Source: Candidatus Electronema sp.
Lineage (GTDB): Bacteria > Desulfobacterota > Desulfobulbia > Desulfobulbales > Desulfobulbaceae
DNA: 64,000 nucleotides
Direction: 5' to 3'
Assembly: GCA_026645415.1 (NCBI GenBank)
Contig: JAPEVH010000034.1
Span: 1-64,000 of the forward strand
The translations under genes were made by a program, and so were the position numbers. Positions within the stretch are counted from its first letter, which is position 1. Each line of letters opens with the position of its first letter. Positions 1 to 64,000 of this stretch are shown piece after piece. Below the pieces are notes generated by a model that made no database searches, had not been told where the DNA came from, and saw nothing but the letters and a program-made list of their open reading frames with translations.

Positions 1-2168
1 TTGAAGAGGATGCAGCAGAGCCGGAAAAACTGGAAACGGTTGCTACTTTATCTGAGGAAATTGAAGACGAGGGTTTCGACTCCTTCTTCAATCTTGACGA
101 CGATATACCTGCGCCAGAAGCTGAAGAAGTAGAAAGCCTGAGCCTTGAGGATGCTGATGAGCTAACTTCAGACAGTCTCTTTGAAGAAACACCGGCGACA
201 GAACAACCTGAGCCTATAGCTGCTTTAACTGAGGAGCTAGACAGTCTGAGCCTTGAGGATGCTGAGGAGCTAACTTCAGACAGCCTCTTTGAAGAAGAAG
301 CCGAGCCGGAACAACCGGAAACCGTCGCTGCTTTAACTGAGGAGAGTGAAGACGAAGGCTTAGACTCTTTCTTCAATCTTGACGACGATACACCTGCGCT
401 GGAAACTGAAGAGGTAGAAAGCCTGAGCCTAGAGGATGCTGAGGAGCTAACTTCAGACGACAGTCTCTTTGAAGAAACACCAGAGCCGGAACAACCGGAA
501 ACGGTTGCTGCTTTGGCTGATGAGGGTGAAGACGAGGGCTTCGACTCTTTCTTCAATCTTGACGACGATACACCTGCGCTGGAAACTGAAGAGGTAGAAA
601 GCCTGAGCCTAGAGGATGCTGAGGAGCTAACTTCAGACGACAGGCTCTTTGAAGAGGAGGCAGCCGAGCCGGAAAAATTGGAAACGGTTGCTACCTTATC
701 TGAGGAAATTGAAGACGAGGGCTTCGACTCCTTCTTCAATCTTGACGACGATATACCTGCGCCAGAAGCTGAAGAAGTAGAAAGCCTGAGCCTAGAGGAT
801 GATGCTGATGAGCTAACCTCAGACGACAGTCTCTTTGAAGAGGAGGCAGCAGAGCCGGAACAACCGGAAACGGTTGCTGCTTTGGCTGATGAGGGTGAAG
901 ACGAGGGCTTAGACTCTTTCTTCAATCTTGACGACGATACACCTGCGCCGGAAGCTGAAGAAGTAGAAAGCCTGAGCCTAGAGGATGCTGATGAGCTAGC
1001 TTCAGACGACAGCTTCTTTGAAGAGGACGCACCGGAGACTGTTGTTTCTGGAGAAAGTATTGGCCAAGAACAGGCAACAGAAATTAACGAGAAACTGGAC
1101 TCATTATTTGATTTTGATGATGAAGGCTTATCAGGCGAGTCTCAAGTGTTACTAACCTCTCTTGGTGACGATGAGCAAAAGGAACTCTCCGCAGAGGAAG
1201 ATGTTTTCGCTAGTATCCCTGAAGACTCTCAGAAAAAAGAGAAGTCTGATGAAGATTTCATAAGTTCGTTTGAAGAACTTGATACCAGCGAAGATGAGGA
1301 AAATCCTCCTTCAGAGGATGACGATGTATTTGTCATTGCTCAAGGTGAGGAAGAGACGCTAGCTGCCTTTGAGGAGGAAGCTGAGTTTGATAATCTTCTC
1401 GATGAAGAATCCGATGATGATGTTGCAAGTGTAGTGAGCAATCTGGCTGAAACGGATGATGCAATGGTGTCCGCCTTTGAGGAGGAAGCCGTCGATGATG
1501 TGTCTTTTTCAGATACAACTCAAGAAAGCACTGCGACTCCAGATGATGACCTGATCCTTAGCAAAGAATATGAGGCAGCCAGTCAAGTTTTTGCTGAAGA
1601 ACCAGAAGGACTATTTAGTCAGTTTGATCAAGATAGCATTCCTGATGCTTTTGCAGGCAATGAGTTTGTCCAGAAGATTATCGAGAAAACAGAAGCGGTA
1701 GCTGAACCCGAATCCGAGTCTTCTCTCTTTTCTTCCCTTGCCTTGGCAGCCGCAGCTCTTTCGACAACTTCATCTGCACACGATTTGCAGCAGGTTGCTG
1801 AGTTAGCCGCAGCCGCACAGAAAGAAGAGAGCGTGCCTCCCAATAAGAACATTCTGCTGCATCTGCTCGGTTCTTCTTCTGCGATGTTAGCAAAAGCCCC
1901 TAACAGCAAGGCAGCAGATAACGGCAAGGCCTTAGTGCAGGAACTGGCTGCCGGACTAGATTCTTCAGAAGAGCCAAGCAAGCTGTCTGAGATCATTGGT
2001 CGTTACACTGCTTGGCAGCAAGACTTTTTTGAGCAACTCCTCAATGGCCGCAGCCAAGCAAGCAGCGCAGATTCTGAGCTGCATCAGCTCCAGAATGAGG
2101 TCACGCAGTTGAAGCAGGATGTGATCAGCGAAATCCGTTTACTCCGGCAGGAATTAGGAAAGGGATAG
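1..2168 (+). CDS. Acidic repeat protein, 5' end outside window
   Basis: An open frame runs from base 3 to the TAG at 2166-2168, so the gene starts upstream of the window. The first two thirds are Asp/Glu-rich and made of near-identical units of about 60 residues containing DSFFNLDDD, EEVESLSLEDA and ELTSDDSLFEEE. A non-repeated acidic region follows, then an Ala/Ser-rich part and a short C-terminal coiled coil (LHQLQNEVTQLKQDVISEIR) just before the end. No signal peptide or membrane segment is visible in the part seen. The aromatic cores FFNL inside acidic surroundings look like repeated docking motifs, which is inference. I do not recognise a family and propose no function. A TTG at 513 could be read as a start, but the repeats continue in frame on both sides of it, so it is not the true start. 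Confidence 0.85.
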   Translation, partial: EEDAAEPEKLETVATLSEEIEDEGFDSFFNLDDDIPAPEAEEVESLSLEDADELTSDSLFEETPATEQPEPIAALTEELDSLSLEDAEELTSDSLFEEEAEPEQPETVAALTEESEDEGLDSFFNLDDDTPALETEEVESLSLEDAEELTSDDSLFEETPEPEQPETVAALADEGEDEGFDSFFNLDDDTPALETEEVESLSLEDAEELTSDDRLFEEEAAEPEKLETVATLSEEIEDEGFDSFFNLDDDIPAPEAEEVESLSLEDDADELTSDDSLFEEEAAEPEQPETVAALADEGEDEGLDSFFNLDDDTPAPEAEEVESLSLEDADELASDDSFFEEDAPETVVSGESIGQEQATEINEKLDSLFDFDDEGLSGESQVLLTSLGDDEQKELSAEEDVFASIPEDSQKKEKSDEDFISSFEELDTSEDEENPPSEDDDVFVIAQGEEETLAAFEEEAEFDNLLDEESDDDVASVVSNLAETDDAMVSAFEEEAVDDVSFSDTTQESTATPDDDLILSKEYEAASQVFAEEPEGLFSQFDQDSIPDAFAGNEFVQKIIEKTEAVAEPESESSLFSSLALAAAALSTTSSAHDLQQVAELAAAAQKEESVPPNKNILLHLLGSSSAMLAKAPNSKAADNGKALVQELAAGLDSSEEPSKLSEIIGRYTAWQQDFFEQLLNGRSQASSADSELHQLQNEVTQLKQDVISEIRLLRQELGKG
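63..1020 (+). repeat. Coding tandem repeats, about 180-186 bp units
   Basis: Units beginning with gaagacgagggctt-like sequence start at 63, 348, 528, 711 and 897. Spacings are 285, 180, 183 and 186 bp. The 285-bp step contains one complete unit and one that has lost its first half (around 238-345). All length differences are multiples of three, so the frame is kept. The units are nearly identical at the nucleotide level, including synonymous positions, which suggests recent expansion or ongoing homogenisation. The array continues past the left edge of the window. Confidence 0.9.
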
Positions 2169-2212
2169 AGCTATTTTCATCAATCTGCTATATTTTCCAG
2201 TCAATTAGTTTG

Positions 2213-2251
2213 CCGGGCAGCAGCCAAAGCATAATGAGACTGCTCGCCCGG
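2213..2251 (+). terminator. Hairpin after the acidic repeat gene
   Basis: CCGGGC-AGCAG pairs with CTGCT-CGCCCGG across a 15-nt loop, with one bulged base. It is followed by a modestly T-rich stretch rather than a clean T-run. It lies between the stop at 2168 and thiS at 2280. It is probably a terminator, but it could be a leader structure for thiSGH. Confidence 0.5.
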
Positions 2252-2279
2252 TCTTGCCTTGTAACGATTCATTTTTATC

Positions 2280-2477
2280 ATGCAGATACTGTTAAACGGT
2301 CAGCCGGTGCAAACCAAAGGCCGGACTTTACACGCGCTCATCGTGGAACAGGACATTGTTCCTGAAACGATTGTCGCAGAAGTAAATCTTCAGTTGATTA
2401 AACAAGAGCACTGGCAGCAGTATGTTCTCCATCAAGGAGACACCGTAGAGCTGCTCAGTTTTGTTGGAGGTGGATGA
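2280..2477 (+). CDS. thiS: Sulfur carrier protein ThiS
   Basis: This 65-residue ubiquitin-like protein ends in Gly-Gly-Gly. ThiS proteins are adenylated at the terminal Gly and converted to a thiocarboxylate that donates sulfur to the thiazole ring of thiamine. The N-terminal MQILLNGQPVQ and the LLSFVGGG end are typical. No clear ribosome binding site precedes the ATG (only AT-rich sequence), so the exact start is slightly uncertain. The stop overlaps the thiG start as ATGA, indicating translational coupling. No ThiF adenylyltransferase is encoded nearby and must come from elsewhere. No TPP riboswitch is recognisable upstream. Confidence 0.9.
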   Translation: MQILLNGQPVQTKGRTLHALIVEQDIVPETIVAEVNLQLIKQEHWQQYVLHQGDTVELLSFVGGG

Positions 2478-3271
2478 TGGTGGAAGAAAACGGCGCGGCG
2501 GCAGATGATGCGTTGCTCCTAGGCGGAGTACGCTTTACAAACCGCTTGCTCACAGGTACAGGAAAGTTTGCCTCACGGGATTTGATTACTCCTATGCTGG
2601 CTGCAAGCGGTTCTGAGATGATTACAGTTGCGCTGCGCCGAGTTGATCTCAAAGCAGGCGAGCAGGACATCCTCCGATATATTCCTTCTTCGGTGCGGGT
2701 GTTGCCCAATACCTCTGGCGCACGAACCGCAGCAGAGGCGGTGCGAATTGCTAAGATCGCCAGAGAAGCAGGTTGTGGTGATTTCATCAAGATCGAGGTG
2801 ATCACCGACATCAAATATCTGCTGCCAGACAATACAGAGACCCTCCGGGCCACGGAACTGCTTGCCAAGGAAGGTTTTATTGTCTTGCCGTATATTATGC
2901 CAGACATCACCATCAGCAAGCAGCTGCACGATGCAGGCGCAGCCGCAGTGATGCCGCTTGGCTCGCCTATTGGCAGCAACCAAGGCTTAGAGATGAAGGC
3001 GATGATTAAGCGAATTATTGCAAGCAGCAAACTGCCCGTGGTGGTTGATGCAGGGATAGGCAAACCCTCGCAGGCAGCAGAGGCTATGGAACTAGGCGCA
3101 GACGCAGTTTTGGTCAACACAGCCATTGCTACCAGTAATGATCCAGTTATGGCGGGCAAAGCCTTTGCCTTGGCAGTGCAGGCTGGCAGGCTGGCACGAC
3201 TAGCCCAGCTTGCTGAAGAAAAGGAATATGCCGAAGCCTCCTCGCCTTTGACCGGCTTTCTGAGGGCATAA
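2474..3271 (+). CDS. thiG: Thiazole synthase ThiG
   Basis: This protein of about 265 residues is a TIM barrel of normal family length. It forms the thiazole phosphate of thiamine from 1-deoxy-D-xylulose 5-phosphate, dehydroglycine and ThiS thiocarboxylate. Visible family signatures are LLTGTGKF near residue 25, TVALRRVDL near 51, the Schiff-base Lys106 in DFIKIEVI, LPYIMPD, and the phosphate-binding VMPLGSPIGSNQG and VVVDAGIGKPS segments. Two ATGs (2474 and 2477) are possible. The GGAGG at 2467-2471 lies inside the end of thiS and is very close to the first ATG, so 2477 may be the one used. thiH follows after 2 bp. Confidence 0.97.
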   Translation: MMVEENGAAADDALLLGGVRFTNRLLTGTGKFASRDLITPMLAASGSEMITVALRRVDLKAGEQDILRYIPSSVRVLPNTSGARTAAEAVRIAKIAREAGCGDFIKIEVITDIKYLLPDNTETLRATELLAKEGFIVLPYIMPDITISKQLHDAGAAAVMPLGSPIGSNQGLEMKAMIKRIIASSKLPVVVDAGIGKPSQAAEAMELGADAVLVNTAIATSNDPVMAGKAFALAVQAGRLARLAQLAEEKEYAEASSPLTGFLRA

Positions 3272-3273
3272 TA

Positions 3274-4386
3274 ATGTCCTTTTTCAACACCATCCTTGAA
3301 CTGGAATCCTTTGATGTTTCCAGCTATTTCCAAACAGTCACTGCTGCGGATGTCGAGCGGTCGTTACGCCGTGAGGAGCAGCTTGATCAGCGCGACTTGC
3401 TCAACCTGCTCTCGCCAGTTGCGCAGAACTCTTTGGAAGAGATGGCCCAGCGGGCAAGACGACTGACCTTGCAGCATTTTGGGCGCATCATTGGTTTATA
3501 TGCCCCGATCTATATCTCTGATTACTGCGCCAATTCTTGCACCTACTGCGGATTCCATGCAAGTGTAAAATTCAAGCGCACTAAGCTGACCTTAGCGGAA
3601 ATTGAGCAAGAAGCAGCAGCCATTGCTGCGACAGGTATTCGCCATATTTTGGTGCTCACTGGCGAGGCACCGGGCAAGACCCCGATGTCCTATCTGACAG
3701 ATACAGTGCTGCTGCTGAAGCAGTACTTTTCTTCCATTGCCTTGGAAATCTTTCCGCTTGATGAAGCAGACTACCTGACCTTATGTCAAGCTGGAGCAGA
3801 CTCGTTGACGGTCTATCAAGAGACATACGACCGAGAAACGTACAAAGAAGTTCATCCAAGCGGGAAAAAAGCAGATTACGCCTATCGTTTGGCAACTCCA
3901 GAGCGGGGCGCGAAGGCAGGTTTTCGAGCAATCAACATTGGCCCGCTTTTTGGTCTTGCAGAGCCACGGCGCGAGGCTTGGCTGGCTGCCCTTCATGCGC
4001 GCTGGTTGGAGCAGGAGTTTCCTGATGTAGAGCTGTCTCTCTCTTTACCGCGTATGCGAAAAGCTGAAGGGGCTATTCCGCCGCGATATCTAGTGGAAGA
4101 TCGAGACTTTGTCCAGTTCATGCTGGCGTGGCGGCTTTTCATGCCAAGGTTGGGCATCACTGTTTCCACACGTGAGTCAGCAGCGTTTCGTGATCGGCTG
4201 ATACAGCTTGGCGCAACTCGTTTTTCCTCTGGTTCCAAAACAGGTGTGGGCGAGTACGCGGTCAGGAGTCATGATGAGGCGGCAGTACAGTTTAAGGTGA
4301 CAGATGACCGCAGCGTCGATGAGGTGGCAGCAATGATTCGGCGGAGCGGTTATCAGCCAGTCTTTAAGGACTGGGAGATTGTATAA
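3274..4386 (+). CDS. thiH: 2-iminoacetate synthase ThiH
   Basis: This 370-residue radical-SAM enzyme cleaves tyrosine to dehydroglycine (2-iminoacetate) and p-cresol, supplying ThiG. The iron-sulfur motif CxxxCxxC is at Cys85, Cys89 and Cys92 (YCANSCTYCGF). Later ThiH signatures include the LTGEAPG, SLTVYQETYD and RAINIGPLFGL segments. It forms an operon with thiS and thiG. ThiH rather than the oxygen-dependent ThiO is the anaerobic solution for dehydroglycine, consistent with an anaerobe. A terminator follows the stop. Confidence 0.97.
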   Translation: MSFFNTILELESFDVSSYFQTVTAADVERSLRREEQLDQRDLLNLLSPVAQNSLEEMAQRARRLTLQHFGRIIGLYAPIYISDYCANSCTYCGFHASVKFKRTKLTLAEIEQEAAAIAATGIRHILVLTGEAPGKTPMSYLTDTVLLLKQYFSSIALEIFPLDEADYLTLCQAGADSLTVYQETYDRETYKEVHPSGKKADYAYRLATPERGAKAGFRAINIGPLFGLAEPRREAWLAALHARWLEQEFPDVELSLSLPRMRKAEGAIPPRYLVEDRDFVQFMLAWRLFMPRLGITVSTRESAAFRDRLIQLGATRFSSGSKTGVGEYAVRSHDEAAVQFKVTDDRSVDEVAAMIRRSGYQPVFKDWEIV

Positions 4387-4412
4387 GCAACTTTTAGCCC
4401 TCCTTGTCAGAT

Positions 4413-4443
4413 AGCAGCTCATTTGAGTTGCTATTTTTGTTTT
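4413..4443 (+). terminator. Rho-independent terminator of thiSGH
   Basis: AGCAGCTC pairs with GAGTTGCT (one G-U pair) around an ATTT loop and is followed directly by ATTTTTGTTTT. It sits 27 bp after the thiH stop. Confidence 0.85.
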
Positions 4444-4583
4444 ATATCCTCCACATTTTTCATATCTCTTTTCTCAAGAGGGTGTGTTTGTGCTGCAATA
4501 TGAACCTTATGGGATCAGCAGAATGAGGTAGGTTGCCGCATTGCGGAAACCCAGTCTGTGGCTCTCCCGTGCTCAGAAAAAAA

Positions 4584-4690
4584 CATCGGGCGAGGCCGTC
4601 AGAAAACATCGCTCGATCTCAGAAAATACATCAAGCGATCTTGTACTGTGACATCGAGCGAGGCCGCAGTACGGCATCGAGCGAGGTTTT
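4584..4690 (+). repeat. Five-unit array, 22-23 bp period
   Basis: CATC-G/A-GCGA units start at 4584, 4607, 4629, 4652 and 4675 (steps 23, 22, 23, 23). The consensus is close to CATCGAGCGAGGCCGYAGTA. The units are imperfect. Dyad symmetry is visible only locally, for example CAAG-CGAT-CTTG in unit 3 and GCCG-CAGTA-CGGC between units 4 and 5. The array is between thiH and frdA, about 140 bp before the preferred frdA start. Confidence 0.75.
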
Positions 4691-4828
4691 TCTTGGAGAA
4701 GCAGGATGGATGGGAGAGGAGGAGTTGCTTTGCTGTATTTTCCCAGTTGACAGGGGGAGATGTGCTCCGTAAACTGGGTGAGCAATTTGCTAAGGAATAC
4801 TAACAGATCGAATATCTTACTAGCCTTG

Positions 4829-6757
4829 ATGAATCTCTCCTCCAACATCCCCCCCGGCCCGCTGCCGGAGAAATGGGATTCCTGCCGCTTCAACAGTAAG
4901 CTCGTCAGTCCAGCCAACCGCCGCAAGTATGAAATCATTGTGGTTGGCACTGGTCTAGCCGGAGCTTCTGCTGCCGCTACACTGGGTGAATTGGGCTACA
5001 GCGTCAAGGTCTTCTGCCTCCAAGATAGCCCGCGCCGTGCCCACTCCATTGCTGCGCAGGGCGGCATCAATGCGGCCAAGAACTACCAAAACGACGGCGA
5101 TTCGGTGCTGCGCCTGTTCTACGACACCATCAAAGGCGGCGACTTCCGCGCCCGTGAAGCCAATGTTTATCGCCTAGCGCAGGTCTCGAATGCGATCATA
5201 GATCACTGCGTGGCCCAAGGCGTGCCCTTTGCCAGAGAATACGGCGGCCTGCTCGCCAACCGTTCCTTTGGCGGAACGCAGGTCTCGCGCACCTTTTACG
5301 CACGCGGCCAGACTGGACAGCAGCTTCTACTTGGTGCCTATTCCGCCCTGATGCGGCAAGTTGCAGCAGGCCGAGTCACGGTCTATTCGCGCCGGGAGAT
5401 GATGGACTTAGCGGTAATTGACGGCAGAGCGCAGGGAATCATTGTCCGTAACCTGCTTACTGGTCAGCTCGAACGCTACGCCGCCGATGCGGTGGTGCTG
5501 GCTACGGGTGGCTACGGCAACGCCTTTTATCTTTCCACCAACGCCATATCTGGCAATATCACGGCTGCGTGGCGGGCGCACCGGCGCGGGGCTGCTTTTG
5601 CCAACCCCTGTTTTGTCCAGATTCATCCGACCTGCATCCCGATGCACGGCGACTATCAAAGCAAACTCACCCTAATGAGCGAGAGCCTGCGCAATGATGG
5701 CCGGGTCTGGGTTCCCCAAAACGCAGATGACCAGCGACCGCCAGCGGCAATCCCGGAGGCAGAGCGAGATTACTACTTGGAGCGCAAGTACCCGCGCTTC
5801 GGCAATCTGGTGCCCCGTGACGTGGCTTCGCGCAACGCCAAGGAGGTCTGCGACCAAGGCCGAGGCGTGGGCGCAACCGGCAAGGCTGTCTATCTGGACT
5901 TTGCCGAGGCGATTGAACGCGACGGGCTGGCGGTGATTGAGCGCAAGTACGGCAACCTCTTCCAGATGTATGAGAAGATTACTGCTGCTGATCCGAGCAA
6001 AGAGCCGATGATGATCTACCCGGCAGTGCATTACGCGATGGGCGGGCTGTGGGTGGATTACAACCTCCAGTCAACCATTGACGGCCTCTTTGTCATTGGC
6101 GAGGCCAACTTCTCGGACCACGGCGCAAACCGGCTTGGTGCCAGCGCGCTCATGCAGGGCTTGGCAGACGGCTACTTCATCCTACCCTGCACTATCAGCA
6201 ATTATCTGGCCCAGCATAGCCCCGGCAAGCCCGCGCTGGCGCACTCTGTCTTTGCCGAGCTGGAAGAAGAAACCGCCGAGCGTCTTGCCCGCCTCCTGCG
6301 CAACCGCAACCCGCACAAGCCGGGAATCCAGACTGTTGATCAGTTGCACCGTAAACTTGGCGCCATTCTTTGGGAATATTGCGGCATGGCGCGCAACAGG
6401 GAAGGTTTGCTCAAGGCTCTGGCCGAAATTCCGCAGTTGCGGCAGGAGTTTTGGGAGCATGTCTATGTGCCGGGCAGAGGCGAGGATTTGAATCAATCGC
6501 TGGAGAGGGCAGGGCGGGTGGCCGATTTCTTAGAATTCTCCGAAACAATGGTGTTGGATGCGCTGGAGCGGGAAGAGTCCTGCGGCTGTCATCTGCGCGA
6601 GGAAAGCCAGACTGAGGACGGCGAGGCGTTACGTGACGATGCGAAGTACAGTCATGTTGCAGTCTGGGAATATCAGGGCGAAGGGAAACGCCCGCTGCTG
6701 TACAAGGAGCCGCTACGGTTTGAGGCGGTTACGCCTTCTCAGAGGAATTACAAATAA
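4829..6757 (+). CDS. frdA: Fumarate reductase/succinate dehydrogenase flavoprotein
   Basis: This FAD-binding catalytic subunit of about 642 residues interconverts fumarate and succinate at the inner face of the cytoplasmic membrane. It has the dinucleotide-binding [15 protein letters not shown] and the [18 protein letters not shown] motif with the His that normally carries covalent FAD. Substrate-site segments [10 protein letters not shown] and [13 protein letters not shown], and a C-terminal helical domain, are also present. It resembles the Geobacter-type FrdA, whose N-terminus aligns with [17 protein letters not shown] therefore chose ATG 4829 rather than the frame's first ATG at 4760, whose purine box is too close to function. 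No iron-sulfur (B) or cytochrome b (C) subunit is adjacent, which is unusual because the usual order is C-A-B. Confidence 0.93.
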
Positions 6758-6768
6758 CCTTTATTATC

Positions 6769-8544
6769 ATGATCATCATTCCAAATCTTGCCCTTGCCGG
6801 ATACCGAAGTTTCGGCAAGGAGCCGCAGTATTTTGATCATTTTGCCAAGATCAACTTGTTTATTGGTCAGAATAACGCGGGAAAATCAAATGTGCTTCGA
6901 TTTTTAACGGAGAGGTATCAGCAAGCATCAGAAGAACTGTATAATACTAAAAAATCGATTTCGTTGGATTATGCACTATCTCAGTATTTACCAGATAAAC
7001 CGCCGACTCTAATTGGAATAGGAGAACAGATTGATCTTGATGAGTTGCCGCCGGATCACCGCTTAATTGCTCACGTAATCCATCAAGGGCAACGTTCTAT
7101 TGCAGGCAATTTTTTTTTAAAGGTTATGAAGGAAAAAGCTAAAAAAGATAATACGCTGCTATGCTGGAATTTTTACAAATCTCCTGTAATAAGACAAAGC
7201 GAAACAGATATTGAGAGGGCATGGTCGAATGCTGTTGCGAGTCTTCCTGATAAAGAAATTAAGCAATTATGGGAAATTGCTACAGGAAATGACTACAGAG
7301 GAAGTCATCGGGATATTTTAGAACCTGAAATAAGGAACCGAATGCCAACTCGTCCTGTAAAAATAAAATCACAACTCATCCCTGCAATCAGAAGAATCGG
7401 CGAGCAAGGCAGCAGCTCAGATAAGTTTGACGGCACAGGCATCATTGACCGGCTGGCAAGGCTGCAAAACCCGGATGTGCATAGCCAGCACGAGCGGGAA
7501 CGATTCAAAGAAATCACCGATTTTCTCCGTGATGTTGTTGATCGTCCTGATTCTGTCTTGGAAATTCCTTACGAACGCGACACGATTCTTGTTCACATGG
7601 ACGGCAGAGTGCTGCCCATTGAATCACTGGGAACAGGCATTCATGAAGTGGTCATTCTGGCCGCCGCCGCAACTGTGCTTTCCGAACATGTTGTTTGCAT
7701 TGAAGAACCTGAACTGCATCTCAATCCCATTCTTCAGCGCAAGCTGATCCGTTATCTTGCCACGCACACCAGCAACCAGTATTTCATCACCACCCATTCT
7801 GCCGTGCTGATGGATGTTCCTGATGCCGAGATTTATCACATCCAATTAGTCAACGGTGCTTCCGTGGTGGAACGGGTGACATCGGGCAAACAAAAGTCAG
7901 CAGTCTGCGAAGATTTGGGCTATCATCCCTCTGATCTTCTTCAGGCAAACTGCATCATCTGGGTGGAAGGGCCGTCGGACAGGATTTATCTGAATTGGTG
8001 GCTGAAAAGTCTCGATTCATCCCTTGTCGAAGGTATCAACTACAGCATTATGTTCTACGGCGGTAGACTGTTATCGCATCTGTCCAACGGTGATATTGAA
8101 TCTACAAATGTTGCTGATTTTATCTCGCTGCGCCGCCTGAATAACAGAGGCGTGATATTGATTGACAGCGACAAAAAAAGTGCGCATTCACGCATTCACG
8201 AGACAAAACGCAGGTTACGGGATGAATTTGATTCCAAGCCGGGTCATGCTTGGATAACCGAAGGGCGGGAGATTGAAAATTATCTTCCCGCAGAGCAGGT
8301 GAAAGCTGCAATTAAAGCAGTTCGTCCGCAGGCAAAGAACATCGGGCCGTTTGAGAAATATGACAACACGCTGAAGATTACTGGTGGAAAAGGAAAAGAA
8401 ACGCAAGCATCAAAGATTGATGTGGCTCATTGGATCATAAAGCAATGCAGTCCTGACTTTTCAAACTACGATCTTAAACGGCAGCTCGAAAAGCTGGTCA
8501 ATTTTATTCGGGAATCAAATCCACAGCAGGTGATATCTGTTTGA
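6769..8544 (+). CDS. OLD-family ATP-dependent nuclease (AAA + TOPRIM)
   Basis: A 591-residue protein with an ABC/SMC-type ATPase domain and a C-terminal TOPRIM nuclease domain. Walker A is GQNNAGKSN (about residues 33-41), Walker B is CIEEPELHLNP (about 310-320), followed by the switch motif FITTHSAVLMD. TOPRIM acidic motifs are WVEGPSD (about 398) and LIDSDKK (about 464-470), followed by GREIENYL. Family members (P2 OLD, GajA) nick or cut DNA and act against phages. It stands alone: no UvrD-like GajB helicase and no reverse transcriptase is adjacent, so class 1 OLD fits better than Gabija. It starts 11 bp after frdA on the same strand, with base composition more AT-rich than frdA, suggesting insertion behind a host promoter. 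Confidence 0.88.
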   Translation: MIIIPNLALAGYRSFGKEPQYFDHFAKINLFIGQNNAGKSNVLRFLTERYQQASEELYNTKKSISLDYALSQYLPDKPPTLIGIGEQIDLDELPPDHRLIAHVIHQGQRSIAGNFFLKVMKEKAKKDNTLLCWNFYKSPVIRQSETDIERAWSNAVASLPDKEIKQLWEIATGNDYRGSHRDILEPEIRNRMPTRPVKIKSQLIPAIRRIGEQGSSSDKFDGTGIIDRLARLQNPDVHSQHERERFKEITDFLRDVVDRPDSVLEIPYERDTILVHMDGRVLPIESLGTGIHEVVILAAAATVLSEHVVCIEEPELHLNPILQRKLIRYLATHTSNQYFITTHSAVLMDVPDAEIYHIQLVNGASVVERVTSGKQKSAVCEDLGYHPSDLLQANCIIWVEGPSDRIYLNWWLKSLDSSLVEGINYSIMFYGGRLLSHLSNGDIESTNVADFISLRRLNNRGVILIDSDKKSAHSRIHETKRRLRDEFDSKPGHAWITEGREIENYLPAEQVKAAIKAVRPQAKNIGPFEKYDNTLKITGGKGKETQASKIDVAHWIIKQCSPDFSNYDLKRQLEKLVNFIRESNPQQVISV

Positions 8545-8608
8545 GAACTTTCCGCTATAAATAGGATACAGCTTCTGTCAGAACCACGCCGGTGCCCGGC
8601 AATTGGAC

Positions 8609-8980
8609 TTACAGTAAAGAAGTCAACACCTCACAGCTCCGACAAACGTCCATCTTATCCTTGCCTTCTTTGCCTGAAGTACATTCACAGAGGGTGCCAT
8701 TGAGAAACCAGCAGAGATGGCCTGCCTGAAATTCCCATGCTGGACATTCTTTTTTGCAATTACATTTTTTTAGCATCCAGCATTCTTTTCGTTTTGAGAC
8801 ATCTTCTCTTCGTTGGTTAACTACTAAAAATAATAATTTACGCTCTATATGCAGGGGGACTGTTCGCCAGCCTTGCTCATAGCTCTGGACAGCTTTAAGA
8901 GAGACTCCCAGTAATTTAGAGAGTGATTTCTGTGTTTTACCTAGCTTCTTGCGATATTGGCTGAATTCTTCAGAAGTCAT
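8609..8980 (-). CDS. HTH regulator with two-CW cysteine domain
   Basis: This 123-residue protein has an N-terminal Xre-type helix-turn-helix (LGKTQKSLSKLLGVSLKAVQ, about residues 13-32, then SYEQGWR). The C-terminal half is cysteine-rich (ECWMLKKCNCKKECPAWEF, HLCWFLNGTLC, CRSCEVL). The paired Cys-Trp motifs match the two-CW domain, probably a metal or redox centre. A second two-CW protein is encoded at 41813-42139. A DNA-binding domain joined to a cysteine sensor suggests a redox- or metal-responsive repressor, which is inference. It is convergent with the OLD gene, separated by a small GCCGG-tgc-CCGGC hairpin at 8588-8600. Confidence 0.8.
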   Translation of the reverse strand: MTSEEFSQYRKKLGKTQKSLSKLLGVSLKAVQSYEQGWRTVPLHIERKLLFLVVNQRREDVSKRKECWMLKKCNCKKECPAWEFQAGHLCWFLNGTLCECTSGKEGKDKMDVCRSCEVLTSLL

Positions 8981-9339
8981 AATTTATATGAATAATTATT
9001 TTAAATAACAAACGCACAATTAAGGAAAGAAAAAATACCACATCGTAGGGAGCATTGCAAGGTAAAGTTTAAATCTATTTATGAAAAAGATAAACTTCTA
9101 TAGAAACTGCTTTGCTGAAAATTGCAATTAAATTTCAGGTGAATAGATGTTCGCCAGTTCTTTAGAGCAGTAGCTGATTTGAACTATCAACACTACCACA
9201 ATTAATGCTTTTCTTGACCTAAGAAAAATCGCGCATCCTCCTCCCGTCTTGACACCACAGCTTGCTATATGCGACAATTTTATTGATAGCATCTCAATTT
9301 GAGCGCAGCTATCCGCTGTTTAAAAAAGAGGGGGAATAC
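8981..9339. other. Divergent intergenic region
   Basis: This AT-rich region lies between the start of the HTH/two-CW gene (minus) and the PhnD-like gene (plus). It holds one plausible plus-strand promoter at 9249-9278. No RNA gene or long repeat is seen. An upstream in-frame TTG at 9262 would extend the PhnD-like protein, but it has no ribosome binding site and would bury the signal peptide. Confidence 0.5.
9249..9278 (+). promoter_or_regulatory. Putative sigma-70 promoter of PhnD-like gene
   Basis: A perfect -35 box TTGACA (9249-9254) is followed after 18 bp by GACAAT (9273-9278), which matches four of six -10 positions. It lies about 60 bp before the ATG at 9340. Confidence 0.4.
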
Positions 9340-10248
9340 ATGATGATACAAAAAATACTTTTGCCAGCTCTGACTGTCTTATTCTTATGGGCTGCTAGTT
9401 GCCAAGCAGCTGGAGGAGGCATTACTATTGGTTTTCTCGTTTGGAATGGCCCTTTTGATGGCCAGCGGCAGTGGGCCTCTACAGGCCATTATCTTGCAGA
9501 AAAATTAGGGCAACCTGTAAAAGTGCTTCCTTTAAGCTACAACGAGCTTCTTCCGGCAGTAGCAGCAGGAAAAGTTGACTTCTTTACAACTGACCCTTCG
9601 ATGTTCGTCACAGCAAAAGCTAAATATGGCGCAGAAGCTGTGGCAACAATGAAAAATTCAGTTATTGGTACTGAGTACAATGGGGCAATCATTTTCACGG
9701 CAACAACCAACAAAAGTATCAATGGATTAACCAATCTGCGCGGTAAAAAAATAGGTGCCTTACGCCGCTGGTCTTTTGCAGGCTGGCAAATGGCAGAAAA
9801 GGAGTTCAAAGACGCAGGTATTGATGTGTACACCTTTGTGCATACTATCCGCTTTTTTGAAACACCACAGGCTGTTGTCAAGGCCGTGCGGACTGGTAAG
9901 GTCGATGCGGGTACCTTACCTACAGGCTTGCTAGAAAGAGAAGCTGCTAATGGCGAAGCGAAAAGAGAGGATTTCAAAATTTTAGCAAAGAAATTCCATC
10001 CAGATTTTCCGTTTGCTTGTTCCACAGTCTTGTATCCTGGCTTTTCCTTGGCCAAGACAGCAAGAGTGGATCCGAACTTAGCAGAGCAGATGGCAGAGGC
10101 ACTTAAGGAGCTAAGAGCTGGAGATAAACCTCTTCAGGACGCTGGTTTAGCTGGCTGGACTGATCCTTTGGATTATTCCATTGTTAAAGAAGTACTTGGC
10201 CAACTTAAAGGGATGAAGCCGACTGGTCAGCAAGTATCTTTGCGATAA
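9340..10248 (+). CDS. PhnD/TtrS-like periplasmic binding protein
   Basis: A 302-residue secreted protein. A hydrophobic signal peptide (MMIQKILLPALTVLFLWAAS) ends near CQA-AGG. The mature part has type-2 periplasmic binding-protein features: GFLVWNGPFDGQRQW, AGKVDFFTTDP, LRGKKIGALRR and AVRTGKVDAG. It fits the PhnD/SsuA family and most resembles the sensing domains of TtrS-like kinases. No ABC permease, ATPase or kinase gene is next to it, so it may be an orphan binding protein serving a distant partner. The start is chosen for the AGAGGGGG box at 9327-9334. Its 3' end overlaps the convergent nitrilase-RfaE2 gene by 44 bp. Confidence 0.8.
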   Translation: MMIQKILLPALTVLFLWAASCQAAGGGITIGFLVWNGPFDGQRQWASTGHYLAEKLGQPVKVLPLSYNELLPAVAAGKVDFFTTDPSMFVTAKAKYGAEAVATMKNSVIGTEYNGAIIFTATTNKSINGLTNLRGKKIGALRRWSFAGWQMAEKEFKDAGIDVYTFVHTIRFFETPQAVVKAVRTGKVDAGTLPTGLLEREAANGEAKREDFKILAKKFHPDFPFACSTVLYPGFSLAKTARVDPNLAEQMAEALKELRAGDKPLQDAGLAGWTDPLDYSIVKEVLGQLKGMKPTGQQVSLR

Positions 10249-11479
10249 TCTTACTGGTTGAGCAGGCGGTGCTGAAGGGAATTCGTTTCACCGTACCGCC
10301 TGTGGCTTTTACCTCTGCGGCCCCGGCAATCTGTTCTTCTGGCCAGTCCGCACCTTTAACGAGTACATCAGGTTGTAAGGCCGTAATAAGCTGTAGGGGC
10401 GTATCTTCGCTAAAAAGAACGACAAAATCTACGCAGCCCAGCCCGGCTAAAACTCTAGCCCGTTCTTTTTCACTGTTCACAGGCCGAGTAGCTCCTTTAA
10501 GCTGCCGCACTGAACTATCCGAGTTTACTCCAACTACGAGACAATCACCGCAGGAGCGGGCCTGCTCCAAATACTCAACATGGCCAGCATGAAGCAGATC
10601 AAAACAACCATTCGTAAAAACAATTCTACTGCTCTGTCGCCGGATTAGAGCCAGTCGTTTTTGTAAGATTGTTACATCAAGTATCTTATTTGTGTCCCAG
10701 CCCGACCAAGGCCGTTCACCACAGGTACAGAAACGAGAACGCAGTTTTTCCAGAGTATTTTCATGAAGCTGCGCTTGAATACACTCCACCTCCTCTCCAG
10801 CTTCAGCTAAAATTGCACCGCTCGGATCAACAATTAAAGAATGACCAGCTAAGTGGCCCTCACCAACTGGCCCACAAGCATTGCAAGCAACAATAAAGCA
10901 TTGATTTTCAACAGCCCTTGCCTGCACCAGTAAGCGCCAATGTGCCAGCCGTGCTGAAGGCCATTGCGCGGAAATGATAATTAATCGACAGCCTGCAAAA
11001 GCATGACTACGACTGATCTCTGGAAAACGAAGGTCATAGCAAACAAGAGCACCCAGCAGACCAAATGGTGTAACTATGGGCAATGGCTCTTGTCCAGCTT
11101 GCAAGTAAGCCTCTTCCTGCCAAAAACGGAACAGATGATGCTTTTGATAGCTACCTATCACACCCTTTGGCCCAACCAGAAAAAGCGTATTACTCGGCTT
11201 TCCTGCTTTCTGTGGTTCTAATAAAGAACCGGCAAACCAGAGATTGCGTTGTGCTGCTTCCTGTTGCAATAAATAGAGAATAGCTGGAGTTTGTTCCGCT
11301 AATCTCGTAGCATTAGGATAATCAAAACCGCTGGCCCACACTTCGGGCAAGACAAGCAAGGTGTTTTCTGGAAATTGCTGCGCTGCTAACAGTTCCTGAA
11401 AACGACGTACATTTTTAGTGATGTCACCAAACTGAATTTCTAACTGCAAGCAAGCGGCATACGGAAAAATCTCTTTCAT
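10205..11479 (-). CDS. Nitrilase-heptose adenylyltransferase (RfaE2) fusion
   Basis: A 424-residue two-domain protein. Residues 1-250 are a carbon-nitrogen hydrolase with the Glu46 (LPEVW), Lys113 (YQKHHLF), Cys147 (LVCYDLRFPE) triad, which hydrolyses amides. Residues about 265-420 are a nucleotidyltransferase with TNGCFDLLHAGH (about 289-300), GVNSDSSVRQLKG and VKGADWP. This is typical of RfaE domain II (HldE C-terminal domain), which makes ADP-glycero-manno-heptose for LPS core. The substrate of the hydrolase half is not deducible; omega-amidase-like activity is possible. I do not know this fusion as a standard arrangement. Its ATG overlaps the upstream HEAT gene stop by 4 bp, so the two are co-translated. 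Confidence 0.88.
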   Translation of the reverse strand: MKEIFPYAACLQLEIQFGDITKNVRRFQELLAAQQFPENTLLVLPEVWASGFDYPNATRLAEQTPAILYLLQQEAAQRNLWFAGSLLEPQKAGKPSNTLFLVGPKGVIGSYQKHHLFRFWQEEAYLQAGQEPLPIVTPFGLLGALVCYDLRFPEISRSHAFAGCRLIIISAQWPSARLAHWRLLVQARAVENQCFIVACNACGPVGEGHLAGHSLIVDPSGAILAEAGEEVECIQAQLHENTLEKLRSRFCTCGERPWSGWDTNKILDVTILQKRLALIRRQSSRIVFTNGCFDLLHAGHVEYLEQARSCGDCLVVGVNSDSSVRQLKGATRPVNSEKERARVLAGLGCVDFVVLFSEDTPLQLITALQPDVLVKGADWPEEQIAGAAEVKATGGTVKRIPFSTACSTSKIIAKILADQSASSL

Positions 11480-12183
11480 GCTTGCAACTGGGCTATGGCT
11501 TGAGCTGCTAATTCGCCGACTGTTACCGTTTTGATAGTGCCTGCTTCATAAAGCCGTAATGGTGTTTCATCTGTTTTTAGCTCATGCAAGCGTTCTGGGC
11601 TGGGGCAACATTGGCCTAATAAACCAATAGCCCTTGCTGCGAGACCGCAAACCGCACTGTCATGAGAATCTAAATAGGGCGGCAAATCGTTGGCCATGCC
11701 TTTGGCTAAGGCTAATTCTCGGCGGCACTGGGCCAGCCGTCCAGCAGCCCAAAGTAGCCCACGTTGCAAGGTCTCGTGCTCTAAAAAATTACCTTCCTGA
11801 TGTGCTTCTTGGCCATCAGGTCGCATATAAGAGAGCAGCATGTGGATATATTCCCCAGCCAACCCCTCGTGGTAGCAGAGAATTTCTGCCATCGCCTCTG
11901 GTGCCCCCCAGCCAATACCACCTGATTCCTCGTTTAAGCTCCAAAGGAGTCGGCGCACAATAATCCGAGCTTCTTCCATATCTTCTTCCGCCAAACGAGC
12001 TGTTGCCCAACCCATTGTGCTGATCGCATGCCAACGCAATTGCTCCTCGCTGCGACAGATGGCCGCAAAAAGGGCATTGATTATCTCTTTAGCAGAAAAT
12101 TGAGCTAATTCATGCTGAATATCAACCAAATCATCTTGTTGGAGTAGCTCTAGAATTTGTTGCTTATTTTTCCTAGCACTCAT
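11476..12183 (-). CDS. HEAT-repeat protein, DVU0298-like
   Basis: This 235-residue all-helical protein has HEAT-like repeats (for example LRWHAISTMGWATARLAEED, and a C-terminal AARAIGLLGQCC). The signature SLNEESGGIGWGAPEAMAEIL recalls the conserved Desulfovibrio DVU0298-type family found in sulfate reducers. No enzymatic motif is seen. HEAT solenoids usually mediate protein contacts. It is the first gene of a two-gene minus-strand operon with the nitrilase-RfaE2 fusion, joined by ATGA overlap. Function unknown. Confidence 0.75.
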   Translation of the reverse strand: MSARKNKQQILELLQQDDLVDIQHELAQFSAKEIINALFAAICRSEEQLRWHAISTMGWATARLAEEDMEEARIIVRRLLWSLNEESGGIGWGAPEAMAEILCYHEGLAGEYIHMLLSYMRPDGQEAHQEGNFLEHETLQRGLLWAAGRLAQCRRELALAKGMANDLPPYLDSHDSAVCGLAARAIGLLGQCCPSPERLHELKTDETPLRLYEAGTIKTVTVGELAAQAIAQLQA

Positions 12184-12285
12184 GGTTAGCTTATTTGGCT
12201 TGTTTTTTTCGGATAAATTTGCTTTTCTTAATCGACCTATCAGATAAAAAAATCAAATGACTATAAACAGAAAACAAAAGAAGCT

Positions 12286-13497
12286 ATGCGCAGAGCTGTA
12301 ATCACAGGCATGGGTATCGTATCGTCGCTGGGCGACAGTGTCAGTGAGGTGCTGGAATCCCTCCAGCAAGGCCGTTCTGGTATTCAATATTATAAAGCTT
12401 ATAAAGACTTAGGTCTACGTTCTTGGATTGGTGCATTCACTCGTATTCGTTGCGAAGAGCATATTGACAAAAAAAGTCTTCGTTTTATGGGCAATGCTGC
12501 GGCCTACGCCTATATTGCTATGCAGCAAGCTATCCAAGACAGCGGGTTACAGGAGGAGCAGGTTTCCTCCCCACGAACCGGTCTCATTATGGGTTCCGGT
12601 GGCACCTCAGCAGAAAATGTAGTCATCACGGCCGATATTATGCGGAGTAAAGGATTGCGTCGTCTGAGTCCCTTTATGGTACCAAGGACCATGTCCAGCA
12701 CTGTTTCTGCCGGCCTAACTGCACCTTTTAAAATACTCGGAACCTGCTACTCTGTCTCCTCAGCCTGCGCCACTGGCGCGCACTGCATTGGAGCAGCTTT
12801 AGAGCAAATTCAGCTCGGCAAGCAGGATATTGTTTTTGCTGGTGGGAGCGATGAAGAACACTGGACGCAAACCTCTATGTTTGATGCAATGGGCGCGTTG
12901 TCTACGCATTTTAACGAAGAGCCAACGCGTGCTTCGCGGCCATGGGATCGAGACCGAGACGGCTTTGTCGTGGCCAATGGCGCAGGCGTGGTAGTCGTAG
13001 AAGAACTCGAACATGCCCGCCGTCGAGGTGCGCCAATCTATGCAGAAATTATTGGCTATGGAGCCACTGCTGACGGCCATGATATGGTTTCACCTTCAGG
13101 GGAAGGTGCTGCCCGGTGCATGAAAATGGCTCTCAACACGGCCAGCACAGAAACAGTTGACTATCTTAATGCTCACGGTACCTCTACTCCAATTGGCGAT
13201 ATGGTAGAGCTGCGAGCAGTACGACAAGCATTTGGCAGCAAGATTCCGCAAATCAGTTCAACTAAATCGCTTTCTGGTCATTCTCTTGGTGCAGCAGGTG
13301 TCCATGAAGTTATCTATAGTCTATTGATGCTTCAACACGGTTTTATCGCTGCTACAGCTAATATCGACAACTTAGAACCAGAGGCTGAACAAATGAATAT
13401 TGTTATGGAAACACAACAAGCCAAACTAGAAACCGTGATGTCCAGTAGTTACGGTTTTGGGGGCACTAATGCTTGCTTGGTCTTCCGTTGCCTTTAA
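12286..13497 (+). CDS. fabB: Beta-ketoacyl-ACP synthase I (FabB-like)
   Basis: This 403-residue thiolase-fold condensing enzyme extends acyl-ACP with malonyl-ACP. The Cys-His-His catalytic set is visible: Cys161 in SSACATG, His297 in NAHGTSTP and His332 in SGHSLGAAG. The N-terminus ([16 protein letters not shown], then GRSGI) and overall pattern are closer to E. coli FabB than FabF. FabB is normally needed for unsaturated fatty acids together with the FabA dehydratase-isomerase, which often sits next to it. No fabA or acyl carrier gene is adjacent here. It is convergent with the next gene with only 3 bp between the stops. Confidence 0.92.
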
Positions 13498-13500
13498 GCT

Positions 13501-14601
13501 CTAGTCTTCGTCGCTATCATCTCCTTCTTCATCAATGCGTTGGAGACCTTCCATGACCAGCCCCATAAATCCACCCAATGGCTGAAGTTCTTTTTCTGCT
13601 TCGGTCAGCCCTTTGGTATAAGTGAAGCGACCTTTCTGCTCAACTAATAGTGCAAAAAATGCTTCTTTATCTTCCTGCTTTTTGTGCTGGCAGGCGACAA
13701 TTTCTCCTTCATTGAACAACGCTAAGGCTTGGCCATGATCAAAGGTAAAGAGAACTCGACCAGATTTACCACCAGAGTTAATCATCTGGAACAACTCGAC
13801 TGGATTAATTTCTGTCAGTTCACCGCTCATCCCAGAGCTGATCTTACCCGCCCGCAGGGTGTTTTCCTGAGCACGGTTGACTAAAACGCGGTAAAAAAAA
13901 ATCTGAAGGATAGGATAACGGGAAAGAACGTGTTTGAAATCTTTGGCATTGAGCGTGGCAAGCTGACAGGCTGTTTTAGAATACACAGATGGATAGGCTA
14001 ACTCGCCAGAAAGTAAGCTCATTTCACCAAAAATACCTCCTAGCCCAATCTCAGCGATTACTTCACTGTCCTTCCTGACCACAGTCACCTTGCCAGATAG
14101 CACCACATAGAAGTTAGTTCCTCGCTCGCCTTCCTCAATAATAATCTTACCAGGAGGATAACTCCGCAGCTTCATCAGCAGGGCAAGATCTTGTAGGTCA
14201 AAATCATTGAGCGGCTCGAAAAGTTCCATCTCCCTGAGAATACCAAAAAACTCAGCAATCAACCGCTGCTTGGCTCGCTGCTCTGCTACCTTGAGCAGAT
14301 TCATCTGAAGCGTAGAATAAGCCTTTTCCTTCTTATATTCAAAGCGAATGAGGCCAGAACAGCCACCGCATTCAAACTTAGCCCGCTGTACTCCTTGCCG
14401 GGTAATGCGCTGCTCAAAAGGTCTATTCGTTGCAAGAGCTTTTAGTAGCTCCCGTACCATAAGTAGGCAAACTTCTTTTTCACGATCAATAACAATAGCA
14501 GAATCATGAACAATAAATTCCTCACCCACATTATAGAGCGGGCAGGAAAATTCCTCTGTCACCACAAAGACAGCATTGCGGAATTCTGTTCGTTCAGCCA
14601 T
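13501..14601 (-). CDS. cNMP-binding/DUF4388 signalling protein (paralogue 1)
   Basis: A 366-residue cytoplasmic protein in three parts. The N-terminal 100 residues carry conserved cysteines (SCPLY, VCLL, CGGC), possibly a metal site. A cyclic-nucleotide-binding domain (about 125-240) contains FYVVLSGKVTVV and GGIFGEMSLLSGE. A C-terminal DUF4388 (PatA-type) domain follows (about 260-345; GELTEINPVELFQMINSGGK). It ends in an acidic tail. There is no HTH, so it is not a Crp-type transcription factor. DUF4388 occurs in gliding and pilus signalling proteins. It has a tandem paralogue directly upstream, and the protein at 53216-55036 appears to carry a related domain. Regulation of surface motility is inference. 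Confidence 0.82.
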   Translation of the reverse strand: MAERTEFRNAVFVVTEEFSCPLYNVGEEFIVHDSAIVIDREKEVCLLMVRELLKALATNRPFEQRITRQGVQRAKFECGGCSGLIRFEYKKEKAYSTLQMNLLKVAEQRAKQRLIAEFFGILREMELFEPLNDFDLQDLALLMKLRSYPPGKIIIEEGERGTNFYVVLSGKVTVVRKDSEVIAEIGLGGIFGEMSLLSGELAYPSVYSKTACQLATLNAKDFKHVLSRYPILQIFFYRVLVNRAQENTLRAGKISSGMSGELTEINPVELFQMINSGGKSGRVLFTFDHGQALALFNEGEIVACQHKKQEDKEAFFALLVEQKGRFTYTKGLTEAEKELQPLGGFMGLVMEGLQRIDEEGDDSDED

Positions 14602-14667
14602 CTTAAATAAGAGGGGAAAGTACCACGTTCATGATGGCCTTTCTCTCAGACAGGGTCTTGCTGCGAT

Positions 14668-15792
14668 TCAATCATCCTCTGAAAATTCTGGTTCATCATC
14701 AATGGGACTTTCCACGCCAGCCCGTTCTCGATCCTCATCAATACGCTGTAGTCCTTCCATAAGCAGTCCCATAAAACCACCTAATGGTTGCAGTTTATGG
14801 TATTTGGTAGCTAGGTGGGTATTGTAGGTGAAAGAGCCTTTTTTCTTACTCAAAGTAGCAAATAGCGCATCTTTACCTTGAAAATCGCCAAAAGAAGCAA
14901 GGACTATTTCTCCTTCGTTAAAGAGAATGACAGCATGACCGTCCGAAAAAATCAAATCGACCTTACCAGATTTACCACCAGAGTTGATAAGCTGGAATAA
15001 CTCTACTGGACTGATATAGATCAGTTCACCGCTCATACCAGAACTAATCTTACCTGCCCGCGCCATATTCATTTGGGCACGGTTGACAAGGAGGCGATAG
15101 AAGAAGATTTGCAGAACTGGATAACGGTTCAGGATGAACTTTAAATCCTTACCATTGATAGTGCCGAATTTAACTACTGTGCGCGAATAAACCGAGCTAC
15201 TAGCTGGTTCACCGGAGAGTAAACTCATTTCGCCAAAGATTTCTCCTCGACCTATCTCCGCAATGATCTCTTTTTCGCCTTTGACAATCGCTACTTTACC
15301 AGACAGGATAATATAAAGATGCGTGCCACGAGTTCCTTCAGCAATGATTACCTTGTTAGGATCAAACTGCTTTAGCTTAAGCATGGAGATCAAATCAAGC
15401 AAGTCATGGTCTTCAAGTAACTCGAAAACCTCCATCGTCCGCAGATGTTTGAACAGTGCCTCCACATGCCGCTTGCGCGCCTTTTTATCAGCGATGCGCA
15501 GCAAGTTCATTTGGAGGGTAGAAAAGCCTTTCTCCTTTTTATACTCAAAGCGCATAGACCCTGTACAACCTGGGCATTTGAAGGAAGCGCGCTGCATAGC
15601 AAGCTGCGTGAAACGCTGCTCGCCAGGTTTTTTGGAGACGATCTTTAACAGTTCCTGCACCAGAAACATACAGACAGGCTTTTCGTAATCGACACTAACA
15701 GCAGCATCTTGTACCTGCAATTCTTCGCCGGTATTATAAATAGGACAGGAGTCTTCTGAAGTGACGACAAAAACAGCGTTGCGGTAATCCAT
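14668..15792 (-). CDS. cNMP-binding/DUF4388 signalling protein (paralogue 2)
   Basis: A 374-residue tandem paralogue of the gene at 13501-14601, with the same order: a four-Cys N-terminal module (SCPIY, VCMF, CPGC), a cNMP-binding domain (LYIILSGKVAIV, GEIFGEMSLLSGE), DUF4388 (GELIYISPVELFQLINSGGK) and an acidic tail. The linker FEYKKEKGFSTLQMNLL is almost identical in the two, so the copies are ancient but constrained. The 66-bp gap between them has no terminator. The pair could form a heteromer or sense two different conditions. Which nucleotide is bound cannot be told from sequence. Confidence 0.82.
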   Translation of the reverse strand: MDYRNAVFVVTSEDSCPIYNTGEELQVQDAAVSVDYEKPVCMFLVQELLKIVSKKPGEQRFTQLAMQRASFKCPGCTGSMRFEYKKEKGFSTLQMNLLRIADKKARKRHVEALFKHLRTMEVFELLEDHDLLDLISMLKLKQFDPNKVIIAEGTRGTHLYIILSGKVAIVKGEKEIIAEIGRGEIFGEMSLLSGEPASSSVYSRTVVKFGTINGKDLKFILNRYPVLQIFFYRLLVNRAQMNMARAGKISSGMSGELIYISPVELFQLINSGGKSGKVDLIFSDGHAVILFNEGEIVLASFGDFQGKDALFATLSKKKGSFTYNTHLATKYHKLQPLGGFMGLLMEGLQRIDEDRERAGVESPIDDEPEFSEDD

Positions 15793-15832
15793 GCCGGCTA
15801 ACCTGATTCAAATAGAGAAAAAAATGGTTTTT

Positions 15833-16180
15833 TCAGGATCTTCCAAAAAACAAATAAATAATAAAACCTAGTACAGCCGAAGCTCCAACTAAAACAGGTA
15901 ACACCTTATTTATTTGCAATTCGCCATCCACAACCAAGGTTTGCATATACTCAGTTCCTGACAGCCACCAAATACCAATAAAAATAATGATAACGATCAG
16001 CTCATTGAAGGACTGCTTCCAGATCAAATAGCCAACCAAGGCAGCAAAAGGAATAATAAACCAAGGGTTTGTAAACAAGCCAACAAAATCAACATCTTTT
16101 ATTTGTGCTGGGAGGTGGGTACTCTGAAGCAAGGCTCCAATTTTACTAAAGAAGCCACCTGTAGCTACTGCATCTGCCAT
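15833..16180 (-). CDS. Small inner-membrane protein, unknown
   Basis: A 115-residue protein with about three membrane helices (PWFIIPFAALVGYLIW, ELIVIIIFIGIWWLSG, VLPVLVGASAVLGFIIYLFF) and a short soluble N-terminus. A good AAAGGAAC ribosome binding site precedes the ATG. It is 40 bp upstream of the cNMP-binding paralogue on the same strand and may be co-transcribed with the pair. I do not recognise a family. Confidence 0.75.
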   Translation of the reverse strand: MADAVATGGFFSKIGALLQSTHLPAQIKDVDFVGLFTNPWFIIPFAALVGYLIWKQSFNELIVIIIFIGIWWLSGTEYMQTLVVDGELQINKVLPVLVGASAVLGFIIYLFFGRS

Positions 16181-16310
16181 TTTTTGTTCCTTTGTTATAT
16201 CTATTGCCTACCGGAACCCAAGCATAAATAGATGCTCACCTGTCCGATACAATCGAATACCATATATACTTTCAGAATACCAATGGAAACAAAATACTGT
16301 CAATCAAAAA

Positions 16311-16341
16311 ACCGTCGAAAATAGGTTCGTTTTCCGACGGT
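16311..16341 (-). terminator. Terminator of the fmdB-like gene
   Basis: On the minus strand ACCGTCG pairs with CGACGGT, with A-rich and T-rich flanks extending the stem, followed by TTTTTTGATTG. It lies about 30 bp after the fmdB-like stop. Confidence 0.75.
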
Positions 16342-16369
16342 CAAAGGAGAAAAAGAAAAAACAGAGTGC

Positions 16370-16639
16370 TTATCCCGCTGCTGGGCAACTTTTACAGCCA
16401 CCCGCCGCGCCACAAGCTGGCTCTGTAGATTTGCTGCTACCTTTACCTTTATCATCTCCACTGGAGCTATAGCCGTCTGCATACCAACCGCCTCCTTTGA
16501 GATGAAAAGCACTTGCAGAAACAAGTTTTTTCATAGGGCCTCCGCATTCAGAACAGGTAGTTAATAGTGGATCACTAATTTTTTGGTGTACTTCAAAAAT
16601 ACGTTCACAAGCTGAACATTTGTACTCGTATACAGGCAT
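16370..16639 (-). CDS. FmdB-family zinc ribbon protein
   Basis: This 89-residue protein begins MPVYEYKCSACERIFEV, the hallmark of FmdB regulatory-type zinc ribbons. The second Cys pair is in TTCSECGG. A Gly/Ser-rich linker follows, then an additional Cys-rich tail (ACGAAGGCKSCPAAG). The frame opens 13 codons earlier, but ATG 16639 has the AGGTGA box and the conserved N-terminus. FmdB proteins bind zinc; their role is poorly known. The gene is monocistronic, with its own terminator. Confidence 0.9.
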   Translation of the reverse strand: MPVYEYKCSACERIFEVHQKISDPLLTTCSECGGPMKKLVSASAFHLKGGGWYADGYSSSGDDKGKGSSKSTEPACGAAGGCKSCPAAG

Positions 16640-17164
16640 GTTGTCACCTTTTTTTGGTCTGCAATTACTAACTAACATTGTTGGTCTACTAAATAAGATT
16701 ACAATAATTCTACCCTAGCAATCTGTCAACTCTGAAAGATTGGCTGCTTTTTTCTAACCATAGTCTATGAAGAAATAGCTCATAAAGAGACAAAAATGTC
16801 TTAACAAAAAAACTTTCCAAACGATTTCTTTTTGACAAGGCACTTGTCTGTCAAAGAAAGTTCTTCCCATGTTGAATACTATTGCATTGCCAGAGTTGAT
16901 CAGTTAAAATATTCTATTTTAATCTCTATTATTAGAGATAACCTGCCTATTCAGAAAGAGGGCCTTTTTTTATTTTGTCGTAATAAGCACATGAGTCTTT
17001 TTCCTACAAAGCCTTTTCCATTGGAGAGGACGAAGAAAAGGTAATTCGACACAGCGTTACGCTCATTTTTTAGAATTATTTTTTCTAGACAGGCAGGGAC
17101 GAATACTCTTTTTCCATAATTTGATCGTCACCTGCTTTTAACCTATATTCTCTTGGAGTACAAC
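16640..17164. other. Intergenic region before mucR
   Basis: AT-rich sequence. A short palindrome GACAAG-gca-CTTGTC is at 16834-16848, overlapping a TTGACA-like box. This could be an operator or promoter, but no matching -10 box is clear. A possible 70-codon frame at 16832-17044 shows no family features and lacks a ribosome binding site. Confidence 0.45.
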
Positions 17165-17608
17165 ATGAGTAAAACATTAGTTGAAATGACTGCTGAGATT
17201 ATTCAGTCACATATCAGTGGTTCTAGCATGAATACTGAAGAAATCAGTGCAGCTCTTCATGAAACTTATCAGACGTTGAAGACATTGCAGGAAGCTGAGG
17301 CAACTGGCTGTATGGCTGAAGATAAGGAATGTAGTAAACCAGATATTGAGCCAAAACGCTCTATTCAAAAGAATAAAATTATTTGTTTAGAATGCGGCCA
17401 GTCTTTCAAGATGCTAACCAAGCATTTGAAATCACATAACATGAATGCTCGTGAGTATCGGAAAAAATATGGTTTTTCCAGTCGACAGTCCCTTTGCGCT
17501 AAGGTACTGTCGGATGAGCGTTCAGCAGCCAGTAAAGAGCGCGGTATTCATCCAAACCTTCGTAAGTCCATTGCTGAACGGGCTGGGAAAAAGAAAAAAT
17601 CCGCATGA
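17165..17608 (+). CDS. MucR/Ros-family zinc-finger regulator
   Basis: This 147-residue protein has the Ros/MucR zinc finger CLECGQSFKMLTKHLKSH (about residues 75-92). The typical downstream block MNAREYRKKYGF and the SAASKERGIHPNL end follow. The N-terminus MSKTLVEMTAEIIQSHISG is characteristic. The start at 17165 follows TTGGAG with proper spacing, four codons inside the frame. Family members bind AT-rich DNA and regulate polysaccharide, motility and cell-envelope genes. It overlaps murI by 4 bp (ATGA), so the regulator is coupled to peptidoglycan synthesis. Confidence 0.92.
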   Translation: MSKTLVEMTAEIIQSHISGSSMNTEEISAALHETYQTLKTLQEAEATGCMAEDKECSKPDIEPKRSIQKNKIICLECGQSFKMLTKHLKSHNMNAREYRKKYGFSSRQSLCAKVLSDERSAASKERGIHPNLRKSIAERAGKKKKSA

Positions 17609-18393
17609 TCGGAGTTTTTGACTCCGGGGTCGGTGGCATGACCGTTGCCAAGGCAATTGAGGACTTATGTCCTCAGTTGCCGTTGATTTATTTTGGCGAC
17701 CTTGCTCGTAGCCCCTACGGTTCTAAAAGCTCTGAAGTCATCACTACGTGTTGCTGCCGTAATATAGATTTTCTGATTCAGCAGGGTGCAACAGTCGTGG
17801 TCATTGCCTGTAATTCGGCGGCAGCAACTGCTGCCGAAACGCTGCGGCGACAATATACATTGCCGATTATTGATGTTGTTACAGCAACGGTAGAAAAAGC
17901 AGCAATGGCGAGTACCGCAGGCAGGATTGGTATTATTGGCACCAGAGCAACGATACGTTCTAAAATCTATGAGGCTCGTTTGACTACAGTTCGGCCCGCC
18001 TGTCGAATTGCCAGTCAAGCTTGTCCGTTGCTGGTTCCTCTAGTAGAGGAAGACTGGCTTGGCAAGCAAGAAACAAAAATGATTCTGCGCCGTTATCTCT
18101 ATCCGTTGCACCAGCATCAGATTGATACACTTATTCTTGGCTGTACGCATTATCCCCTACTCGGTGATTTAATTCAGGCACGGATAGGTAAAAAAGTACG
18201 GTTGGTTGACTCCTCAGCAGAAGCAGCACGGCACCTGAAAGAATTTCTTGATAAAAATCCTGAAATCGGCTCAAATATGACGGAGCATGAGCGGCAGAGC
18301 CGCTTTTTTGTTTCCGATAGCACCGGCCCGGTGCAGCGGCTTGCTGATCGAATTTTTGGCCGTCCCATTTATTTGGAAAAAGTCGATGTCTAA
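17605..18393 (+). CDS. murI: Glutamate racemase
   Basis: A 262-residue enzyme converting L- to D-glutamate for peptidoglycan. Visible are IGVFDSGVGGMTV, YFGDLARSPYG, the first catalytic Cys69 in VIACNSAA and the second, Cys180, in ILGCTHYPLL. Length is normal. It sits between mucR (ATGA overlap) and lolA (8-bp overlap), forming a compact cell-envelope operon. Confidence 0.97.
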   Translation: MIGVFDSGVGGMTVAKAIEDLCPQLPLIYFGDLARSPYGSKSSEVITTCCCRNIDFLIQQGATVVVIACNSAAATAAETLRRQYTLPIIDVVTATVEKAAMASTAGRIGIIGTRATIRSKIYEARLTTVRPACRIASQACPLLVPLVEEDWLGKQETKMILRRYLYPLHQHQIDTLILGCTHYPLLGDLIQARIGKKVRLVDSSAEAARHLKEFLDKNPEIGSNMTEHERQSRFFVSDSTGPVQRLADRIFGRPIYLEKVDV

Positions 18394-19066
18394 GGTTGCA
18401 TTTCGAAGTTCTATATTGTTTTTGCTTATCTGCCTGCTCTTGGTGGATACTGCTTGGGCAGATCTACGACAACAAGTTGAGGCGGTACAAAAACGATATC
18501 GCAGTTTAACCAGCCTTAGCTTTGATTTCCAGCAAACCACTGGCAGTGACAGACGTGCTCGGCAAGGAGCAGGGACTTGTATTTTCTATCGGCCCTCGCC
18601 TAATAGCGTGGGAATCATGCGTTGGAACTACACTGCGCCGGATGTACAAATTATTGTCAATGACGGCAAAAAACTATCCATTTATACACAAAAAGACAAG
18701 CAGCTCTTAGTTTCCTCAGCAGCCGAGCTGGAATCTGATATTACCTATTCACTTTTTGCAGGAAATCGTAATTTACTTGATGATTTTTCCTTGCATCCTG
18801 CGGATAGCCGCTTTGCCGACAGCAGAGAACTACAGGTAGTTCAGCTTGTGCCAAAGAAGCCACACGGGCAGATAAAAACTGTGCATTGTTGGTTTGATAG
18901 CAATTCTGTGATTCGGAAGCTGGTTTTGGAAGATCATTTTGATACGCTGACAAAATTAGAATTTAGTAATGTCAAATTTAATACGTTGCCTGCGAATTCT
19001 GCAAAAGTGGCCGAGGAACTTGTCCGGCTGGATGTGCCGCAGGGGACTGAGATAGTTCGGCAATAA
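18386..19066 (+). CDS. lolA: Outer-membrane lipoprotein carrier LolA
   Basis: This 226-residue periplasmic chaperone carries lipoproteins from the LolCDE transporter to the outer membrane. A signal peptide (FRSSILFLLICLLLVDTAWA) is followed by LRQQVEAVQKRYRSLTSLSF and LolA landmarks FDFQQTTGS, RWNYTAPDVQIIVNDGKKL and LLDDFSL. The open frame starts 33 codons earlier inside murI. ATG 18386 is chosen because the signal peptide starts there, giving an 8-bp overlap with murI. Confidence 0.92.
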   Translation: MSKVAFRSSILFLLICLLLVDTAWADLRQQVEAVQKRYRSLTSLSFDFQQTTGSDRRARQGAGTCIFYRPSPNSVGIMRWNYTAPDVQIIVNDGKKLSIYTQKDKQLLVSSAAELESDITYSLFAGNRNLLDDFSLHPADSRFADSRELQVVQLVPKKPHGQIKTVHCWFDSNSVIRKLVLEDHFDTLTKLEFSNVKFNTLPANSAKVAEELVRLDVPQGTEIVRQ

Positions 19067-19089
19067 ATTGGCCTATTTTCTGAACCTAA

Positions 19090-19476
19090 ATGAGTTCTAT
19101 TATAAGAGATGATTTGAAAAACTCAATTAGTCGTCTCAGGCAAGAAATTGAAAAAGATATTTATTTCTTTGGATTCTGTGGTCTTGCTGTTGGCATTATG
19201 CTTATATGGGAAGGTCGTTTTCAAGAATTTGGTATATTAGAAAATTCACAATGGACACGTACTCTTTTTAATGATTTTCTCCCAGCTCGTGCTTTTGGAT
19301 TTATTTTTACTATTTATATTTTATTCGGAGTTATAGTTAATATCTATGGATGCAGATCCATAAGAATAAACAACATTTTAAAACATATAGGGAACAGGCT
19401 TGGTCAGACAGGAAGTTCTATTATATCGTTTGCACTTGGATTTTCTATATTTAATTTACTTCTGTTTCCTTTTTAA
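19090..19476 (+). CDS. Small membrane protein, unknown
   Basis: A 128-residue protein with three predicted membrane helices (FFGFCGLAVGIMLIW, AFGFIFTIYILFGVIVNIYG, IISFALGFSIFNLLLF) after an amphipathic, charged N-terminal segment. It starts 23 bp after lolA without a strong ribosome binding site. Codon use is more AT-rich than its neighbours, so it may be acquired. No family recognised. Confidence 0.6.
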   Translation: MSSIIRDDLKNSISRLRQEIEKDIYFFGFCGLAVGIMLIWEGRFQEFGILENSQWTRTLFNDFLPARAFGFIFTIYILFGVIVNIYGCRSIRINNILKHIGNRLGQTGSSIISFALGFSIFNLLLFPF

Positions 19477-19720
19477 TTCGTTGCGAACTAAGCTGGATTC
19501 TTTTAACTGTTGTTGTCCTCTTGTTCGCATTCTTCTTCGCTGAAATAATCATAATGGCAGAGCTGTTAGCTCAACGCAAAAAACCTTTTGATAAATCGTT
19601 TTTCTGTATTGCAGTTATTTCACTGCTTAATTATATATGATCCGACTAGTTGCCGCATAAAAGCAGTTTGTTGATCTTTAACAGGCTATCACGTCTTATT
19701 ATTGCTTTACAATTATCACC

Positions 19721-20893
19721 ATGACCCAAGAAAGCTTTGCAGACCTGTTCCAAGAAAAAAATGTCACCGGCCAGCAACTCCGTCCCGGCGACAAAATAGA
19801 GGCAGTTGTTGCCGACATTAGCGGCGAGAACATCTTCCTTGACCTCGGCGGCAAAAGCGAGGGAGTTCTTAACGCAGCCGAATGTCGCAACGAAGAGGGC
19901 GAATTGACCATCTGTGTTGGTGATAAGGCCAAGGTCTTTTTTCTCACTCAGCGCGGCGGTGAACTGGTTTTTACCACCCGTATCGGTTCCGGGCGGGCTG
20001 CTGGACTGGAAGAGCTGGAACAGGCATTTCAGGCTGGCATTCCTGTCAAGGGCATGGTGAAGGAGGAGATAAAAGGCGGTTTCCAAATCACAGTGGCCGG
20101 GCACCGTGCCTTCTGTCCCTACTCACAGATGGGGCTGCATCGAGCAGAGTCAGCAGATGTTTATCTTGAGCAGGAAATGGCTTTCAAAATCATTGAGTTC
20201 GGTAGAAAGGGCCGCAACATTATTGTCTCAGCCCGTGCTTTACTGGAAGAAGAACGCGAGCAGTGCAAGCAGCAACTCCGTGATAGCCTACATGAGGGCG
20301 ACCGGGTTGAGGGTACAGTCAGCTCGATTCGTGATTTTGGTGCCTTTGTTGATCTTGGTGGCGCGGATGGTCTGATTCCGATCTCTGAGTTGGCTTGGGG
20401 GCAGACCGAGCGGGTTGAAGATGTTCTCAGTGTCGGCCAGCAAGTATCCGTGCTCATTAAAAAGATTGACTGGGACAAAGAACGGATTTCTCTAAGCCTA
20501 AAGGATACGCTGGAAAATCCTTGGGACCGAGTAGAGGAAAAATACGCGCCTTCTAGCGTTCACAGCGGTACAGTTTCTCGTCTAGCCGCTTTTGGAGCCT
20601 TTGTCAACTTGGAACCAGGCGTTGATGGCTTGTTGCATATTTCCAAGCTGGGCGGTGGTCGCCGAATTAATCACCCACGTGAGGTCTTGTCTGTAGGTCA
20701 AGAAGTAACCGTGAAGATCGATAATGTGGAAAAGGCCCAGCAGCGTATTTCTTTGGTACCAGAAGATTATACGCCTAAAGTTGAGGAGGAACAAAACTGG
20801 ACTCCACCGCCGAAGGACACGGCACCCAAATCAATGGGTACTTTTGGCGATTTACTCAATAGGGCACAAAAAAAGAAGCACGCTAAAAGCTGA
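19721..20893 (+). CDS. S1-domain RNA-binding protein
   Basis: A 390-residue protein with four S1 (OB-fold) repeats, starting near residues 22, 108, 193 and 280. The last two are canonical (GDRVEGTVSSIRDFGAFVDL and SGTVSRLAAFGAFVNL). It is shorter than ribosomal protein S1 in most Proteobacteria (six repeats) and resembles four-repeat S1-like proteins. It likely binds mRNA or ribosomes. The C-terminus is basic and proline-rich. Whether it is the only S1 of the cell cannot be told. Confidence 0.88.
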   Translation: MTQESFADLFQEKNVTGQQLRPGDKIEAVVADISGENIFLDLGGKSEGVLNAAECRNEEGELTICVGDKAKVFFLTQRGGELVFTTRIGSGRAAGLEELEQAFQAGIPVKGMVKEEIKGGFQITVAGHRAFCPYSQMGLHRAESADVYLEQEMAFKIIEFGRKGRNIIVSARALLEEEREQCKQQLRDSLHEGDRVEGTVSSIRDFGAFVDLGGADGLIPISELAWGQTERVEDVLSVGQQVSVLIKKIDWDKERISLSLKDTLENPWDRVEEKYAPSSVHSGTVSRLAAFGAFVNLEPGVDGLLHISKLGGGRRINHPREVLSVGQEVTVKIDNVEKAQQRISLVPEDYTPKVEEEQNWTPPPKDTAPKSMGTFGDLLNRAQKKKHAKS

Positions 20894-20904
20894 ATCACTT
20901 TCTC

Positions 20905-20943
20905 ACCGGCCTGCATGGTAGAGATAGCCTCATGTAGGCCGGT
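20905..20943 (+). terminator. Hairpin after S1-domain gene
   Basis: ACCGGCCTGCATG pairs with CATGTAGGCCGGT (13 bp, one G-U) around a 13-nt loop. No T-run follows, so it may be a processing or Rho-associated structure rather than a classical intrinsic terminator. Confidence 0.55.
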
Positions 20944-21033
20944 CGAATCCTCTCTTGCGGAAGAGCAATTCTGCATCCTTTCTTTCCTCGCCTAACAGAC
21001 AAAATCAAACGCATAGAAGTTCATGCTTTTATC

Positions 21034-21063
21034 TTGACACAATACTGTCTGACAGGGTATTTT
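21034..21063 (+). promoter_or_regulatory. Putative sigma-70 promoter of potABCD
   Basis: TTGACA (21034-21039), an 18-bp spacer, then TATTTT (21058-21063), about 70 bp before the first potA ATG. A TACTGTCTGACAG-like dyad lies inside the spacer and could be an operator. Confidence 0.45.
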
Positions 21064-21135
21064 TCTGCTTTGCGCTAGATTCTGGCAATATCCCGGAATT
21101 GCACTTTTTTTAGCAAAGAAATACCCCTTGGCAGC

Positions 21136-22293
21136 ATGAGGCAGACAGGGGCGGCATTTCATCAGCAGCGGGTTGATTCTGTGAAAAGCAGTCAGGTTAC
21201 TGTTGAAAATGTATCTAAGAGTTTTGGCGATTTTTCTGCTCTGAAAAATGCCTCATTGACCATTGCTAAAGGTGGCTTTTATTCCATGCTCGGCCCTTCT
21301 GGCTGTGGAAAAACCACCTTACTCCGTATTATTGGCGGCTTTGAAACGCCGACTGAAGGCGATGTTTGTTTTGATGGCGTGAGCATTCTGCCTCTGCCGC
21401 CAAACAAACGGCAAGTCAACACCATTTTTCAGAATTACGCCCTCTTTCCTCATCTGACAGTTTTTGAGAACGTCGCTTTTCCTTTGCGACTGAAAAAAAT
21501 TGCCGCAGCAGAAATCAAGCGGGCCGTGCAGGAAAATCTTGAACTCGTCCGAATGGAGACGGAGAGCAAAAAATATCCGAGCCAGCTTTCCGGCGGCCAA
21601 AAGCAGCGGGTGGCCATTGCCCGCGCCCTGATCAATCAGCCACGGGTACTGCTGCTTGACGAGCCGCTCTCCGCTTTGGATGCCAAGCTACGTCAGCACA
21701 TGCTGCTGGAACTGGATGCCATCCATGACAAGGTTGGCATCACATTTATTTATGTCACCCATGATCAGGCCGAGGCTCTGAGCGTTTCTGATCAGGTCTG
21801 CGTCCTCAACAAAGGGGAAATCCAGCAGATCGGCAGTCCTGCCGAGATTTATGAAAGCCCAGCCAATGAATTTGTTGCTCGTTTTATTGGGGAAACCAAT
21901 TATATCCACGGCACTATAGCTGCTGTCACTGACAATGAACACGCACTTTTCGACTCGCCTGATTATGGTAATTTTACCATTTATCTCGACAAAAAAGTGC
22001 AGCAAGGCAGCAAGGTTGCACTAACTGTACGGCCTGAAAAAATCCGCGTTGCTCCAGAAAAGCCAGACAATTTGCCGCCAGATGTCAATGTTCTGCACGG
22101 AGTAGTTGAGGATATGATTTACACCGGCTTTCAGACTAAATATTTTATCCGGGTTAGCAAGGATAAAGAGCCGCTGATTGTTTTTCGCCAGCATGTTCAG
22201 TACTTCATGGATGAGAAGCCGATCTCTTGGAAAGACAAAGTTTGCCTCTGGTGGAACACCAAAGATAGCTTCATGGTGGAGGTCAGCAAGTAA
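21136..22293 (+). CDS. potA: Spermidine/putrescine ABC transporter ATPase
   Basis: A 385-residue ATPase that powers polyamine import. Walker A is GPSGCGKTT, the signature is [15 protein letters not shown], Walker B is [12 protein letters not shown], and the switch is [11 protein letters not shown]-terminal TOBE domain contains [10 protein letters not shown]. The start is uncertain: ATG 21136 or GTG 21181, neither with a strong ribosome binding site. The following gene begins at the very next base after the stop. Confidence 0.94.
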
Positions 22294-23124
22294 ATGCGCA
22301 AGAATTACGGGCCAATCTATGTAGGGCCGGTTGCCTTCTGGCTCTGTGCTTTTCTGTCTGTACCCCTGCTTATCACCCTGAGCTACAGCTTTCTTGCCAA
22401 AGGTCTCTACGGCGGAGTGGAGCCACATTTTTCTCTTGCCGCCTACCGCTCGCTGTTCAACACGGCGGTGCTCAAGGTACTGCTCAACACCATCATTATT
22501 GCGGTGCTCTCCACGGCCCTGATGGTTGGGTTAGCCCTGCCGACCGCCTATTACATCGCCAGAAGCTCACAGAAAAACCTGCTTCTGATGCTGATCATCA
22601 TTCCTTTCTGGACGAACTTTTTGATCCGCATCTATGCGTGGATAACTATTCTTGGCAGCAACGGCCTACTCAATAGCTTTTTGATGGGAGTAGGCTTGAC
22701 AGACGGGCCGATCCAGTTTCTCTACAATCGCGGGGCTATCATTCTGGTGATTGTTTACACCACTATTCCCTTTGCCATTTTTCCGCTCTATTCTACGATT
22801 GAGAAGTTTGATTTTTCGCTCATCGAAGCGGCAATGGATCTAGGTGCGTCCAAGACTAAGGCTCTGTGGAAGATAATGATTCCCAACATCCGCAGCGGCA
22901 TCACCACCGCCGTGCTCTTCACCTTCATTCCCACCTTTGGCAACTTTGCCGTGCCCAAGCTAGTCGGTGGCACGAGTAGCTGGATGCTGGGCAATCTGAT
23001 TGAACGCGAGCTGAACATCACCCGCAACTGGCCTCTGGCCTCGTCCATGTCAGTTGTTCTGACTTTCGTGACCATGCTGGCGGTGCTCTTTTTCATGCGT
23101 TCGCAGAACAAGAAGGAGCTGTAG
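22294..23124 (+). CDS. potB: Spermidine/putrescine ABC permease
   Basis: A 276-residue inner-membrane permease with about six helices and the ABC permease EAA loop (IEAAMDLGASKTKALWKIMIP). PotB-type landmarks are FWTNFLIRIYAW and FGNFAVPKLVGG. It begins immediately after the potA stop, indicating translational coupling. It partners PotC to form the translocation channel. Confidence 0.93.
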   Translation: MRKNYGPIYVGPVAFWLCAFLSVPLLITLSYSFLAKGLYGGVEPHFSLAAYRSLFNTAVLKVLLNTIIIAVLSTALMVGLALPTAYYIARSSQKNLLLMLIIIPFWTNFLIRIYAWITILGSNGLLNSFLMGVGLTDGPIQFLYNRGAIILVIVYTTIPFAIFPLYSTIEKFDFSLIEAAMDLGASKTKALWKIMIPNIRSGITTAVLFTFIPTFGNFAVPKLVGGTSSWMLGNLIERELNITRNWPLASSMSVVLTFVTMLAVLFFMRSQNKKEL

Positions 23125-23904
23125 ATGAGCAAGCCGGGCAAATTCTCCTTTGGTGTTTTCGTCTTTGTTACTCTATTCCTGCATATTCCGTTGGCCATCT
23201 TGGTCATTTCTTCGTTCAACAGCTCTAAGTCCATGCGATGGGAAGGCTTTTCCCTCAAATGGTATCATGAGCTATTTTACAATTCTGGGCCGCTTTGGCA
23301 CAGCTTCTGGAACAGCATCATTGTAGCCATCTCGTCTTCAGTCGTGGCAACCGTAATCGGTACCTTGGGAGCAATTGGCCTCTGCTGGTACAGCTTTAGG
23401 ATGAAAAAGGCTATACAGACGCTGACCTTTTTTCCGGTCATCTTGCCAGAAATCATTATTGGTGTGTCCATTCTTATTTTTTTCAACAAGATCGGCCTTA
23501 GTCTCAGTCTGTTTACTATTTTCCTCGCCCATGTCACTTTCAACATTCCCTTTGTCCTGATGACCGTAATGGCCCGGCTGGAGGAATTTGATTTTTCCAT
23601 TGTTGAGGCAGCTTATGATCTGGGAGCCACAGAGATCGACATGCTCCTGCGAGTCATTCTGCCGATCTCTATGCCAGGCATTATTGCAGGTCTGTTATTA
23701 GCAATTACCCTGTCGTTAGAAGACTTTGTCATCACCTTTTTTGTTGCCGGGCCAGGTTCCTCAACCCTGCCATTGCATATTTTCTCCATGATCCGCTTTG
23801 GTGTGTCACCGACCATCAATGCGCTGTCTGTGGTCATTATTGTCGGCACAGCCCTGCTAGCTCTGTCAAGCAAGAATCTCTATTCTTCCCTGTTGAAGAG
23901 ATAA
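23125..23904 (+). CDS. potC: Spermidine/putrescine ABC permease
   Basis: A 259-residue permease with about six helices, the EAA loop VEAAYDLGATEIDMLLRVIL, and the family landmarks SFNSSKSMRWEGFSLKWY and LSLEDFVITFFVAGPG. It abuts potB without a gap. The order A-B-C-D matches the E. coli operon. Confidence 0.93.
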   Translation: MSKPGKFSFGVFVFVTLFLHIPLAILVISSFNSSKSMRWEGFSLKWYHELFYNSGPLWHSFWNSIIVAISSSVVATVIGTLGAIGLCWYSFRMKKAIQTLTFFPVILPEIIIGVSILIFFNKIGLSLSLFTIFLAHVTFNIPFVLMTVMARLEEFDFSIVEAAYDLGATEIDMLLRVILPISMPGIIAGLLLAITLSLEDFVITFFVAGPGSSTLPLHIFSMIRFGVSPTINALSVVIIVGTALLALSSKNLYSSLLKR

Positions 23905-23931
23905 CAAATATTAATCACCAAAGGTGCTTTG

Positions 23932-25020
23932 ATGAAAAAAAGGAACGTGTTCATGCTGCTTGCCGCAGCGATTGTCAGCATGGTAGTCAGTGGATGTTCG
24001 GAAGGCGAAAAAGAAAAGCCGACCGAGCAGAAGGTGGTGCAAAAGCCTCAGCAACAAGAGACGGCTCAGACACTGTATATCTACAACTGGACCTATTACA
24101 TTCCTAATCAAGTGCTGAAAGACTTTGAGAAAGAATACAATGTCAAAGTTGTTTATGACATGTACTCTTCTAATGAAGAAATGTTCACCAAGCTGAAGGC
24201 AGGTGGCAGTGGCTATGACCTTGTCTTCCCCTCTGGTGATTATGTTTCGATCATGATCAAAGAGAATATGCTGGAGCCAATTGACAAGACGAAAATTCCT
24301 AACTTCAGCAATATTGACCCAGAGGTGCTGGCTAAGATTCATTTTGATGAGGGTTCACAGTATTCAGTTCCTTACATGATGGGTGCGGCTGGTGTGGCAG
24401 TGAACACCAAATTTGTCAAAGACTTTGACAAGAGCTGGTCGATCTTCAACCGAGATGATCTAAAAGGCCGCATGACCATGCTTGATGATATGCGTGAGGT
24501 CTTAGGTGCTGCCTTGAAGTCGCTTGGTTATTCGGTGAATACCAAAAGCCTTGAAGAACTGCAAAAGGCCAAGGAATTAGTCAAGCAGTGGAAAAAGAAC
24601 ATTGTTAAGTTTGATGCCGAGTCCTTTGGCAAGGGCTTTGCTGCTGGTGAATTCTGGGTTGTGCAGGGCTATCAGGAAAATATCTTCCTTGAATTAGATG
24701 AGGCCGCTAAACAAGATGTGGCCTTTTTCATTCCCAAAGAAGGCAGTGCCATGTACATGGACAACATGGTTTTGCTCAAGACGGCTAAGAACAAGGACTT
24801 GGCGTACACCTTCATGAACTACATTCATGAGCCAAAGGTCTTTGCCCAGATTGCTGATTTTCTCATGCTGCCGTCCATCAATGTTCCGGCCCGTGACCTG
24901 ATGAAGGTAAAGCCAAACTATGAGATTGCTGATCTGGCCCGCTCTGAGTTCAAGGAAGATCTTGGTGAGTCACTCAAAGACTACAACCAGATTTGGCAGG
25001 AGATCATTGTCGGCGAGTAA
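23932..25020 (+). CDS. potD: Polyamine-binding lipoprotein
   Basis: A 362-residue type-2 periplasmic binding protein. The N-terminus MKKRNVFMLLAAAIVSMVVS-GC is a lipoprotein signal with the Cys after VSG. Unlike soluble PotD of enterics, this one is therefore membrane-anchored. LYIYNWTYYIPNQVL and VVYDMYSSNEEM are typical PotD/PotF segments. ATG 23932 is preferred over the TTG one codon earlier because of the AAGGTG box at 23921. It completes potABCD, and a strong terminator follows. Confidence 0.93.
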   Translation: MKKRNVFMLLAAAIVSMVVSGCSEGEKEKPTEQKVVQKPQQQETAQTLYIYNWTYYIPNQVLKDFEKEYNVKVVYDMYSSNEEMFTKLKAGGSGYDLVFPSGDYVSIMIKENMLEPIDKTKIPNFSNIDPEVLAKIHFDEGSQYSVPYMMGAAGVAVNTKFVKDFDKSWSIFNRDDLKGRMTMLDDMREVLGAALKSLGYSVNTKSLEELQKAKELVKQWKKNIVKFDAESFGKGFAAGEFWVVQGYQENIFLELDEAAKQDVAFFIPKEGSAMYMDNMVLLKTAKNKDLAYTFMNYIHEPKVFAQIADFLMLPSINVPARDLMKVKPNYEIADLARSEFKEDLGESLKDYNQIWQEIIVGE

Positions 25021-25049
25021 TTGCTGCTGATCACTAGGCAAGTCCCAAA

Positions 25050-25092
25050 CAGGGGTGAAACGGGCAGCTCCGTTTCACCCCTGTATCTTTTT
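25050..25092 (+). terminator. Rho-independent terminator of potABCD
   Basis: A perfect 14-bp stem (CAGGGGTGAAACGG with CCGTTTCACCCCTG, loop GCAGCT) is followed by TATCTTTTT. Confidence 0.93.
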
Positions 25093-25118
25093 AAACACTC
25101 ACCAATGGAGGGAAGAGG

Positions 25119-25699
25119 ATGGACTTTATCACTTCTATGATTGCATCTGCGCTGGGGAGTTTAGGCGTGGAGGCTGTGAAGTACAGCTACACCAAGCTGA
25201 AGGAACTGATATGCAGCAGGTACGGGGAAAAGAGCGCGCTGGCCGGGGCGGTGCAGCAATTGGAGCAGAACCCAGACTCCGAAGCACGCAAGGCAGTAGT
25301 TGCGGAGGAGCTGGCAAAGAGTGGAGCGCATCAAGATAAGGAGATACTGGAGGCTGCTGGGAGGCTGCAAGAGCTGCTCAAGGCAGTGCAACCGCAGGCG
25401 GCGTATCACGCTGTGCAGAGTGGTTCTGGGGCGATAGCGCAAGGGCCGGGTTCGGTTGCTGCTGGTGCGGGTGGCGTAGCGGTAGGTGGCAATGTTTACA
25501 CTAACAGTAGCAGCGGCGAGCAGAACTCGGAGTCACCTCAGCAGACCAAGGCGACCTTGCCAAGGCTGAGGAATATATTCGCCATGCCGTTCGGCTTGCA
25601 GAGACCGTCGGCCATCCTGAACTGGAGAAATACCGCGATGGCTTGAAACAGGTGCGGGCAGCACGGCGGGGGCCGTATGAATTGCGAGGACATGGATAG
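25119..25699 (+). pseudogene. Frameshifted GAIAQG-repeat/TPR protein remnant
   Basis: The first frame (25119 to the TGA at 25646) encodes a helical N-terminus (MDFITSMIASALGSLGVEAV, then KYSYTKLKELI). After it comes a Gly/Ala hexapeptide-like stretch, GSGAIAQGPGSVAAGAGG followed by VAVGGNV, at about residues 102-128. This module is seen in NB-ARC/TPR conflict-type proteins. Past about 25546 this frame loses sense. The frame two bases over reads QGDLAKAEEYIRHAVRLAE, then ends HPELEKYRDGLKQVRAARRG before the TAG at 25697-25699, a typical terminal TPR unit. The gene therefore looks like a TPR-effector protein that lost most of its TPR region and frame by deletion. There is no slippery heptamer at the junction. 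Alternatively it is intact up to 25646 with a random tail. Confidence 0.7.
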
Positions 25700-25709
25700 C
25701 CCTTCGCAG

Positions 25710-25842
25710 GAGACACCTAGGTAACTCCCAAAGAGACACCTAGGTAACTCCCAAAGAGACACCTTGGTGTCTCCATCCGAGTTACCCTAGTGACTCCACG
25801 AGAGTCACCTTGGTGTCTCCGTAAGAGTTACCTAGGTGTCTC
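25710..25842. repeat. Six palindromes at exact 23-bp period
   Basis: Imperfect 18-bp palindromes start at 25710, 25733, 25756, 25779, 25802 and 25825, each followed by a 5-bp linker (CCAAA, CCAAA, CATCC, CACGA, CGTAA). Unit 1 is GAGACACCTAGGTAACTC and unit 3 is the perfect GAGACACCTTGGTGTCTC. Half-sites are drawn from GAGACACC, GAGTTACC and GAGTCACC in different combinations. The array lies between the frameshifted gene and the nucleoside-transporter stub. Confidence 0.92.
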
Positions 25843-25886
25843 TTTGCTGAACAAATGAAAACTTGCTAGAGTGTACGACTCACCGC

Positions 25887-26069
25887 ACCATCACTTATGC
25901 CCTTTGCGACTTTGCCAATTTCGCTTTGCTTGGTATTATGGTCGGCGGCATTGGTACGGTAACGCCTGAACGACGTGGCGATGTTGTCAGTTTTGGGGTA
26001 AAGTCCATTCATGCCGGAACCATAGCCACTCTCATGCCCGGCCCAGTTGCTGGAATGATGACTGGCTGA
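25887..26069 (+). pseudogene. C-terminal stub of a CNT nucleoside transporter
   Basis: About 60 codons read ITYALCDFANFALLGIMVGG, then IGTVTPERRGDVV, GVKSIHAGTIATLM and VAGMM before a TGA. This matches the conserved C-terminus of concentrative nucleoside transporters (NupC/CNT: YALCGFANF, then IGGIGALAPERR). The rest of the roughly 400-residue protein is missing and the upstream codons are unrelated. It is a deletion remnant, not a gene. Confidence 0.82.
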
Positions 26070-26111
26070 TGTATTTACTTTCAAACCTCTGCAAAAGAGA
26101 GAATTGTAACA

Positions 26112-27518
26112 ATGTCTCGTTTCTCCCGTAGTCTCTTCTTTCTTGCTTTTCTGCTCCTTTGTTCGCCAACGCTGCTTCTTGCCTCAGAAGGCGGCGGACA
26201 TGGACTGGCTATCTCACCTATTTGGATTTTTCCTTTTGCCATGCTGCTGGGCTGTATTGCCGTACTTCCCCTCGTGGCAAATCAGTGGTGGGAACACAAC
26301 CACAACCGCGCAAAGGTGAGTTGCTTATTTGCAATCATCTTTGCCAGCTACATGCTGCTCAATTTCGGTCATGCAGGCTGGGTTGCCTTGTACCATGCGA
26401 TTCTTTATGAATACCTGCCTTTTATCATTCTCCTTGGAGCCTTATTTACTATTTCTGGCGGGATTTATATAAAAGGTTCCTTGGCAGGAACGCCTCTCTC
26501 GAACACGATGTTCCTTGTTATTGGAGCGATTTCCGCAAGCCTGATTGGTACTACTGGTGCTTCAATGGTGCTGATTCGTCCTCTGCTGCGCGCCAACGAG
26601 AAACGAGAGAATAAAGTCCATCTTGTGGTCTTGTTTATCTTTGTCGTCTCAAACTGCGGCGGTCTACTTACACCTCTTGGTGATCCACCACTCTTTCTTG
26701 GCTTCCTGAAAGGGGTTCATTTTAGCTGGACACTGCGGCTCTGGAAGGAATGGCTTTTTGTCAACGGTTTCCTCATTATATTTGCTAATCTGCTTGATCA
26801 ATGGATATTTGATCGAGAGGAAAAACGCCGTCCAGGATCACAGCTCGAAGAGGTCATGCAACATCAACCACTGCGTATTCTTGGCTGGCAAAATCTCTTA
26901 TTTTTAGCTGGAATTGTGCTGGTGATTCTTGGCAAAGGACAGGCTTGGGGTGGCGAATGGCCTTTTGGTGTCCAAGAAGGCCTCATGGTTGGACTTACAC
27001 TGGCAGCTTATTTCAGCACAAAGGAAGAAATCCGTGCCGATAATAGATTTACCTTTGCACCAATCATTGAAGTAGCCATCCTTTTTGCTGGTATTTTCAT
27101 TACCATGATTGCCCCGCTGATGGTGCTGAATACACATGGCAAAGAGCTGGGCTTGAACGAGCCGTGGCATTTCTTCTGGGCAACAGGGCTGCTGTCCAGT
27201 TTTCTCGATAATGCTCCAACCTACCTGACCTTTGCGGCTACGGCCTGTGGGCATTTAGGTGTCAGTGTGGAAGGACAGAAATATTTGGCAGAATTCCTTG
27301 CTACAGGAGGTGCAGAAGCCGCCCGTTTGCTGGTAGCTATTTCCTGCGGTGCGGTCTTTATGGGGGCAAACTCCTATATTGGCAATGGCCCTAATTTTAT
27401 GGTTAAGGCAATTGCTGAGGAAAGCGGAGTTAGAATGCCGAGTTTCTTTGGCTACATGGGCTGGTCAGGTGCGATCCTGATTCCACTGTTTATTGTAGTG
27501 ACCTTTGTATTTTTTTAG
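26112..27518 (+). CDS. nhaD: NhaD-type sodium:proton antiporter
   Basis: A 468-residue membrane protein of the ion-transporter superfamily with about 12 helices and a probable N-terminal signal/first helix. Family segments are IGTTGASMVLIRPLLRANEK, NCGGLLTPLGDPPLFLGFLK and SSFLDNAPTYLTF. NhaD-type carriers exchange Na+ for H+ across the inner membrane, suiting a marine or brackish organism. It follows the scar region, and its own promoter is not obvious. A citrate or arsenite carrier of the same superfamily is less likely. Confidence 0.85.
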   Translation: MSRFSRSLFFLAFLLLCSPTLLLASEGGGHGLAISPIWIFPFAMLLGCIAVLPLVANQWWEHNHNRAKVSCLFAIIFASYMLLNFGHAGWVALYHAILYEYLPFIILLGALFTISGGIYIKGSLAGTPLSNTMFLVIGAISASLIGTTGASMVLIRPLLRANEKRENKVHLVVLFIFVVSNCGGLLTPLGDPPLFLGFLKGVHFSWTLRLWKEWLFVNGFLIIFANLLDQWIFDREEKRRPGSQLEEVMQHQPLRILGWQNLLFLAGIVLVILGKGQAWGGEWPFGVQEGLMVGLTLAAYFSTKEEIRADNRFTFAPIIEVAILFAGIFITMIAPLMVLNTHGKELGLNEPWHFFWATGLLSSFLDNAPTYLTFAATACGHLGVSVEGQKYLAEFLATGGAEAARLLVAISCGAVFMGANSYIGNGPNFMVKAIAEESGVRMPSFFGYMGWSGAILIPLFIVVTFVFF

Positions 27519-27545
27519 TCGAAAGGTTTATCCGATATCATGCAG

Positions 27546-28262
27546 CTACATCTCTTGGATTACAGGCGAATATGGCCCATTTTTGTACTGATAAATATAC
27601 AGTGGTGGCAAAAAGGCTAACCCCTTGCCACCATTTTTGACGGCCTCAATTAATACCAAGCGCGCTTGGTCAGCTTCAGGATAACTGTACACAGGCTGGA
27701 GACGTTTTGGCACCAAGCGTTTCTGCTGCATCATCGCCAAAACGTTTGCCAATCGCTCGGCTGGGTAGATGCAACACACTGCACCCCGGTTCTTGACCGC
27801 AAAGGCGGCCGCCGTGAACACCGAATCTGGATCAGCAGTCAATTCATGCCGAGCAAGGGCACATTCATCAGCGTGACTGACCCTACCACTCCTAGGTTGA
27901 TAATACGGCGGATTGCTCAGTATCAGATCATAAGATTCTGGCTCAACAAAATCGTTGATTTGGCGTAGATCGCCTTGCTGGACAGTAAAACGGTCTTGCC
28001 ACTGATTGGCTGCAACATTGCTCCGAGCCAGTGCTGCTAAAGCAGGTTGTAGCTCTAGCCCGGTAAGCTGAAGATAAGCAAAACGATGACAAAGAATCAG
28101 GCCGATCACCCCACAGCCGCAGCCAATATCCAAGACTCGATCTCGCGTTGCTGGATGGCAGAAATGAGCCAAGAGCACCGCATCCAGCGAAAAGCGATAG
28201 CCGTCACGGTGCTGACGGCAAATAACTTGGCCATCAAACAGGGTGTCATCAGTAAACAGCAT
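27546..28262 (-). CDS. trmN6: tRNA1(Val) A37 N6-methyltransferase
   Basis: A 238-residue SAM-dependent methyltransferase. The SAM motif is VLDIGCGCGVIGL and the catalytic adenine-methylase motif is LSNPPYYQP, as in YfiC/TrmN6. The N-terminal LFDGQVICRQHRDGYRFSLDA is diagnostic. It follows the DUF1015 gene by 3 bp, so the two form an operon. Confidence 0.9.
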   Translation of the reverse strand: MLFTDDTLFDGQVICRQHRDGYRFSLDAVLLAHFCHPATRDRVLDIGCGCGVIGLILCHRFAYLQLTGLELQPALAALARSNVAANQWQDRFTVQQGDLRQINDFVEPESYDLILSNPPYYQPRSGRVSHADECALARHELTADPDSVFTAAAFAVKNRGAVCCIYPAERLANVLAMMQQKRLVPKRLQPVYSYPEADQARLVLIEAVKNGGKGLAFLPPLYIYQYKNGPYSPVIQEM

Positions 28263-28265
28263 TAC

Positions 28266-29633
28266 TTAGAATGGCACTGTCTCATCCAACTTTCTGATCA
28301 GGAGACCTGTGAGGATTTTTGGATAAAAGAAGGTCGATTTATGCGGCATGATATTACCGCTGTCAGCTACCTGTAAGACTTGTGCAACTTTGGTCGGATT
28401 AAGCAAAAAGAGCAATGGCGTGTGTCCATCATCATTCACACTCTCTTTAACCGCTGTATCCAAGGCTTCATCTGGATCACTCAGATAGCTGATCAGTTTA
28501 CCCTTGGCACACTGCTCATGACTCAGGCCGAGACAGCGACCAATCAACACTTCTGACAGCACAACAACATCTAAACTGCGCAGCACTTCTGGTTTATCAA
28601 CCAAGGCTGGATTATCAGTCAAAGTTTCTTTGGGAGCGGTAAGCAGGAAGGCGCGGTTCTCTCCGGGATGATACACTCCAAAAGCAGGCAGGCCACTGCT
28701 CACAGCAGCTTCATCCATCTGGTTGAATGTTTCAGCAAGCAGGCTTTCCCGGCTACTTTGAGTAATTTCTTTGACTTTTACGTCCGCTCGGAGCTTCTCA
28801 GCGAGCACGTCTGCGCTCATTTCACTTGGCCAGCGCACTAAGCGATGCGTCGGTAGAACAGAGAGACCGGGATCCTCACAGCCGCAGAGATACATCATGA
28901 TGAAATTACTCGGATCAGCAGCAGGCAAATCAGGATTAGCAGCCAGAGCGCGGCGGCGGTGCTCTAAAGCAGTGGTGTAGCGGTGGTGTCCATCAGCAAT
29001 ATAGACCGGTTTCTCGGTAAAGAGCTGCTGCACCTTGCTAAGAGCATTTGCGTCCGTGACCCGCCAGAGGCTATGGGTGTTCGCATTGCCGTCAGTAACT
29101 TCCAGTACCGGCGCGTTTTCCTGCGCCTGTTCCAGAGTGTGGATGACTTCCTGCTGCGGGTCAGAATAGATAGAAAAAACTTTGCTGAACTGCGCCTCAC
29201 AGGTTTCCATTAACTTCAACCGGTCGCTAATCACTCCGGCAAAAGTTTTCTCATGCGGCCGAACTATGCCTTCACTGAACTCAGCCAGTCCAACCAAACA
29301 GACAATCCCTTTGCGGGTCAGTCGTTTGCCGCTAGGATGTTGGTATTCTATAGCATACAAATAGATGGCAGGCTGTGCATCACGGACCAGCACTTCTTCG
29401 TCTTGCCAAGCAGTAAAACGATTATGAGCTTGCTGATAACGACCATCATCATCGGTTTCATCCTGCGAGGTGTTACGCAGATCAAGGTTAATCATTGAAT
29501 AAGGATTTTTCTGCCGCAGCTTTTCGCCATCTCCAGCAGAAATGATGTCATAGGGTGGGGTTATCACGTCTTCCAGTCGCGCAATTTTTTCCGGGTTGTA
29601 GCGCAGGGCACGGAACGGAGTAACAGCAGCCAT
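28266..29633 (-). CDS. DUF1015 family protein
   Basis: A 455-residue protein starting MAAVTPFRALRYNPEKI, with family segments VITPPYDIIS, NPYSMINLDLR, RPHEKTF, the ADGHHRYTTALEHR block, and a late LLLNPTKVAQV. The frame opens 16 codons earlier, but ATG 29633 has a GGGAGAA box and the conserved N-terminus. DUF1015 is widespread and sometimes annotated as a SerC- or HTH-associated protein. No reaction is established to my knowledge. The His-rich ADGHHRY is probably catalytic or metal-binding. Confidence 0.88.
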   Translation of the reverse strand: MAAVTPFRALRYNPEKIARLEDVITPPYDIISAGDGEKLRQKNPYSMINLDLRNTSQDETDDDGRYQQAHNRFTAWQDEEVLVRDAQPAIYLYAIEYQHPSGKRLTRKGIVCLVGLAEFSEGIVRPHEKTFAGVISDRLKLMETCEAQFSKVFSIYSDPQQEVIHTLEQAQENAPVLEVTDGNANTHSLWRVTDANALSKVQQLFTEKPVYIADGHHRYTTALEHRRRALAANPDLPAADPSNFIMMYLCGCEDPGLSVLPTHRLVRWPSEMSADVLAEKLRADVKVKEITQSSRESLLAETFNQMDEAAVSSGLPAFGVYHPGENRAFLLTAPKETLTDNPALVDKPEVLRSLDVVVLSEVLIGRCLGLSHEQCAKGKLISYLSDPDEALDTAVKESVNDDGHTPLLFLLNPTKVAQVLQVADSGNIMPHKSTFFYPKILTGLLIRKLDETVPF

Positions 29634-29988
29634 AAAATTTTTCTCCCAACAAATAAAAGATGAACAGCGTTTATCCAGCAAACTACAATGCAGACTCCGG
29701 CCCTGTTTACCATTTTGCTGGGAAGGGGCGCAAGCAGCTTTTTTGTTGAGTCAAGTTGTTTAAGCAAAAAAGACAGCTAGACCGCTCTTGTGAACAAGCC
29801 ATGTTGGAGAGACAGGAAACAGGGACAGTTCTTCCCTTTTCCTTGTTTACATTTGTGCCAACGCATGGTATTTAACTTGTTTCTCCAGCCTATTGAATTA
29901 CTCACTGCGGCTTATTTTTTCTTGCAATATCGTTCCGACAGATCGTCTCAGACTTGGTCTGTTCGCATTTTTCTTGGAGTTTTATCTT
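29634..29988. other. Divergent intergenic region (DUF1015/prc)
   Basis: This region carries the divergent upstream sequences of the DUF1015 operon (minus) and prc (plus). I see no convincing -35/-10 pair, repeat or RNA structure. The frame of prc is open through part of it but lacks a ribosome binding site before 29976. Confidence 0.4.
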
Positions 29989-32109
29989 ATGCGGCTGCAT
30001 CGTTTTCTTTTCAGCGGATTTTTACTTTCTCTGCTTATTAGCTCTTCTGCGCACAGCAAGGCGGTTTTGTCGCCAGAATTTGATGCTGACCGGAATCGCC
30101 TTATCGCTTCTATGCTCTGTCATCAGCTCCCTGCCCAGCATTTTTCCCATAAGATCTGTGATGACGATATGTCGCGGGCAGCTTATGATCTTTATCTGAA
30201 ACAACTTGATCCACGTAAACAGTTTCTACTCGCCTCAGATGTAAAGCAGCTCAATGAGTTTGCTGATAAAATTGATGACGAAATCAACCAAGGGCATATT
30301 CTTCTTCCAGATGCAGGGCGGGGTTTACTCAATCGACGGGCTAAAGAAGTTGAAAATATGATTCAGCAAATCTTAGATGCTGGCTTTGATCCCAACCAAA
30401 AGGAATCGCTGCAAAGTGATCCTGAAAAAATTAGCTGGGCAGCGAATAAAGAGGAGCTGAGGGAACGTTGGCGACTCTCTCTCAAGCTGGAGGTGATTGA
30501 CTCCTATCTTGAAGAGATTGAGAAAGAAAAAAACAAAAATAAAGAGGAAAAGCAAGTTGTTGCTGATGCAACTGCGCAGATCGATCAGAAACTTTGGACT
30601 GCTGCATTAGAAAAGGTCCGAAAAAAAAATGATCAGTATCTGAATAGGCTGCGAAAAATTGATAGGCAGGAACATTATAACCGCTATTTTGAGGCTATTG
30701 CCAAGTCATTTGACCCGCATACCGACTATATGGCACCTGAGTCCAAAGAAGACTTTGACATCCACATGAGCGGTTCTCTGGAAGGCATTGGTGCTCTCCT
30801 GCGGGAAGATGATGGCCATATCAAAGTCGTGAACATTATCCCTGGCAGCCCTGCCGCAGCGCAGGGGCAACTGCACGCTGAAGATAGCATCTTGGCAGTC
30901 GCAGAAAAGGATGGCGAGCCGTTGGATATTTCTTCGATGAGTATTCGGGAGGCAGTTTCCTATATTCGTGGCCCAAAAGGCACCGAGGTACGACTCACGA
31001 TTGCTCGACCAGATGGCAGTCGCCTCGTAATTCCTATCATTCGGGATGTCGTTAAGCTGGAGGATACCTTTGTCAAATCCACGGTTTTAAAAGACGAGAA
31101 AGGGCAGAAGATAGGTTATCTGAAAATTCCGGCCTTTTATCGAGATTTTTCTGGGGATCAGCATGGGGATGCGTCCCGTAATGTTACCGATGATACTCGC
31201 AGTGAGTTACGCAAGCTCAAAAAGAAAGGCATTACTGGACTTATTCTTGACCTGCGCAACAATGGTGGCGGTTCTTTAGCAGATGCAGTCGAAGTCTCTG
31301 GTTTATTCCTGCCTGGTGGTCCGGTAGTGCAAATCAAAAACTCTGAGGGCCGGATTCTCGTTCTGGAGGATGAGGACAAAGACATGGTCTATGATGGCCC
31401 GATGCTTGTCTTGGTTAATCAGTTTGCGGCTTCTGCTTCAGAAATTCTTGCAGGAGCATTACAAGATTATGGCCGCGCACTGATTGTCGGCGGGGCGCAT
31501 ACGCATGGCAAAGGGACCGTGCAGGCTTTGGTTGATTTAAACCGTAACTTACCGCTCCTCTATCGAAAAAAGTATGATGATCTTGGGGCACTCAAAATCA
31601 CTATTCAGAAATTTTACCGGGTCAATGGCAGCTCTACCCAGTATAAGGGGATTGTTCCAGATGTGGTATTGCCTAGTGTGCTGGATTACTTAGAAACTGG
31701 CGAACAGTACCTAGATAATTCCTTACCTTGGGATCAGGTCGAGCCTGTCCGATATAAGACATGGACAGGTGCCAAACTCAATGCAACAAAGGCTCGTTTA
31801 GAAAGTGATACGTATCTAACCACGAGCAAAAAATTCCAAAAAATCAAAGTGGAAAGTTTACGTACAAAACAGCACAAAGAAGACAGTATGGTACCTGTTT
31901 ATCTCGCTGGAGTTCTTCAGGACCGAAAGGCGTTGAAAGAGGCAGAGTCTGTTGGTGGTGTTGATGAAGAAGCAGTAGATGAGGAAGAGTCAAGCACAGA
32001 GAAAAAGAGTCTTGACGAGGAATTAGCTCAGGATCCTTATGCAGATTTATCCCTGTATCTGATGGACAACTCCGCTGCTGTTGCCCAGACTGCGAAGAAC
32101 AAAAAATGA
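29989..32109 (+). CDS. prc: Tail-specific (C-terminal processing) protease
   Basis: A 706-residue periplasmic S41 peptidase that removes or trims C-termini of exported proteins. A signal peptide (RLHRFLFSGFLLSLLISSSA) starts at ATG 29989, after GGAG at 29976. A helical N-terminal domain, a PDZ domain (GSLEGIGALLREDDGHIKVV, GSPAAAQGQL) and the protease domain follow. The catalytic Ser484 is in FAASASEILAGAL and the Lys508 in HTHGKGTVQ. The C-terminal Tsp/DUF3340-like extension is present, ending in a long acidic linker. Organisation matches E. coli Prc. Confidence 0.94.
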   Translation: MRLHRFLFSGFLLSLLISSSAHSKAVLSPEFDADRNRLIASMLCHQLPAQHFSHKICDDDMSRAAYDLYLKQLDPRKQFLLASDVKQLNEFADKIDDEINQGHILLPDAGRGLLNRRAKEVENMIQQILDAGFDPNQKESLQSDPEKISWAANKEELRERWRLSLKLEVIDSYLEEIEKEKNKNKEEKQVVADATAQIDQKLWTAALEKVRKKNDQYLNRLRKIDRQEHYNRYFEAIAKSFDPHTDYMAPESKEDFDIHMSGSLEGIGALLREDDGHIKVVNIIPGSPAAAQGQLHAEDSILAVAEKDGEPLDISSMSIREAVSYIRGPKGTEVRLTIARPDGSRLVIPIIRDVVKLEDTFVKSTVLKDEKGQKIGYLKIPAFYRDFSGDQHGDASRNVTDDTRSELRKLKKKGITGLILDLRNNGGGSLADAVEVSGLFLPGGPVVQIKNSEGRILVLEDEDKDMVYDGPMLVLVNQFAASASEILAGALQDYGRALIVGGAHTHGKGTVQALVDLNRNLPLLYRKKYDDLGALKITIQKFYRVNGSSTQYKGIVPDVVLPSVLDYLETGEQYLDNSLPWDQVEPVRYKTWTGAKLNATKARLESDTYLTTSKKFQKIKVESLRTKQHKEDSMVPVYLAGVLQDRKALKEAESVGGVDEEAVDEEESSTEKKSLDEELAQDPYADLSLYLMDNSAAVAQTAKNKK

Positions 32110-32159
32110 AATTTTTCTTGAAATAAGCGGCTAATCATGATAGAGGAAAGAATTTCATT

Positions 32160-32711
32160 ATGACGAAGATAGCAGATGCCTTAAAGAGTAACGAGGCGAA
32201 AATCCTCACTTTGTGGACAGAACGAGTACTAGATACCTATGTGTCCTCTGATTTCTTTAAAAAATCTCTGGATCGCTTTGCCAATCCGGTTGGTAGCAAT
32301 ATTCGGGAAGGATTAACGCAACTCTTTCGCTTACTTGTCGCTGGAGCAACCTCACAGAATTTTGTTGAGCCATTAGATCAAATCATCCGTATCAGAGCGG
32401 TACAGGAGTTTACGCCAGCCCAAGCTGTTGCTCCAATTATGGATTTGAAATGGGTGGTACGGCAGGTATTTTCAGAGGACAAGGATTGTCGCAGTCTCCT
32501 TACAGAACTACTACCCTTTGATGGTGACGTAGATAGATTGACGCTCCATGCCTTTGATCTGTATATGGCCTGTCGCGAGCAACTTCATAAGGCCCGAATT
32601 CGAGAGCTGAAAAGCGGGACGTATATCCTCACAGATTCAGCTTGCGCTTCAGCATTGGTACAAAAGAATCTGCAAGAAACAAACAAAAGCTGCGCTGCGG
32701 ACAAAGCATAG
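32160..32711 (+). CDS. RsbRD N-terminal domain protein
   Basis: A 183-residue helical protein (SNEAKILTLWTERVLDTY, later HAFDLYMACREQLHKARIRE) fitting the RsbRD N-terminal domain, a globin-like sensory fold of stressosome proteins. It contains no STAS or kinase domain. Genes of this type occur next to dsrMKJOP in sulfate reducers, and here it lies 56 bp before dsrM. It probably senses redox state or a ligand for the Dsr membrane complex, which is inference. A small hairpin with a T-run separates it from dsrM. Confidence 0.78.
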   Translation: MTKIADALKSNEAKILTLWTERVLDTYVSSDFFKKSLDRFANPVGSNIREGLTQLFRLLVAGATSQNFVEPLDQIIRIRAVQEFTPAQAVAPIMDLKWVVRQVFSEDKDCRSLLTELLPFDGDVDRLTLHAFDLYMACREQLHKARIRELKSGTYILTDSACASALVQKNLQETNKSCAADKA

Positions 32712-32743
32712 AAAGTATGCTTTAAGATATTTATCTTTTTTTT
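32705..32743 (+). terminator. Weak terminator or attenuator before dsrM
   Basis: Two short stems, AGCATA/TATGCT (32705-32721) and AAGATA-tt-TATCTT (32724-32737), are followed by TTTTTT. The first stem overlaps the stop codon of the RsbRD gene. It may reduce read-through into dsrMKJ. Confidence 0.4.
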
Positions 32744-32767
32744 CAACCTGAAGAGAGGGAGCGATCA

Positions 32768-33784
32768 ATGAAGTACATCTTCCCCTTGGCTGTAGTCATT
32801 GCTTTGGCGGTGATTGCGTGGATAGGGTCCGCGATCCTCGGCCTACAAGACCTTTTTGGTATTGTAGTGCCTTACGCGGCCCTGTTTCTGTTTGTCAGCG
32901 GCTTTTGTTGGCGGGTCCTTTACTGGGCTAGATCACCAGTGCCGTTCAAAATTCCTACCACCTGCGGGCAAGGTTACTCCATGCCTTGGGTGAAGCGAGA
33001 CAAACTGGAAGCCCCGGTGAGCACAGGCGAAGTTCTCGGCCGGATGTTTCTGGAAGTTTTTCTCTTCCGCTCCCTTTGGCGCAACACTAAAACCAGCATC
33101 AAGCCTGGCCCAGTGTTGAGCTATAAGTCCACCAGATGGCTCTGGTTTTTTGGCATTCTTTTTCATTACAGTATGCTACTGGTAGTGCTTCGGCATTTAC
33201 GTCTCTTCTTAGAGCCGGTACCATTTGTCATTAGCGCACTGGACAGTCTGGACGGTGTTTCCTTACATCTTACCCCAGAACTTTCAATGTACGTTACTGA
33301 CGCGCTTATTCTTCTGGGCCTGCTGGCCCTTTTGCTGCGTCGTTTTACCCTCCGGCCAGTACGCTACATCTCCTTGGCCAACGACTATTTTCCCCTTTTC
33401 CTCCTGATTGGAATCGTAAGTTCCGGCATAACAATGCGCTATTTCCTCCGCACTGGTGTTGACATTGTTGCCATCAAACAGCTTGCTCTTGGTCTGACAA
33501 CCTTCAAGCCTGTACTTCCTGCGGACATCGCCCCTATTTTCTACGTACATCTGTTCTTGGTTTCTAGCCTGCTGGCCTATTTCCCCTTCTCCAAGCTGAT
33601 GCACATGGGCGGCGTTTTTCTTAGCCCGACCCGTAATATGGCTAATGACAGCAGGATGCGTCGGTATGTTAATCCGTGGAACCCAGACATCAAACCCCAT
33701 TCCTATGCTTCTTATGAGGACGAGTTCCGGGCGGATATGATTGAGCAGGGCATCCCGGTGGAAAAGGAACTGCCGCAAGGCTGA
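32768..33784 (+). CDS. dsrM: DsrM-like cytochrome b membrane subunit
   Basis: A 338-residue inner-membrane protein of the NarI/DsrM type that oxidises menaquinol and carries heme b. About five to six helices are visible, for example FPLAVVIALAVIAWIGSAIL, FGILFHYSMLLVVLRHLRLF and YFPLFLLIGIVSSGITM, with helix histidines (FHYSM, VLRHLR, YVHLF) available as heme ligands. The CGQGYSMPWVKRDKLEAP loop is typical. It is the first gene of dsrMKJ, with a GAGAGGGAG ribosome binding site. The complex links the quinone pool to reduction of DsrC trisulfide in dissimilatory sulfur metabolism. Confidence 0.93.
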   Translation: MKYIFPLAVVIALAVIAWIGSAILGLQDLFGIVVPYAALFLFVSGFCWRVLYWARSPVPFKIPTTCGQGYSMPWVKRDKLEAPVSTGEVLGRMFLEVFLFRSLWRNTKTSIKPGPVLSYKSTRWLWFFGILFHYSMLLVVLRHLRLFLEPVPFVISALDSLDGVSLHLTPELSMYVTDALILLGLLALLLRRFTLRPVRYISLANDYFPLFLLIGIVSSGITMRYFLRTGVDIVAIKQLALGLTTFKPVLPADIAPIFYVHLFLVSSLLAYFPFSKLMHMGGVFLSPTRNMANDSRMRRYVNPWNPDIKPHSYASYEDEFRADMIEQGIPVEKELPQG

Positions 33785-33814
33785 CGAATAACAGGTGCAT
33801 AAGGAATAATTACA

Positions 33815-35446
33815 ATGGCCGTCATAAAAAAAGATGAGCTGGCAAAAAGCGTGGTCGAAGAACCAACGCTGATGACCGGTTCGATGCCGGAAAAAGACTG
33901 GATGGATATTCCGGCAGTATTCAAACCCGGCAATTATGCCTATCCAACCAAGCCAGAAAAACTAGAGTATCTCAACAGTCAACAGGGTGTCAGCTTTCCT
34001 AACGCCCGTGCTTGGAATCCAGAGGACGAAGACTGGAAGCTGCCGGAAAACTGGCAAGAGATCATCATTAAAGGGCTGGCAGATCGACTGAAACGCTTCC
34101 GCTCGCTCAAGATTTTCATGGATTGCTGCGTTCGTTGTGGAGCCTGCGCAGACAAGTGTCATTTTTTCCTTGGTACTGGCGATCCCAAGAACATGCCAGT
34201 ATTGCGGGCCGAACTGCTCCGTTCGATTTATCGGCAAGAATTCACCTTGGCAGGTAAGCTGCTCGGTAAAATGGCAGGCGGCCGAAAGATGACTGTTGGA
34301 GTGCTGAAAGAGTGGTTTATGTATGCGTATCAGTGTACAGAATGCCGCCGCTGCTCTGTATTCTGTCCTTATGGCATTGATACTGCCGAGATCACCATGA
34401 TGCTGCGCGAACTGTTGCATCTGGTCGGCTGTGGTATTAACTGGGCTATGGAGCCGGTTTCTAACTCGAATCGGACCGGCAACCACATGGGCCTAACTCC
34501 GCAGGCGTTCAAAGGCAATGTGGAGTTCCTTTGTGAGGATCTTGAAAATTTGACCGGGGTTAAGGTCAACCCGACTTTTAACCGCAAAGGGGCAGAGGTG
34601 CTGTTCATCACCCCATCAGCAGACGTATTTGCCGAGCCAGGCATCTTCACCTGCATGGGTTATTTGTTGCTTTTTGAAGCCATTGGTTTGGACTACACGT
34701 GGTCAACATACGCCTCTGAGGGCGGCAACTTCGGCCTCTTCACCTCGAATGAGATGATGAAGAAACTGAACGCTAAGATGTATGCTGAAGCCAAGCGTCT
34801 GGGCGTAAAATGGATACTCGGCGGCGAGTGCGGCCACATGTGGCGGGTAATCCATCAGTATATGGACACCATGAACGGCCCGGCTGACTTCCTCGAAGTG
34901 CCTAAGTCACCAATGACCGGCACTGTCTTTGATAATGCAACCTCAACTAAGATGGTGCATATCAGCGAGTTCACTGCTGACTTGATCAAGCACGGTAAAA
35001 TCAAGCTCGATAAGAGCCGTAACGCCCATGTTAAGGCAACTTTCCATGATTCCTGTAATCCAGCCCGCGCTATGGGTATGCTAGAGGAGCCGCGTTATAT
35101 CCTCAACAACGTGCTTGAGAAATGGTATGAGATGCCGGAAAATACCATCCGTGAGAAAACTTTCTGCTGTGGTTCTGGTACCGCCCTGAACACAGAAGAG
35201 ATTATGGAGTTGCGGATGCGTTCTGGTTTACCACGGGCTAACGCGGTTAAGCATGTTTATGACAAACATGCCATCAACACTTTGGCCTGCATCTGTGCTA
35301 TTGATCGGGCTACTTTGAGTACCTTAATGGATTACTGGGTACCAGAAGTGAGCGTGGCAGGTGTGAGTGAGCTGGTAGGTAACGCCTTGGTAATTGAAGG
35401 CGAAAACAGACAGGAACTGACCGAGGGTCTACGGACTCTGGTATAA
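33815..35446 (+). CDS. dsrK: DsrK, HdrD-like iron-sulfur catalytic subunit
   Basis: A 543-residue cytoplasmic subunit related to heterodisulfide reductase HdrD. Two 4Fe-4S motifs are seen: CVRCGACADKC (about residues 105-115, with the fourth Cys completing the set) and CTECRRCSVFCP. Two CCG-type regions follow, HDSCNPARAMG and TFCCGSGTALN, which in the family hold the noncubane cluster that reduces the DsrC disulfide/trisulfide. It is the second gene of dsrMKJ. Confidence 0.95.
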   Translation: MAVIKKDELAKSVVEEPTLMTGSMPEKDWMDIPAVFKPGNYAYPTKPEKLEYLNSQQGVSFPNARAWNPEDEDWKLPENWQEIIIKGLADRLKRFRSLKIFMDCCVRCGACADKCHFFLGTGDPKNMPVLRAELLRSIYRQEFTLAGKLLGKMAGGRKMTVGVLKEWFMYAYQCTECRRCSVFCPYGIDTAEITMMLRELLHLVGCGINWAMEPVSNSNRTGNHMGLTPQAFKGNVEFLCEDLENLTGVKVNPTFNRKGAEVLFITPSADVFAEPGIFTCMGYLLLFEAIGLDYTWSTYASEGGNFGLFTSNEMMKKLNAKMYAEAKRLGVKWILGGECGHMWRVIHQYMDTMNGPADFLEVPKSPMTGTVFDNATSTKMVHISEFTADLIKHGKIKLDKSRNAHVKATFHDSCNPARAMGMLEEPRYILNNVLEKWYEMPENTIREKTFCCGSGTALNTEEIMELRMRSGLPRANAVKHVYDKHAINTLACICAIDRATLSTLMDYWVPEVSVAGVSELVGNALVIEGENRQELTEGLRTLV

Positions 35447-35466
35447 GCCGGTAACGGAGGATAGAA

Positions 35467-35847
35467 ATGTACGATAGCGGCAAAATCATACCGGGACTGT
35501 TGATCTTTGTTCTGCTGATCACCCTTCCTATTTGGTACAACAACCTGAGTAATGCTGGCCAAGTGAAGACTCCAGAGCCTCCTGATAAGGGAATGCTAAT
35601 GGGCTTCACTTTTGCAAATGGCCAAGAACATCCATCTGCGGCAGAAATGCGGGCTAAACACATGGAGCATCTTAAAATCTTCCATGCCAATGCTGTGGCA
35701 AAGTTGGCAGAGCAAAAAGATAAGAAGATGCCGACCATGAGCTGCATGATGTGTCACGGCAGCAAAGAGCAGTTCTGCGATAGCTGTCATGCAACCATCT
35801 CCGAGAAAAAGGTGCCAGATTGTTGGGAGTGTCATCAAAAGCCATAG
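35467..35847 (+). CDS. dsrJ: DsrJ triheme cytochrome c
   Basis: A 126-residue periplasmic cytochrome anchored by an N-terminal helix (IIPGLLIFVLLITLPIWYN). Three heme c motifs lie close together: CMMCH, CDSCH and CWECH. This is the pattern of DsrJ, whose function in the Dsr complex is still unclear. GGAGG precedes the ATG. In most Gram-negative sulfur metabolisers dsrO and dsrP follow. Here a terminator follows 36 bp later and neither gene is in the window. Confidence 0.93.
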   Translation: MYDSGKIIPGLLIFVLLITLPIWYNNLSNAGQVKTPEPPDKGMLMGFTFANGQEHPSAAEMRAKHMEHLKIFHANAVAKLAEQKDKKMPTMSCMMCHGSKEQFCDSCHATISEKKVPDCWECHQKP

Positions 35848-35883
35848 TCTTTTGCTCTTAAGAAAGACTATAATTTTATGTAA

Positions 35884-35917
35884 CCTCCTGATCATTTTGA
35901 TCAGGAGGCTTTTTTTA
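35884..35917 (+). terminator. Rho-independent terminator of dsrMKJ
   Basis: A perfect stem CCTCCTGATCA/TGATCAGGAGG with a TTT loop is followed by CTTTTTTTATTTT. Confidence 0.93.
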
Positions 35918-36003
35918 TTTTGCGTTCTGTGGTAATCTATTATCCCTTTGCTTATCAATAAAAATGATCAAACTCATTCATCCAGCAAAAGTAAAGGTAT
36001 CCC

Positions 36004-36702
36004 ATGATCGACAACTTGATGCAGCCTAAACGCATTCTTGTTCTCTACTATTCTTTCAGTTCTCAGACTAAAAAACTTGTTCAGTCCCTGCTTGATGGTA
36101 TGGCTGAATATGAGGCAGAAGTAGTTTGCGAGCGCATTGTTCCGGCCATTCCGCAGCATTTTCCTATTGGCACTATTCCCAAGACGATCAAGAAAATGAT
36201 CGTTACTCTATTCCGGCAACGTGTTCCAATTGAACCGCTCCCTAGGCATTGCTTTGAGTCCTATGATCTCATCCTCTTGGCTGGGCCAACGTGGTCCTAC
36301 AATCCTAGCGGGCCAGTGCTCTCGCTCCTTGATCGGGACGGAAAACAACTTTTTGGCCAGCAGGCAGTGATTCCAGTCATATCCTGCCGGGGTTTTTGGC
36401 GGCTGCACTGGTGGGGTATAAAATCCTTACTTAAACGGCTGGGAGCACGAGTGCCAAACGGCATCATCTTTACTCATACCAGTAAAGAACCGTGGTGTAC
36501 CATTGGCGTATTCCTCAAACTAGCGGGCGAAACACCAGAGCGGTTGTCTTGGATGAAAGAGCATTACCCAAAATATGGCCATACACGGCAACAGCTTGAT
36601 GAAGCACGCCGTTTTGGGGAGATGATTGCCAGAGCAGTGACCCAGAACCAAGAGCTAGAACGGTTGGAGTTCAACACGCAACTGGCACTCTATGAGAAGT
36701 AA
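36004..36702 (+). CDS. Flavodoxin-like NAD(P)H-dependent oxidoreductase
   Basis: A 232-residue protein with a flavodoxin fold. The FMN phosphate loop is YYSFSSQTKKL near residue 16, and LLAGPTWSYNPSGPV matches the second FMN loop. A conserved SCRGFWRLHWWGIKSLLKRL segment follows. The partner and substrate are unknown, but a quinone or nitro-compound reductase is plausible. It is monocistronic, downstream of the dsrMKJ terminator. A Met codon at residue 6 could be an alternative start. Confidence 0.8.
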   Translation: MIDNLMQPKRILVLYYSFSSQTKKLVQSLLDGMAEYEAEVVCERIVPAIPQHFPIGTIPKTIKKMIVTLFRQRVPIEPLPRHCFESYDLILLAGPTWSYNPSGPVLSLLDRDGKQLFGQQAVIPVISCRGFWRLHWWGIKSLLKRLGARVPNGIIFTHTSKEPWCTIGVFLKLAGETPERLSWMKEHYPKYGHTRQQLDEARRFGEMIARAVTQNQELERLEFNTQLALYEK

Positions 36703-36863
36703 GCGAGCGAAGCTCCGTGAGGAGCATGATATACCCGTGCAAGAACTTTTGCTCCGTTGCTCCATGACAAGGCTTCCAAGATAAAATCAACTCATCTTGG
36801 TCAGTAAGGCGGCAATGCGCACCACCCGTCCTGTATCTAGATGTCCAGATTTACTAAATCAAG

Positions 36864-36893
36864 AAGCCCCTTTCGTTTTACCGAAAGAGGCTT
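36864..36893. terminator. Convergent terminator hairpin
   Basis: AAGCCCCTTTCG pairs with CGAAAGAGGCTT (one mismatch) around TTTTAC. It sits between the convergent flavodoxin and multicopper oxidase genes and probably serves both. Flanking T-runs are weak. A second small hairpin GCTCC-gtga-GGAGC is at 36712-36725. Confidence 0.65.
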
Positions 36894-36922
36894 GCTTGCC
36901 GATCTTTGTTGTTCAGCCGAGA

Positions 36923-39367
36923 TCAGCAGTCATGGCCTTTCCCGACAGAAATGACTGCCATCTCATGCGCCAACGCTTTGGTGGGGCACGGCTTAGGCAT
37001 TGTAGGCATCTTGTGGTGGTCGGTTGCTCCACTGCTGACGGAATCCATATTATGATGGTCAAGATCATCGCGGGTGACAACAAACTGCCGCATCATATCA
37101 TGATCCTCATGCTCCAGCAGATGGCAGTGGTAAACATACCTGCCAAGGTAGCCGTCGAACTTAGCCGCCACTTCCACCATCTCACCGGGATTGACCCGGA
37201 TGGTGTCTTTGAGGCCCTTCTCGTTTTCGTCAAGTTCGCTGTCATTCTCATTAATACGAACAGTATAGCCAGTTTTAAGATTACCAGTTAGACTTAATAT
37301 CAAATCTCCAATCTTTGGAAATTTGGAGATGATAACTTCACCTGTAGATGTAGATAAAGCATTTTTCAAATTGTCCCCGATATCATCTTCTCCCCAATCT
37401 ACAATGATTTTATCAATCAACAATTTGCCTTGATCCGTAGTGTATAGGATCGGAGCGTTAGGTGTGATCGAGTAAATACCCTTGCGTGTGACCCCTTGGA
37501 ACTGCACAAGGTGCATGTGCATTGGGTGAGTATCTGCTGTCAGGTTGATGAAACGCCATTTCTCAGTGCTTCCGTATTTCACCATGTAACTGACAGGGTC
37601 TTGAAAGCGTTCGGCAACTACAACATACGTATCACCATCAACCTTCACAGTCTTGGTTGTCGTCAGGATAGGGTCATCTTTTGAAAGTGTCTCAGGGTTT
37701 TCTAATTCCCACAGCACCAGCATAGGCCCCATAGAAGTTTTTTTCTCAACAATCGCCACGGTGCGTACTAGATCTTTGTCTTTTTTCCAGTCAGGCTTCT
37801 CAGTATTGAAAGAATTTCTCGGATCATTCCTTAGCTCATTGAAGCTGCTGATGAGATTCTGGAAATTATAAGGAGAAGCAGGTTTTGCACCAACCTTGAA
37901 CATCATAACCTGCGGATAGGGTGTTCGATCAGGACACTTATCAGGATCAGTGACATTGTCATGAGCAGGGTCATTATAATCAATATAATCATTCGTATTG
38001 AGTCGATTGATTGCATCAATATGATATTTTTTATTTGCAAAAGGAGCTTCAGCAGTATTGAGCAGGACAATGTTTTTTCCGCTAAAAAGAGAAAAGTTGA
38101 CTAAAATATCGGCCCGCTCCGCTGGAGACAGAATGAGTTCGTTGTTTAGCTGAACAGGTGCTTGCAGCAAACCTCCATCTGTTCCAATTTGCTGAATAAA
38201 GAATGGACAGGTTTCAATCCCCGGTGTATTTTCATTATTAATAAGCGTATATCCTGTCACCACGCCATTGTTATCACATTCAGCAAGGGCAAACTGTAAC
38301 CGATAGGTTCTGGAATTAGCACCATTCAGAATGCGCAACCTGTACCAGTCAGCATCAACTTTAGTGAACGGCCAAATCTTTCCATTAACCAGCGTCAATG
38401 GGCCAAAGAACTCAAGAGGGCCGTGTTCAGGAGAACTCGGATTGTTTCGATCATCTTTGGGAGGATGATCATAGCCTTCTACCTTGTGCAGGAGGCGAAC
38501 CTTTGAGTTATTGAAAATAAGAGAGGAGTTAAGTTTTTTGCCTTCTATCGTATCAACAAGAAGTTCACAAGGATTATTTTGCTGCAACGGATTAGTTGTG
38601 CCATCCTTGCTGACGGTAAGATTGCGGTCTTGAATAATGAGGGGGATTGTTCTTTCAGGGCTAGGCAAATTCAAGCCTTTTTCTTCCTCATCCGTGATAA
38701 TCCACGCACCAGCTATGCCTGCGAAAGCATGGAGGCGGGTTGTGTGCATGGCATGATCATGATACCAAAGCAGGGTTGCACGTTGGTTGTTTTCGTAGGT
38801 ACTCAAATGCTTCTGGCCAGGCACAGTAGTATGATGTCCGGGTGCTGGATGCTGACTTGGCATGAGCATTGTTTCAGGCCAGCCGTCAGAATGAGGAGCA
38901 ACCTTTCCACCGTGCAAGTGCGTTGAAAAACGTCCTTCACAATCATGTCCATGAGTTGTATCTACATATTCATGACCATGTTCACAGGTATATTTTTCAA
39001 CTCCAAGAACATTCTGTGGAATAGTGCCATTAGCTTCAGCTAAATCCGACCGAATCGCAGGACACGGAAGATGATCTGCTTGGCAAAGACCATTCTCCCA
39101 GCTAATATAGACAGTCTGGCCTTTGCTGACAATGATGGAAGGCCCTGGATATTGGCCATCACCATTTTCCTCATCGGTGTATCCCCAAATCGGCACAGTA
39201 ATGATATTTCCATTTATTCTATCTTGTTCGTCTTTATATATTTTCGCTATTCCCTTCCTGATATAGATGGACTGAATATGATTTTTATCTTTATTTCTTA
39301 AATCAAGTGCTTTTGGAGTTTTTAACTCCGTTACGAACGGTTTGATGACATCAGTAATCTTGGCCAT
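36923..39367 (-). CDS. Large multicopper oxidase, CotA-like
   Basis: An 814-residue blue copper oxidase. Copper-site motifs are HLHGG, LLWYHDHAMHTTR, HPMHMHLVQFQ and the C-terminal YHCHLLEHEDHDMM, which supplies type-1 and trinuclear ligands. LWYHDHAMHTTRLHAFAGIA resembles the CotA/bilirubin-oxidase branch. It is much longer than CotA (about 510), with extra sequence between the cupredoxin domains. The open frame extends 82 codons upstream, but ATG 39367 follows AAGGAG and starts MAKITDVIKPFV. No Sec or Tat signal is visible at that start, so cytoplasmic location or unconventional export is implied. It could reduce oxygen, but the substrate is unknown. Confidence 0.88.
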   Translation of the reverse strand: MAKITDVIKPFVTELKTPKALDLRNKDKNHIQSIYIRKGIAKIYKDEQDRINGNIITVPIWGYTDEENGDGQYPGPSIIVSKGQTVYISWENGLCQADHLPCPAIRSDLAEANGTIPQNVLGVEKYTCEHGHEYVDTTHGHDCEGRFSTHLHGGKVAPHSDGWPETMLMPSQHPAPGHHTTVPGQKHLSTYENNQRATLLWYHDHAMHTTRLHAFAGIAGAWIITDEEEKGLNLPSPERTIPLIIQDRNLTVSKDGTTNPLQQNNPCELLVDTIEGKKLNSSLIFNNSKVRLLHKVEGYDHPPKDDRNNPSSPEHGPLEFFGPLTLVNGKIWPFTKVDADWYRLRILNGANSRTYRLQFALAECDNNGVVTGYTLINNENTPGIETCPFFIQQIGTDGGLLQAPVQLNNELILSPAERADILVNFSLFSGKNIVLLNTAEAPFANKKYHIDAINRLNTNDYIDYNDPAHDNVTDPDKCPDRTPYPQVMMFKVGAKPASPYNFQNLISSFNELRNDPRNSFNTEKPDWKKDKDLVRTVAIVEKKTSMGPMLVLWELENPETLSKDDPILTTTKTVKVDGDTYVVVAERFQDPVSYMVKYGSTEKWRFINLTADTHPMHMHLVQFQGVTRKGIYSITPNAPILYTTDQGKLLIDKIIVDWGEDDIGDNLKNALSTSTGEVIISKFPKIGDLILSLTGNLKTGYTVRINENDSELDENEKGLKDTIRVNPGEMVEVAAKFDGYLGRYVYHCHLLEHEDHDMMRQFVVTRDDLDHHNMDSVSSGATDHHKMPTMPKPCPTKALAHEMAVISVGKGHDC

Positions 39368-40028
39368 GACCTTTCTCCTTCTTTTAGATAGTTGACAGAG
39401 TTCGGTAAACCAATCATCAGCCTGCTTGTCTTTCACAGCAGCAGATATTAGATGAAAGCTAATATAATTAAAGCGCAAAATTAAGTGGATGTAAAGGGCA
39501 GCAAAAAATGTATCTTGAAATGAAGCTGAGTTTGTAGGATGCTGGGCGTGGTCAAGGGGATTCTTGCCAACATGCGGAGCACAACTCTTTTTTGTCAAGA
39601 ACAGAGGCGGCAAACTGGAACCGTTCGAGAAAGTCTCAAACGTAGGATCGAGTTTTTCTCAAACACTCGTTCGGGGGGAAGGCAGATGGAGAGAAGGAAA
39701 AGGTACAGGGAATGCAGGCAAACTTGCTGCGTAACATCAGTTAGTGCGCCACTGCTATGGTTGTGTAAAAAATATCCATCTAGCTACAGCAGTACGGATA
39801 TAAAGTATCCATGCCTCTTCAAAACAAGAAACATTCCTATTTCTATTAAACATTTTTATGCTGCTATAATAATATATTGATACACAGGCAAAAAAACAGA
39901 ACAAACTGGCACGGTTCTAGCAATCAAATATTTTGATATAAAACTATCAAAGCATCAAATAATTAACTTGCAAATGAAATGGCATTTATTTAAATGCCAT
40001 TTATTTTTTTATTTTCTAGGAGAAGATT
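39368..40028. other. Long divergent intergenic region
   Basis: About 660 bp between the multicopper oxidase (minus) and the PilJ-like gene (plus). No convincing coding sequence is present. Its last 50 bp hold a perfect intrinsic terminator pointing toward the PilJ-like gene. Sequence between about 39770 and 39970 is strongly AT-rich and could contain promoters for a short leader RNA. Confidence 0.5.
39977..40010 (+). terminator. Leader terminator before PilJ-like gene
   Basis: A perfect 11-bp stem AAATGGCATTT/AAATGCCATTT with a 4-nt loop is followed by ATTTTTTTATTTT. The ribosome binding site and ATG (40029) come 18 bp later. No plus-strand gene lies upstream, so it ends either an attenuated leader or a small RNA. 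Confidence 0.8.
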
Positions 40029-40925
40029 ATGCTTCATCAATCAGTTCGTAAAAAAGTTTTTTATTTGCTCACCGCTGCCTTAACTATGTTTTGCTCAGAA
40101 GTGTCTGCTAATGCTTCTGCACAGGATGTTCATGAATTAGCAGATATCTGTATGTATTCGCAGCGTATTCTTAAAGACTATGCCTTGGTTGGCATGAGTG
40201 TAACGTATCATGATCCAAAAAAAGATTTAAAAGAAAATATCAACATCGTCGATAAATATTTTAAAGATATTGAAGGGCATAAGCTGAATGAAAAACTTTT
40301 GGCCGAGGTCCTCGAAGTAGAGAATTCTTGGAAGGCCATCAGACCCGCATTTGAGCAGGAGCCGGACAAGAAAAAAATGAGCGAGCTGCGCGAGAAAGTT
40401 GAAGCATATACAACTCGCTGTGATCAGGTAGCTGATGATCTTGCCAAAGACACTGGCATTAAGGGTGAGCAAGATGTGGTGTTAGTCTCTGAGCTAGGGC
40501 TAGAATCACAGCGGTTAGCTGCTTTGTATCTGATGAAAGCGTGGGGTGTAGCAGATACTAGCTATGAGAAAGAAGTAGCACAGACTGTGGATCAGACAGA
40601 GCATCTTTATCAAGAATTGATGGCAGCAGATGAAAAATTTGTCTCTAAAGATATCAAAGACAAGCTGAAAACCACAGAAAATGAATTTATTGCCTTTGGT
40701 GTAATGGCAAAAAGCACATCAGGTCGCTTTATGCCCAGCATGGCTGAGAAGAGTGCGAGCAAAATCTTTACTACGCTGCGAGAAATTCTGGCGATGGAAC
40801 AGAAGCTCGTCGAAGCAACTGTTTCAGGATATTTTACTCCAGTAGCAGACGAGAAAAAGAACAGAGGAATGATCCTCAAAGATATAATAACACTTATTCA
40901 GTACAGAGAGGAGGAGTCGGCATGA
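40029..40925 (+). CDS. Exported PilJ-type sensor-domain protein (1)
   Basis: A 298-residue protein with a signal peptide (VFYLLTAALTMFCSEVSANA) and two helical PilJ-N-like segments. The first contains MYSQRILKDYALVGM, the second LESQRLAALYLMKAWGV, both variants of the PilJ core QRMLSQRxxKxYxLxG. There is no transmembrane or signalling domain, so the sensor module exists as a free periplasmic protein. A good AGGAG box precedes the ATG. It overlaps the next gene by 4 bp (ATGA). It likely works with the chemosensory cluster downstream, which is inference. Confidence 0.78.
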   Translation: MLHQSVRKKVFYLLTAALTMFCSEVSANASAQDVHELADICMYSQRILKDYALVGMSVTYHDPKKDLKENINIVDKYFKDIEGHKLNEKLLAEVLEVENSWKAIRPAFEQEPDKKKMSELREKVEAYTTRCDQVADDLAKDTGIKGEQDVVLVSELGLESQRLAALYLMKAWGVADTSYEKEVAQTVDQTEHLYQELMAADEKFVSKDIKDKLKTTENEFIAFGVMAKSTSGRFMPSMAEKSASKIFTTLREILAMEQKLVEATVSGYFTPVADEKKNRGMILKDIITLIQYREEESA

Positions 40926-41716
40926 AACGAGTAATAGCTTTAAAGGGTGCTGCGGCAACCTTAATTTTTTACAGCCTTGCCACGGGCAATGCAGCAGCTA
41001 ATCTTGATCAGCATGATCTTGAAATGCTGAAAACTGCTAAAAACGTAGAAATCGTCAGCCAGAAAATTGCTAAGGCGTATTTCTACAAACACATGGACAT
41101 TCGGCGTGAGCTTGCAGATAAAGATCTAAAAGAGAGTCTGGATCAGCTCAAGAATGACCTGCTTACTCTTAAAAAGGGTATTACTGGTAAGGAAGAAACA
41201 AATGTCAGTAAATTCCTTACTTATACCGGTGATGAACTGGATCAAGCCTTAGCAAAACCGTACAGCAAAGAGTCTGGGGCACTGATGATCGACTTTAGCG
41301 AGTCATTGCTTGAAGGAGCAGACTTTCTCTCCACCAAGCATGGTAAGGGGAAGGATGGCGAAGTTGGTATGTTGACCCAAGTTGAAAATTTGCTTTTCCT
41401 GCTGGAGCGAGTCAACAAGTACTATATTGCCCATAAGGCTGGATTCAAAGACTACAACAATGTAGTTCAGCTAGAGAATGCTGTCGCTGATTTTGAAAAA
41501 GGGTTAGCTAAAATCAATAGCTATGGCCATTATCCTCTTCCTCTCCAAGATAGTGTTAAGAAGATTAACAAATTTTGGCCAGTAGCCAAGGAGTTTTATC
41601 TTGGTGTACAGCAAAATGCCTTACCTGTGATTGTTCTTGCGTCCACAGATAAGTTAGAGCAGGAAGTGAATGCCTTGGTCAAGTTCCATCATCAAGAGGC
41701 TGAAAGAGAGAACTAA
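40922..41716 (+). CDS. Exported PilJ-type sensor-domain protein (2)
   Basis: A 264-residue protein with a signal peptide (IALKGAAATLIFYSLATGNA, cleavage near AAA) and a helical PilJ-N-like body (KNVEIVSQKIAKAYFYKHMD, AGFKDYNNVV). It is translationally coupled to the preceding sensor-like gene and probably its partner. It contains no HAMP or MCP domain. A bidirectional terminator follows. Confidence 0.75.
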   Translation: MKRVIALKGAAATLIFYSLATGNAAANLDQHDLEMLKTAKNVEIVSQKIAKAYFYKHMDIRRELADKDLKESLDQLKNDLLTLKKGITGKEETNVSKFLTYTGDELDQALAKPYSKESGALMIDFSESLLEGADFLSTKHGKGKDGEVGMLTQVENLLFLLERVNKYYIAHKAGFKDYNNVVQLENAVADFEKGLAKINSYGHYPLPLQDSVKKINKFWPVAKEFYLGVQQNALPVIVLASTDKLEQEVNALVKFHHQEAEREN

Positions 41717-41741
41717 TTCTTTTCCTTTCTGTTGGAAAAAT

Positions 41742-41775
41742 AAAAGGCCGTAACCAACAAAGGTTACGGCCTTTT
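41742..41775. terminator. Bidirectional terminator
   Basis: AAAAGGCCGTAACC pairs with GGTTACGGCCTTTT (14 bp, loop AACAAA), with A- and T-runs on either side. It serves the PilJ-like pair (plus) and the two-CW gene (minus). Confidence 0.92.
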
Positions 41776-41812
41776 ATTATCGCTAGAGCTTAACACGAAG
41801 ATGAAACATGCG

Positions 41813-42139
41813 CTATTCGCTTTTTTTACTTTTCATCTCCTTAAGAATCATTAAGCCTACTTTAAATTTTGGTTCCTCTTCCTTTTTAACTGCTCTATAA
41901 AAATCGCACTGTTGGCAGTCAGCACAGAATTTATCTGTATATGAACCCTGTACGACTGCCCCTTTGCAAAGAGTACCTTGAATCACCCAGCAGCAGCGCC
42001 CGCCATTCTTACCTTGATGGATACCATCTGCTTTATGCTCTTCAGCAGCCGGACAAATACCAAACTCATGTGCTCGCTCTCCGCCTGGCTCTCGTCCACA
42101 CTTTTTTACTTCCCAGCAATTCTTTTTTTCTTCTGCCAT
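41813..42139 (-). CDS. Two-CW domain protein
   Basis: A 108-residue protein with the paired Cys-Trp motifs NCWEVKKCGREPGG and CCWVIQGTLCKG and a final CADCQQCDF. The cysteine arrangement suggests a metal or redox site. It shares the domain with the HTH protein at 8609-8980. AAAGGAGG precedes the ATG. It is encoded 27 bp downstream of the periplasmic binding protein and MCP genes on the same strand, so it may be a small redox adaptor of that signalling cluster, which is inference. Confidence 0.82.
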   Translation of the reverse strand: MAEEKKNCWEVKKCGREPGGERAHEFGICPAAEEHKADGIHQGKNGGRCCWVIQGTLCKGAVVQGSYTDKFCADCQQCDFYRAVKKEEEPKFKVGLMILKEMKSKKSE

Positions 42140-42166
42140 TCTCTCCTCCTTTAAGCCCCGACCGCT

Positions 42167-43354
42167 CTACTTTTCCTTTTTGGGCAGCTTGTCAATGTAA
42201 ACGAACTTAATGTCGTTGCCTGATTTTTCTATCTTGGTCAAATAGACCTCATCCAAGCCGCGATGATCATCTGGGCTAAAGGAAACCTTTACGCCGCCTG
42301 CATCATAGTTTGACATGGACTCAAATGATTTTTTCAGGGCATCTGAAGTCAGATCTCCCTGCACTGATTGAAGAGCGTGGTGTATAATACTGGCAGCAAT
42401 ATAGCCTTCTAAGCTAACAAAGTCGTATTTACTACTGTCACCAATGTCTTCATGATACTGTTTAACAATGGCTAATTCATCACTCCAAGGGTTAGGCACG
42501 ACCTGGCTAATATAGACATTGCTGTTATCTTTCAAACGGGCAGCCAAAGCTGTTGAGCCAACAAAGGAAAGATTAACCATTGGCACGTTAAAGCCCATCT
42601 TATGCCACTGATTGATAGCCAAAGCGCAAGGTCTATGTGTGCCAATCAAAATGACGGCTTCAGCACCATTACCCCGTACCTGCCGTACCGCACTGCCTAC
42701 AGAAACGGTATTGCGTTTATAATTCGGTACACTGTTCCAAAAGTTATCCCATTCTTCTGGAGAACTACCTTCAGCAGGTATAGGCAATGCTTGAGGGGCG
42801 ATTTCAATACCTTTTATTTTTTCCAGAGCCTTGACTGCGGCAGAAACCCCAGCAAGCCCGAAGGAGTCTCGTTGGACAAAAAGACTGACCTTTTTTACGC
42901 CTAAGTCTTCATGGAGGTGCCTTATCATGTTTTCTACTTCTGCATCATAGCTGGCACGTAAAGCAAAAGAATAGGGGTTCTTTGCTGCATCACTGAGAAA
43001 ACCTGCTCCTGTTAAGGCTCCAAAGAAGACGGTTTTCTGTTCATTGGCCAAAGGAGATGCGATGACAGAAGTAGGGGTGCCAACATAGCCAAACAAGGCT
43101 TGGACACCATCATGGAGAAAGGCTTCTGTATTGACCCGACAACGGTCTGGTTCATAACCGTCGTCTTTAGTCATAAGAGTGACATCCGTTGCATGATGAT
43201 CAAAGTAGGTTTTAGCTCCTTGGCGCATTTCTGTGCCAAGAAAGGCTGTTGGGCCTGTGAGAGCACAGGACTGTCCTAATTTGACTGCCGCAAAACTTGT
43301 CTCTGGCAGGATCAAAAAACAGGTCAAAAAGATTACCCACTGCGTCTGTTTCAT
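42167..43354 (-). CDS. Type-1 periplasmic binding protein
   Basis: A 395-residue exported protein (signal MKQTQWVIFLTCFLILPETS, cleaved at about FA-AV). The branched-chain-amino-acid/urea binding fold is shown by KLGQSCALTGPTAFLG, FGYVGTPTSVIASPLANEQ and DSFGLAGVSAAVKALEK. No permease or ATPase genes are present. It is 18 bp downstream of the MCP gene, so it may present a ligand to that chemoreceptor rather than act in transport. AAGGAA precedes the ATG. Confidence 0.87.
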   Translation of the reverse strand: MKQTQWVIFLTCFLILPETSFAAVKLGQSCALTGPTAFLGTEMRQGAKTYFDHHATDVTLMTKDDGYEPDRCRVNTEAFLHDGVQALFGYVGTPTSVIASPLANEQKTVFFGALTGAGFLSDAAKNPYSFALRASYDAEVENMIRHLHEDLGVKKVSLFVQRDSFGLAGVSAAVKALEKIKGIEIAPQALPIPAEGSSPEEWDNFWNSVPNYKRNTVSVGSAVRQVRGNGAEAVILIGTHRPCALAINQWHKMGFNVPMVNLSFVGSTALAARLKDNSNVYISQVVPNPWSDELAIVKQYHEDIGDSSKYDFVSLEGYIAASIIHHALQSVQGDLTSDALKKSFESMSNYDAGGVKVSFSPDDHRGLDEVYLTKIEKSGNDIKFVYIDKLPKKEK

Positions 43355-43372
43355 GGCTTATTCCTTTTTCAG

Positions 43373-46300
43373 TTATGCTGCTGCGCCGGATTGCTGGTCA
43401 CCTTCTATCTTAAAGGCGGCAACAGCTTGGAGCATGTCCTCACCCATTGCCTCCATCTCGCGCATGGAGATAGAAGCACCCATGGTCTCTTGAGCAGTTT
43501 CCATACTGATGTGGCCGATCTCTGTCATTTTCTTTGCCAGATCAGCAGTAGTCTCAGCCTGGAACCGAGAGGCCGCCGCCACGGTTTGAATCAGTGTGGC
43601 CACCTCGTTTGAACGGGTAGTAATCTCCTCCAGTTTCTCCAAGGCGTTCTGTGACAGCTTTGTACCTTGAACAACCTCTTGGATACTCGCGTCCATACTA
43701 ACCCCAGCCTCTGTAATCTCACCAAGAATATTACGGATCAGGGTTTCAATTTGACGAGTTGAAATTGCGGCCCGTTCCGCCAAACGCTGAATCTCCTCAG
43801 CAACAACCGCGAAGCCTCGACCTTCCTCACCTGCCGCAGCCGCCTGAATGGAAGCGTTTAGCGCCAGAATGGAGGTACGGTCAGAAATTTCGTTAATGGT
43901 ACGGGCGAACTCACTAATCTCCTGTGAACTTTCACCCAACCGCTTAATAGCACGGGCGGTGTTCTGAACGTTGCTCCTGATTGCTTCCATAGAATGACTG
44001 GTCTCTCGTACTGCGACCGCACCTTCTTCAGCAACATGACTGGAAGCAGAAGAGGAGTCAGCGGACTGACCTGCCTGTTCTGATGCCTTCTTAATTTCAT
44101 CAGTCAAGAAAGCAATCTTCTCAACTGCGTCTGTAACCATCTTAGATTGACTACTATTCTGGTCAGCCAACTCTCCGGTTGACTCACTCAGTACGTTAGC
44201 GGTCGCACCAACCTGTTCAGCAGAGTCCTTAATACGGCGGAAAGCTCGTCCTAGGTTATCGAGCATCAGGTTCAGAGAGTCGGCCAGCGTACCAATAACG
44301 TCATCTGTTACAGTAGCTCGAATTGTCAGATCACCGTCAGCCAACAGAGTAATTTCCTCAAGGAGCTGAATAATGGAGTTGTTCAACTTGTCATGCTCAT
44401 CTTGGCGACTCTGAACCAAGTTCTGGATAGTACCAGTCATGGTGTTGAAGGAAGAAGCCATTTGACCTAGCTCATCATTACTGGTTACCTTGGCCTGACG
44501 ACTATAGTCACCTCGCTCTACCTTGCTGATAACTTGCATGATTTCTCCTGCCTGTCTCGTAATGCCACCAGCAACGAAAAGACTAACTACCGCGATAAGC
44601 ACTGTGGCAAGTAATACTGTAAAACCAATAATATACATCAAGCGTCTGACTGGCGCATGGACTTCATCATAGCTGATCTCGCTAATAATGGCCCAAGTCA
44701 AATCTTTATACTTGAACGGTGCCCAAGAGGAGAGCACTGTCTCACCAGCACCGTTAACAATCAGCTTGGTGTCATCCTTGCCTGCTAGAGCTTCTCGTAC
44801 CGCTTCGGTGTTTAATTTCGCTTTAGGATTGAGCAGGGTCTTATCTACACCATATTTTTTAGCATTGCTTGCCTCAGAACGCCAAAGTCCATCTGTACCA
44901 ATCAGATAGGTGTCAGCAATTGCCATATCCTGTTTATGTTGGGATTCCGCCTCAAACTGGTTACGGGTATTCATAACCGTATTAATCTGGTCAATCGGAA
45001 TCTGTAGCGCAGTAATCATGATGACTTGCCCTTTGTTGTCCAAAATTGGTGCGGCAACAAAGGCGGCTGGTTTACCACCTGCTGGTTCATAAAGACTGTA
45101 GTCACTGATTGCCATCTCTTTATTTTCAAGTACCTTACCGACTACATTTGAAAAGATAGAGCTGGCAAATGGTCCAGTTAAGATATTGGTAAGATAGTCA
45201 GGATGATGCTTGGCAGAGTAAAAAATATAGCCATCAGGATTGATCAAATAAAGATCAGGAAATCCATAGTCTTCAGCAAGTTGGGTTAAATGATTACCTT
45301 TTTCCTCTCCTTGTAATTTAGGAGCCATTGCATCTGCCTGATCAACCTCAATAATAAGTACCCACGTTGTGCCATAAATTTCTACAGCTGTATAGGAGGA
45401 AAGAACGTAGTCACCACGGTAGTTAATGGTTGTTTCCTCCCCGCTTTCACCTGCTAAGGCGTAAACAACACTCTCTGTATCTACGAGGAAGGCAGGGTTG
45501 GCCAAGGTTGGCTCAGAGAAATAGACAGAGTTAGAACGGAACATACCATCCACACCGACCATATAGGACTCACCGTTCTCACCAAGGCCGGGTGTGTGTT
45601 TCATAATGTTGTCTAAGGCGGTACCTTTCAGGCGGAAAAGAAAAACGCCTTCGAGTTGACCTGCACTAAGAAGTGGGGCAGAAAAGTACGAAACTGGAGT
45701 TTCCTCGGCAAAGGAAGAAAGACCATAGTCGGTAAAGGAGGTCTCCTGCATTCCTTTTCGGAGTGCATTCCATTCTGGGGAATTTTCTTTTATCATAACG
45801 CCTTGTTCCACTTCCTTATCTGTGGAATAAAGCACTTTTCCTTCAGGACTAAGCAAGACAAGCGAATAAAAGTCTCGTTTATCGAGCCATTGGCCCATAA
45901 AATTGATAAAGGTGCTATCCAGTCCAGCCGCAGAATTTTTCAAAAATCCGGCAAAGACATTTTGCTGCTGGGGGCTGCTGCTAAAGGCTTGGACATCTTG
46001 GAAGCGGATATGGAAATAATCCATGATTTGCTGTTTCTGCATATCCCGGACTGCCGCCAGTCTTGTATATGCCTCCTGTTGGAGAACACGCATGGTTTCC
46101 GCAATGTTGTCCAATGTTTTTGCTTGATCAGCAAAATAGTTGGTCAGAGCCTGCCGTTGAAAGGCAAGGGTCGTTTCCAAGTTTTCAAAGGACTGCTTCT
46201 GCAACGCCGAAGCTGAATAGCGGTAGCTGGCAATGGCGATAATACCCATTGGCACTAACGAAATCAGCATAAGCCAAACCAGCAGCTTACCCCTGATGCT

Positions 46301-46384
46301 CTTTCTCCAGCCGGATAACAGGCCGCCGGGCCTTGTTAGCCCTGCTGTTTTTTTCGTTAGTTTTTCTTTCCAATCACGTGCCAT
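43373..46384 (-). CDS. Methyl-accepting chemotaxis protein, double Cache
   Basis: A 1003-residue chemoreceptor. A first membrane helix lies at about 31-52 (LLVWLMLISLVPMGIIAIAS). A very large periplasmic region has dCache-type repeats (YMVGVDGMFRSNSVYF; TYLIGTDGLWRSEASNAKKY). A second helix is at about 573-598, followed by two HAMP-like segments and the signalling hairpin (SILALNASIQAAAAGEEGRG, FAVVAEEIQRLAERA). The hairpin tip resembles PilJ-type receptors. AAAGGAG precedes the ATG. It heads an operon with the binding protein and two-CW genes. Confidence 0.94.
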   Translation of the reverse strand: MARDWKEKLTKKTAGLTRPGGLLSGWRKSIRGKLLVWLMLISLVPMGIIAIASYRYSASALQKQSFENLETTLAFQRQALTNYFADQAKTLDNIAETMRVLQQEAYTRLAAVRDMQKQQIMDYFHIRFQDVQAFSSSPQQQNVFAGFLKNSAAGLDSTFINFMGQWLDKRDFYSLVLLSPEGKVLYSTDKEVEQGVMIKENSPEWNALRKGMQETSFTDYGLSSFAEETPVSYFSAPLLSAGQLEGVFLFRLKGTALDNIMKHTPGLGENGESYMVGVDGMFRSNSVYFSEPTLANPAFLVDTESVVYALAGESGEETTINYRGDYVLSSYTAVEIYGTTWVLIIEVDQADAMAPKLQGEEKGNHLTQLAEDYGFPDLYLINPDGYIFYSAKHHPDYLTNILTGPFASSIFSNVVGKVLENKEMAISDYSLYEPAGGKPAAFVAAPILDNKGQVIMITALQIPIDQINTVMNTRNQFEAESQHKQDMAIADTYLIGTDGLWRSEASNAKKYGVDKTLLNPKAKLNTEAVREALAGKDDTKLIVNGAGETVLSSWAPFKYKDLTWAIISEISYDEVHAPVRRLMYIIGFTVLLATVLIAVVSLFVAGGITRQAGEIMQVISKVERGDYSRQAKVTSNDELGQMASSFNTMTGTIQNLVQSRQDEHDKLNNSIIQLLEEITLLADGDLTIRATVTDDVIGTLADSLNLMLDNLGRAFRRIKDSAEQVGATANVLSESTGELADQNSSQSKMVTDAVEKIAFLTDEIKKASEQAGQSADSSSASSHVAEEGAVAVRETSHSMEAIRSNVQNTARAIKRLGESSQEISEFARTINEISDRTSILALNASIQAAAAGEEGRGFAVVAEEIQRLAERAAISTRQIETLIRNILGEITEAGVSMDASIQEVVQGTKLSQNALEKLEEITTRSNEVATLIQTVAAASRFQAETTADLAKKMTEIGHISMETAQETMGASISMREMEAMGEDMLQAVAAFKIEGDQQSGAAA

Positions 46385-46433
46385 GTTTTCTCCTTTGAAA
46401 CAAGAAAATTGCTTGAAACGGATAGTTGGGCAT

Positions 46434-46955
46434 TCAAACTACTGCTGGAGTGCAAAGCACTGGACGCAGTTCAGGTAGGATAAACAACCTGTTCTCAAGC
46501 ATGAATATACCTTTGATCAGAGCAGGAGCTATACCTAGCTGTTCCGCTGTTATAGGACGACAGTCATTTGAGACTTCGCTTGCAGTTATCTGATCAGGAA
46601 CTTTCAGCACACAACGCAATAGCTGTTTTTCCTGCTGGAGCGAATCTGTAGTCTCTGTTGATGTAATGACTCGCACGACAAGATAAAAGTGACGCTCAGG
46701 TGTACAGGTTATACCGTACAAACTCGCCATATCAATGACTGAAAGCGTCTTCTGTTGCCAAGCGCACAGCCCAAGTAACCAATCTGGAGCAAAGGGCAGG
46801 GGCTGCACCTTCACCTTTGCTGCGGGCAAAACTTCCTCAATCTGTCGGGCCGAAAAAAGAAAAACAGGTTCCTTATCAAGGAGCTGCGCATTAGGTAAAC
46901 CAACGAACACTGTTTTTAAGGCAAAACGATGCTTTCTTCGTTCATCTGGCATCAT
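46434..46955 (-). CDS. CheW-like coupling protein
   Basis: A 173-residue protein with a CheW-like domain (FAPDWLLGLCAWQQKTLSVID, then MASLYG; C-terminal IKGIFMLENRLFILPEL). It probably links receptor to kinase. Its start overlaps the stop of the preceding CheW-like gene (ATGATG), with GGAGGG just before. It is 50 bp upstream of the MCP gene on the same strand. Confidence 0.82.
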   Translation of the reverse strand: MMPDERRKHRFALKTVFVGLPNAQLLDKEPVFLFSARQIEEVLPAAKVKVQPLPFAPDWLLGLCAWQQKTLSVIDMASLYGITCTPERHFYLVVRVITSTETTDSLQQEKQLLRCVLKVPDQITASEVSNDCRPITAEQLGIAPALIKGIFMLENRLFILPELRPVLCTPAVV

Positions 46956-47962
46956 TTCCCTCCAGTTGTCTTTTTGCGATGTATGCTTTCCTTACAGCGA
47001 AGAACGATTTGCTCCATCAGGTATTCGATCACATTTTTATCTAGGCCCTTGCGTTCCACCATGCTTGCAAGTTCAGGCGGCAACTGATCCGTACGAAGCT
47101 GCAATTCTTCTCCGCTGCTGCTTTGTTTGAAGCGAGATATAGTCCAGCTCATTACCCTTTTAAAGGTTTCTTCGTCAACAGAAGAAGAGTCTTTTTTTTG
47201 AGTCTCTTGAGGATCTGCTTGTTTTGCTTCATCTACCACGGATTCTGCTGCTACTTCAGCTATGGCATCTTCCATAAAAAATAGCGGTGTCTCTTTTGGC
47301 TCAGGAATCTTATCTTGGACTTCTTCAGGAGTCGTTTCCTCCTCTACCGGGAAAAACGGATCATCCTCTTCTGTGTCTGACTCCAGCTCTGCTTCTGGTT
47401 CGGATGTTAGCTCATTCTCTGCTTTATCTTGTTCTATCGTCGTAGTCAGTAGCCCAATATTCTCACCTAGTTCTGCGGCGACAGGAAAAAGCTGCGCTGG
47501 TTCAAGAAGCAGTACGGGTTTATTCTCTGCGTTATCTTTTTCTATCGTAGTCAGCAGCCCGATATTCTCACCTAGTTTTGCGGCGACAGGAAGGAGCTGC
47601 GCTGGTTCAAGGAGCAATACTGGCTTTTCCTCCCATATCAGCATCTGTGGAAAGAGTTGAGCTGTCAAGACTGGACAAGAAGCTGGCAAGGAATTTGGCG
47701 GATTGATAATTTCTACGTCATCAGCGACAATTTGGTCAGCCACAACAAACACGCTCTCTTGTTCGCTCCGCAGCTCAAGGCAAATGGACTCGTCTGGAAC
47801 TGTGTGAGCAATCTGGCGGGACAGGAGCGCATCAAGTTGAAAAATCTTCTGTTCTTTTTTTACCTGCGCCGAAGTCTCAGACCAAGAGTAACGAGCAATA
47901 GTATTGCCACTGTCTATACCGAGCAGAAACGGGCCAGCTTGGACTATGCAAACTTTTTTCAT
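46952..47962 (-). CDS. CheW-like protein with internal duplication
   Basis: A 336-residue protein. The N-terminal 150 residues look CheW-like (VCIVQAGPFLLGIDSGNT). Then KPVLLLEPAQLLPVAAKLGE and its copy KPVLLLEPAQLFPVAAELGE lie 36 residues apart, each followed by NIGLLTT. A Glu-rich linker and a helical C-terminus (FKRVMSWTISRFKQ, NVIEYLMEQIVLRC) follow. The coiled acidic part recalls the protein at the left edge of the window. It is co-translated with the next CheW-like gene. Function as a coupling or scaffold protein is inferred. Confidence 0.68.
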   Translation of the reverse strand: MKKVCIVQAGPFLLGIDSGNTIARYSWSETSAQVKKEQKIFQLDALLSRQIAHTVPDESICLELRSEQESVFVVADQIVADDVEIINPPNSLPASCPVLTAQLFPQMLIWEEKPVLLLEPAQLLPVAAKLGENIGLLTTIEKDNAENKPVLLLEPAQLFPVAAELGENIGLLTTTIEQDKAENELTSEPEAELESDTEEDDPFFPVEEETTPEEVQDKIPEPKETPLFFMEDAIAEVAAESVVDEAKQADPQETQKKDSSSVDEETFKRVMSWTISRFKQSSSGEELQLRTDQLPPELASMVERKGLDKNVIEYLMEQIVLRCKESIHRKKTTGGK

Positions 47963-48025
47963 AGGATTTAGAAATTACGCAGTTGCATAGACATTGACAA
48001 ATGTTTTCGTGTTCCGGTTGACATC

Positions 48026-48805
48026 TCAAACATCCGGCAGTTCTCTGAGTGCTTCGGCGGAAATCCCTGTGACCTCCGCAATAATATCATGCGCAATCCC
48101 TTTTTTCAGCATGCCTTTTGCCACAAATATTTTCCCTTCGTCAAACCCTGTCTGATGGAGTTCTTCTTGATGATATTCTTCAATCATTCTGGCTCGTTCT
48201 TCAGGAGAAATTTGATCCTGCTGAATACTATTAAACAGTTTGTGTATTTCTGTCCGATGATACTGCGTTTCATCCACCTCTTCATCCAGAGTATCATTAA
48301 TAGCGGCCAACCATTCACGACAGGATTCAGGGGTTTGGTCCGTCACATATTTTGGGCATACGTAGAGAATCTTATGTGGAATCTCATGGAGTGCGACTCC
48401 CTGCAAATCACGAGGATCAAAGTCAATGAGAGCCAAATCACGCTTATGACGGTCTCCTGACGTTAAGACCACGACAGTGAATACCGTTAATCTTGGATGA
48501 TAATCTTTTGAATTTCTGATCTGTTCAAGCAGGGCCGCAGAATGATAATAAAGAAAACGGTCATAGTGGTCTGTTAGCCGTGCATGTTGAATATCCACAA
48601 TGATGCGATGTTTTGAATCCTCGGCAAATAAGTCAAAGCGGGGTTTGACGTATCCGACGGGGGGATCAAACTCTTTTTCTGTTTCGACACGATCAATAGC
48701 AAAATCTATGCCAAGCAGGTCTCTGATAAAGGCCGAAAAAATTTCTGGATCACAAAATGCCTTTTTAAAGACGACTCCATACTGAAGCGAAGCGACATGT
48801 TTCAT
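48026..48805 (-). CDS. Rpn-family PD-(D/E)XK nuclease/transposase-like
   Basis: A 259-residue protein of the recombination-promoting nuclease family (PDDEXK). Core segments are VVFKKAFCDPEIFSAFIRDL, PRFDLFAEDSKHRIIVDIQ (nuclease core, with Asp in place of the usual Glu of ExQ) and DRFLYYHSAALLEQI. The C-terminus contains the usual helical GFDEGKIFVAKGMLKKGI segment. Such genes are mobile and scattered in genomes; some act as stand-alone DNases. It interrupts the chemosensory region, and a 34-bp-period repeat array lies just upstream. Confidence 0.85.
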   Translation of the reverse strand: MKHVASLQYGVVFKKAFCDPEIFSAFIRDLLGIDFAIDRVETEKEFDPPVGYVKPRFDLFAEDSKHRIIVDIQHARLTDHYDRFLYYHSAALLEQIRNSKDYHPRLTVFTVVVLTSGDRHKRDLALIDFDPRDLQGVALHEIPHKILYVCPKYVTDQTPESCREWLAAINDTLDEEVDETQYHRTEIHKLFNSIQQDQISPEERARMIEEYHQEELHQTGFDEGKIFVAKGMLKKGIAHDIIAEVTGISAEALRELPDV

Positions 48806-49258
48806 TTATATAATTTTGATATTTAAACGATTAAAAAAAATATTTTCAAACCGTTCTTAATAAGTAGGTCGACTTAAATGATCAACACTTCTGACAGGCA
48901 GGTCGACTTAAATGATCAACACTTCTGACAGGCAGGTCAATCTGAATGATTGACGCTTCCGATGTCAAAAAAAATGATGTAAAATCAAATCTATCCTCGC
49001 GTCAAAAATGTCTATTTTATTTATCAGGGTACTTAAAGTGTAGATTTCATGTTGATCACATATCATATTGTTAATTCTGCACCAAAATCGCCTTTGTAAT
49101 TTTCAAAAGAGCAAAGTTCAAGACATATAACTCTTTTCTCAAACCAGCAAAAGTTGCACTTACAACTTGAATTCACCTGACAAAACATGATGATTTGTTC
49201 ATCGCTTAAACTTTCAACAACATGTTCATGGAAAGCACAAAAAAACTCATAAGGCTGG
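48806..49258. other. Intergenic region with 34-bp repeats
   Basis: This 450-bp region lies between the CheA hybrid stop and the Rpn gene start. It holds the repeat array at 48866-48966 and otherwise AT-rich sequence with no coding potential or terminator that I can support. Confidence 0.5.
48866..48966. repeat. Three-unit array, 34-bp period
   Basis: AGGTCGACTTAAATGATCAA begins units at 48866 and 48900, identical over 34 bp. A diverged third unit starts at 48934. The third contains a clean palindrome GTCAATC-tgaat-GATTGAC (48936-48954). The first two have a degraded version of it. The period is about one helical turn longer than the 23-bp arrays. Confidence 0.88.
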
Positions 49259-52150
49259 CTATTCAGTCAGCTCCGCCAAGACCTGCCTTGATGTCATCCT
49301 GCGAATAAGCTCAATCGCTTCATCTTCCTTAAACGGCTTGGTCATAAAGCCGCGTGCGCCAAGCTGAGATGCTTTTTCGCGGTACTTATCAGCACTACGA
49401 GAAGTAAGCATCACCACTGGGATATCCAGTAAATCAGGCTGACTCTGCAAGGCTTGTAAGACCTCAAAACCATTCATACGTGGCATTTCCACGTCCAACA
49501 GTACCAAGTCAGGCCGTTCCTCACGGATATGCTCCAAGGCTTCGATACCATTACGGGCCACAGTTGGCTGCCAACCCTGCTGAAGCAGGAAGTTAGAAAC
49601 GACCTTACGGACACTGATAGAGTCGTCAACAACAAGCACTTGTAACACTCTTTCTTCTGCGTGCTCTTCAAGCGTAGCCTCAACCTCAGAGGCAGACAGT
49701 TCTATCCACCTAGTCAGAAGATCCTCAGTCTGAAGAATAGGAACCAGTGAGCCATCACCCATGATGGTCATCCCGGCAATACAAGAGACACTGTCCAGAT
49801 GGCTACCCAAGTCTTTGAAAACAATATCACGTTGACCAATAATTTGTTCACAAAGGAGAGCTGCTTGACGATTACCAATCCGAATAATCAAGACAGCTAA
49901 CTCACTTTCTGGCAAAACTTCGCCAAGCGGGCTAACCTGAAAACCAGGAATAGCTATCGGCTTGATCAAAGGCATTTTCCTACCGCTGTCAGTCTCATAG
50001 TGACTGTCAGTGATTTCCTCTGGCTTTACTCGCTCCGCACTGCTGATATCGTGCATTGGCACTGCATATATTTGTCCAGCAAGCCGCACAAGTACGGCAT
50101 GAAGTTGAGCCACGGCCACGGGCAGGCGAATGAGCAATTCGAGACCTTGCCCTTGGAGAGAAAAAATTTCTACAGAACCATTGAGCAATTCAACCGCATC
50201 GCGCACAACATCCATGCCAACACCTCGACCCGCGATGTTGCTCACGGTTCCGGCACTAGAGAAACCATGCCGGAAAATCAGGTTGGCTAATTTTTCATTA
50301 CTCAGGCTGCCAATGCGCTCTAGCGGATAGAGCTTCATACCTTTGGCTCGGATGGCTTCGTAATTCAGACCTTTACCGTCATCTTTGATGCGTAGAGAGA
50401 ACTGTCCACCGTGCCGCTCGGCCTTGATATACACAGTCAGTTGTTGCTCTGGACTACCACCATGCGCCACTGAGTTGCGGAGAATGTGCATCAGCGCATC
50501 TGCCATAGTGTCCCAGACGCGGGTATCCATCATGATCGACTCGCCTTCGATAACGAGTTGAGCTGGATGGCCAGTGCTCCGTTCAGCCTCACGTACTGTG
50601 CGCTGCATCCTTGCAGAAAGCACTGACAAGGGAGTCATACGCAGACCGATCATACGGTTCTGAATATTCTTTAAAACTCGGGTCTGCCGCTCAACAGTTT
50701 TCTGCCAAGTGGTGTTCTCCAGCGCACTTTGGGTCATGATCGAGTCAAGATCGCTGACCGCCTCACTCAGGGAGCGGATAAGAATATTCAGCTCTGAATA
50801 CCTATCCATCTCCAACGGGTCAAAGTCTTCTGTGATACCACCTTCACCAGAATCGCCCATACCCCGTAAATAGGGAATAGTAGCTAGTTCATAGCCAGCC
50901 TCCAAGCTATGGTTAATACTCTTCAGACGTTGAAGAATCATGCCTAGCTCATTAAGGGTGCCGCTCATGGCTGACATTGAGGCTTCAAAGCTGCTCAGGT
51001 TGATGACCATGTCACCACTTAAACCAACAACTTGGTCAATCTTGCTGATCTCCACGCGCAAGGTGTTGACCTTCCGCACGCCACTGACTGTTTGTTCTTT
51101 GGCAGGAGCAGGCTCAACGCTTGCTGGTTCTGGCTCAGGTTCTTCTTGAACCTGTTCTGTAGATGCTTGTTCTAGCTCACTAACTACCGCAACAGGAGCA
51201 AGCTCTTCCTCGACGGCTTGCGTTTTTTCTCCAGCTATAATGCTGCTAAAACGAGCAGTAACCGTTTCCTTCTCTTGGGTAAAATCCTGTGTTGGCTTTT
51301 CTGTGATTCTAACCAGCAAATCCGCGCCGTCCTGCATGGCAGCAACTGCCTGCGGTTCCAGCGTCGGTGAGTCATCGTGGAGCCAGTCGAGAAAGTCCTC
51401 AAACTGATGCCCCCAAGAAGCGATAGGCTCTATCCCAATGACTGCTGCTGCACCTTTAACAGTGTGCACTGAGCGGCGTAATGAGCGGAGCTGCTCTTGG
51501 AGCGAATCTGTCGGCACAGCACTGTCCTTCACCGCCGCAGAGATCTCTCGGAGTTGAGCATCAATGTTTTCCTGATGCTCTGCGATTTCCTCAGCAAAGC
51601 AGGCAAGCAATTCTTGATCAAGAGATTCCTGATTTTTTCGTTTTTCCTCTAGCTCGTCATTAAGCAGAAAAATGTCATCCTCGGTTTCTTCTTCTGGAGT
51701 CAAGAGCTGATCAAGAATTCCAGCAATACCATCTGGAGCAGAAGAAGGCGCAGTTTTCTTTGTTGCCTGAACAGCGTTGAGCTTGCGGGCAAAGGCAGCG
51801 AGAATGTTAGCAGGCAAACGGCCTTCTCCCTGCTTTCCGGCACGCTGCTGCTGACAGAAAAAATCTATCTGCTGGTTGGCGGTGCTGATCAAAGCAAGCA
51901 GCTCGTTATCCAGAACCAAGTCACCTGCTAAGACTTTCTCCATAGTCTGTTCTAGCACCTCACCAGTGCTGCTCAGACTATCAATTCCCACCATGGCTGC
52001 TGCGCCTTTAATGGTATGGCTGATACGGTGCAATTGCTCGATAGCTGGCTGATCGTTGTTATCAACCTGGAGCACTTCGAGGCAGTGGCTCATTTGTGGC
52101 AAATACCCTTCCACCTCGTTCAGGAATTCAGCTATGATGCTCTGATCCAT
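49259..52150 (-). CDS. CheA-type hybrid histidine kinase (ChpA/PilL-like)
   Basis: A 963-residue kinase. Two Hpt domains carry phospho-His candidates His45 (HRISHTIKGAAAM) and His229 (RRSVHTVKGAAAV). A Pro/Glu linker follows, then the dimerisation domain, the HATPase (HILRNSVAHGG, IKDDGKGLNYEAI, GRGVGMDVV), a CheW domain and a C-terminal receiver (VLVVDDSISVRKV, LVLLDVEMPRMNGFEVL). Multiple Hpt plus terminal REC is the pattern of type IV pilus/twitching kinases. It is the last gene of the minus-strand run REC-hybrid, cheY, cheW, cheA. Confidence 0.94.
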   Translation of the reverse strand: MDQSIIAEFLNEVEGYLPQMSHCLEVLQVDNNDQPAIEQLHRISHTIKGAAAMVGIDSLSSTGEVLEQTMEKVLAGDLVLDNELLALISTANQQIDFFCQQQRAGKQGEGRLPANILAAFARKLNAVQATKKTAPSSAPDGIAGILDQLLTPEEETEDDIFLLNDELEEKRKNQESLDQELLACFAEEIAEHQENIDAQLREISAAVKDSAVPTDSLQEQLRSLRRSVHTVKGAAAVIGIEPIASWGHQFEDFLDWLHDDSPTLEPQAVAAMQDGADLLVRITEKPTQDFTQEKETVTARFSSIIAGEKTQAVEEELAPVAVVSELEQASTEQVQEEPEPEPASVEPAPAKEQTVSGVRKVNTLRVEISKIDQVVGLSGDMVINLSSFEASMSAMSGTLNELGMILQRLKSINHSLEAGYELATIPYLRGMGDSGEGGITEDFDPLEMDRYSELNILIRSLSEAVSDLDSIMTQSALENTTWQKTVERQTRVLKNIQNRMIGLRMTPLSVLSARMQRTVREAERSTGHPAQLVIEGESIMMDTRVWDTMADALMHILRNSVAHGGSPEQQLTVYIKAERHGGQFSLRIKDDGKGLNYEAIRAKGMKLYPLERIGSLSNEKLANLIFRHGFSSAGTVSNIAGRGVGMDVVRDAVELLNGSVEIFSLQGQGLELLIRLPVAVAQLHAVLVRLAGQIYAVPMHDISSAERVKPEEITDSHYETDSGRKMPLIKPIAIPGFQVSPLGEVLPESELAVLIIRIGNRQAALLCEQIIGQRDIVFKDLGSHLDSVSCIAGMTIMGDGSLVPILQTEDLLTRWIELSASEVEATLEEHAEERVLQVLVVDDSISVRKVVSNFLLQQGWQPTVARNGIEALEHIREERPDLVLLDVEMPRMNGFEVLQALQSQPDLLDIPVVMLTSRSADKYREKASQLGARGFMTKPFKEDEAIELIRRMTSRQVLAELTE

Positions 52151-52185
52151 CTGCTTTTTCCCTCATCAACCAAGAGCGTTAGATT

Positions 52186-52779
52186 TCATTGCAGCTTGAG
52201 TGCGGCCAGTAGTTTTCTACCATCAAACAAATCCAGCTTCTGTGTTTCTTCTCCAGTAAGAAAGACTGCTGAACCTTGAAGAAAATCTGTCAAAGTGGTG
52301 CTGGTTAAATCGCCGCTCGATTTCGCAGTCAGCTCAATTCCTTCTTCTCGATGCAAGAGGCGGGTACCAGTAATTTTATCAACCATGATCGCAGTTTTTA
52401 TGCCATTATCATGGAGGAGAATAAAGGTTCGGTTTTTTCTCGCAGATCGACCAGCTAGTCTGAAAAAAAGGATAAGATTGGTGACAGAAACAATTTCACC
52501 GCGAATATTGGTTACCCCCTCAGCCCAATTAGGAAGAAAGGGTAGGGGACGCACTGTTTCTAGTTCACCAACTTCCACCACCAAAGAAAGAGGCACGGCT
52601 AAATGCTGATTCGCAAGACGAAAACAAATATGCCGCCCAATCTCCTCTCGCGCCCGCACAACAACCGAGTCAGCAAGTTGGTTCTGCTCCTTACGCAGTT
52701 CCTCAGCTAATTCAGTATCAATAGCAGTGAGTAGATTGCTGAGACTGAGTTCTTGGCTATTGTTCTGGGTGGTGGCCAT
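52186..52779 (-). CDS. CheW-like adaptor (PilI-like)
   Basis: A 197-residue protein with a CheW domain (CFRLANQHLAVPLSLVVEVG, WAEGVTNIRGEIVSVTNL, FILLHDNGIKTAIMVDKI). The N-terminal 50 residues form a helical extension. It is encoded directly before the CheA hybrid and is likely its receptor-coupling adaptor. Confidence 0.9.
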   Translation of the reverse strand: MATTQNNSQELSLSNLLTAIDTELAEELRKEQNQLADSVVVRAREEIGRHICFRLANQHLAVPLSLVVEVGELETVRPLPFLPNWAEGVTNIRGEIVSVTNLILFFRLAGRSARKNRTFILLHDNGIKTAIMVDKITGTRLLHREEGIELTAKSSGDLTSTTLTDFLQGSAVFLTGEETQKLDLFDGRKLLAALKLQ

Positions 52780-52802
52780 TTTCTTTTGCGCTGAAAATTG
52801 AC

Positions 52803-53168
52803 TTAGCCGAGATGATCGGTCACAGCCTTCAATAGTTCTTCTGTGTTAAATGGTTTGGTCAAATAGACATCTGCACCCTGTTTCTTGCCCCAGAACTCAT
52901 CTGATTTCTGGTTTTTGCTGGTCAGGAGGATGACCGGAATTTTTTCTAAGTCGGGCATAGATTTAATCGTTCGGCAGGCTTGAAAACCGTTCATTTTCGG
53001 CATAACCACATCAAGAATAATCAAATCAGGATGTTCTGCCTTTGCCTTTTCCACGCCTTCTTCGCCGTCAGAAGCCGTAACCACTGCATAATTTGGACTA
53101 TTAAACACGTCCATAATCAGCTTCAGTTCGGTAGGGCTATCATCAACGATGAGCAATTTTTTTGCCAT
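52803..53168 (-). CDS. CheY/PilH-like response regulator
   Basis: A 121-residue single receiver domain: LIVDDSPTELKLIMDV near the N-terminus, the phospho-acceptor Asp in LIILDVVMPKMNGFQ, VILLTSKNQ and TKPF. No output domain. AAGGAAAG precedes the ATG. It probably receives phosphate from the CheA hybrid and acts on the pilus motor, as PilG/PilH do. Confidence 0.93.
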   Translation of the reverse strand: MAKKLLIVDDSPTELKLIMDVFNSPNYAVVTASDGEEGVEKAKAEHPDLIILDVVMPKMNGFQACRTIKSMPDLEKIPVILLTSKNQKSDEFWGKKQGADVYLTKPFNTEELLKAVTDHLG

Positions 53169-53215
53169 TTTGCTTTCCTTATGAAATTGAGGTTCAACTA
53201 TTAGAATCAGAGAGC

Positions 53216-55036
53216 CTAAGCTGCGCTGGTATCTCCTGATATTTTGTCAAGAATGCCGTTAACTACATTAATCAGCTCCGCAGGCTTAAACGGTTTGGTG
53301 AGATAGGCACTGGCTGAGGAAAGATGGCCTTTGACTTTATCAAGAATCCGATTCTTACTGGTCAGCATGACAACAGGAATATCTTTTGTTTCCCCATTCT
53401 TTTTAAGAATAGAGAGGAGTTTATAGCCATCAATCTTGGGCAGCATAATATCCAACAAGACCATGTCTGGTTTGTTGTCATTCAGCTTGCTTAGGGCTTC
53501 AACGCCGTCCACTGCTTCGATTACTCGGAACCCACCGCTCTGAAGCGTCATTTTGATAACTTTACGAGTTGTTGGACTGTCTTCAACCACCAACACTGTA
53601 CGTCGATTGCCCTGATTGTCAATCAGTTGATTTTTTTCTTTGGCTACATGAGGCTGTTCCCCTTGTTCTTCTAAACGCTGATGAGAGGCAATGTAATCAA
53701 CTATTTGCGTTACTTGATCTGCTACTTTCTGATAGCGACTATCCACTTGAATAATCGGCATCAATAGATCAAAATAGGTCAGAGCCTTATCAAAGTCGTT
53801 GAGATTGAGATAAGCAACGCCTGCATAAAAAAGAATTTTAGGATTAACCTCAGCCGCCAACACCTTTTCAAAGCGGACTGCTGCTGGTCGGACCAGCCGC
53901 TGTTCTACGGCATAAAAATCAATCTTCGCCAATGTCGAGGATTCAGTTAACACACTAGCTTTACAGCACGGGCAGAGTGGCCTGTGTAGCTCCATCGGGG
54001 CATAGCAGAATGGACAACGGCTAATCTTGACATCTGGGGGCGCATTACCTAATAAACGCGCCTTTTCTACCTCTTCTGTAATCTCTGTATGTTCTGGCTC
54101 AAGACGATAGGCTTCTGCTAAGGCTGCCTTGATTTTTTTCAAGTCCGTCACAGACCGCGAGAGCCAAAGCCAGCCAAGGGCGTTCTTGCGATTTTCCTTG
54201 ATAAAGGCCATCAGCGGTTTTTGCGCCGCACTAAACTCTAATCGCTCGCAGAGACGAATCCCTTCATCAAGCAGCTTTTGCTGCTGCGGCAGTTCATCGG
54301 TTAATTCCTCAACACACTGATGATCCTTTTGAATCATGGCACTAATGAGCAGGTTCTGATTACTTTTATGCACTCGTCGGACAATATTTTTGCCATCCAA
54401 CAAACAGCTACTGACCTGCACACCTTCCATACTCAGCAACTTGAGTGCGGCTTCCTCACCAACTGAACGCCCGCAGACAGCATCATAAATCGTGCCCTGC
54501 ACCAAGAAGAGACTGCCCCGGAATTCCTTACAGTGCTGTTCAATACAGAGATCAATATCACGATGATCGCTGCATTTATGGACATCAAGACGGCAGGTGG
54601 TGCCTTCAGTTTCCATGAGCTGGACTATACCAACCACCGAAAACTCGCCGAGATCGCTTTTTTTATTTTGGCTTTTAAGACCGCGAATGATAGCCTCAGC
54701 TAACTCCTGAGAGGCAACCGGCTTTTTAAAGATTTGAAATACTCTCCCAGAAAGGCGATTCTCCAACTCTGGTAGTTCGTAAGAGGTCATGACAATGCAA
54801 GGGGTATCTGGATGATTTTCATGCAGATACGACAAAAGCTGAAAACCATCCTTGCCCGGCATGACCAAGTCAGTGACAATCAGAGAAATATCACCTTTCT
54901 CCAGCGTATTCATCGCTGTTTTGACATCAAAGGCATGGACTAGCTCAAAAACACTACTGTGTTTGCTCAAGCTAGCGTCGATCAGCCCATGAATGACCTC
55001 GTCATCATCAACCAGCAATACTTTTTTCATATCCAT
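53216..55036 (-). CDS. Double-REC protein with zinc ribbon and TPR
   Basis: A 606-residue protein. The N-terminal receiver (VLLVDDDEVIHGLI, LIVTDLVMPGKDGFQLL) is followed by a PatA/DUF4388-like domain (about 130-225; FSVVGIVQLMETEGTTCRLD) and a helical region. A zinc ribbon (CPFCYAPMELHRPLCPCC), a TPR-like part and a C-terminal receiver (VLVVEDSPTTRKVI, MVLLDIMLPKIDGYKLL) complete it. The two receivers at opposite ends suggest phosphate relay or integration of two signals. ATG 55036 and ATG 55030 are both possible, and neither has a ribosome binding site. It heads the cheY-cheW-cheA run. Confidence 0.85.
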   Translation of the reverse strand: MDMKKVLLVDDDEVIHGLIDASLSKHSSVFELVHAFDVKTAMNTLEKGDISLIVTDLVMPGKDGFQLLSYLHENHPDTPCIVMTSYELPELENRLSGRVFQIFKKPVASQELAEAIIRGLKSQNKKSDLGEFSVVGIVQLMETEGTTCRLDVHKCSDHRDIDLCIEQHCKEFRGSLFLVQGTIYDAVCGRSVGEEAALKLLSMEGVQVSSCLLDGKNIVRRVHKSNQNLLISAMIQKDHQCVEELTDELPQQQKLLDEGIRLCERLEFSAAQKPLMAFIKENRKNALGWLWLSRSVTDLKKIKAALAEAYRLEPEHTEITEEVEKARLLGNAPPDVKISRCPFCYAPMELHRPLCPCCKASVLTESSTLAKIDFYAVEQRLVRPAAVRFEKVLAAEVNPKILFYAGVAYLNLNDFDKALTYFDLLMPIIQVDSRYQKVADQVTQIVDYIASHQRLEEQGEQPHVAKEKNQLIDNQGNRRTVLVVEDSPTTRKVIKMTLQSGGFRVIEAVDGVEALSKLNDNKPDMVLLDIMLPKIDGYKLLSILKKNGETKDIPVVMLTSKNRILDKVKGHLSSASAYLTKPFKPAELINVVNGILDKISGDTSAA

Positions 55037-55436
55037 TCGTTACGCGCTATAGATCTATTCAGGAGAACATGTGGAAGAAGATCCGCACAGTAGGAACACG
55101 TAATCAACGCTGAAGGACGAAGGCTAACTGTTTGTCCCTGTAGAAAGGAAACCGTTCTGCGGAAATAAAATTGCCAATAAAGGTGCATTTTTCCCTTTGC
55201 AGTTTAACCATCAGAAGCTGATTCTTTCACGCTCCATCAGGAGAGATCCTAAACAGAAAAGTTTTCATCTTAAATGGCTCAACCGGTCTTTGTCAAACAC
55301 TTTACTTTGAATAGATAGATGAATTCGGCACGGTTATGAAACAGCTCAAGACAACCTCTTGAAAATTCTAGTTTTAAAGTGCGCTTGTTAGACAAGTAAG
55401 AATTCTGTTAAAAATAGAATACGCACATTAACAGCC
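55037..55436. other. Intergenic region before the chemosensory run
   Basis: About 400 bp between the trpS stop and the double-REC gene, both on the minus strand. It holds one good minus-strand promoter candidate (55267-55296). No RNA gene or repeat is evident. Confidence 0.45.
55267..55296 (-). promoter_or_regulatory. Putative sigma-70 promoter of chemosensory run
   Basis: On the minus strand a perfect TTGACA (55291-55296) is followed after 18 bp by TAAGAT (55267-55272, four of six matches). The transcript would have a leader of about 220 bases before the double-REC gene. Confidence 0.4.
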
Positions 55437-56405
55437 TTAATATTTTAGCCCAACTCGGTCACGGGCCAAATCCAAAGTACTGCTGGCCTTGGCCCGCGCT
55501 TTGTCCGCGCCCTGCCGTAAGATTTGCCGAATATAGTCTTGGTTGGCTAATAGCTCTTTTTTCCGCGTCTTGGCAGCGGCAAAATAGTCACAAATCAGCG
55601 CAAACAGATCCTGTTTCAGATACCCATAGGCTGCGCCGCCTTTAAGATACAAACTCCGTACCTCAGCGAGTTTCTCTGGTGGAGCAAAAAGTTTGAGCAA
55701 CGCATAAAGGTTGCAGGTATCTGGGTTCTTTGCTTCTTCCACTGGCGTGCAATCAGTCTGCACAGCCATGACTCGCTTACGGAGTTCTTTGTCTTCCAAA
55801 AAAAGCGGAATCGTATTGCCATAGGACTTAGACATTTTTTGACCATCTAGGCCCGGAACAATGGCAGTGCTTTCGCTGATCGCTGCTTCTGGCAGGACAA
55901 AGGTCTCACCAAAGGTATGATTAAAGCTTATTGCGATATCGCGAGTCACCTCAACATGCTGTTTCTGATCTTTGCCCACGGGCACCACTTCAGCTTGGTA
56001 GAGCAGAATATCTGCGGCCATCAGCACTGGATAAGCAAAGAGGCCGTGACTTGCTGCCAAGCCTTTGGCAACTTTGTCTTTATACGAATGACAACGTTCC
56101 AGCAAACCCATTGGCGTAACCGTAGAGAGCAGCCATGCCAGTTCACAGACCTCTGGCACATCTGACTGGACCCAAAATAGGCACTTCTCTGGATCAAGAC
56201 CCAAGGCAAGAAAGTCTGTAGCTGCCTCCAAAGTACCTGTGGCCAGCCGGTCCCGGTCATGGACACTGGTCATGGCATGGAGATCAACAATAAAGGCGTA
56301 CAACTCAGAGTTTTCCATACGAGAAAGCATGGGTTGCATCATGCCGAAATAGTTGCCGATATGAAGCTGGCCTGATGGTTGGATGCCAGAAAGAGTGCGT
56401 TTCAT
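55437..56405 (-). CDS. trpS: Tryptophanyl-tRNA synthetase
   Basis: A 322-residue class I synthetase charging tRNA-Trp. The ATP-binding signature is SGQLHIGNYFG (HIGN at residues 15-18), and the KMSKS loop is DGQKMSKSYGN. The length is normal. No ribosome binding site is evident before the ATG. A 23-bp-period palindrome array starts 165 bp upstream. Confidence 0.96.
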   Translation of the reverse strand: MKRTLSGIQPSGQLHIGNYFGMMQPMLSRMENSELYAFIVDLHAMTSVHDRDRLATGTLEAATDFLALGLDPEKCLFWVQSDVPEVCELAWLLSTVTPMGLLERCHSYKDKVAKGLAASHGLFAYPVLMAADILLYQAEVVPVGKDQKQHVEVTRDIAISFNHTFGETFVLPEAAISESTAIVPGLDGQKMSKSYGNTIPLFLEDKELRKRVMAVQTDCTPVEEAKNPDTCNLYALLKLFAPPEKLAEVRSLYLKGGAAYGYLKQDLFALICDYFAAAKTRKKELLANQDYIRQILRQGADKARAKASSTLDLARDRVGLKY

Positions 56406-56787
56406 GGGAATACAGCGTGTAAAAAGGTTTTCAGAATAAATTGAGAATGGAACTATACCAAGAGACTATCATTGCTGCAAGCACCTGAAAAAAGAATCGA
56501 CTTTTGTTGAATACAGAGGAATTTTTACACAGCATGGTTACATTTTCCCCATCTTCTTTCTTTTTGCGTCGTGATAGGTATCACGACTGATTCGTCATAG
56601 GTATCACGGCAAATTCATGATACGTATCACGGCAAATTCGTCATACGTATCATGACTGATTCGCATCGAGTATCATCTTTCCTGCCTAATAATTATTCCG
56701 CCTCCATAAAAAAGTTCTTGACAAGGTAACAGGCCGAGAATTACTCTGCGGAAAATTGACACCTACCCTCTCGGCGCAGCATTCCCC
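56406..56787. other. Intergenic region upstream of trpS
   Basis: About 380 bp between two minus-strand genes, holding the palindrome array at 56571-56676. A plus-strand TTGACA at 56717-56722 has no gene to serve. No tRNA or T-box element is seen before trpS. Confidence 0.5.
56571..56676. repeat. Five palindromes at exact 23-bp period
   Basis: Fourteen-bp units start at 56571, 56594, 56617, 56640 and 56663: GTGATAGGTATCAC, GTCATAGGTATCAC, ATGATACGTATCAC, GTCATACGTATCAT and GCATCGAGTATCAT. The 9-bp linkers are GACTGATTC, GGCAAATTC, GGCAAATTC and GACTGATTC, an A-B-B-A order. The core GTGATACGTATCAC is a perfect dyad. Confidence 0.93.
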
Positions 56788-57270
56788 TCAAGATTGGAGC
56801 ATCTTATGCAAACCATTCAATGGCGAATCGAAGTCAACCTCCTCACCGTTCCCTAGGGCTACCTTCTCTGGTAAAGATATTAGCTTGCCCTGCCGATCAA
56901 TGCTCGCGTGTTTAGTGAAACCTTTGACCAAGAGCTGCTCCTTGTCTTCCCGCTGGCAGCTTATTCGGTAATGAAAACGGAGGGTGTGCCGTGTCACTTC
57001 AGTCAAGGACGTGGCGATGCTGATCAGGTCGTCGTAGCGGCCTGGAGCCTTGTAACGAAGATAGCATTCCGTCACTGGCAGAATAATACCTTCCTTTTCC
57101 ATATCGCTGGAGGACATGGCCAAAGCACGCATCATTTCGGTACGGCCCATCTCCATGAAACGGAGATAGTTGGCGTTGTAGATCACACCGCCTGCATCTG
57201 TGTCGCCGTAGATGACCCGATAGTCCAGACGGAAAACCGGCTCAACCATTTCCATGCGCAGATCAGCCAT
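56788..57270 (-). CDS. YbgC/4-HBA-CoA-like thioesterase
   Basis: A 160-residue hot-dog-fold acyl-CoA thioesterase. The catalytic Asp is in the diagnostic YGDTDAGGVIYNANYLRFME. A later LRYKAPGRYDDLISIAT and the terminal segment also fit. The frame is open 58 codons further upstream inside apgM. ATG 57270 gives the normal family length and an 8-bp overlap with the apgM stop, so the genes are coupled. The Tol-Pal-linked YbgC role is possible, but tol genes are not in view. Confidence 0.88.
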   Translation of the reverse strand: MADLRMEMVEPVFRLDYRVIYGDTDAGGVIYNANYLRFMEMGRTEMMRALAMSSSDMEKEGIILPVTECYLRYKAPGRYDDLISIATSLTEVTRHTLRFHYRISCQREDKEQLLVKGFTKHASIDRQGKLISLPEKVALGNGEEVDFDSPLNGLHKMLQS

Positions 57271-58492
57271 GCCCTTGTTCCTCTTGTTGGACAAAGCGGG
57301 CAAAGAAGGCGGCCCCGCTTTCCAGAGATTCGGCAACAGCTTTGATCGTTTCTTCCGTATAAGCGCAACCAGCAGGCTTACTTGTTCCTTGCGAATCATA
57401 AAGGAACATTGGCACTGGCCAATCTTCATGGGTGCGACGGGCAACCGGGGTGTAGTGATCCATAGTCACCACAAGGCGGTATGGCTCGCCGCGCCGATCC
57501 ATTTCAGCGGCTATTGGGGCAACGATTTTGCTATCAAAGTCCTCAATAGCCTGCACCTTGTCCTTTGCTGAACCCTGATGGCCAGCTTCGTCTGGTGCCT
57601 CAACATGGACAAGGACAAAGTCCTTTGTTTGCAGAGCAGTGAGGGCAGCGTCGGCCTTGCCTTGGTAATTGGTATCTAAATAGCCGGTCGCGCCCGGCAC
57701 ATGCAGCACCTCTAAACCACTGCACACACCAATACCTTTGAGCAAATCAACAGCAGAGATTAGGCTGCCGCTCAGTCCCCAGCGGTGAGCAAGCGTTTCT
57801 ATTTGCGGTCTGCCACCCTCGCCCCAAATCCAGATGCTGTTGGCAGGGAGCTTGCCTGCTGCTTCTCTCTTTTGGTTGATTGGATGCTTGATCAGTACCT
57901 TAGCAGAGGTACGCATCAACTCGGCAAGATAATCAGTAGCCAGATATTGCTGATAAAAACTGGTGACATCTTGGTCAAGATAGTCATGCGGCGGCACAGT
58001 GTGCAGGCTTGTCGGCACTGGGCCATGATGAATGAGCAGATGGCGATAGCTCACGCCTGCATGAAACTGGAGCTGCTCTGTACCGCAGGCCGCTTGCACA
58101 GCAGCAATCAGCTCTGCCGCCTCTGCGCTACTAATGTGGCCTGCGCTGTGGTCGAGCATGATAAGTTGCTCATTGCCTTCTTCATAGCGCACTGTGACCA
58201 AATTGCAGCGGAAGGCCGCTCCGTGCTCTGGAACAGGAATGCCTATGCTTGCGGCCTCTAAAGGGGCGCGGCCGGTGTAGCACGTATCTGGCTCGTAGCC
58301 AAGCAGGGAGAGATTGGCCACATCACTGCCCGGCGGATAGCCTTGCGGCACAGTGCGCACCAAGAGCGGCTCGGCTAAGGCACAGATACGGTCAATCGTC
58401 GGCTTGTGTGCTGCTTCCAGCGGAGTCTTGTTGCCAAGCTCTGGCACTGGCGTATCGCCCATGCCGTCGCCAATGAGAAGAATATATTTCAT
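57263..58492 (-). CDS. apgM: 2,3-BPG-independent phosphoglycerate mutase, ApgM type
   Basis: A 409-residue alkaline-phosphatase superfamily enzyme interconverting 3- and 2-phosphoglycerate. Visible are ILLIGDGMGDTPVPEL, GSDVANLSLLGYEP, TGRAPLEAASIGI, VHVEAPDEAGHQG and VTMDHYTPVARRTHEDWPVP. This is the archaeal-type ApgM branch, distinct from GpmI. Family members were once annotated as homoserine kinase-like. A short palindrome array lies 9-70 bp upstream of its start. Confidence 0.92.
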   Translation of the reverse strand: MKYILLIGDGMGDTPVPELGNKTPLEAAHKPTIDRICALAEPLLVRTVPQGYPPGSDVANLSLLGYEPDTCYTGRAPLEAASIGIPVPEHGAAFRCNLVTVRYEEGNEQLIMLDHSAGHISSAEAAELIAAVQAACGTEQLQFHAGVSYRHLLIHHGPVPTSLHTVPPHDYLDQDVTSFYQQYLATDYLAELMRTSAKVLIKHPINQKREAAGKLPANSIWIWGEGGRPQIETLAHRWGLSGSLISAVDLLKGIGVCSGLEVLHVPGATGYLDTNYQGKADAALTALQTKDFVLVHVEAPDEAGHQGSAKDKVQAIEDFDSKIVAPIAAEMDRRGEPYRLVVTMDHYTPVARRTHEDWPVPMFLYDSQGTSKPAGCAYTEETIKAVAESLESGAAFFARFVQQEEQGHG

Positions 58493-58500
58493 AATACCAC

Positions 58501-58562
58501 ACTGATCTTTTCAGGATTCTCAATCCCAAGCACTTAGGACTCACATTCCCAAGTGTTTGGGA
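58501..58562. repeat. Two to three palindromes, 23-bp period
   Basis: TCCCAAGCACTTAGGA (58524-58539) and TCCCAAGTGTTTGGGA (58547-58562) start 23 bp apart with a 7-bp linker. A degenerate dyad with CTGA and TCAG arms at 58501-58516 is one 23-bp step upstream. The array lies immediately before apgM and after the DUF1566 gene. Confidence 0.75.
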
Positions 58563-58609
58563 TTTGTGACATTGGCTGTTTGCCGCCAAGCAGCTATAGA
58601 CAGCTATTG

Positions 58610-59932
58610 TTATACATCCGCATCCCTGACGCAGCGCACGTAGTTGTAAATGCGCACCGCATCATTCTGTGGGCCGTGGCCCGTTGGATAGTCAGAAGGA
58701 TTACCACCCTTGGGATCGCTTTTCTGTGCCCCGGCCCCATGCACATCCACCCAAGTGCTGTTCATATACCCCAATGAGCGGCCAAAGGCAACATACGCCG
58801 CCCAACCTCCTTTAACTTCCGTAGGGTCAGTCGTGCAGGCGGCATGAGTAGTGCTGGTCCAGTAATAGGGCCAGTCTTCATTTCCGGCTTCATCAGTGAT
58901 GGAGGTGGACTCGAAATAGTCTGTGTCAATCGCAGCGGAATTGGTGGTAGTGGGGCTTTTGCTGTAATCAACAATGCTCTCCAGCTCCTTAGTATTGGGC
59001 AGCCGCCAGTCTGTGTGAGAGGCAAAGGTCAGGTTCTCACAAAAATCAAGAGCTTCTTTCCAGTTCAGGCTGCCATCAGTCTTGGTGTAACCACTCACTT
59101 GGCTGCTCAAGCTGGCATCGCCGCTGTCAATCTTCATCCACTGAAGACCGGTGGCACTGTCCGTAATCGTGCTGTCGCCGTTATTTGTGAAGCTGTTGGT
59201 GCCGTAGCTGGTGTTGCCCCGCACATAACGGACAAAAAAGGTGTTGTTATCTTTCTTATAGCCCTTGATGCGGCCATCGGCAAAATTAACCCCAAAGACT
59301 CCCGACTCGGTGACGTTAATCAGACTGACCACCGAGGTGCTGGAAAGATATTGCGCGTCAATGATCCGCTCCGTGGTGGGATTGCCATAAGAGAAGGTGA
59401 AATAGTTCGTGTCGATGAACGGAGTAAGCACAGAGGTGTCTGTGCCTTCATACGAGCTTGCATCAACGCCGCTGAAGAGAATGAGCGAATACAGCTCCTT
59501 GATCGTCGGCAGCCGCCAGTCAGTGTAGCCTCCAGTGTTGCAGGAGCTGGCCCCGGCCACCGCCTCGTCATAGGTCTTCTTCGCGGTGCCCGGATCCTGC
59601 TGCCACATCAGGCCGGTCACATTGTCAGTGACAGTGCCGTCGCCGTTGTTGTCAGCATAGCTGGGTGTATTGCCGTTGTACTGGGCATCCTGTCCGTAAA
59701 AATCTGTGTTTGCCGCCGGGCAGGTTGTCATGGGCATGTCATTGTAGCAGGTGCTCTGATTCGTATCCGCAATGGGATAGGTCAACGAAGACGTTGGAGT
59801 AGACTGACCTTTGGATGCCAGCGGCCCAGCTATGAGCAGCGATAAGTTTGAGGCTTGAGCAGCCATAGGTAGACAGATTGCAGCCAAAAGGGCAGCGGTT
59901 AAGGTCACAGGTTGCCAAGGGGTTGTCGTCAT
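58610..59932 (-). CDS. Exported protein with two DUF1566 domains
   Basis: A 440-residue protein with a signal peptide (TLTAALLAAICLPMAAQA-S). Two DUF1566/Lcl-C repeats follow, at about 95-240 (DNVTGLMWQQDPGTAKKTYD, YTDWRLPTIKELYSLI) and 250-435 (DSATGLQWMKID, HTDWRLPNTKELESIV, VRCVRDADV). The fold is related to C-type lectin/formylglycine-generating proteins, and members are surface or secreted with possible carbohydrate binding. No reverse transcriptase or variable repeat was seen, so there is no sign of a diversity-generating system. Monocistronic; no function is known to me. Confidence 0.82.
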   Translation of the reverse strand: MTTTPWQPVTLTAALLAAICLPMAAQASNLSLLIAGPLASKGQSTPTSSLTYPIADTNQSTCYNDMPMTTCPAANTDFYGQDAQYNGNTPSYADNNGDGTVTDNVTGLMWQQDPGTAKKTYDEAVAGASSCNTGGYTDWRLPTIKELYSLILFSGVDASSYEGTDTSVLTPFIDTNYFTFSYGNPTTERIIDAQYLSSTSVVSLINVTESGVFGVNFADGRIKGYKKDNNTFFVRYVRGNTSYGTNSFTNNGDSTITDSATGLQWMKIDSGDASLSSQVSGYTKTDGSLNWKEALDFCENLTFASHTDWRLPNTKELESIVDYSKSPTTTNSAAIDTDYFESTSITDEAGNEDWPYYWTSTTHAACTTDPTEVKGGWAAYVAFGRSLGYMNSTWVDVHGAGAQKSDPKGGNPSDYPTGHGPQNDAVRIYNYVRCVRDADV

Positions 59933-59966
59933 ACTTTACCTCCTAATGTAGCTTGAAAAATAAACA

Positions 59967-59991
59967 GCATTGCCCTAGCAGAGGGCAATGC
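59967..59991 (-). terminator. Terminator of lysA
   Basis: A perfect 10-bp stem GCATTGCCCT/AGGGCAATGC with a 5-nt loop is followed on the minus strand by TGTTTATTTTTC, 16 bp past the lysA stop. Confidence 0.85.
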
Positions 59992-60006
59992 CACAACCAA
60001 CTCTTT

Positions 60007-61278
60007 CTATTCTAAATCGCTTATAATCTCGCCGCGCACGAGGTCATCATAGTTTTCCCGCTGGCGGATGACCTGAAAGCGTTCTCCGCTGACCAGTACC
60101 TCGGCGACTTTGGGCCGGGAATTGTAAGTTGAAGACATGGAAAAGCCATAAGCACCGCTACTCATCACAGCCAGCAGCTCGCCGGGCCGCACGCTTGGCA
60201 TCAGACGGTCTTTAGCAAGGAAATCACCAGTCTCACAGATCGGCCCGACTACATCTGCTTCTTGTTCAGCTCCGTCTTGTGCTGGCTCCTGCACTGGTAA
60301 GATTTCGTGATACGCACCATAAAGCGAAGGACGAGCCAAGTCATTCATTGCCGCATCAACAATGATAAAGTGTTTTTCTTTGTCACCGCCCCGGTTAGCT
60401 TTGGTGTACTGCACCTCTGTGACCAGCACTCCTGCGTTGCCGACCAGCACCCGGCCTGGCTCCAGAATCAAGGTACAGTCCAGCCCGGCCAACTCAGCTC
60501 GCACTGCTGTAGCATAGTCAATGGGATGAGGTGGCTGTTCACCATCATAAGGAATACCAATGCCGCCGCCCATATCAAGATACTTGATCTTAATACCTGC
60601 CTGCTCTAGCTTGGCGATGAATCCTTTAACCTTGCGCAACGCCTCAATGAACGGCTCAATCTGAGTGAGCTGAGAGCCAATATGACAGCTCACACCAACA
60701 ATCTCGATATTCGGCATGGCCTTGGCCCGCAGATATTCCTGCAAAGCCTCAGTAACCGGAATACCGAACTTATTTTTGGCAAGACCGGTAGAAATGTAGG
60801 CATGAGTTTTTGGGTCAACATCCGGGTTAATGCGGAAGGCAATCCGGGCAATGCTGTTCATCTCTGCGGCAACTTCATTGAGCCGGTCCAGCTCCTGCGG
60901 TGACTCAACATTGAACATCAGGATGTCTGCTGCTAAAGCCTCACGCAGCTCTTTGCGGGTCTTGCCCACACCAGAATAGATAACCTTTTTGGGATCAATG
61001 CCCGCCTTCAAAGCTCGGAACAACTCGCCACCAGAGACGATGTCTGCCCCGCCACCGAGTTTGGCAAAAGTATTTAGAATCGTTAGGTTGGAACAAGCCT
61101 TAACCGCAAAGCAGGTCTGATGAGCCATGCCCTCAAAGCCGGATTCAAAGGCAGTGAAATGCCGTTTCAACGTGGCTGAGCTGTACAAATAAAACGGAGT
61201 GCCAACTTGGGCGGCAATCTCCTGAATGCGTACATCCTCGCAGCAGAGTTCGCCGTTTCTATAGGTAAAATGGTTCAT
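60007..61278 (-). CDS. lysA: Diaminopimelate decarboxylase
   Basis: A 423-residue PLP enzyme making L-lysine from meso-diaminopimelate. The PLP lysine is Lys60 (CFAVKACSN). Other signatures are CHIGSQLTQI, YLDMGGGIGIPY, ILEPGRVLVGNAG and the substrate-binding CETGDFLAKDR. It comes after argG-argH-lipoprotein, as in Geobacter-type genomes, but a hairpin separates it from the lipoprotein gene and dapF/dapA do not follow. Confidence 0.96.
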   Translation of the reverse strand: MNHFTYRNGELCCEDVRIQEIAAQVGTPFYLYSSATLKRHFTAFESGFEGMAHQTCFAVKACSNLTILNTFAKLGGGADIVSGGELFRALKAGIDPKKVIYSGVGKTRKELREALAADILMFNVESPQELDRLNEVAAEMNSIARIAFRINPDVDPKTHAYISTGLAKNKFGIPVTEALQEYLRAKAMPNIEIVGVSCHIGSQLTQIEPFIEALRKVKGFIAKLEQAGIKIKYLDMGGGIGIPYDGEQPPHPIDYATAVRAELAGLDCTLILEPGRVLVGNAGVLVTEVQYTKANRGGDKEKHFIIVDAAMNDLARPSLYGAYHEILPVQEPAQDGAEQEADVVGPICETGDFLAKDRLMPSVRPGELLAVMSSGAYGFSMSSTYNSRPKVAEVLVSGERFQVIRQRENYDDLVRGEIISDLE

Positions 61279-61301
61279 GATTACTTGCTTGAAAAAAGGA
61301 A

Positions 61302-61332
61302 GCCGCCGCTTATCAGGGAGGTAAGCAGCGGC
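61302..61332. terminator. Bidirectional hairpin between lipoprotein gene and lysA
   Basis: GCCGCCGCTTA pairs with TAAGCAGCGGC (one mismatch), with AAAAAA before and TTTTTT after. On the minus strand it would end the argGH-lipoprotein transcript or attenuate lysA. Confidence 0.8.
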
Positions 61333-61340
61333 GTTTTTTA

Positions 61341-62378
61341 CTATCTCAGGCTGGCCTCTGGAGACCGCTGACTTTCATTGGGTGGACTGCTTTGATCAAA
61401 GCTGCTCACCGAGTACCAAGCCTTGCTTCTCTTGTCCGGTGGGTTCTTGTCTTCAAACAGATTGTAGGGTTCTAATACCTTACCAAGCAGTTCAGGTGCT
61501 GCATCGCCAAGGCGACGGTAAATTCGATACCCTGCCAAATCCTTTTCTTGGCCTCGATCCCAATAGACTTTGATTGAGGAAGCGGTGCGAACAGCCTTGA
61601 TATTGCTGGGTGCTTTTGGTGGGGTGCGATCCACGGCACCGGCCTCAATCGTTAAACTGAAACCACCACCTACAGAGCCGACAAGTGCCTGCACTTTATA
61701 GGCATATTTGCGGCCATTTTTTGCTTCCCGATCTGTATAAGCAGGACTCATGAGCTGGCCGCCGATCTGGGCGAACGGCCCATTGTCGGTGCTGCGACTA
61801 AGCTGGTATTTGACTGGCTGGCGCAGTGGACTGCCATCAAAACGGGTATTTACTGGCTGCCAACGTAAACTGATCTGGCCGTCTCCGGCTTCAGCAGTCA
61901 GCCCAGTTGGTGCGGCAGGCGGAGTTTGCCACGTGAAGGAAACCACATTGGAATCATCTGACTCAGCCAACCAACCACTGCGACTACGGAGCATGAAGAA
62001 ATACATCCGGCCTGGTTGCAGCGAAGCGATCTCCTTGCTTCCCAATCTGCTCCCTTTTTCTGGCAATAACCCGCCGGGCAGACTGATTGGATTGCCAAAG
62101 GGAATGGGACAGGTTTCGCAGTATTCATCCGCTGGCTGTTCCGCCCGATAGAGCTTGAACGAGTCAATTTCCTGCAAATCCTCGCCAGTCACAGTTTCTT
62201 TTGGATAGGTCCAGTGGAGAATGGCTCCTTCTCCAGTCAGCTCGTAGCTGAGATCAATAATCGGCCGGGGTGTAGTGGCCTGCGGAGCTACGGGCAGGGT
62301 CTTATAGCCGCAGCCGCCCAAGAGCAACATTGTTGCCCAACCGCAGAACAGAAAGAAAGCCTGCATCATTGTTTTCAT
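61341..62378 (-). CDS. FN3-repeat lipoprotein
   Basis: A 345-residue lipoprotein: signal (FLFCGWATMLLLGG-CGYKTL) with lipobox LGGC. Two to three fibronectin type III-like domains follow (VVSFTWQTPPAAPTGLTAEA; VDRTPPKAPSNIKAVRTAS; DLAGYRIYRRLGDAAPEL). The start overlaps the argH stop as TAATG. This lipoprotein is regularly found between argH and lysA in related bacteria. A cell-envelope role is probable; its function is unknown. Confidence 0.85.
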   Translation of the reverse strand: MKTMMQAFFLFCGWATMLLLGGCGYKTLPVAPQATTPRPIIDLSYELTGEGAILHWTYPKETVTGEDLQEIDSFKLYRAEQPADEYCETCPIPFGNPISLPGGLLPEKGSRLGSKEIASLQPGRMYFFMLRSRSGWLAESDDSNVVSFTWQTPPAAPTGLTAEAGDGQISLRWQPVNTRFDGSPLRQPVKYQLSRSTDNGPFAQIGGQLMSPAYTDREAKNGRKYAYKVQALVGSVGGGFSLTIEAGAVDRTPPKAPSNIKAVRTASSIKVYWDRGQEKDLAGYRIYRRLGDAAPELLGKVLEPYNLFEDKNPPDKRSKAWYSVSSFDQSSPPNESQRSPEASLR

Positions 62379-63793
62379 TATGCTATCCCCAGTTGTTGTT
62401 CTGCACGCGCCAGAGCCTTAGCCACCTTGACCCCAGCGGTGCCACCAGTGGAAATTCGGCTGTTCACCGAGCCTTCCACAGAAAGGACTGCAAAGACATC
62501 CTCGTCAATCAAGTCCGAGAAGCGGCGCAACTCGTCTAAACGCAGCTCATCCAACTCAATTTCACGCTCTTGGCATAAGGCAACGATCTCACCGACGACC
62601 CGGTGTGCCTGCCGGAAAGGAAGATTCTTTTTAACCAAGTAATCCGCTAGATCGGTTGCGGTCATGAAGCCGCCATGCGTGGCCGCTTGCATCTTGGCGC
62701 AATCAAAGCTGCTATGAGCCAACAGTTCGGCAGTGATGCTCAGGCTGGCCTTGACCGTGTCGAGCGCGTCAAAAAGCTGCTCCTTATCCTCCTGCATGTC
62801 CCGGTTGTAGGTCATAGGCAGACCCTTCATGGTCATCAGCAGCGACATGAGCGAACCCACCACTCGACCGCTCTTGCCCCGGATTAGCTCAGGAAGGTCT
62901 GGATTCTTCTTCTGCGGCATGATCGAGGAGCCAGTGCAGTATTGGTCGCCGATCTTGAGGAAGCCGAACTCTTTGGATGACCAAAGAACAAATTCCTCTG
63001 CCATCCGACTGAGATGTAACTGAATGAGGCTCAGACAGAAAAGGAACTCCAAGGCAAAGTCGCGGTCAGCCGTGCTGTCCATTGAGTTGGCCGAGACTGC
63101 TGGAAAGCCCAGCTCTTGAGCGACAAATTCCCGATCAATGGGCAGGCCAGTGCCAGCCAAGGCTGCTGAACCAAGCGGCAGAATATTGAGCCGCTTCAGG
63201 CCGTCAGCCAACCGCTCCCGGTCTCTGCCAAACATCTCCATGTATGCCAAGAGATGATGGGAAAGCAGGACTGGCTGCGCTCGCTGCATGTGGGTGTAGC
63301 CCGGCATGATTGCGCCAAAATTGGCCCGCGCTTGCCGGACAAAGCCGCGCTGTACATCGGTCAGTAGCGTATCTAGGCAAGCGGCCTCATCACGCAGGTA
63401 AAGGCGGATATCTAAGGCCACTTGATCGTTACGGCTGCGGGCCGTGTGTAGCTTTGCCCCTGCCGCGCCAATCTTGTCGGTCAGTGCCTGTTCGATATTC
63501 ATGTGAATATCTTCCAGCTCAATGCGGAACTGAAAGCGTCCATCACGAATCTCTGCCTCGATCTCGCTCAGACCCGCAAGAATAGCATCCCGCTCTGCCT
63601 CGTTGATTAGGCCCTGTTTGGCCAGCATCTTGGCATGGGCCTTGGAACCTATAATATCATGCCGATAGAGCCGCCAGTCATAGCTGATGGACTCGCTGAA
63701 ACTTTCTACTGAGGCGGCAGTCTGCTCGGCAAATCGGCCTCCCCAGAGTTTGCCGGAGCATTTACGCTCCGGGCTACACGTCAGGTCTGCCAT
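62378..63793 (-). CDS. argH: Argininosuccinate lyase
   Basis: A 471-residue fumarase-superfamily enzyme that splits argininosuccinate to arginine and fumarate. The signature GSSIMPQKKNPD is present, with KLWGGRFAEQTAASVESF at the start and TARSRNDQVALD and GYTHMQRAQPV segments. It is 3 bp downstream of argG, and an operon is clear. Confidence 0.97.
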   Translation of the reverse strand: MADLTCSPERKCSGKLWGGRFAEQTAASVESFSESISYDWRLYRHDIIGSKAHAKMLAKQGLINEAERDAILAGLSEIEAEIRDGRFQFRIELEDIHMNIEQALTDKIGAAGAKLHTARSRNDQVALDIRLYLRDEAACLDTLLTDVQRGFVRQARANFGAIMPGYTHMQRAQPVLLSHHLLAYMEMFGRDRERLADGLKRLNILPLGSAALAGTGLPIDREFVAQELGFPAVSANSMDSTADRDFALEFLFCLSLIQLHLSRMAEEFVLWSSKEFGFLKIGDQYCTGSSIMPQKKNPDLPELIRGKSGRVVGSLMSLLMTMKGLPMTYNRDMQEDKEQLFDALDTVKASLSITAELLAHSSFDCAKMQAATHGGFMTATDLADYLVKKNLPFRQAHRVVGEIVALCQEREIELDELRLDELRRFSDLIDEDVFAVLSVEGSVNSRISTGGTAGVKVAKALARAEQQLGIA

Positions 63794-63796
63794 TGC

Positions 63797-64000
63797 TTAT
63801 TTCCGGTTTAGGGCCTGAATCTGAAGGCGCATGGCGTTGAGACGGATAAAGCCGCCTGCATCAGCCTGATTATAGACCTGATCGGCCTCGAAAGTGGCAT
63901 GGGCCTCAGAATAGAGCGAGTTGGCCGACTTGCGCCCTACAGGAATGCAGTTGCCTTTGTAGAGCTTCAGCCGCACCGTGCCATTCACTGGTTTCTGGCT
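63797..64000 (-). CDS. argG: Argininosuccinate synthase, C-terminal end
   Basis: The last 67 codons of argG; the gene continues past the right edge of the window. [39 protein letters not shown] and [12 protein letters not shown] match the conserved C-terminus. It is directly followed by argH. The GTG-initiated short frame at 63988 is not a start, since in-frame codons continue to the edge. Confidence 0.93.

Follow-up and report, generated by a model that had tools for sequence, protein, structure and literature searches.

What do six short palindromes at a perfectly regular step represent in the genome of the cable bacterium Candidatus Electronema sp., and what could read them? The array lies at positions 25710-25842 of the window, the 64,000-nucleotide stretch of contig JAPEVH010000034.1 (assembly GCA_026645415.1) that was analysed here; it is one of many such arrays in this genome, and their association with an expanded family of HU-like proteins suggests, without binding data, that they are tandem protein-binding sites.

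Palindrome arrays with a constant 23-bp step

The first-pass annotation described six 18-bp palindromes at an exact 23-bp step with shuffled half-sites, and this is confirmed. The units of array 1 start at 25710, 25733, 25756, 25779, 25802 and 25825 without any indel; each consists of 8+2+8 bp, with 6, 6, 8, 6, 7 and 6 of 8 arm pairs, respectively, and the linkers are 5 bp long. The half-sites are GAGACACC, GAGTTACC and GAGTCACC, plus one GAGTCACT in unit 4, in mixed left/right pairings. Unit 1 (25710-25727) reads GAGACACCTAGGTAACTC; unit 2 (25733-25750) is identical to it including the linker CCAAA, so that a whole 23-bp unit was duplicated, whereas later linkers are CATCC, CACGA and CGTAA. 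Unit 3 (25756-25773), GAGACACCTTGGTGTCTC, has perfect 8-bp arms, and is followed by unit 4 (25779-25796), GAGTTACCCTAGTGACTC, unit 5 (25802-25819), GAGTCACCTTGGTGTCTC, and unit 6 (25825-25842), GAGTTACCTAGGTGTCTC. A scan for three or more palindromes (at least 6 of 8 pairs) repeated at any one step found such chains in the window only at step 23 and its double, 46, at two places, 25710 (6 units) and 56569 (4 units), and none in shuffled sequence. The second array, which was not seen in the first-pass annotation, extends from 56569 to 56655 and has the same geometry but the unrelated sequence TCGTGATA-GG-TATCACGA; a degenerate fifth unit may follow.

In 2.39 Mb of the 2.7-Mb genome, strong chains of 18-bp palindromes (score of at least 18) number 20 at step 23 and 11 at step 46, but only 0-1 at each other step from 19 to 49; a Markov control has none at step 23. 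A lower threshold gives 29 separate arrays with 3-13 units, which form about 16 sequence families by our grouping and keep the same 18+5 geometry. Arrays of 13 and 10 nearly identical units, at 14690-14983 of contig L089 (contigs and genes of this genome carry the prefix L) and at L155:19588-19812, are probably recent expansions. The family of array 1, here termed the GAG family, recurs at 23-bp step in all five genomes of the genus and in one genome of another genus. Named database hits were Ca. Electronema aureum, Desulfobulbus sp. F5 and Desulfobulbaceae MAGs; two hits outside the Desulfobulbaceae (Acidimicrobiaceae, Campylobacterales) hold no array by our scan. An array at the same place in Ca. 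Electronema aureum and Desulfobulbus sp. F5 has 6 and 5 units, differing by exactly one 23-bp unit with no drift of spacing; register is kept while copy number changes. The inference of the first-pass annotation that sequence may vary while phase is held, and that the array is constrained rather than decaying, is thus supported far beyond this locus. In contrast, its suggestion of compensatory changes in paired half-sites is not supported, since mismatched arm pairs are mostly non-wobble and show no strand bias; the half-sites look like protein half-sites.

Genomic neighborhood of the arrays

Array 1 follows an ORF at 25119-25646 (+) with a weak HetE-N domain, whose 3' part is similar in DNA to the ends of TPR genes that precede other arrays; it looks like a decayed conflict-type gene. 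Several arrays (L074, L098, L099, L102, L159 and window 25119-25700) lie within about 60 bp of the 3' end of TPR or NB-ARC-like genes whose N-terminus carries a 'GSGEQN..QGDGAIGK' type motif, which may be an amyloid-like signalling motif. To the right of array 1, a sigma-70-like promoter, TTGCCA-16-TATTAT (25912-25939, +; 10 of 12, by consensus match only), starts 70 bp from the array and points to the next gene (26112-27518, +), an NhaD-like antiporter as read from its sequence. Array 2 is faced by the start of a gene read as trpS-like (55437-56405, -). Sister species have no array at the corresponding nhaD and trpS genes, but gene order is not conserved, and these loci do not provide a clean empty site. 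Most arrays of the genome lie between ordinary genes, by our reading nifD-nifK, metK-ahcY, both sides of recQ, murA-nadD, and after a dnaA-like gene (the 13-unit array on L089). Flanking DNA is not shared apart from coding paralogs. As a class, scattered arrays show no clear promoter enrichment (mean best score 8.1, against 7.7 in controls), so that an effect on neighboring genes remains conjectural.

An expanded family of predicted HU-Ig proteins

After response-regulator and ABC-ATPase proteins, the largest paralog family in the analysed sequence is a set of ~360-aa proteins, here termed HU-Ig (HU/IHF-type DNA-binding domain plus Ig-like domain), with fourteen full-length copies and one cut by a contig end. 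Matches to HU-DNA_bdg (PF14848) and DUF4469 (PF14734) are below the curated cut-offs (20.7 of 30 and 19.7 of 22.6 bits for one member); yet the structural model (pLDDT 85) shows the HU order of helices and strands followed by beta domains, the profile matches HU, Hbb and IHF chains over about residues 27-113, and a histone-like protein (6n2l) is matched with a TM of 0.75 by target length. The best PDB match, over the whole length (E 8e-12), is the Bacteroides putative DNA-binding protein BVU_2165 (4fmr), which supports the same architecture. Such proteins are known as domain families without known target DNA, including TDE_2259 of Treponema denticola, which is mentioned but untested (PMC12724145); in the cable bacterium, the family is expanded, its HU part is the most variable among paralogs, and its genes carry private arrays. 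HU-Ig genes occur in all 13 genomes of two genera, g1 (16-36 matches per genome, fragments included) and g14 (Electrothrix by inference), both with such arrays, and in none of 61 other genomes of the family Desulfobulbaceae. In a phylum sample of 395 genomes, only the own genome has real matches, with two marginal ones elsewhere; none were found in viral contigs, and no common neighbor was seen that would place HU-Ig genes in an operon. Many isolated fragments in genomes G000-G004 encode only the last ~35 residues of HU-Ig, besides other broken copies; the family seems to turn over quickly.

Linkage of arrays and HU-Ig genes

Of 14 readable HU-Ig promoters, 13 have a 23-bp-step repeat directly upstream, and the exception belongs to a broken gene; the sequence of the repeat differs from gene to gene. 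The 13 HU-Ig genes first read have TTGACA (TTGATA in one) at -85 to -94, and the arrays lie above this element. Without reference to palindromes, self-identity at lag 23 in the upstream 250 bp is the top of 34 lags in 10 of these 13 genes and second or fourth in two more, the broken gene being the exception; among 1586 other genes, 3.9% have lag 23 on top. A 14th gene, the most diverged paralog (26% identity to the first), was read only after the hypothesis was formed; its upstream region also has lag 23 on top (0.51), with half-sites ACGAATGCC/TCAAATGCA like those of a scattered array on another contig (L094:15944).

Profiles of scattered arrays pick out single HU-Ig upstream regions in the same genome, scoring far above control: CTTGGTGT arrays match that of HU-Ig gene L159 and CTGGAGTT arrays match that of L024, as strongly or nearly as strongly as an own array, and weaker but above-control links go to L108, L156, L019 and L102. 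In the sister species G003 and G004, the TCGTGATA family of array 2 lies 148 bp before HU-Ig genes G003:C3:27195 and G004:C46:619, and CTTGGTGT lies 148 bp before G004:C233:262; in genus g14, GACTTACC units lie about 217 bp before G088:C1:850091 and G091:C1:37717. In the present genome, TCGTGATA has no adjacent HU-Ig gene, although two HU-Ig upstream regions could not be read.

The reader of array 1 is unassigned. The GAG family scores above control in the upstream regions of L102 (34) and L160 (25), but below the 63-76 of true own arrays; half-sites of L157 (GACTTACCT, GAGTAACGT) are close by eye; the L102 and L157 arrays are related but not identical to array 1. No HU-Ig gene was found beside a GAG array in any genome searched, with the two unread upstream regions of this genome as a limitation.

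Interpretation of the arrays as HU-Ig binding sites

It is likely that array 1 is one of many arrays of tandem protein-binding palindromes, in a system where each HU-Ig paralog has diversified to bind, as a homodimer, its own 18-bp palindrome, with dimers lined up at 23-bp steps. Palindromic units with half-sites that vary on their own are what a homodimer needs; the fixed step suggests side-by-side, perhaps cooperative, binding; and the position just upstream of the -35 box suggests an upstream control element rather than an operator covering the promoter, so that each protein most likely controls its own expression. Scattered arrays of the same families, including arrays 1 and 2, could act as further control sites or as bending and compaction platforms, and gain or lose whole 23-bp units. 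As a caveat, binding, homodimers, self-regulation and effects on neighboring genes are inferred, and known HU/IHF proteins appear to read DNA mostly through shape and would not usually be expected to bind palindromic words.

HU/IHF proteins are treated as a few general architectural factors per cell; here, about 15 copies apparently each have their own palindromic word, which would provide natural protein-target pairs for asking how an HU fold reads sequence and how specificity changes after duplication, and a first handle on gene control and chromosome organization in cable bacteria, which are studied in sediment enrichments rather than pure culture (PMC13064052). Cable-bacterium genome papers mention insertion sequences and repeats but not these arrays, as far as a literature search that did not cover most journals can show. 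More tentatively, and possible rather than probable, dozens of HU-Ig paralogs could form a many-channel DNA addressing system that places specific bends or compacted nodes at chosen chromosomal sites; sequence-specific bacterial chromatin proteins would then diversify by coupled change of protein and array.

Tandem sites upstream of the promoter of the presumed binding protein recall autoregulated transcription factors with tandem operators, from which the arrays would differ in the HU fold, 3-13 units at a fixed step, the paralog-by-paralog change of the word, and many scattered arrays. Plasmid iterons and centromere arrays such as parS seem comparable as tandem protein sites about two helical turns apart next to the gene of the binding protein; here, the units are palindromic, belong to many families in one genome, and are scattered among chromosomal genes, with housekeeping genes by our reading as neighbors rather than a replication origin and rep gene. 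The arrays are not CRISPRs, since the linkers are 5 bp, the palindromes vary, and no cas gene was seen beside arrays.

ALTERNATIVES

Among other explanations, dispersal as REP/BIME-like selfish or neutral repeats, spread by an unseen transposase or recombinase with HU-Ig promoters as frequent landing sites, survives best but is unlikely. It would explain the scatter between ordinary genes, even inside operons, and the lineage-specific numbers (the CTGGAGTT family has 24 units in this genome and 0-1 in each sister); arrays also sit sometimes at contig ends, for example in G000 contigs C7, C9 and C69, where short-read assemblies probably break and undercount them. However, no shared mobile-element flank and no transposase family beside arrays were found, although the genome was not searched as a whole for a RAYT transposase; REP/BIME repeats would likely show one or few palindromic consensus sequences, whereas many unrelated sequences keep one strict geometry here, and landing sites would not give each HU-Ig gene a different family at a near-constant place above its promoter.

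It is similarly doubtful that another DNA-binding protein family reads the arrays, with HU-Ig genes merely as its targets; HU-Ig binding has not been demonstrated and the GAG family has no neighboring HU-Ig gene in any genome searched, but about 16 array families need a similarly large reader family, and a private array at nearly every paralog is most simply self-recognition. A function as RNA or single-stranded DNA hairpins (processing sites, transcript stabilisers, cruciforms) is very unlikely: array 1 as RNA folds far better than shuffles (z -10.6) and complementarity within units is slightly above shuffled pairings (0.760 against 0.735), but a good fold follows from any palindrome array and the scan selects for complementarity, only 9 of 160 units are perfect, 178 of 307 mismatched arm pairs are non-wobble, G-T and C-A mismatches are equal (65, 64) with no strand bias, and HU-Ig arrays lie upstream of the promoter and are not in that transcript.

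No Rfam match was found in the window. Its other repeats include two perfect tandem copies of a 34-bp unit, AGGTCGACTTAAATGATCAACACTTCTGACAGGC, at 48866-48938, and longer tandem repeats of about 180 bp and 105 bp at 130-1027 and 47414-47620.

Follow-up and report, generated by a model that had tools for sequence, protein, structure and literature searches.

A probable leader stem-loop behind a predicted sigma-54 promoter at a PilJ-like gene pair of Candidatus Electronema

The promoter of Klebsiella nasF is of the sigma-54/NtrC type. The nasF leader is the site of antitermination by the ANTAR protein NasR; ANTAR targets are described as a pair of hairpins whose hexaloops have A1 and G4, with one of the pair overlapping the terminator (PMC3369931). 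Stabilising 5' stem-loops are known from ompA, papA and aprE (works cited in PMC3997798). The published sigma-54 consensus is YTGGCACG-N4-TTGCW, with TTGGCACGGTTTTTGCT as the Geobacter version (PMC2725144). A literature search on cable bacteria combined with sigma-54, RpoN or riboswitch found nothing on topic, and gene control in these organisms seems to be little described in the literature searched.

The window analysed here is the whole stretch of 64,000 nucleotides of DNA from Candidatus Electronema sp., a cable bacterium. A sequence-only reading had pointed out a hairpin with a T-run ahead of a PilJ-like gene, and had proposed an attenuator, a riboswitch expression platform or a small RNA end. 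The hairpin and the genes that follow it are:

39977-40002, plus strand: the reported hairpin, an 11-bp stem with a 4-nt loop (stem scan, fold, shuffles)
40003-40017, plus strand: U-rich tail ATTTTTTTATTTTCT (sequence, terminator scoring)
40029-40925, plus strand: first gene, a 298-aa helical PilJ-like protein with a putative signal peptide, judged by eye (ORF, domain search, model, fold search)
40922-41716, plus strand: second gene, 264 aa, with a sub-threshold PilJ match and a 4-bp overlap with the first (ORF, domain search)
41742-41775, no strand assigned: 14-bp inverted repeat AAAAGGCCGTAACC...GGTTACGGCCTTTT, the likely operon terminator (by eye; d-score negative with a hand-set end)

The hairpin reads AAATGGCATTT-ATTT-AAATGCCATTT and is followed by ATTTTTTTATTTTCTAGGAG up to the ATG at 40029. 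All 11 pairs found in the stem scan are Watson-Crick, and only three of them are G-C. The region 39930-40060 folds at -25.5 kcal/mol (z -3.2), which one of 200 shuffles equalled. Dinucleotide-preserving shuffles of the 660-bp intergenic region produced a stem of at least 11 pairs anywhere in 6 of 3000 cases, and with a T-rich tail in 1 of 3000; for the predicted 96-nt leader the figures were 18 and 6 of 10000, respectively. The hairpin sequence has no second copy within the window at up to three mismatches or genome-wide at up to two. The hairpin is real and no chance product. The perfect 11-bp stem with its T-run was thus borne out by stem scan, fold and shuffles. The reported distance of 18 bp to the start codon is right for the T-run, which ends about 17 nt before the ATG, but not for the stem, which ends 26 nt before it.

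We scanned 462,950 bases of the genome, namely the window and 20 sampled stretches, for perfect stems (at least 9 pairs, 6 T in 9) and obtained 14 strand-specific matches at 12 places. Six of the 14 lie no more than 50 bp behind a same-strand ORF, whereas the reported hairpin has a start codon some 26-27 bp downstream and stands behind just a mechanical 113-aa ORF (39539-39880), which is probably spurious. Upstream, the first plus-strand ORF that we count as a gene is 3.3 kb off, with its end at 36702; the shorter mechanical plus-strand ORFs between 36702 and the hairpin are mostly antisense to an oxidase gene. There is also a 25-codon open frame at 39974-40051, which begins 3 bases before the hairpin, spans it and overlaps the gene start out of frame. 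We set it aside as an upstream ORF since no Shine-Dalgarno sequence is visible.

The two proteins match the PilJ domain PF13675 with 16.1 and 16.4 bits, below the curated cut-off of 26.6. The model of the first protein is all-helical, with a mean pLDDT of 80. PilJ, NasR and McpN are within its top seven matches among solved structures, none of them significant (none at E ≤0.001). The nitrate-binding N-box of McpN is given as [IVL]-[ND]-x-A-G-x-Q-R-M-L-[ST]-Q (PMC6381276). By eye, the first protein lacks this motif: DICMYSQRILKD and LGLESQRLAALY keep Q-R, without A-G. Given the missing N-box and the non-significant fold matches, we rejected a nitrate-sensing role.

Proteins that share 72-78% identity with the first gene product occur in four genus-mate genomes (Candidatus Electronema aureum GS, 'Desulfobulbus sp. 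F5', S01.Bin068 and UBA5173); for the homologues of named Candidatus Electrothrix the identities are 60, 61 and 69%. What we call the Electrothrix group comprises E. aarhusensis (L021), E. gigas (L023), E. marina (L025) and the genomes G021 (S24.Bin023), G029 and G035; the latter three belong to one other genus of the family, and their group label is inferred from the protein and its neighbourhood. Homologues of 49-57% identity occur in seven loci of Gammaproteobacteria bins (L024, L026-L031), which may point to gene transfer. Upstream of the PilJ-like copies in L007, L010, L012 and L023, a recurring intergenic element was seen by eye; it has a strong hairpin, CACCCC-loop-GGGGTG or the inverse, and ATATGAAAGT-like repeats.

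The sequence-only reading had spoken of a 660-bp leader. This figure is the intergenic distance to a divergent gene, if the oxidase gene is assumed to begin at its ATG (39367), and not the length of a leader. The features of the divergent region are:

36923-39367, minus strand: multicopper oxidase gene, divergent, on the other flank of the intergenic region (ORF, domain search)
39763-39777, plus strand: 15-bp dyad GTGTAAAAAATATCC, the distal one of two candidate activator (bEBP) sites (alignment, pattern search)
39796-39810, plus strand: dyad GGATATAAAGTATCC, the proximal candidate activator site (present in 5/5 genus genomes)
39828-39844, plus strand: block aligning with the conserved GAAACGTTCTCATTGTC of other species (genus alignment)
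39907-39922, plus strand: predicted sigma-54 promoter TGGCACGGTTCTAGCA (11/12 consensus positions)
39933-39950, plus strand: small 6-bp hairpin with a hexaloop at the predicted transcript 5' end (fold; start inferred from the -12 element)
40018-40022, plus strand: Shine-Dalgarno-like AGGAG (by eye)

When the upstream DNA of the five genus genomes is aligned, the invariant columns are concentrated mainly in three blocks, namely the two dyads, the GAAACGTTCTCATTGTC block and the predicted promoter. The predicted promoter has GG at -24, GC at -12 and ten bases between them, and is otherwise near the consensus. A GG-N10-GC promoter lies at one shared aligned place in 5/5 genus genomes, with 11 matches to the 12 consensus positions in the window, 11 in S01, 10 in UBA5173 and 8 each in E. 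aureum and F5, a score of 8 not being rare on its own. By comparison, 11/12 was reached at 6 of 797,300 background positions and 10/12 at 88. The site reads CTGGCACGGTTCTAGCA, close to the Geobacter sulfurreducens RpoN consensus, but has TAGC for TTGC in the -12 region (comparison with PMC2725144). The pattern TGGCACN7GCA occurs at 31 places genome-wide and its reversed control at 15; since this is only an approximately twofold excess, the pattern alone proves little, and the case for the promoter rests on its position in the alignment. All five genus genomes encode rpoN. The sigma-54 activator domain PF00158 has eight strong matches (E <1e-71) and three weak ones in this genome, but it also matches in 14/14 control genomes, so that only match strength argues for activators and the weak matches are meaningless.

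The dyads take the form GAGTA-N5-TACTC or GGGTA-N5-TATCC in the other genus genomes. They occur as pairs spaced 31-33 bp in 4/5 genus genomes, S01 having the proximal dyad only. The dyad pattern gave no pairs and 29 single sites in 797,900 background positions, a measure of rarity rather than an independent test, as the pattern was derived from the same sequences. In the six loci of the Electrothrix group that were searched, it does not occur. The GAAACGTTCTCATTGTC block upstream of the promoter is conserved in the four genus-mate loci (L017-L020) and diverged in the window; it may be Fur-box-like.

From the position of the -12 element, we infer a transcription start near 39933. The predicted 5' UTR is 96 nt long, with the hairpin at +45 to +70. 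The sequence thus does not predict a start beyond the hairpin, which the sequence-only reading had named as its own refutation.

The hairpin is a near-perfect palindrome of 26 bp close to the sigma-54 start region, and might act as a DNA operator that binds a repressor or an activator. This is very improbable: the palindrome is single-copy in the genome at up to two mismatches, and ten related genomes have no exact copy and two-mismatch copies at five places in four of them, none in the examined loci of the PilJ-like gene. On the same counts we rejected the palindrome as a repeated or shared element.

The terminator d-score is rough, because a hairpin at 25049, 29 bp behind an ORF, scored negative; the hairpin behind the operon also scored negative with its hand-set end, and the window's hairpin at 35884 scored 11.2. 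The 8-bp core TGGCATTT/AAATGCCA with TTTATTTTTTT, a stem containing G-C directly before the U-run, rates as a terminator with a score of 8.9. Neither the full 11-bp form (-14.4) nor the minus strand (-59.7) reaches a positive score, and only the plus strand rates as a terminator. The terminator is not kept as such in relatives, the best d-scores being -29 to -62 in 4/4 genus-mates. Termination thus appears possible in this species, yet it would not be a shared function.

These scores bear on regulated attenuation, in which sigma-54 transcripts would normally stop at the hairpin and some RNA-binding protein would permit read-through, as NasR does on Klebsiella nasF. The G-C-based stem with its U-run rates as a terminator, the terminator-like hairpin in a leader resembles that of nasF, and NasR and PilJ/McpN are among the (non-significant) top fold matches of the first protein. 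The negative scores in all four genus-mates argue against it, as do folds of growing 5' ends, which gave just a weak transient hairpin that uses the 5' arm and is gone once the full stem forms; we rejected an alternative antiterminator pairing on this result. ANTAR proteins were found in none of eight genomes (G021, G029, G035 and five of this genus, among them the genome of the window, which is 93% complete). An identical search detects them in 44/118 genomes of the phylum, and no control matched in the eight-genome run. The one predicted hexaloop of the leader, UAAAAC, is without the A1 and G4 of ANTAR targets. The locus therefore differs from nasF as described in PMC3369931 in protein, hexaloops and conservation of the terminator. 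We rejected ANTAR attenuation on the protein search, and consider a regulated attenuator of any kind unlikely.

A small RNA from the sigma-54 promoter could also end at the hairpin, the genes beyond it then being expressed by read-through. In favour of this, about 75 nt separate the predicted start from the end of the terminator. The body of such an RNA is poorly alignable in the genus, however, the other species lack the terminator, and STnc240-like Rfam matches are weak, far below cut-off and present on both strands. We regard this reading as improbable.

No Rfam family reached its gathering score in the whole window, and in the leader no match came close to a cut-off with E values of up to 10; we rejected a riboswitch in the leader on these grounds. 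The search for an aptamer upstream of homologous genes that the sequence-only reading had suggested was fruitful in the Electrothrix group but not in the genus. Among 20 related loci searched, a c-di-GMP-I riboswitch (RF01051) was found upstream of the homologous gene in 5/6 Electrothrix-group genomes. The loci are L006 and L022 (one genome), L008, L011, L021 and L025, one match being of the c-di-GMP-I-UAU type. Located riboswitches are:

L008, 1190-1268: c-di-GMP-I riboswitch
L011, 1064-1142: c-di-GMP-I riboswitch
L021, 3610-3688: c-di-GMP-I riboswitch
L022, 2642-2721: c-di-GMP-I riboswitch
L025, 3560-3638: c-di-GMP-I riboswitch

The Electrothrix-group riboswitch begins 263-476 nt before the start codon. 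Unlike these leaders, neither the window nor the four genus-mate loci L017-L020 have the aptamer at the PilJ-like gene (L019 offers only 326 bases upstream). Sigma-54-like sites with 9-10/12 matches lie further upstream of the Electrothrix-group riboswitch, or in E. gigas without one; three of them have GT in place of the -12 GC. They are weak evidence because 9/12 sites are common (236 in 398,950 bases, both strands).

The Electrothrix-group aptamers are what would make the hairpin the expression platform of a relic or unrecognised riboswitch. Against this stand the empty Rfam searches of window and leader, and the leader itself, which at 96 nt and 22% G+C is poorly alignable in the genus. 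We find this reading scarcely credible.

Riboswitch numbers differ between the genomes, as judged from up to 150 scored candidates in each. We counted at least 21 c-di-GMP-I riboswitches each in G021, G029 and G035, and at least 27, 10 and 9 in the Electrothrix-group genomes G057, G058 and G059, respectively; the genomes of this genus (G000-G004) have at least 3, 4, 1, 2 and 0. The counts suggest an expansion of c-di-GMP-I riboswitches in one cable-bacteria genus.

Although the stretch from promoter to start codon aligns poorly among the genus genomes, a stem-loop is present in all five leaders at a similar place. Its 3' edge lies 26 nt from the start codon in the window, 33 nt in E. aureum and F5, and 30 nt in S01 and UBA5173. 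The folding energies are -10.9 kcal/mol in the window, -9.3 in E. aureum, F5 and S01, and -14.1 in UBA5173, and the fractions of 150 shuffles that did as well are.007 (window),.047 (E. aureum),.027 (F5),.10 (S01) and.007 (UBA5173). The leaders of E. aureum and F5 are near-identical, leaving four independent leaders rather than five. A hairpin of -9.3 kcal/mol or better occurs at that place in 20 of 130 genes of this genome, the PilJ-like gene included (the set has genes with a free upstream region and mechanically picked start codons); among the 17 AT-rich leaders of the set, only the PilJ-like gene has one. From 20/130, four independent leaders would all have such a hairpin by chance with a probability of about 0.0006, given a threshold that was chosen afterwards to equal the weakest hairpin.

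When the search range was widened to 20-60 nt, a stem-loop was present in 5/6 leaders of the Electrothrix group. The shuffle fractions (of 80) are.05 in L021, 0 in L022,.0125 in L023 (assumed to be the first copy),.0375 in L025 and.0375 in L011, several of these stems being close kin. The first copy in G035 (L008) has no stem-loop in its leader (.75), and the stem-loops of four later gene copies in the group are not outstanding (.675,.3,.2 and.075). Base-pair covariation was no better than in shuffles for the genus and Electrothrix-group leaders; pair counts gave a single two-sided change in the genus, between S01 and UBA5173, while the Electrothrix group had none. We dropped covariation as proof of the stem. 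The comparison of leaders thus supports a shared position of the stem-loop, and does not support covariation.

Taken together, we favour, with a probability of roughly one half, a 5'-UTR stem-loop behind a sigma-54 promoter, with a protective or insulating role and perhaps partial termination in this species. An enhancer-binding protein on the dyad pair, 110-145 bp upstream, would switch on the promoter and give rise to the short 5' UTR of about 96 nt, whose last part would run from the stem-loop over a single-stranded U-rich spacer and the Shine-Dalgarno sequence to the ATG of the first PilJ-like gene. By analogy with known leaders, the stem-loop would protect the 5' part of the mRNA against decay of the RNase E type and keep the ribosome site unpaired. 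Such a leader stem-loop, kept for position and folding rather than sequence, is most likely the conserved role, be it mRNA protection or ribosome-site insulation. Partial termination is suggested for this species because its stem has a G-C base beside the U-run, which may halt some polymerases and hold the output at a constant, reduced level. The arrangement resembles ompA, papA and aprE in having a stem-loop in the leader before the ribosome site, but theirs are described as 5' or 5'-terminal (titles cited in PMC3997798); the hairpin here lies about 45 nt in. What stands of the sequence-only reading is a hairpin in the predicted 5' UTR with a core that passes the terminator score; its riboswitch and regulated attenuator are not supported.

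A broader scheme would have the operon controlled twice, by a sigma-54/activator promoter and by leader RNA, with leader control swapped between a c-di-GMP riboswitch in Electrothrix and a terminator-type attenuator with a novel antiterminator in this Electronema species. We consider it decidedly improbable.

As a structure, the hairpin is ordinary. The neighbourhood around it provides a testable regulatory map, in which a predicted sigma-54 promoter and paired proposed activator sites precede a gene pair that both genera of cable bacteria possess, and the c-di-GMP riboswitch at the homologous gene in one genus ties second-messenger signalling to the operon.
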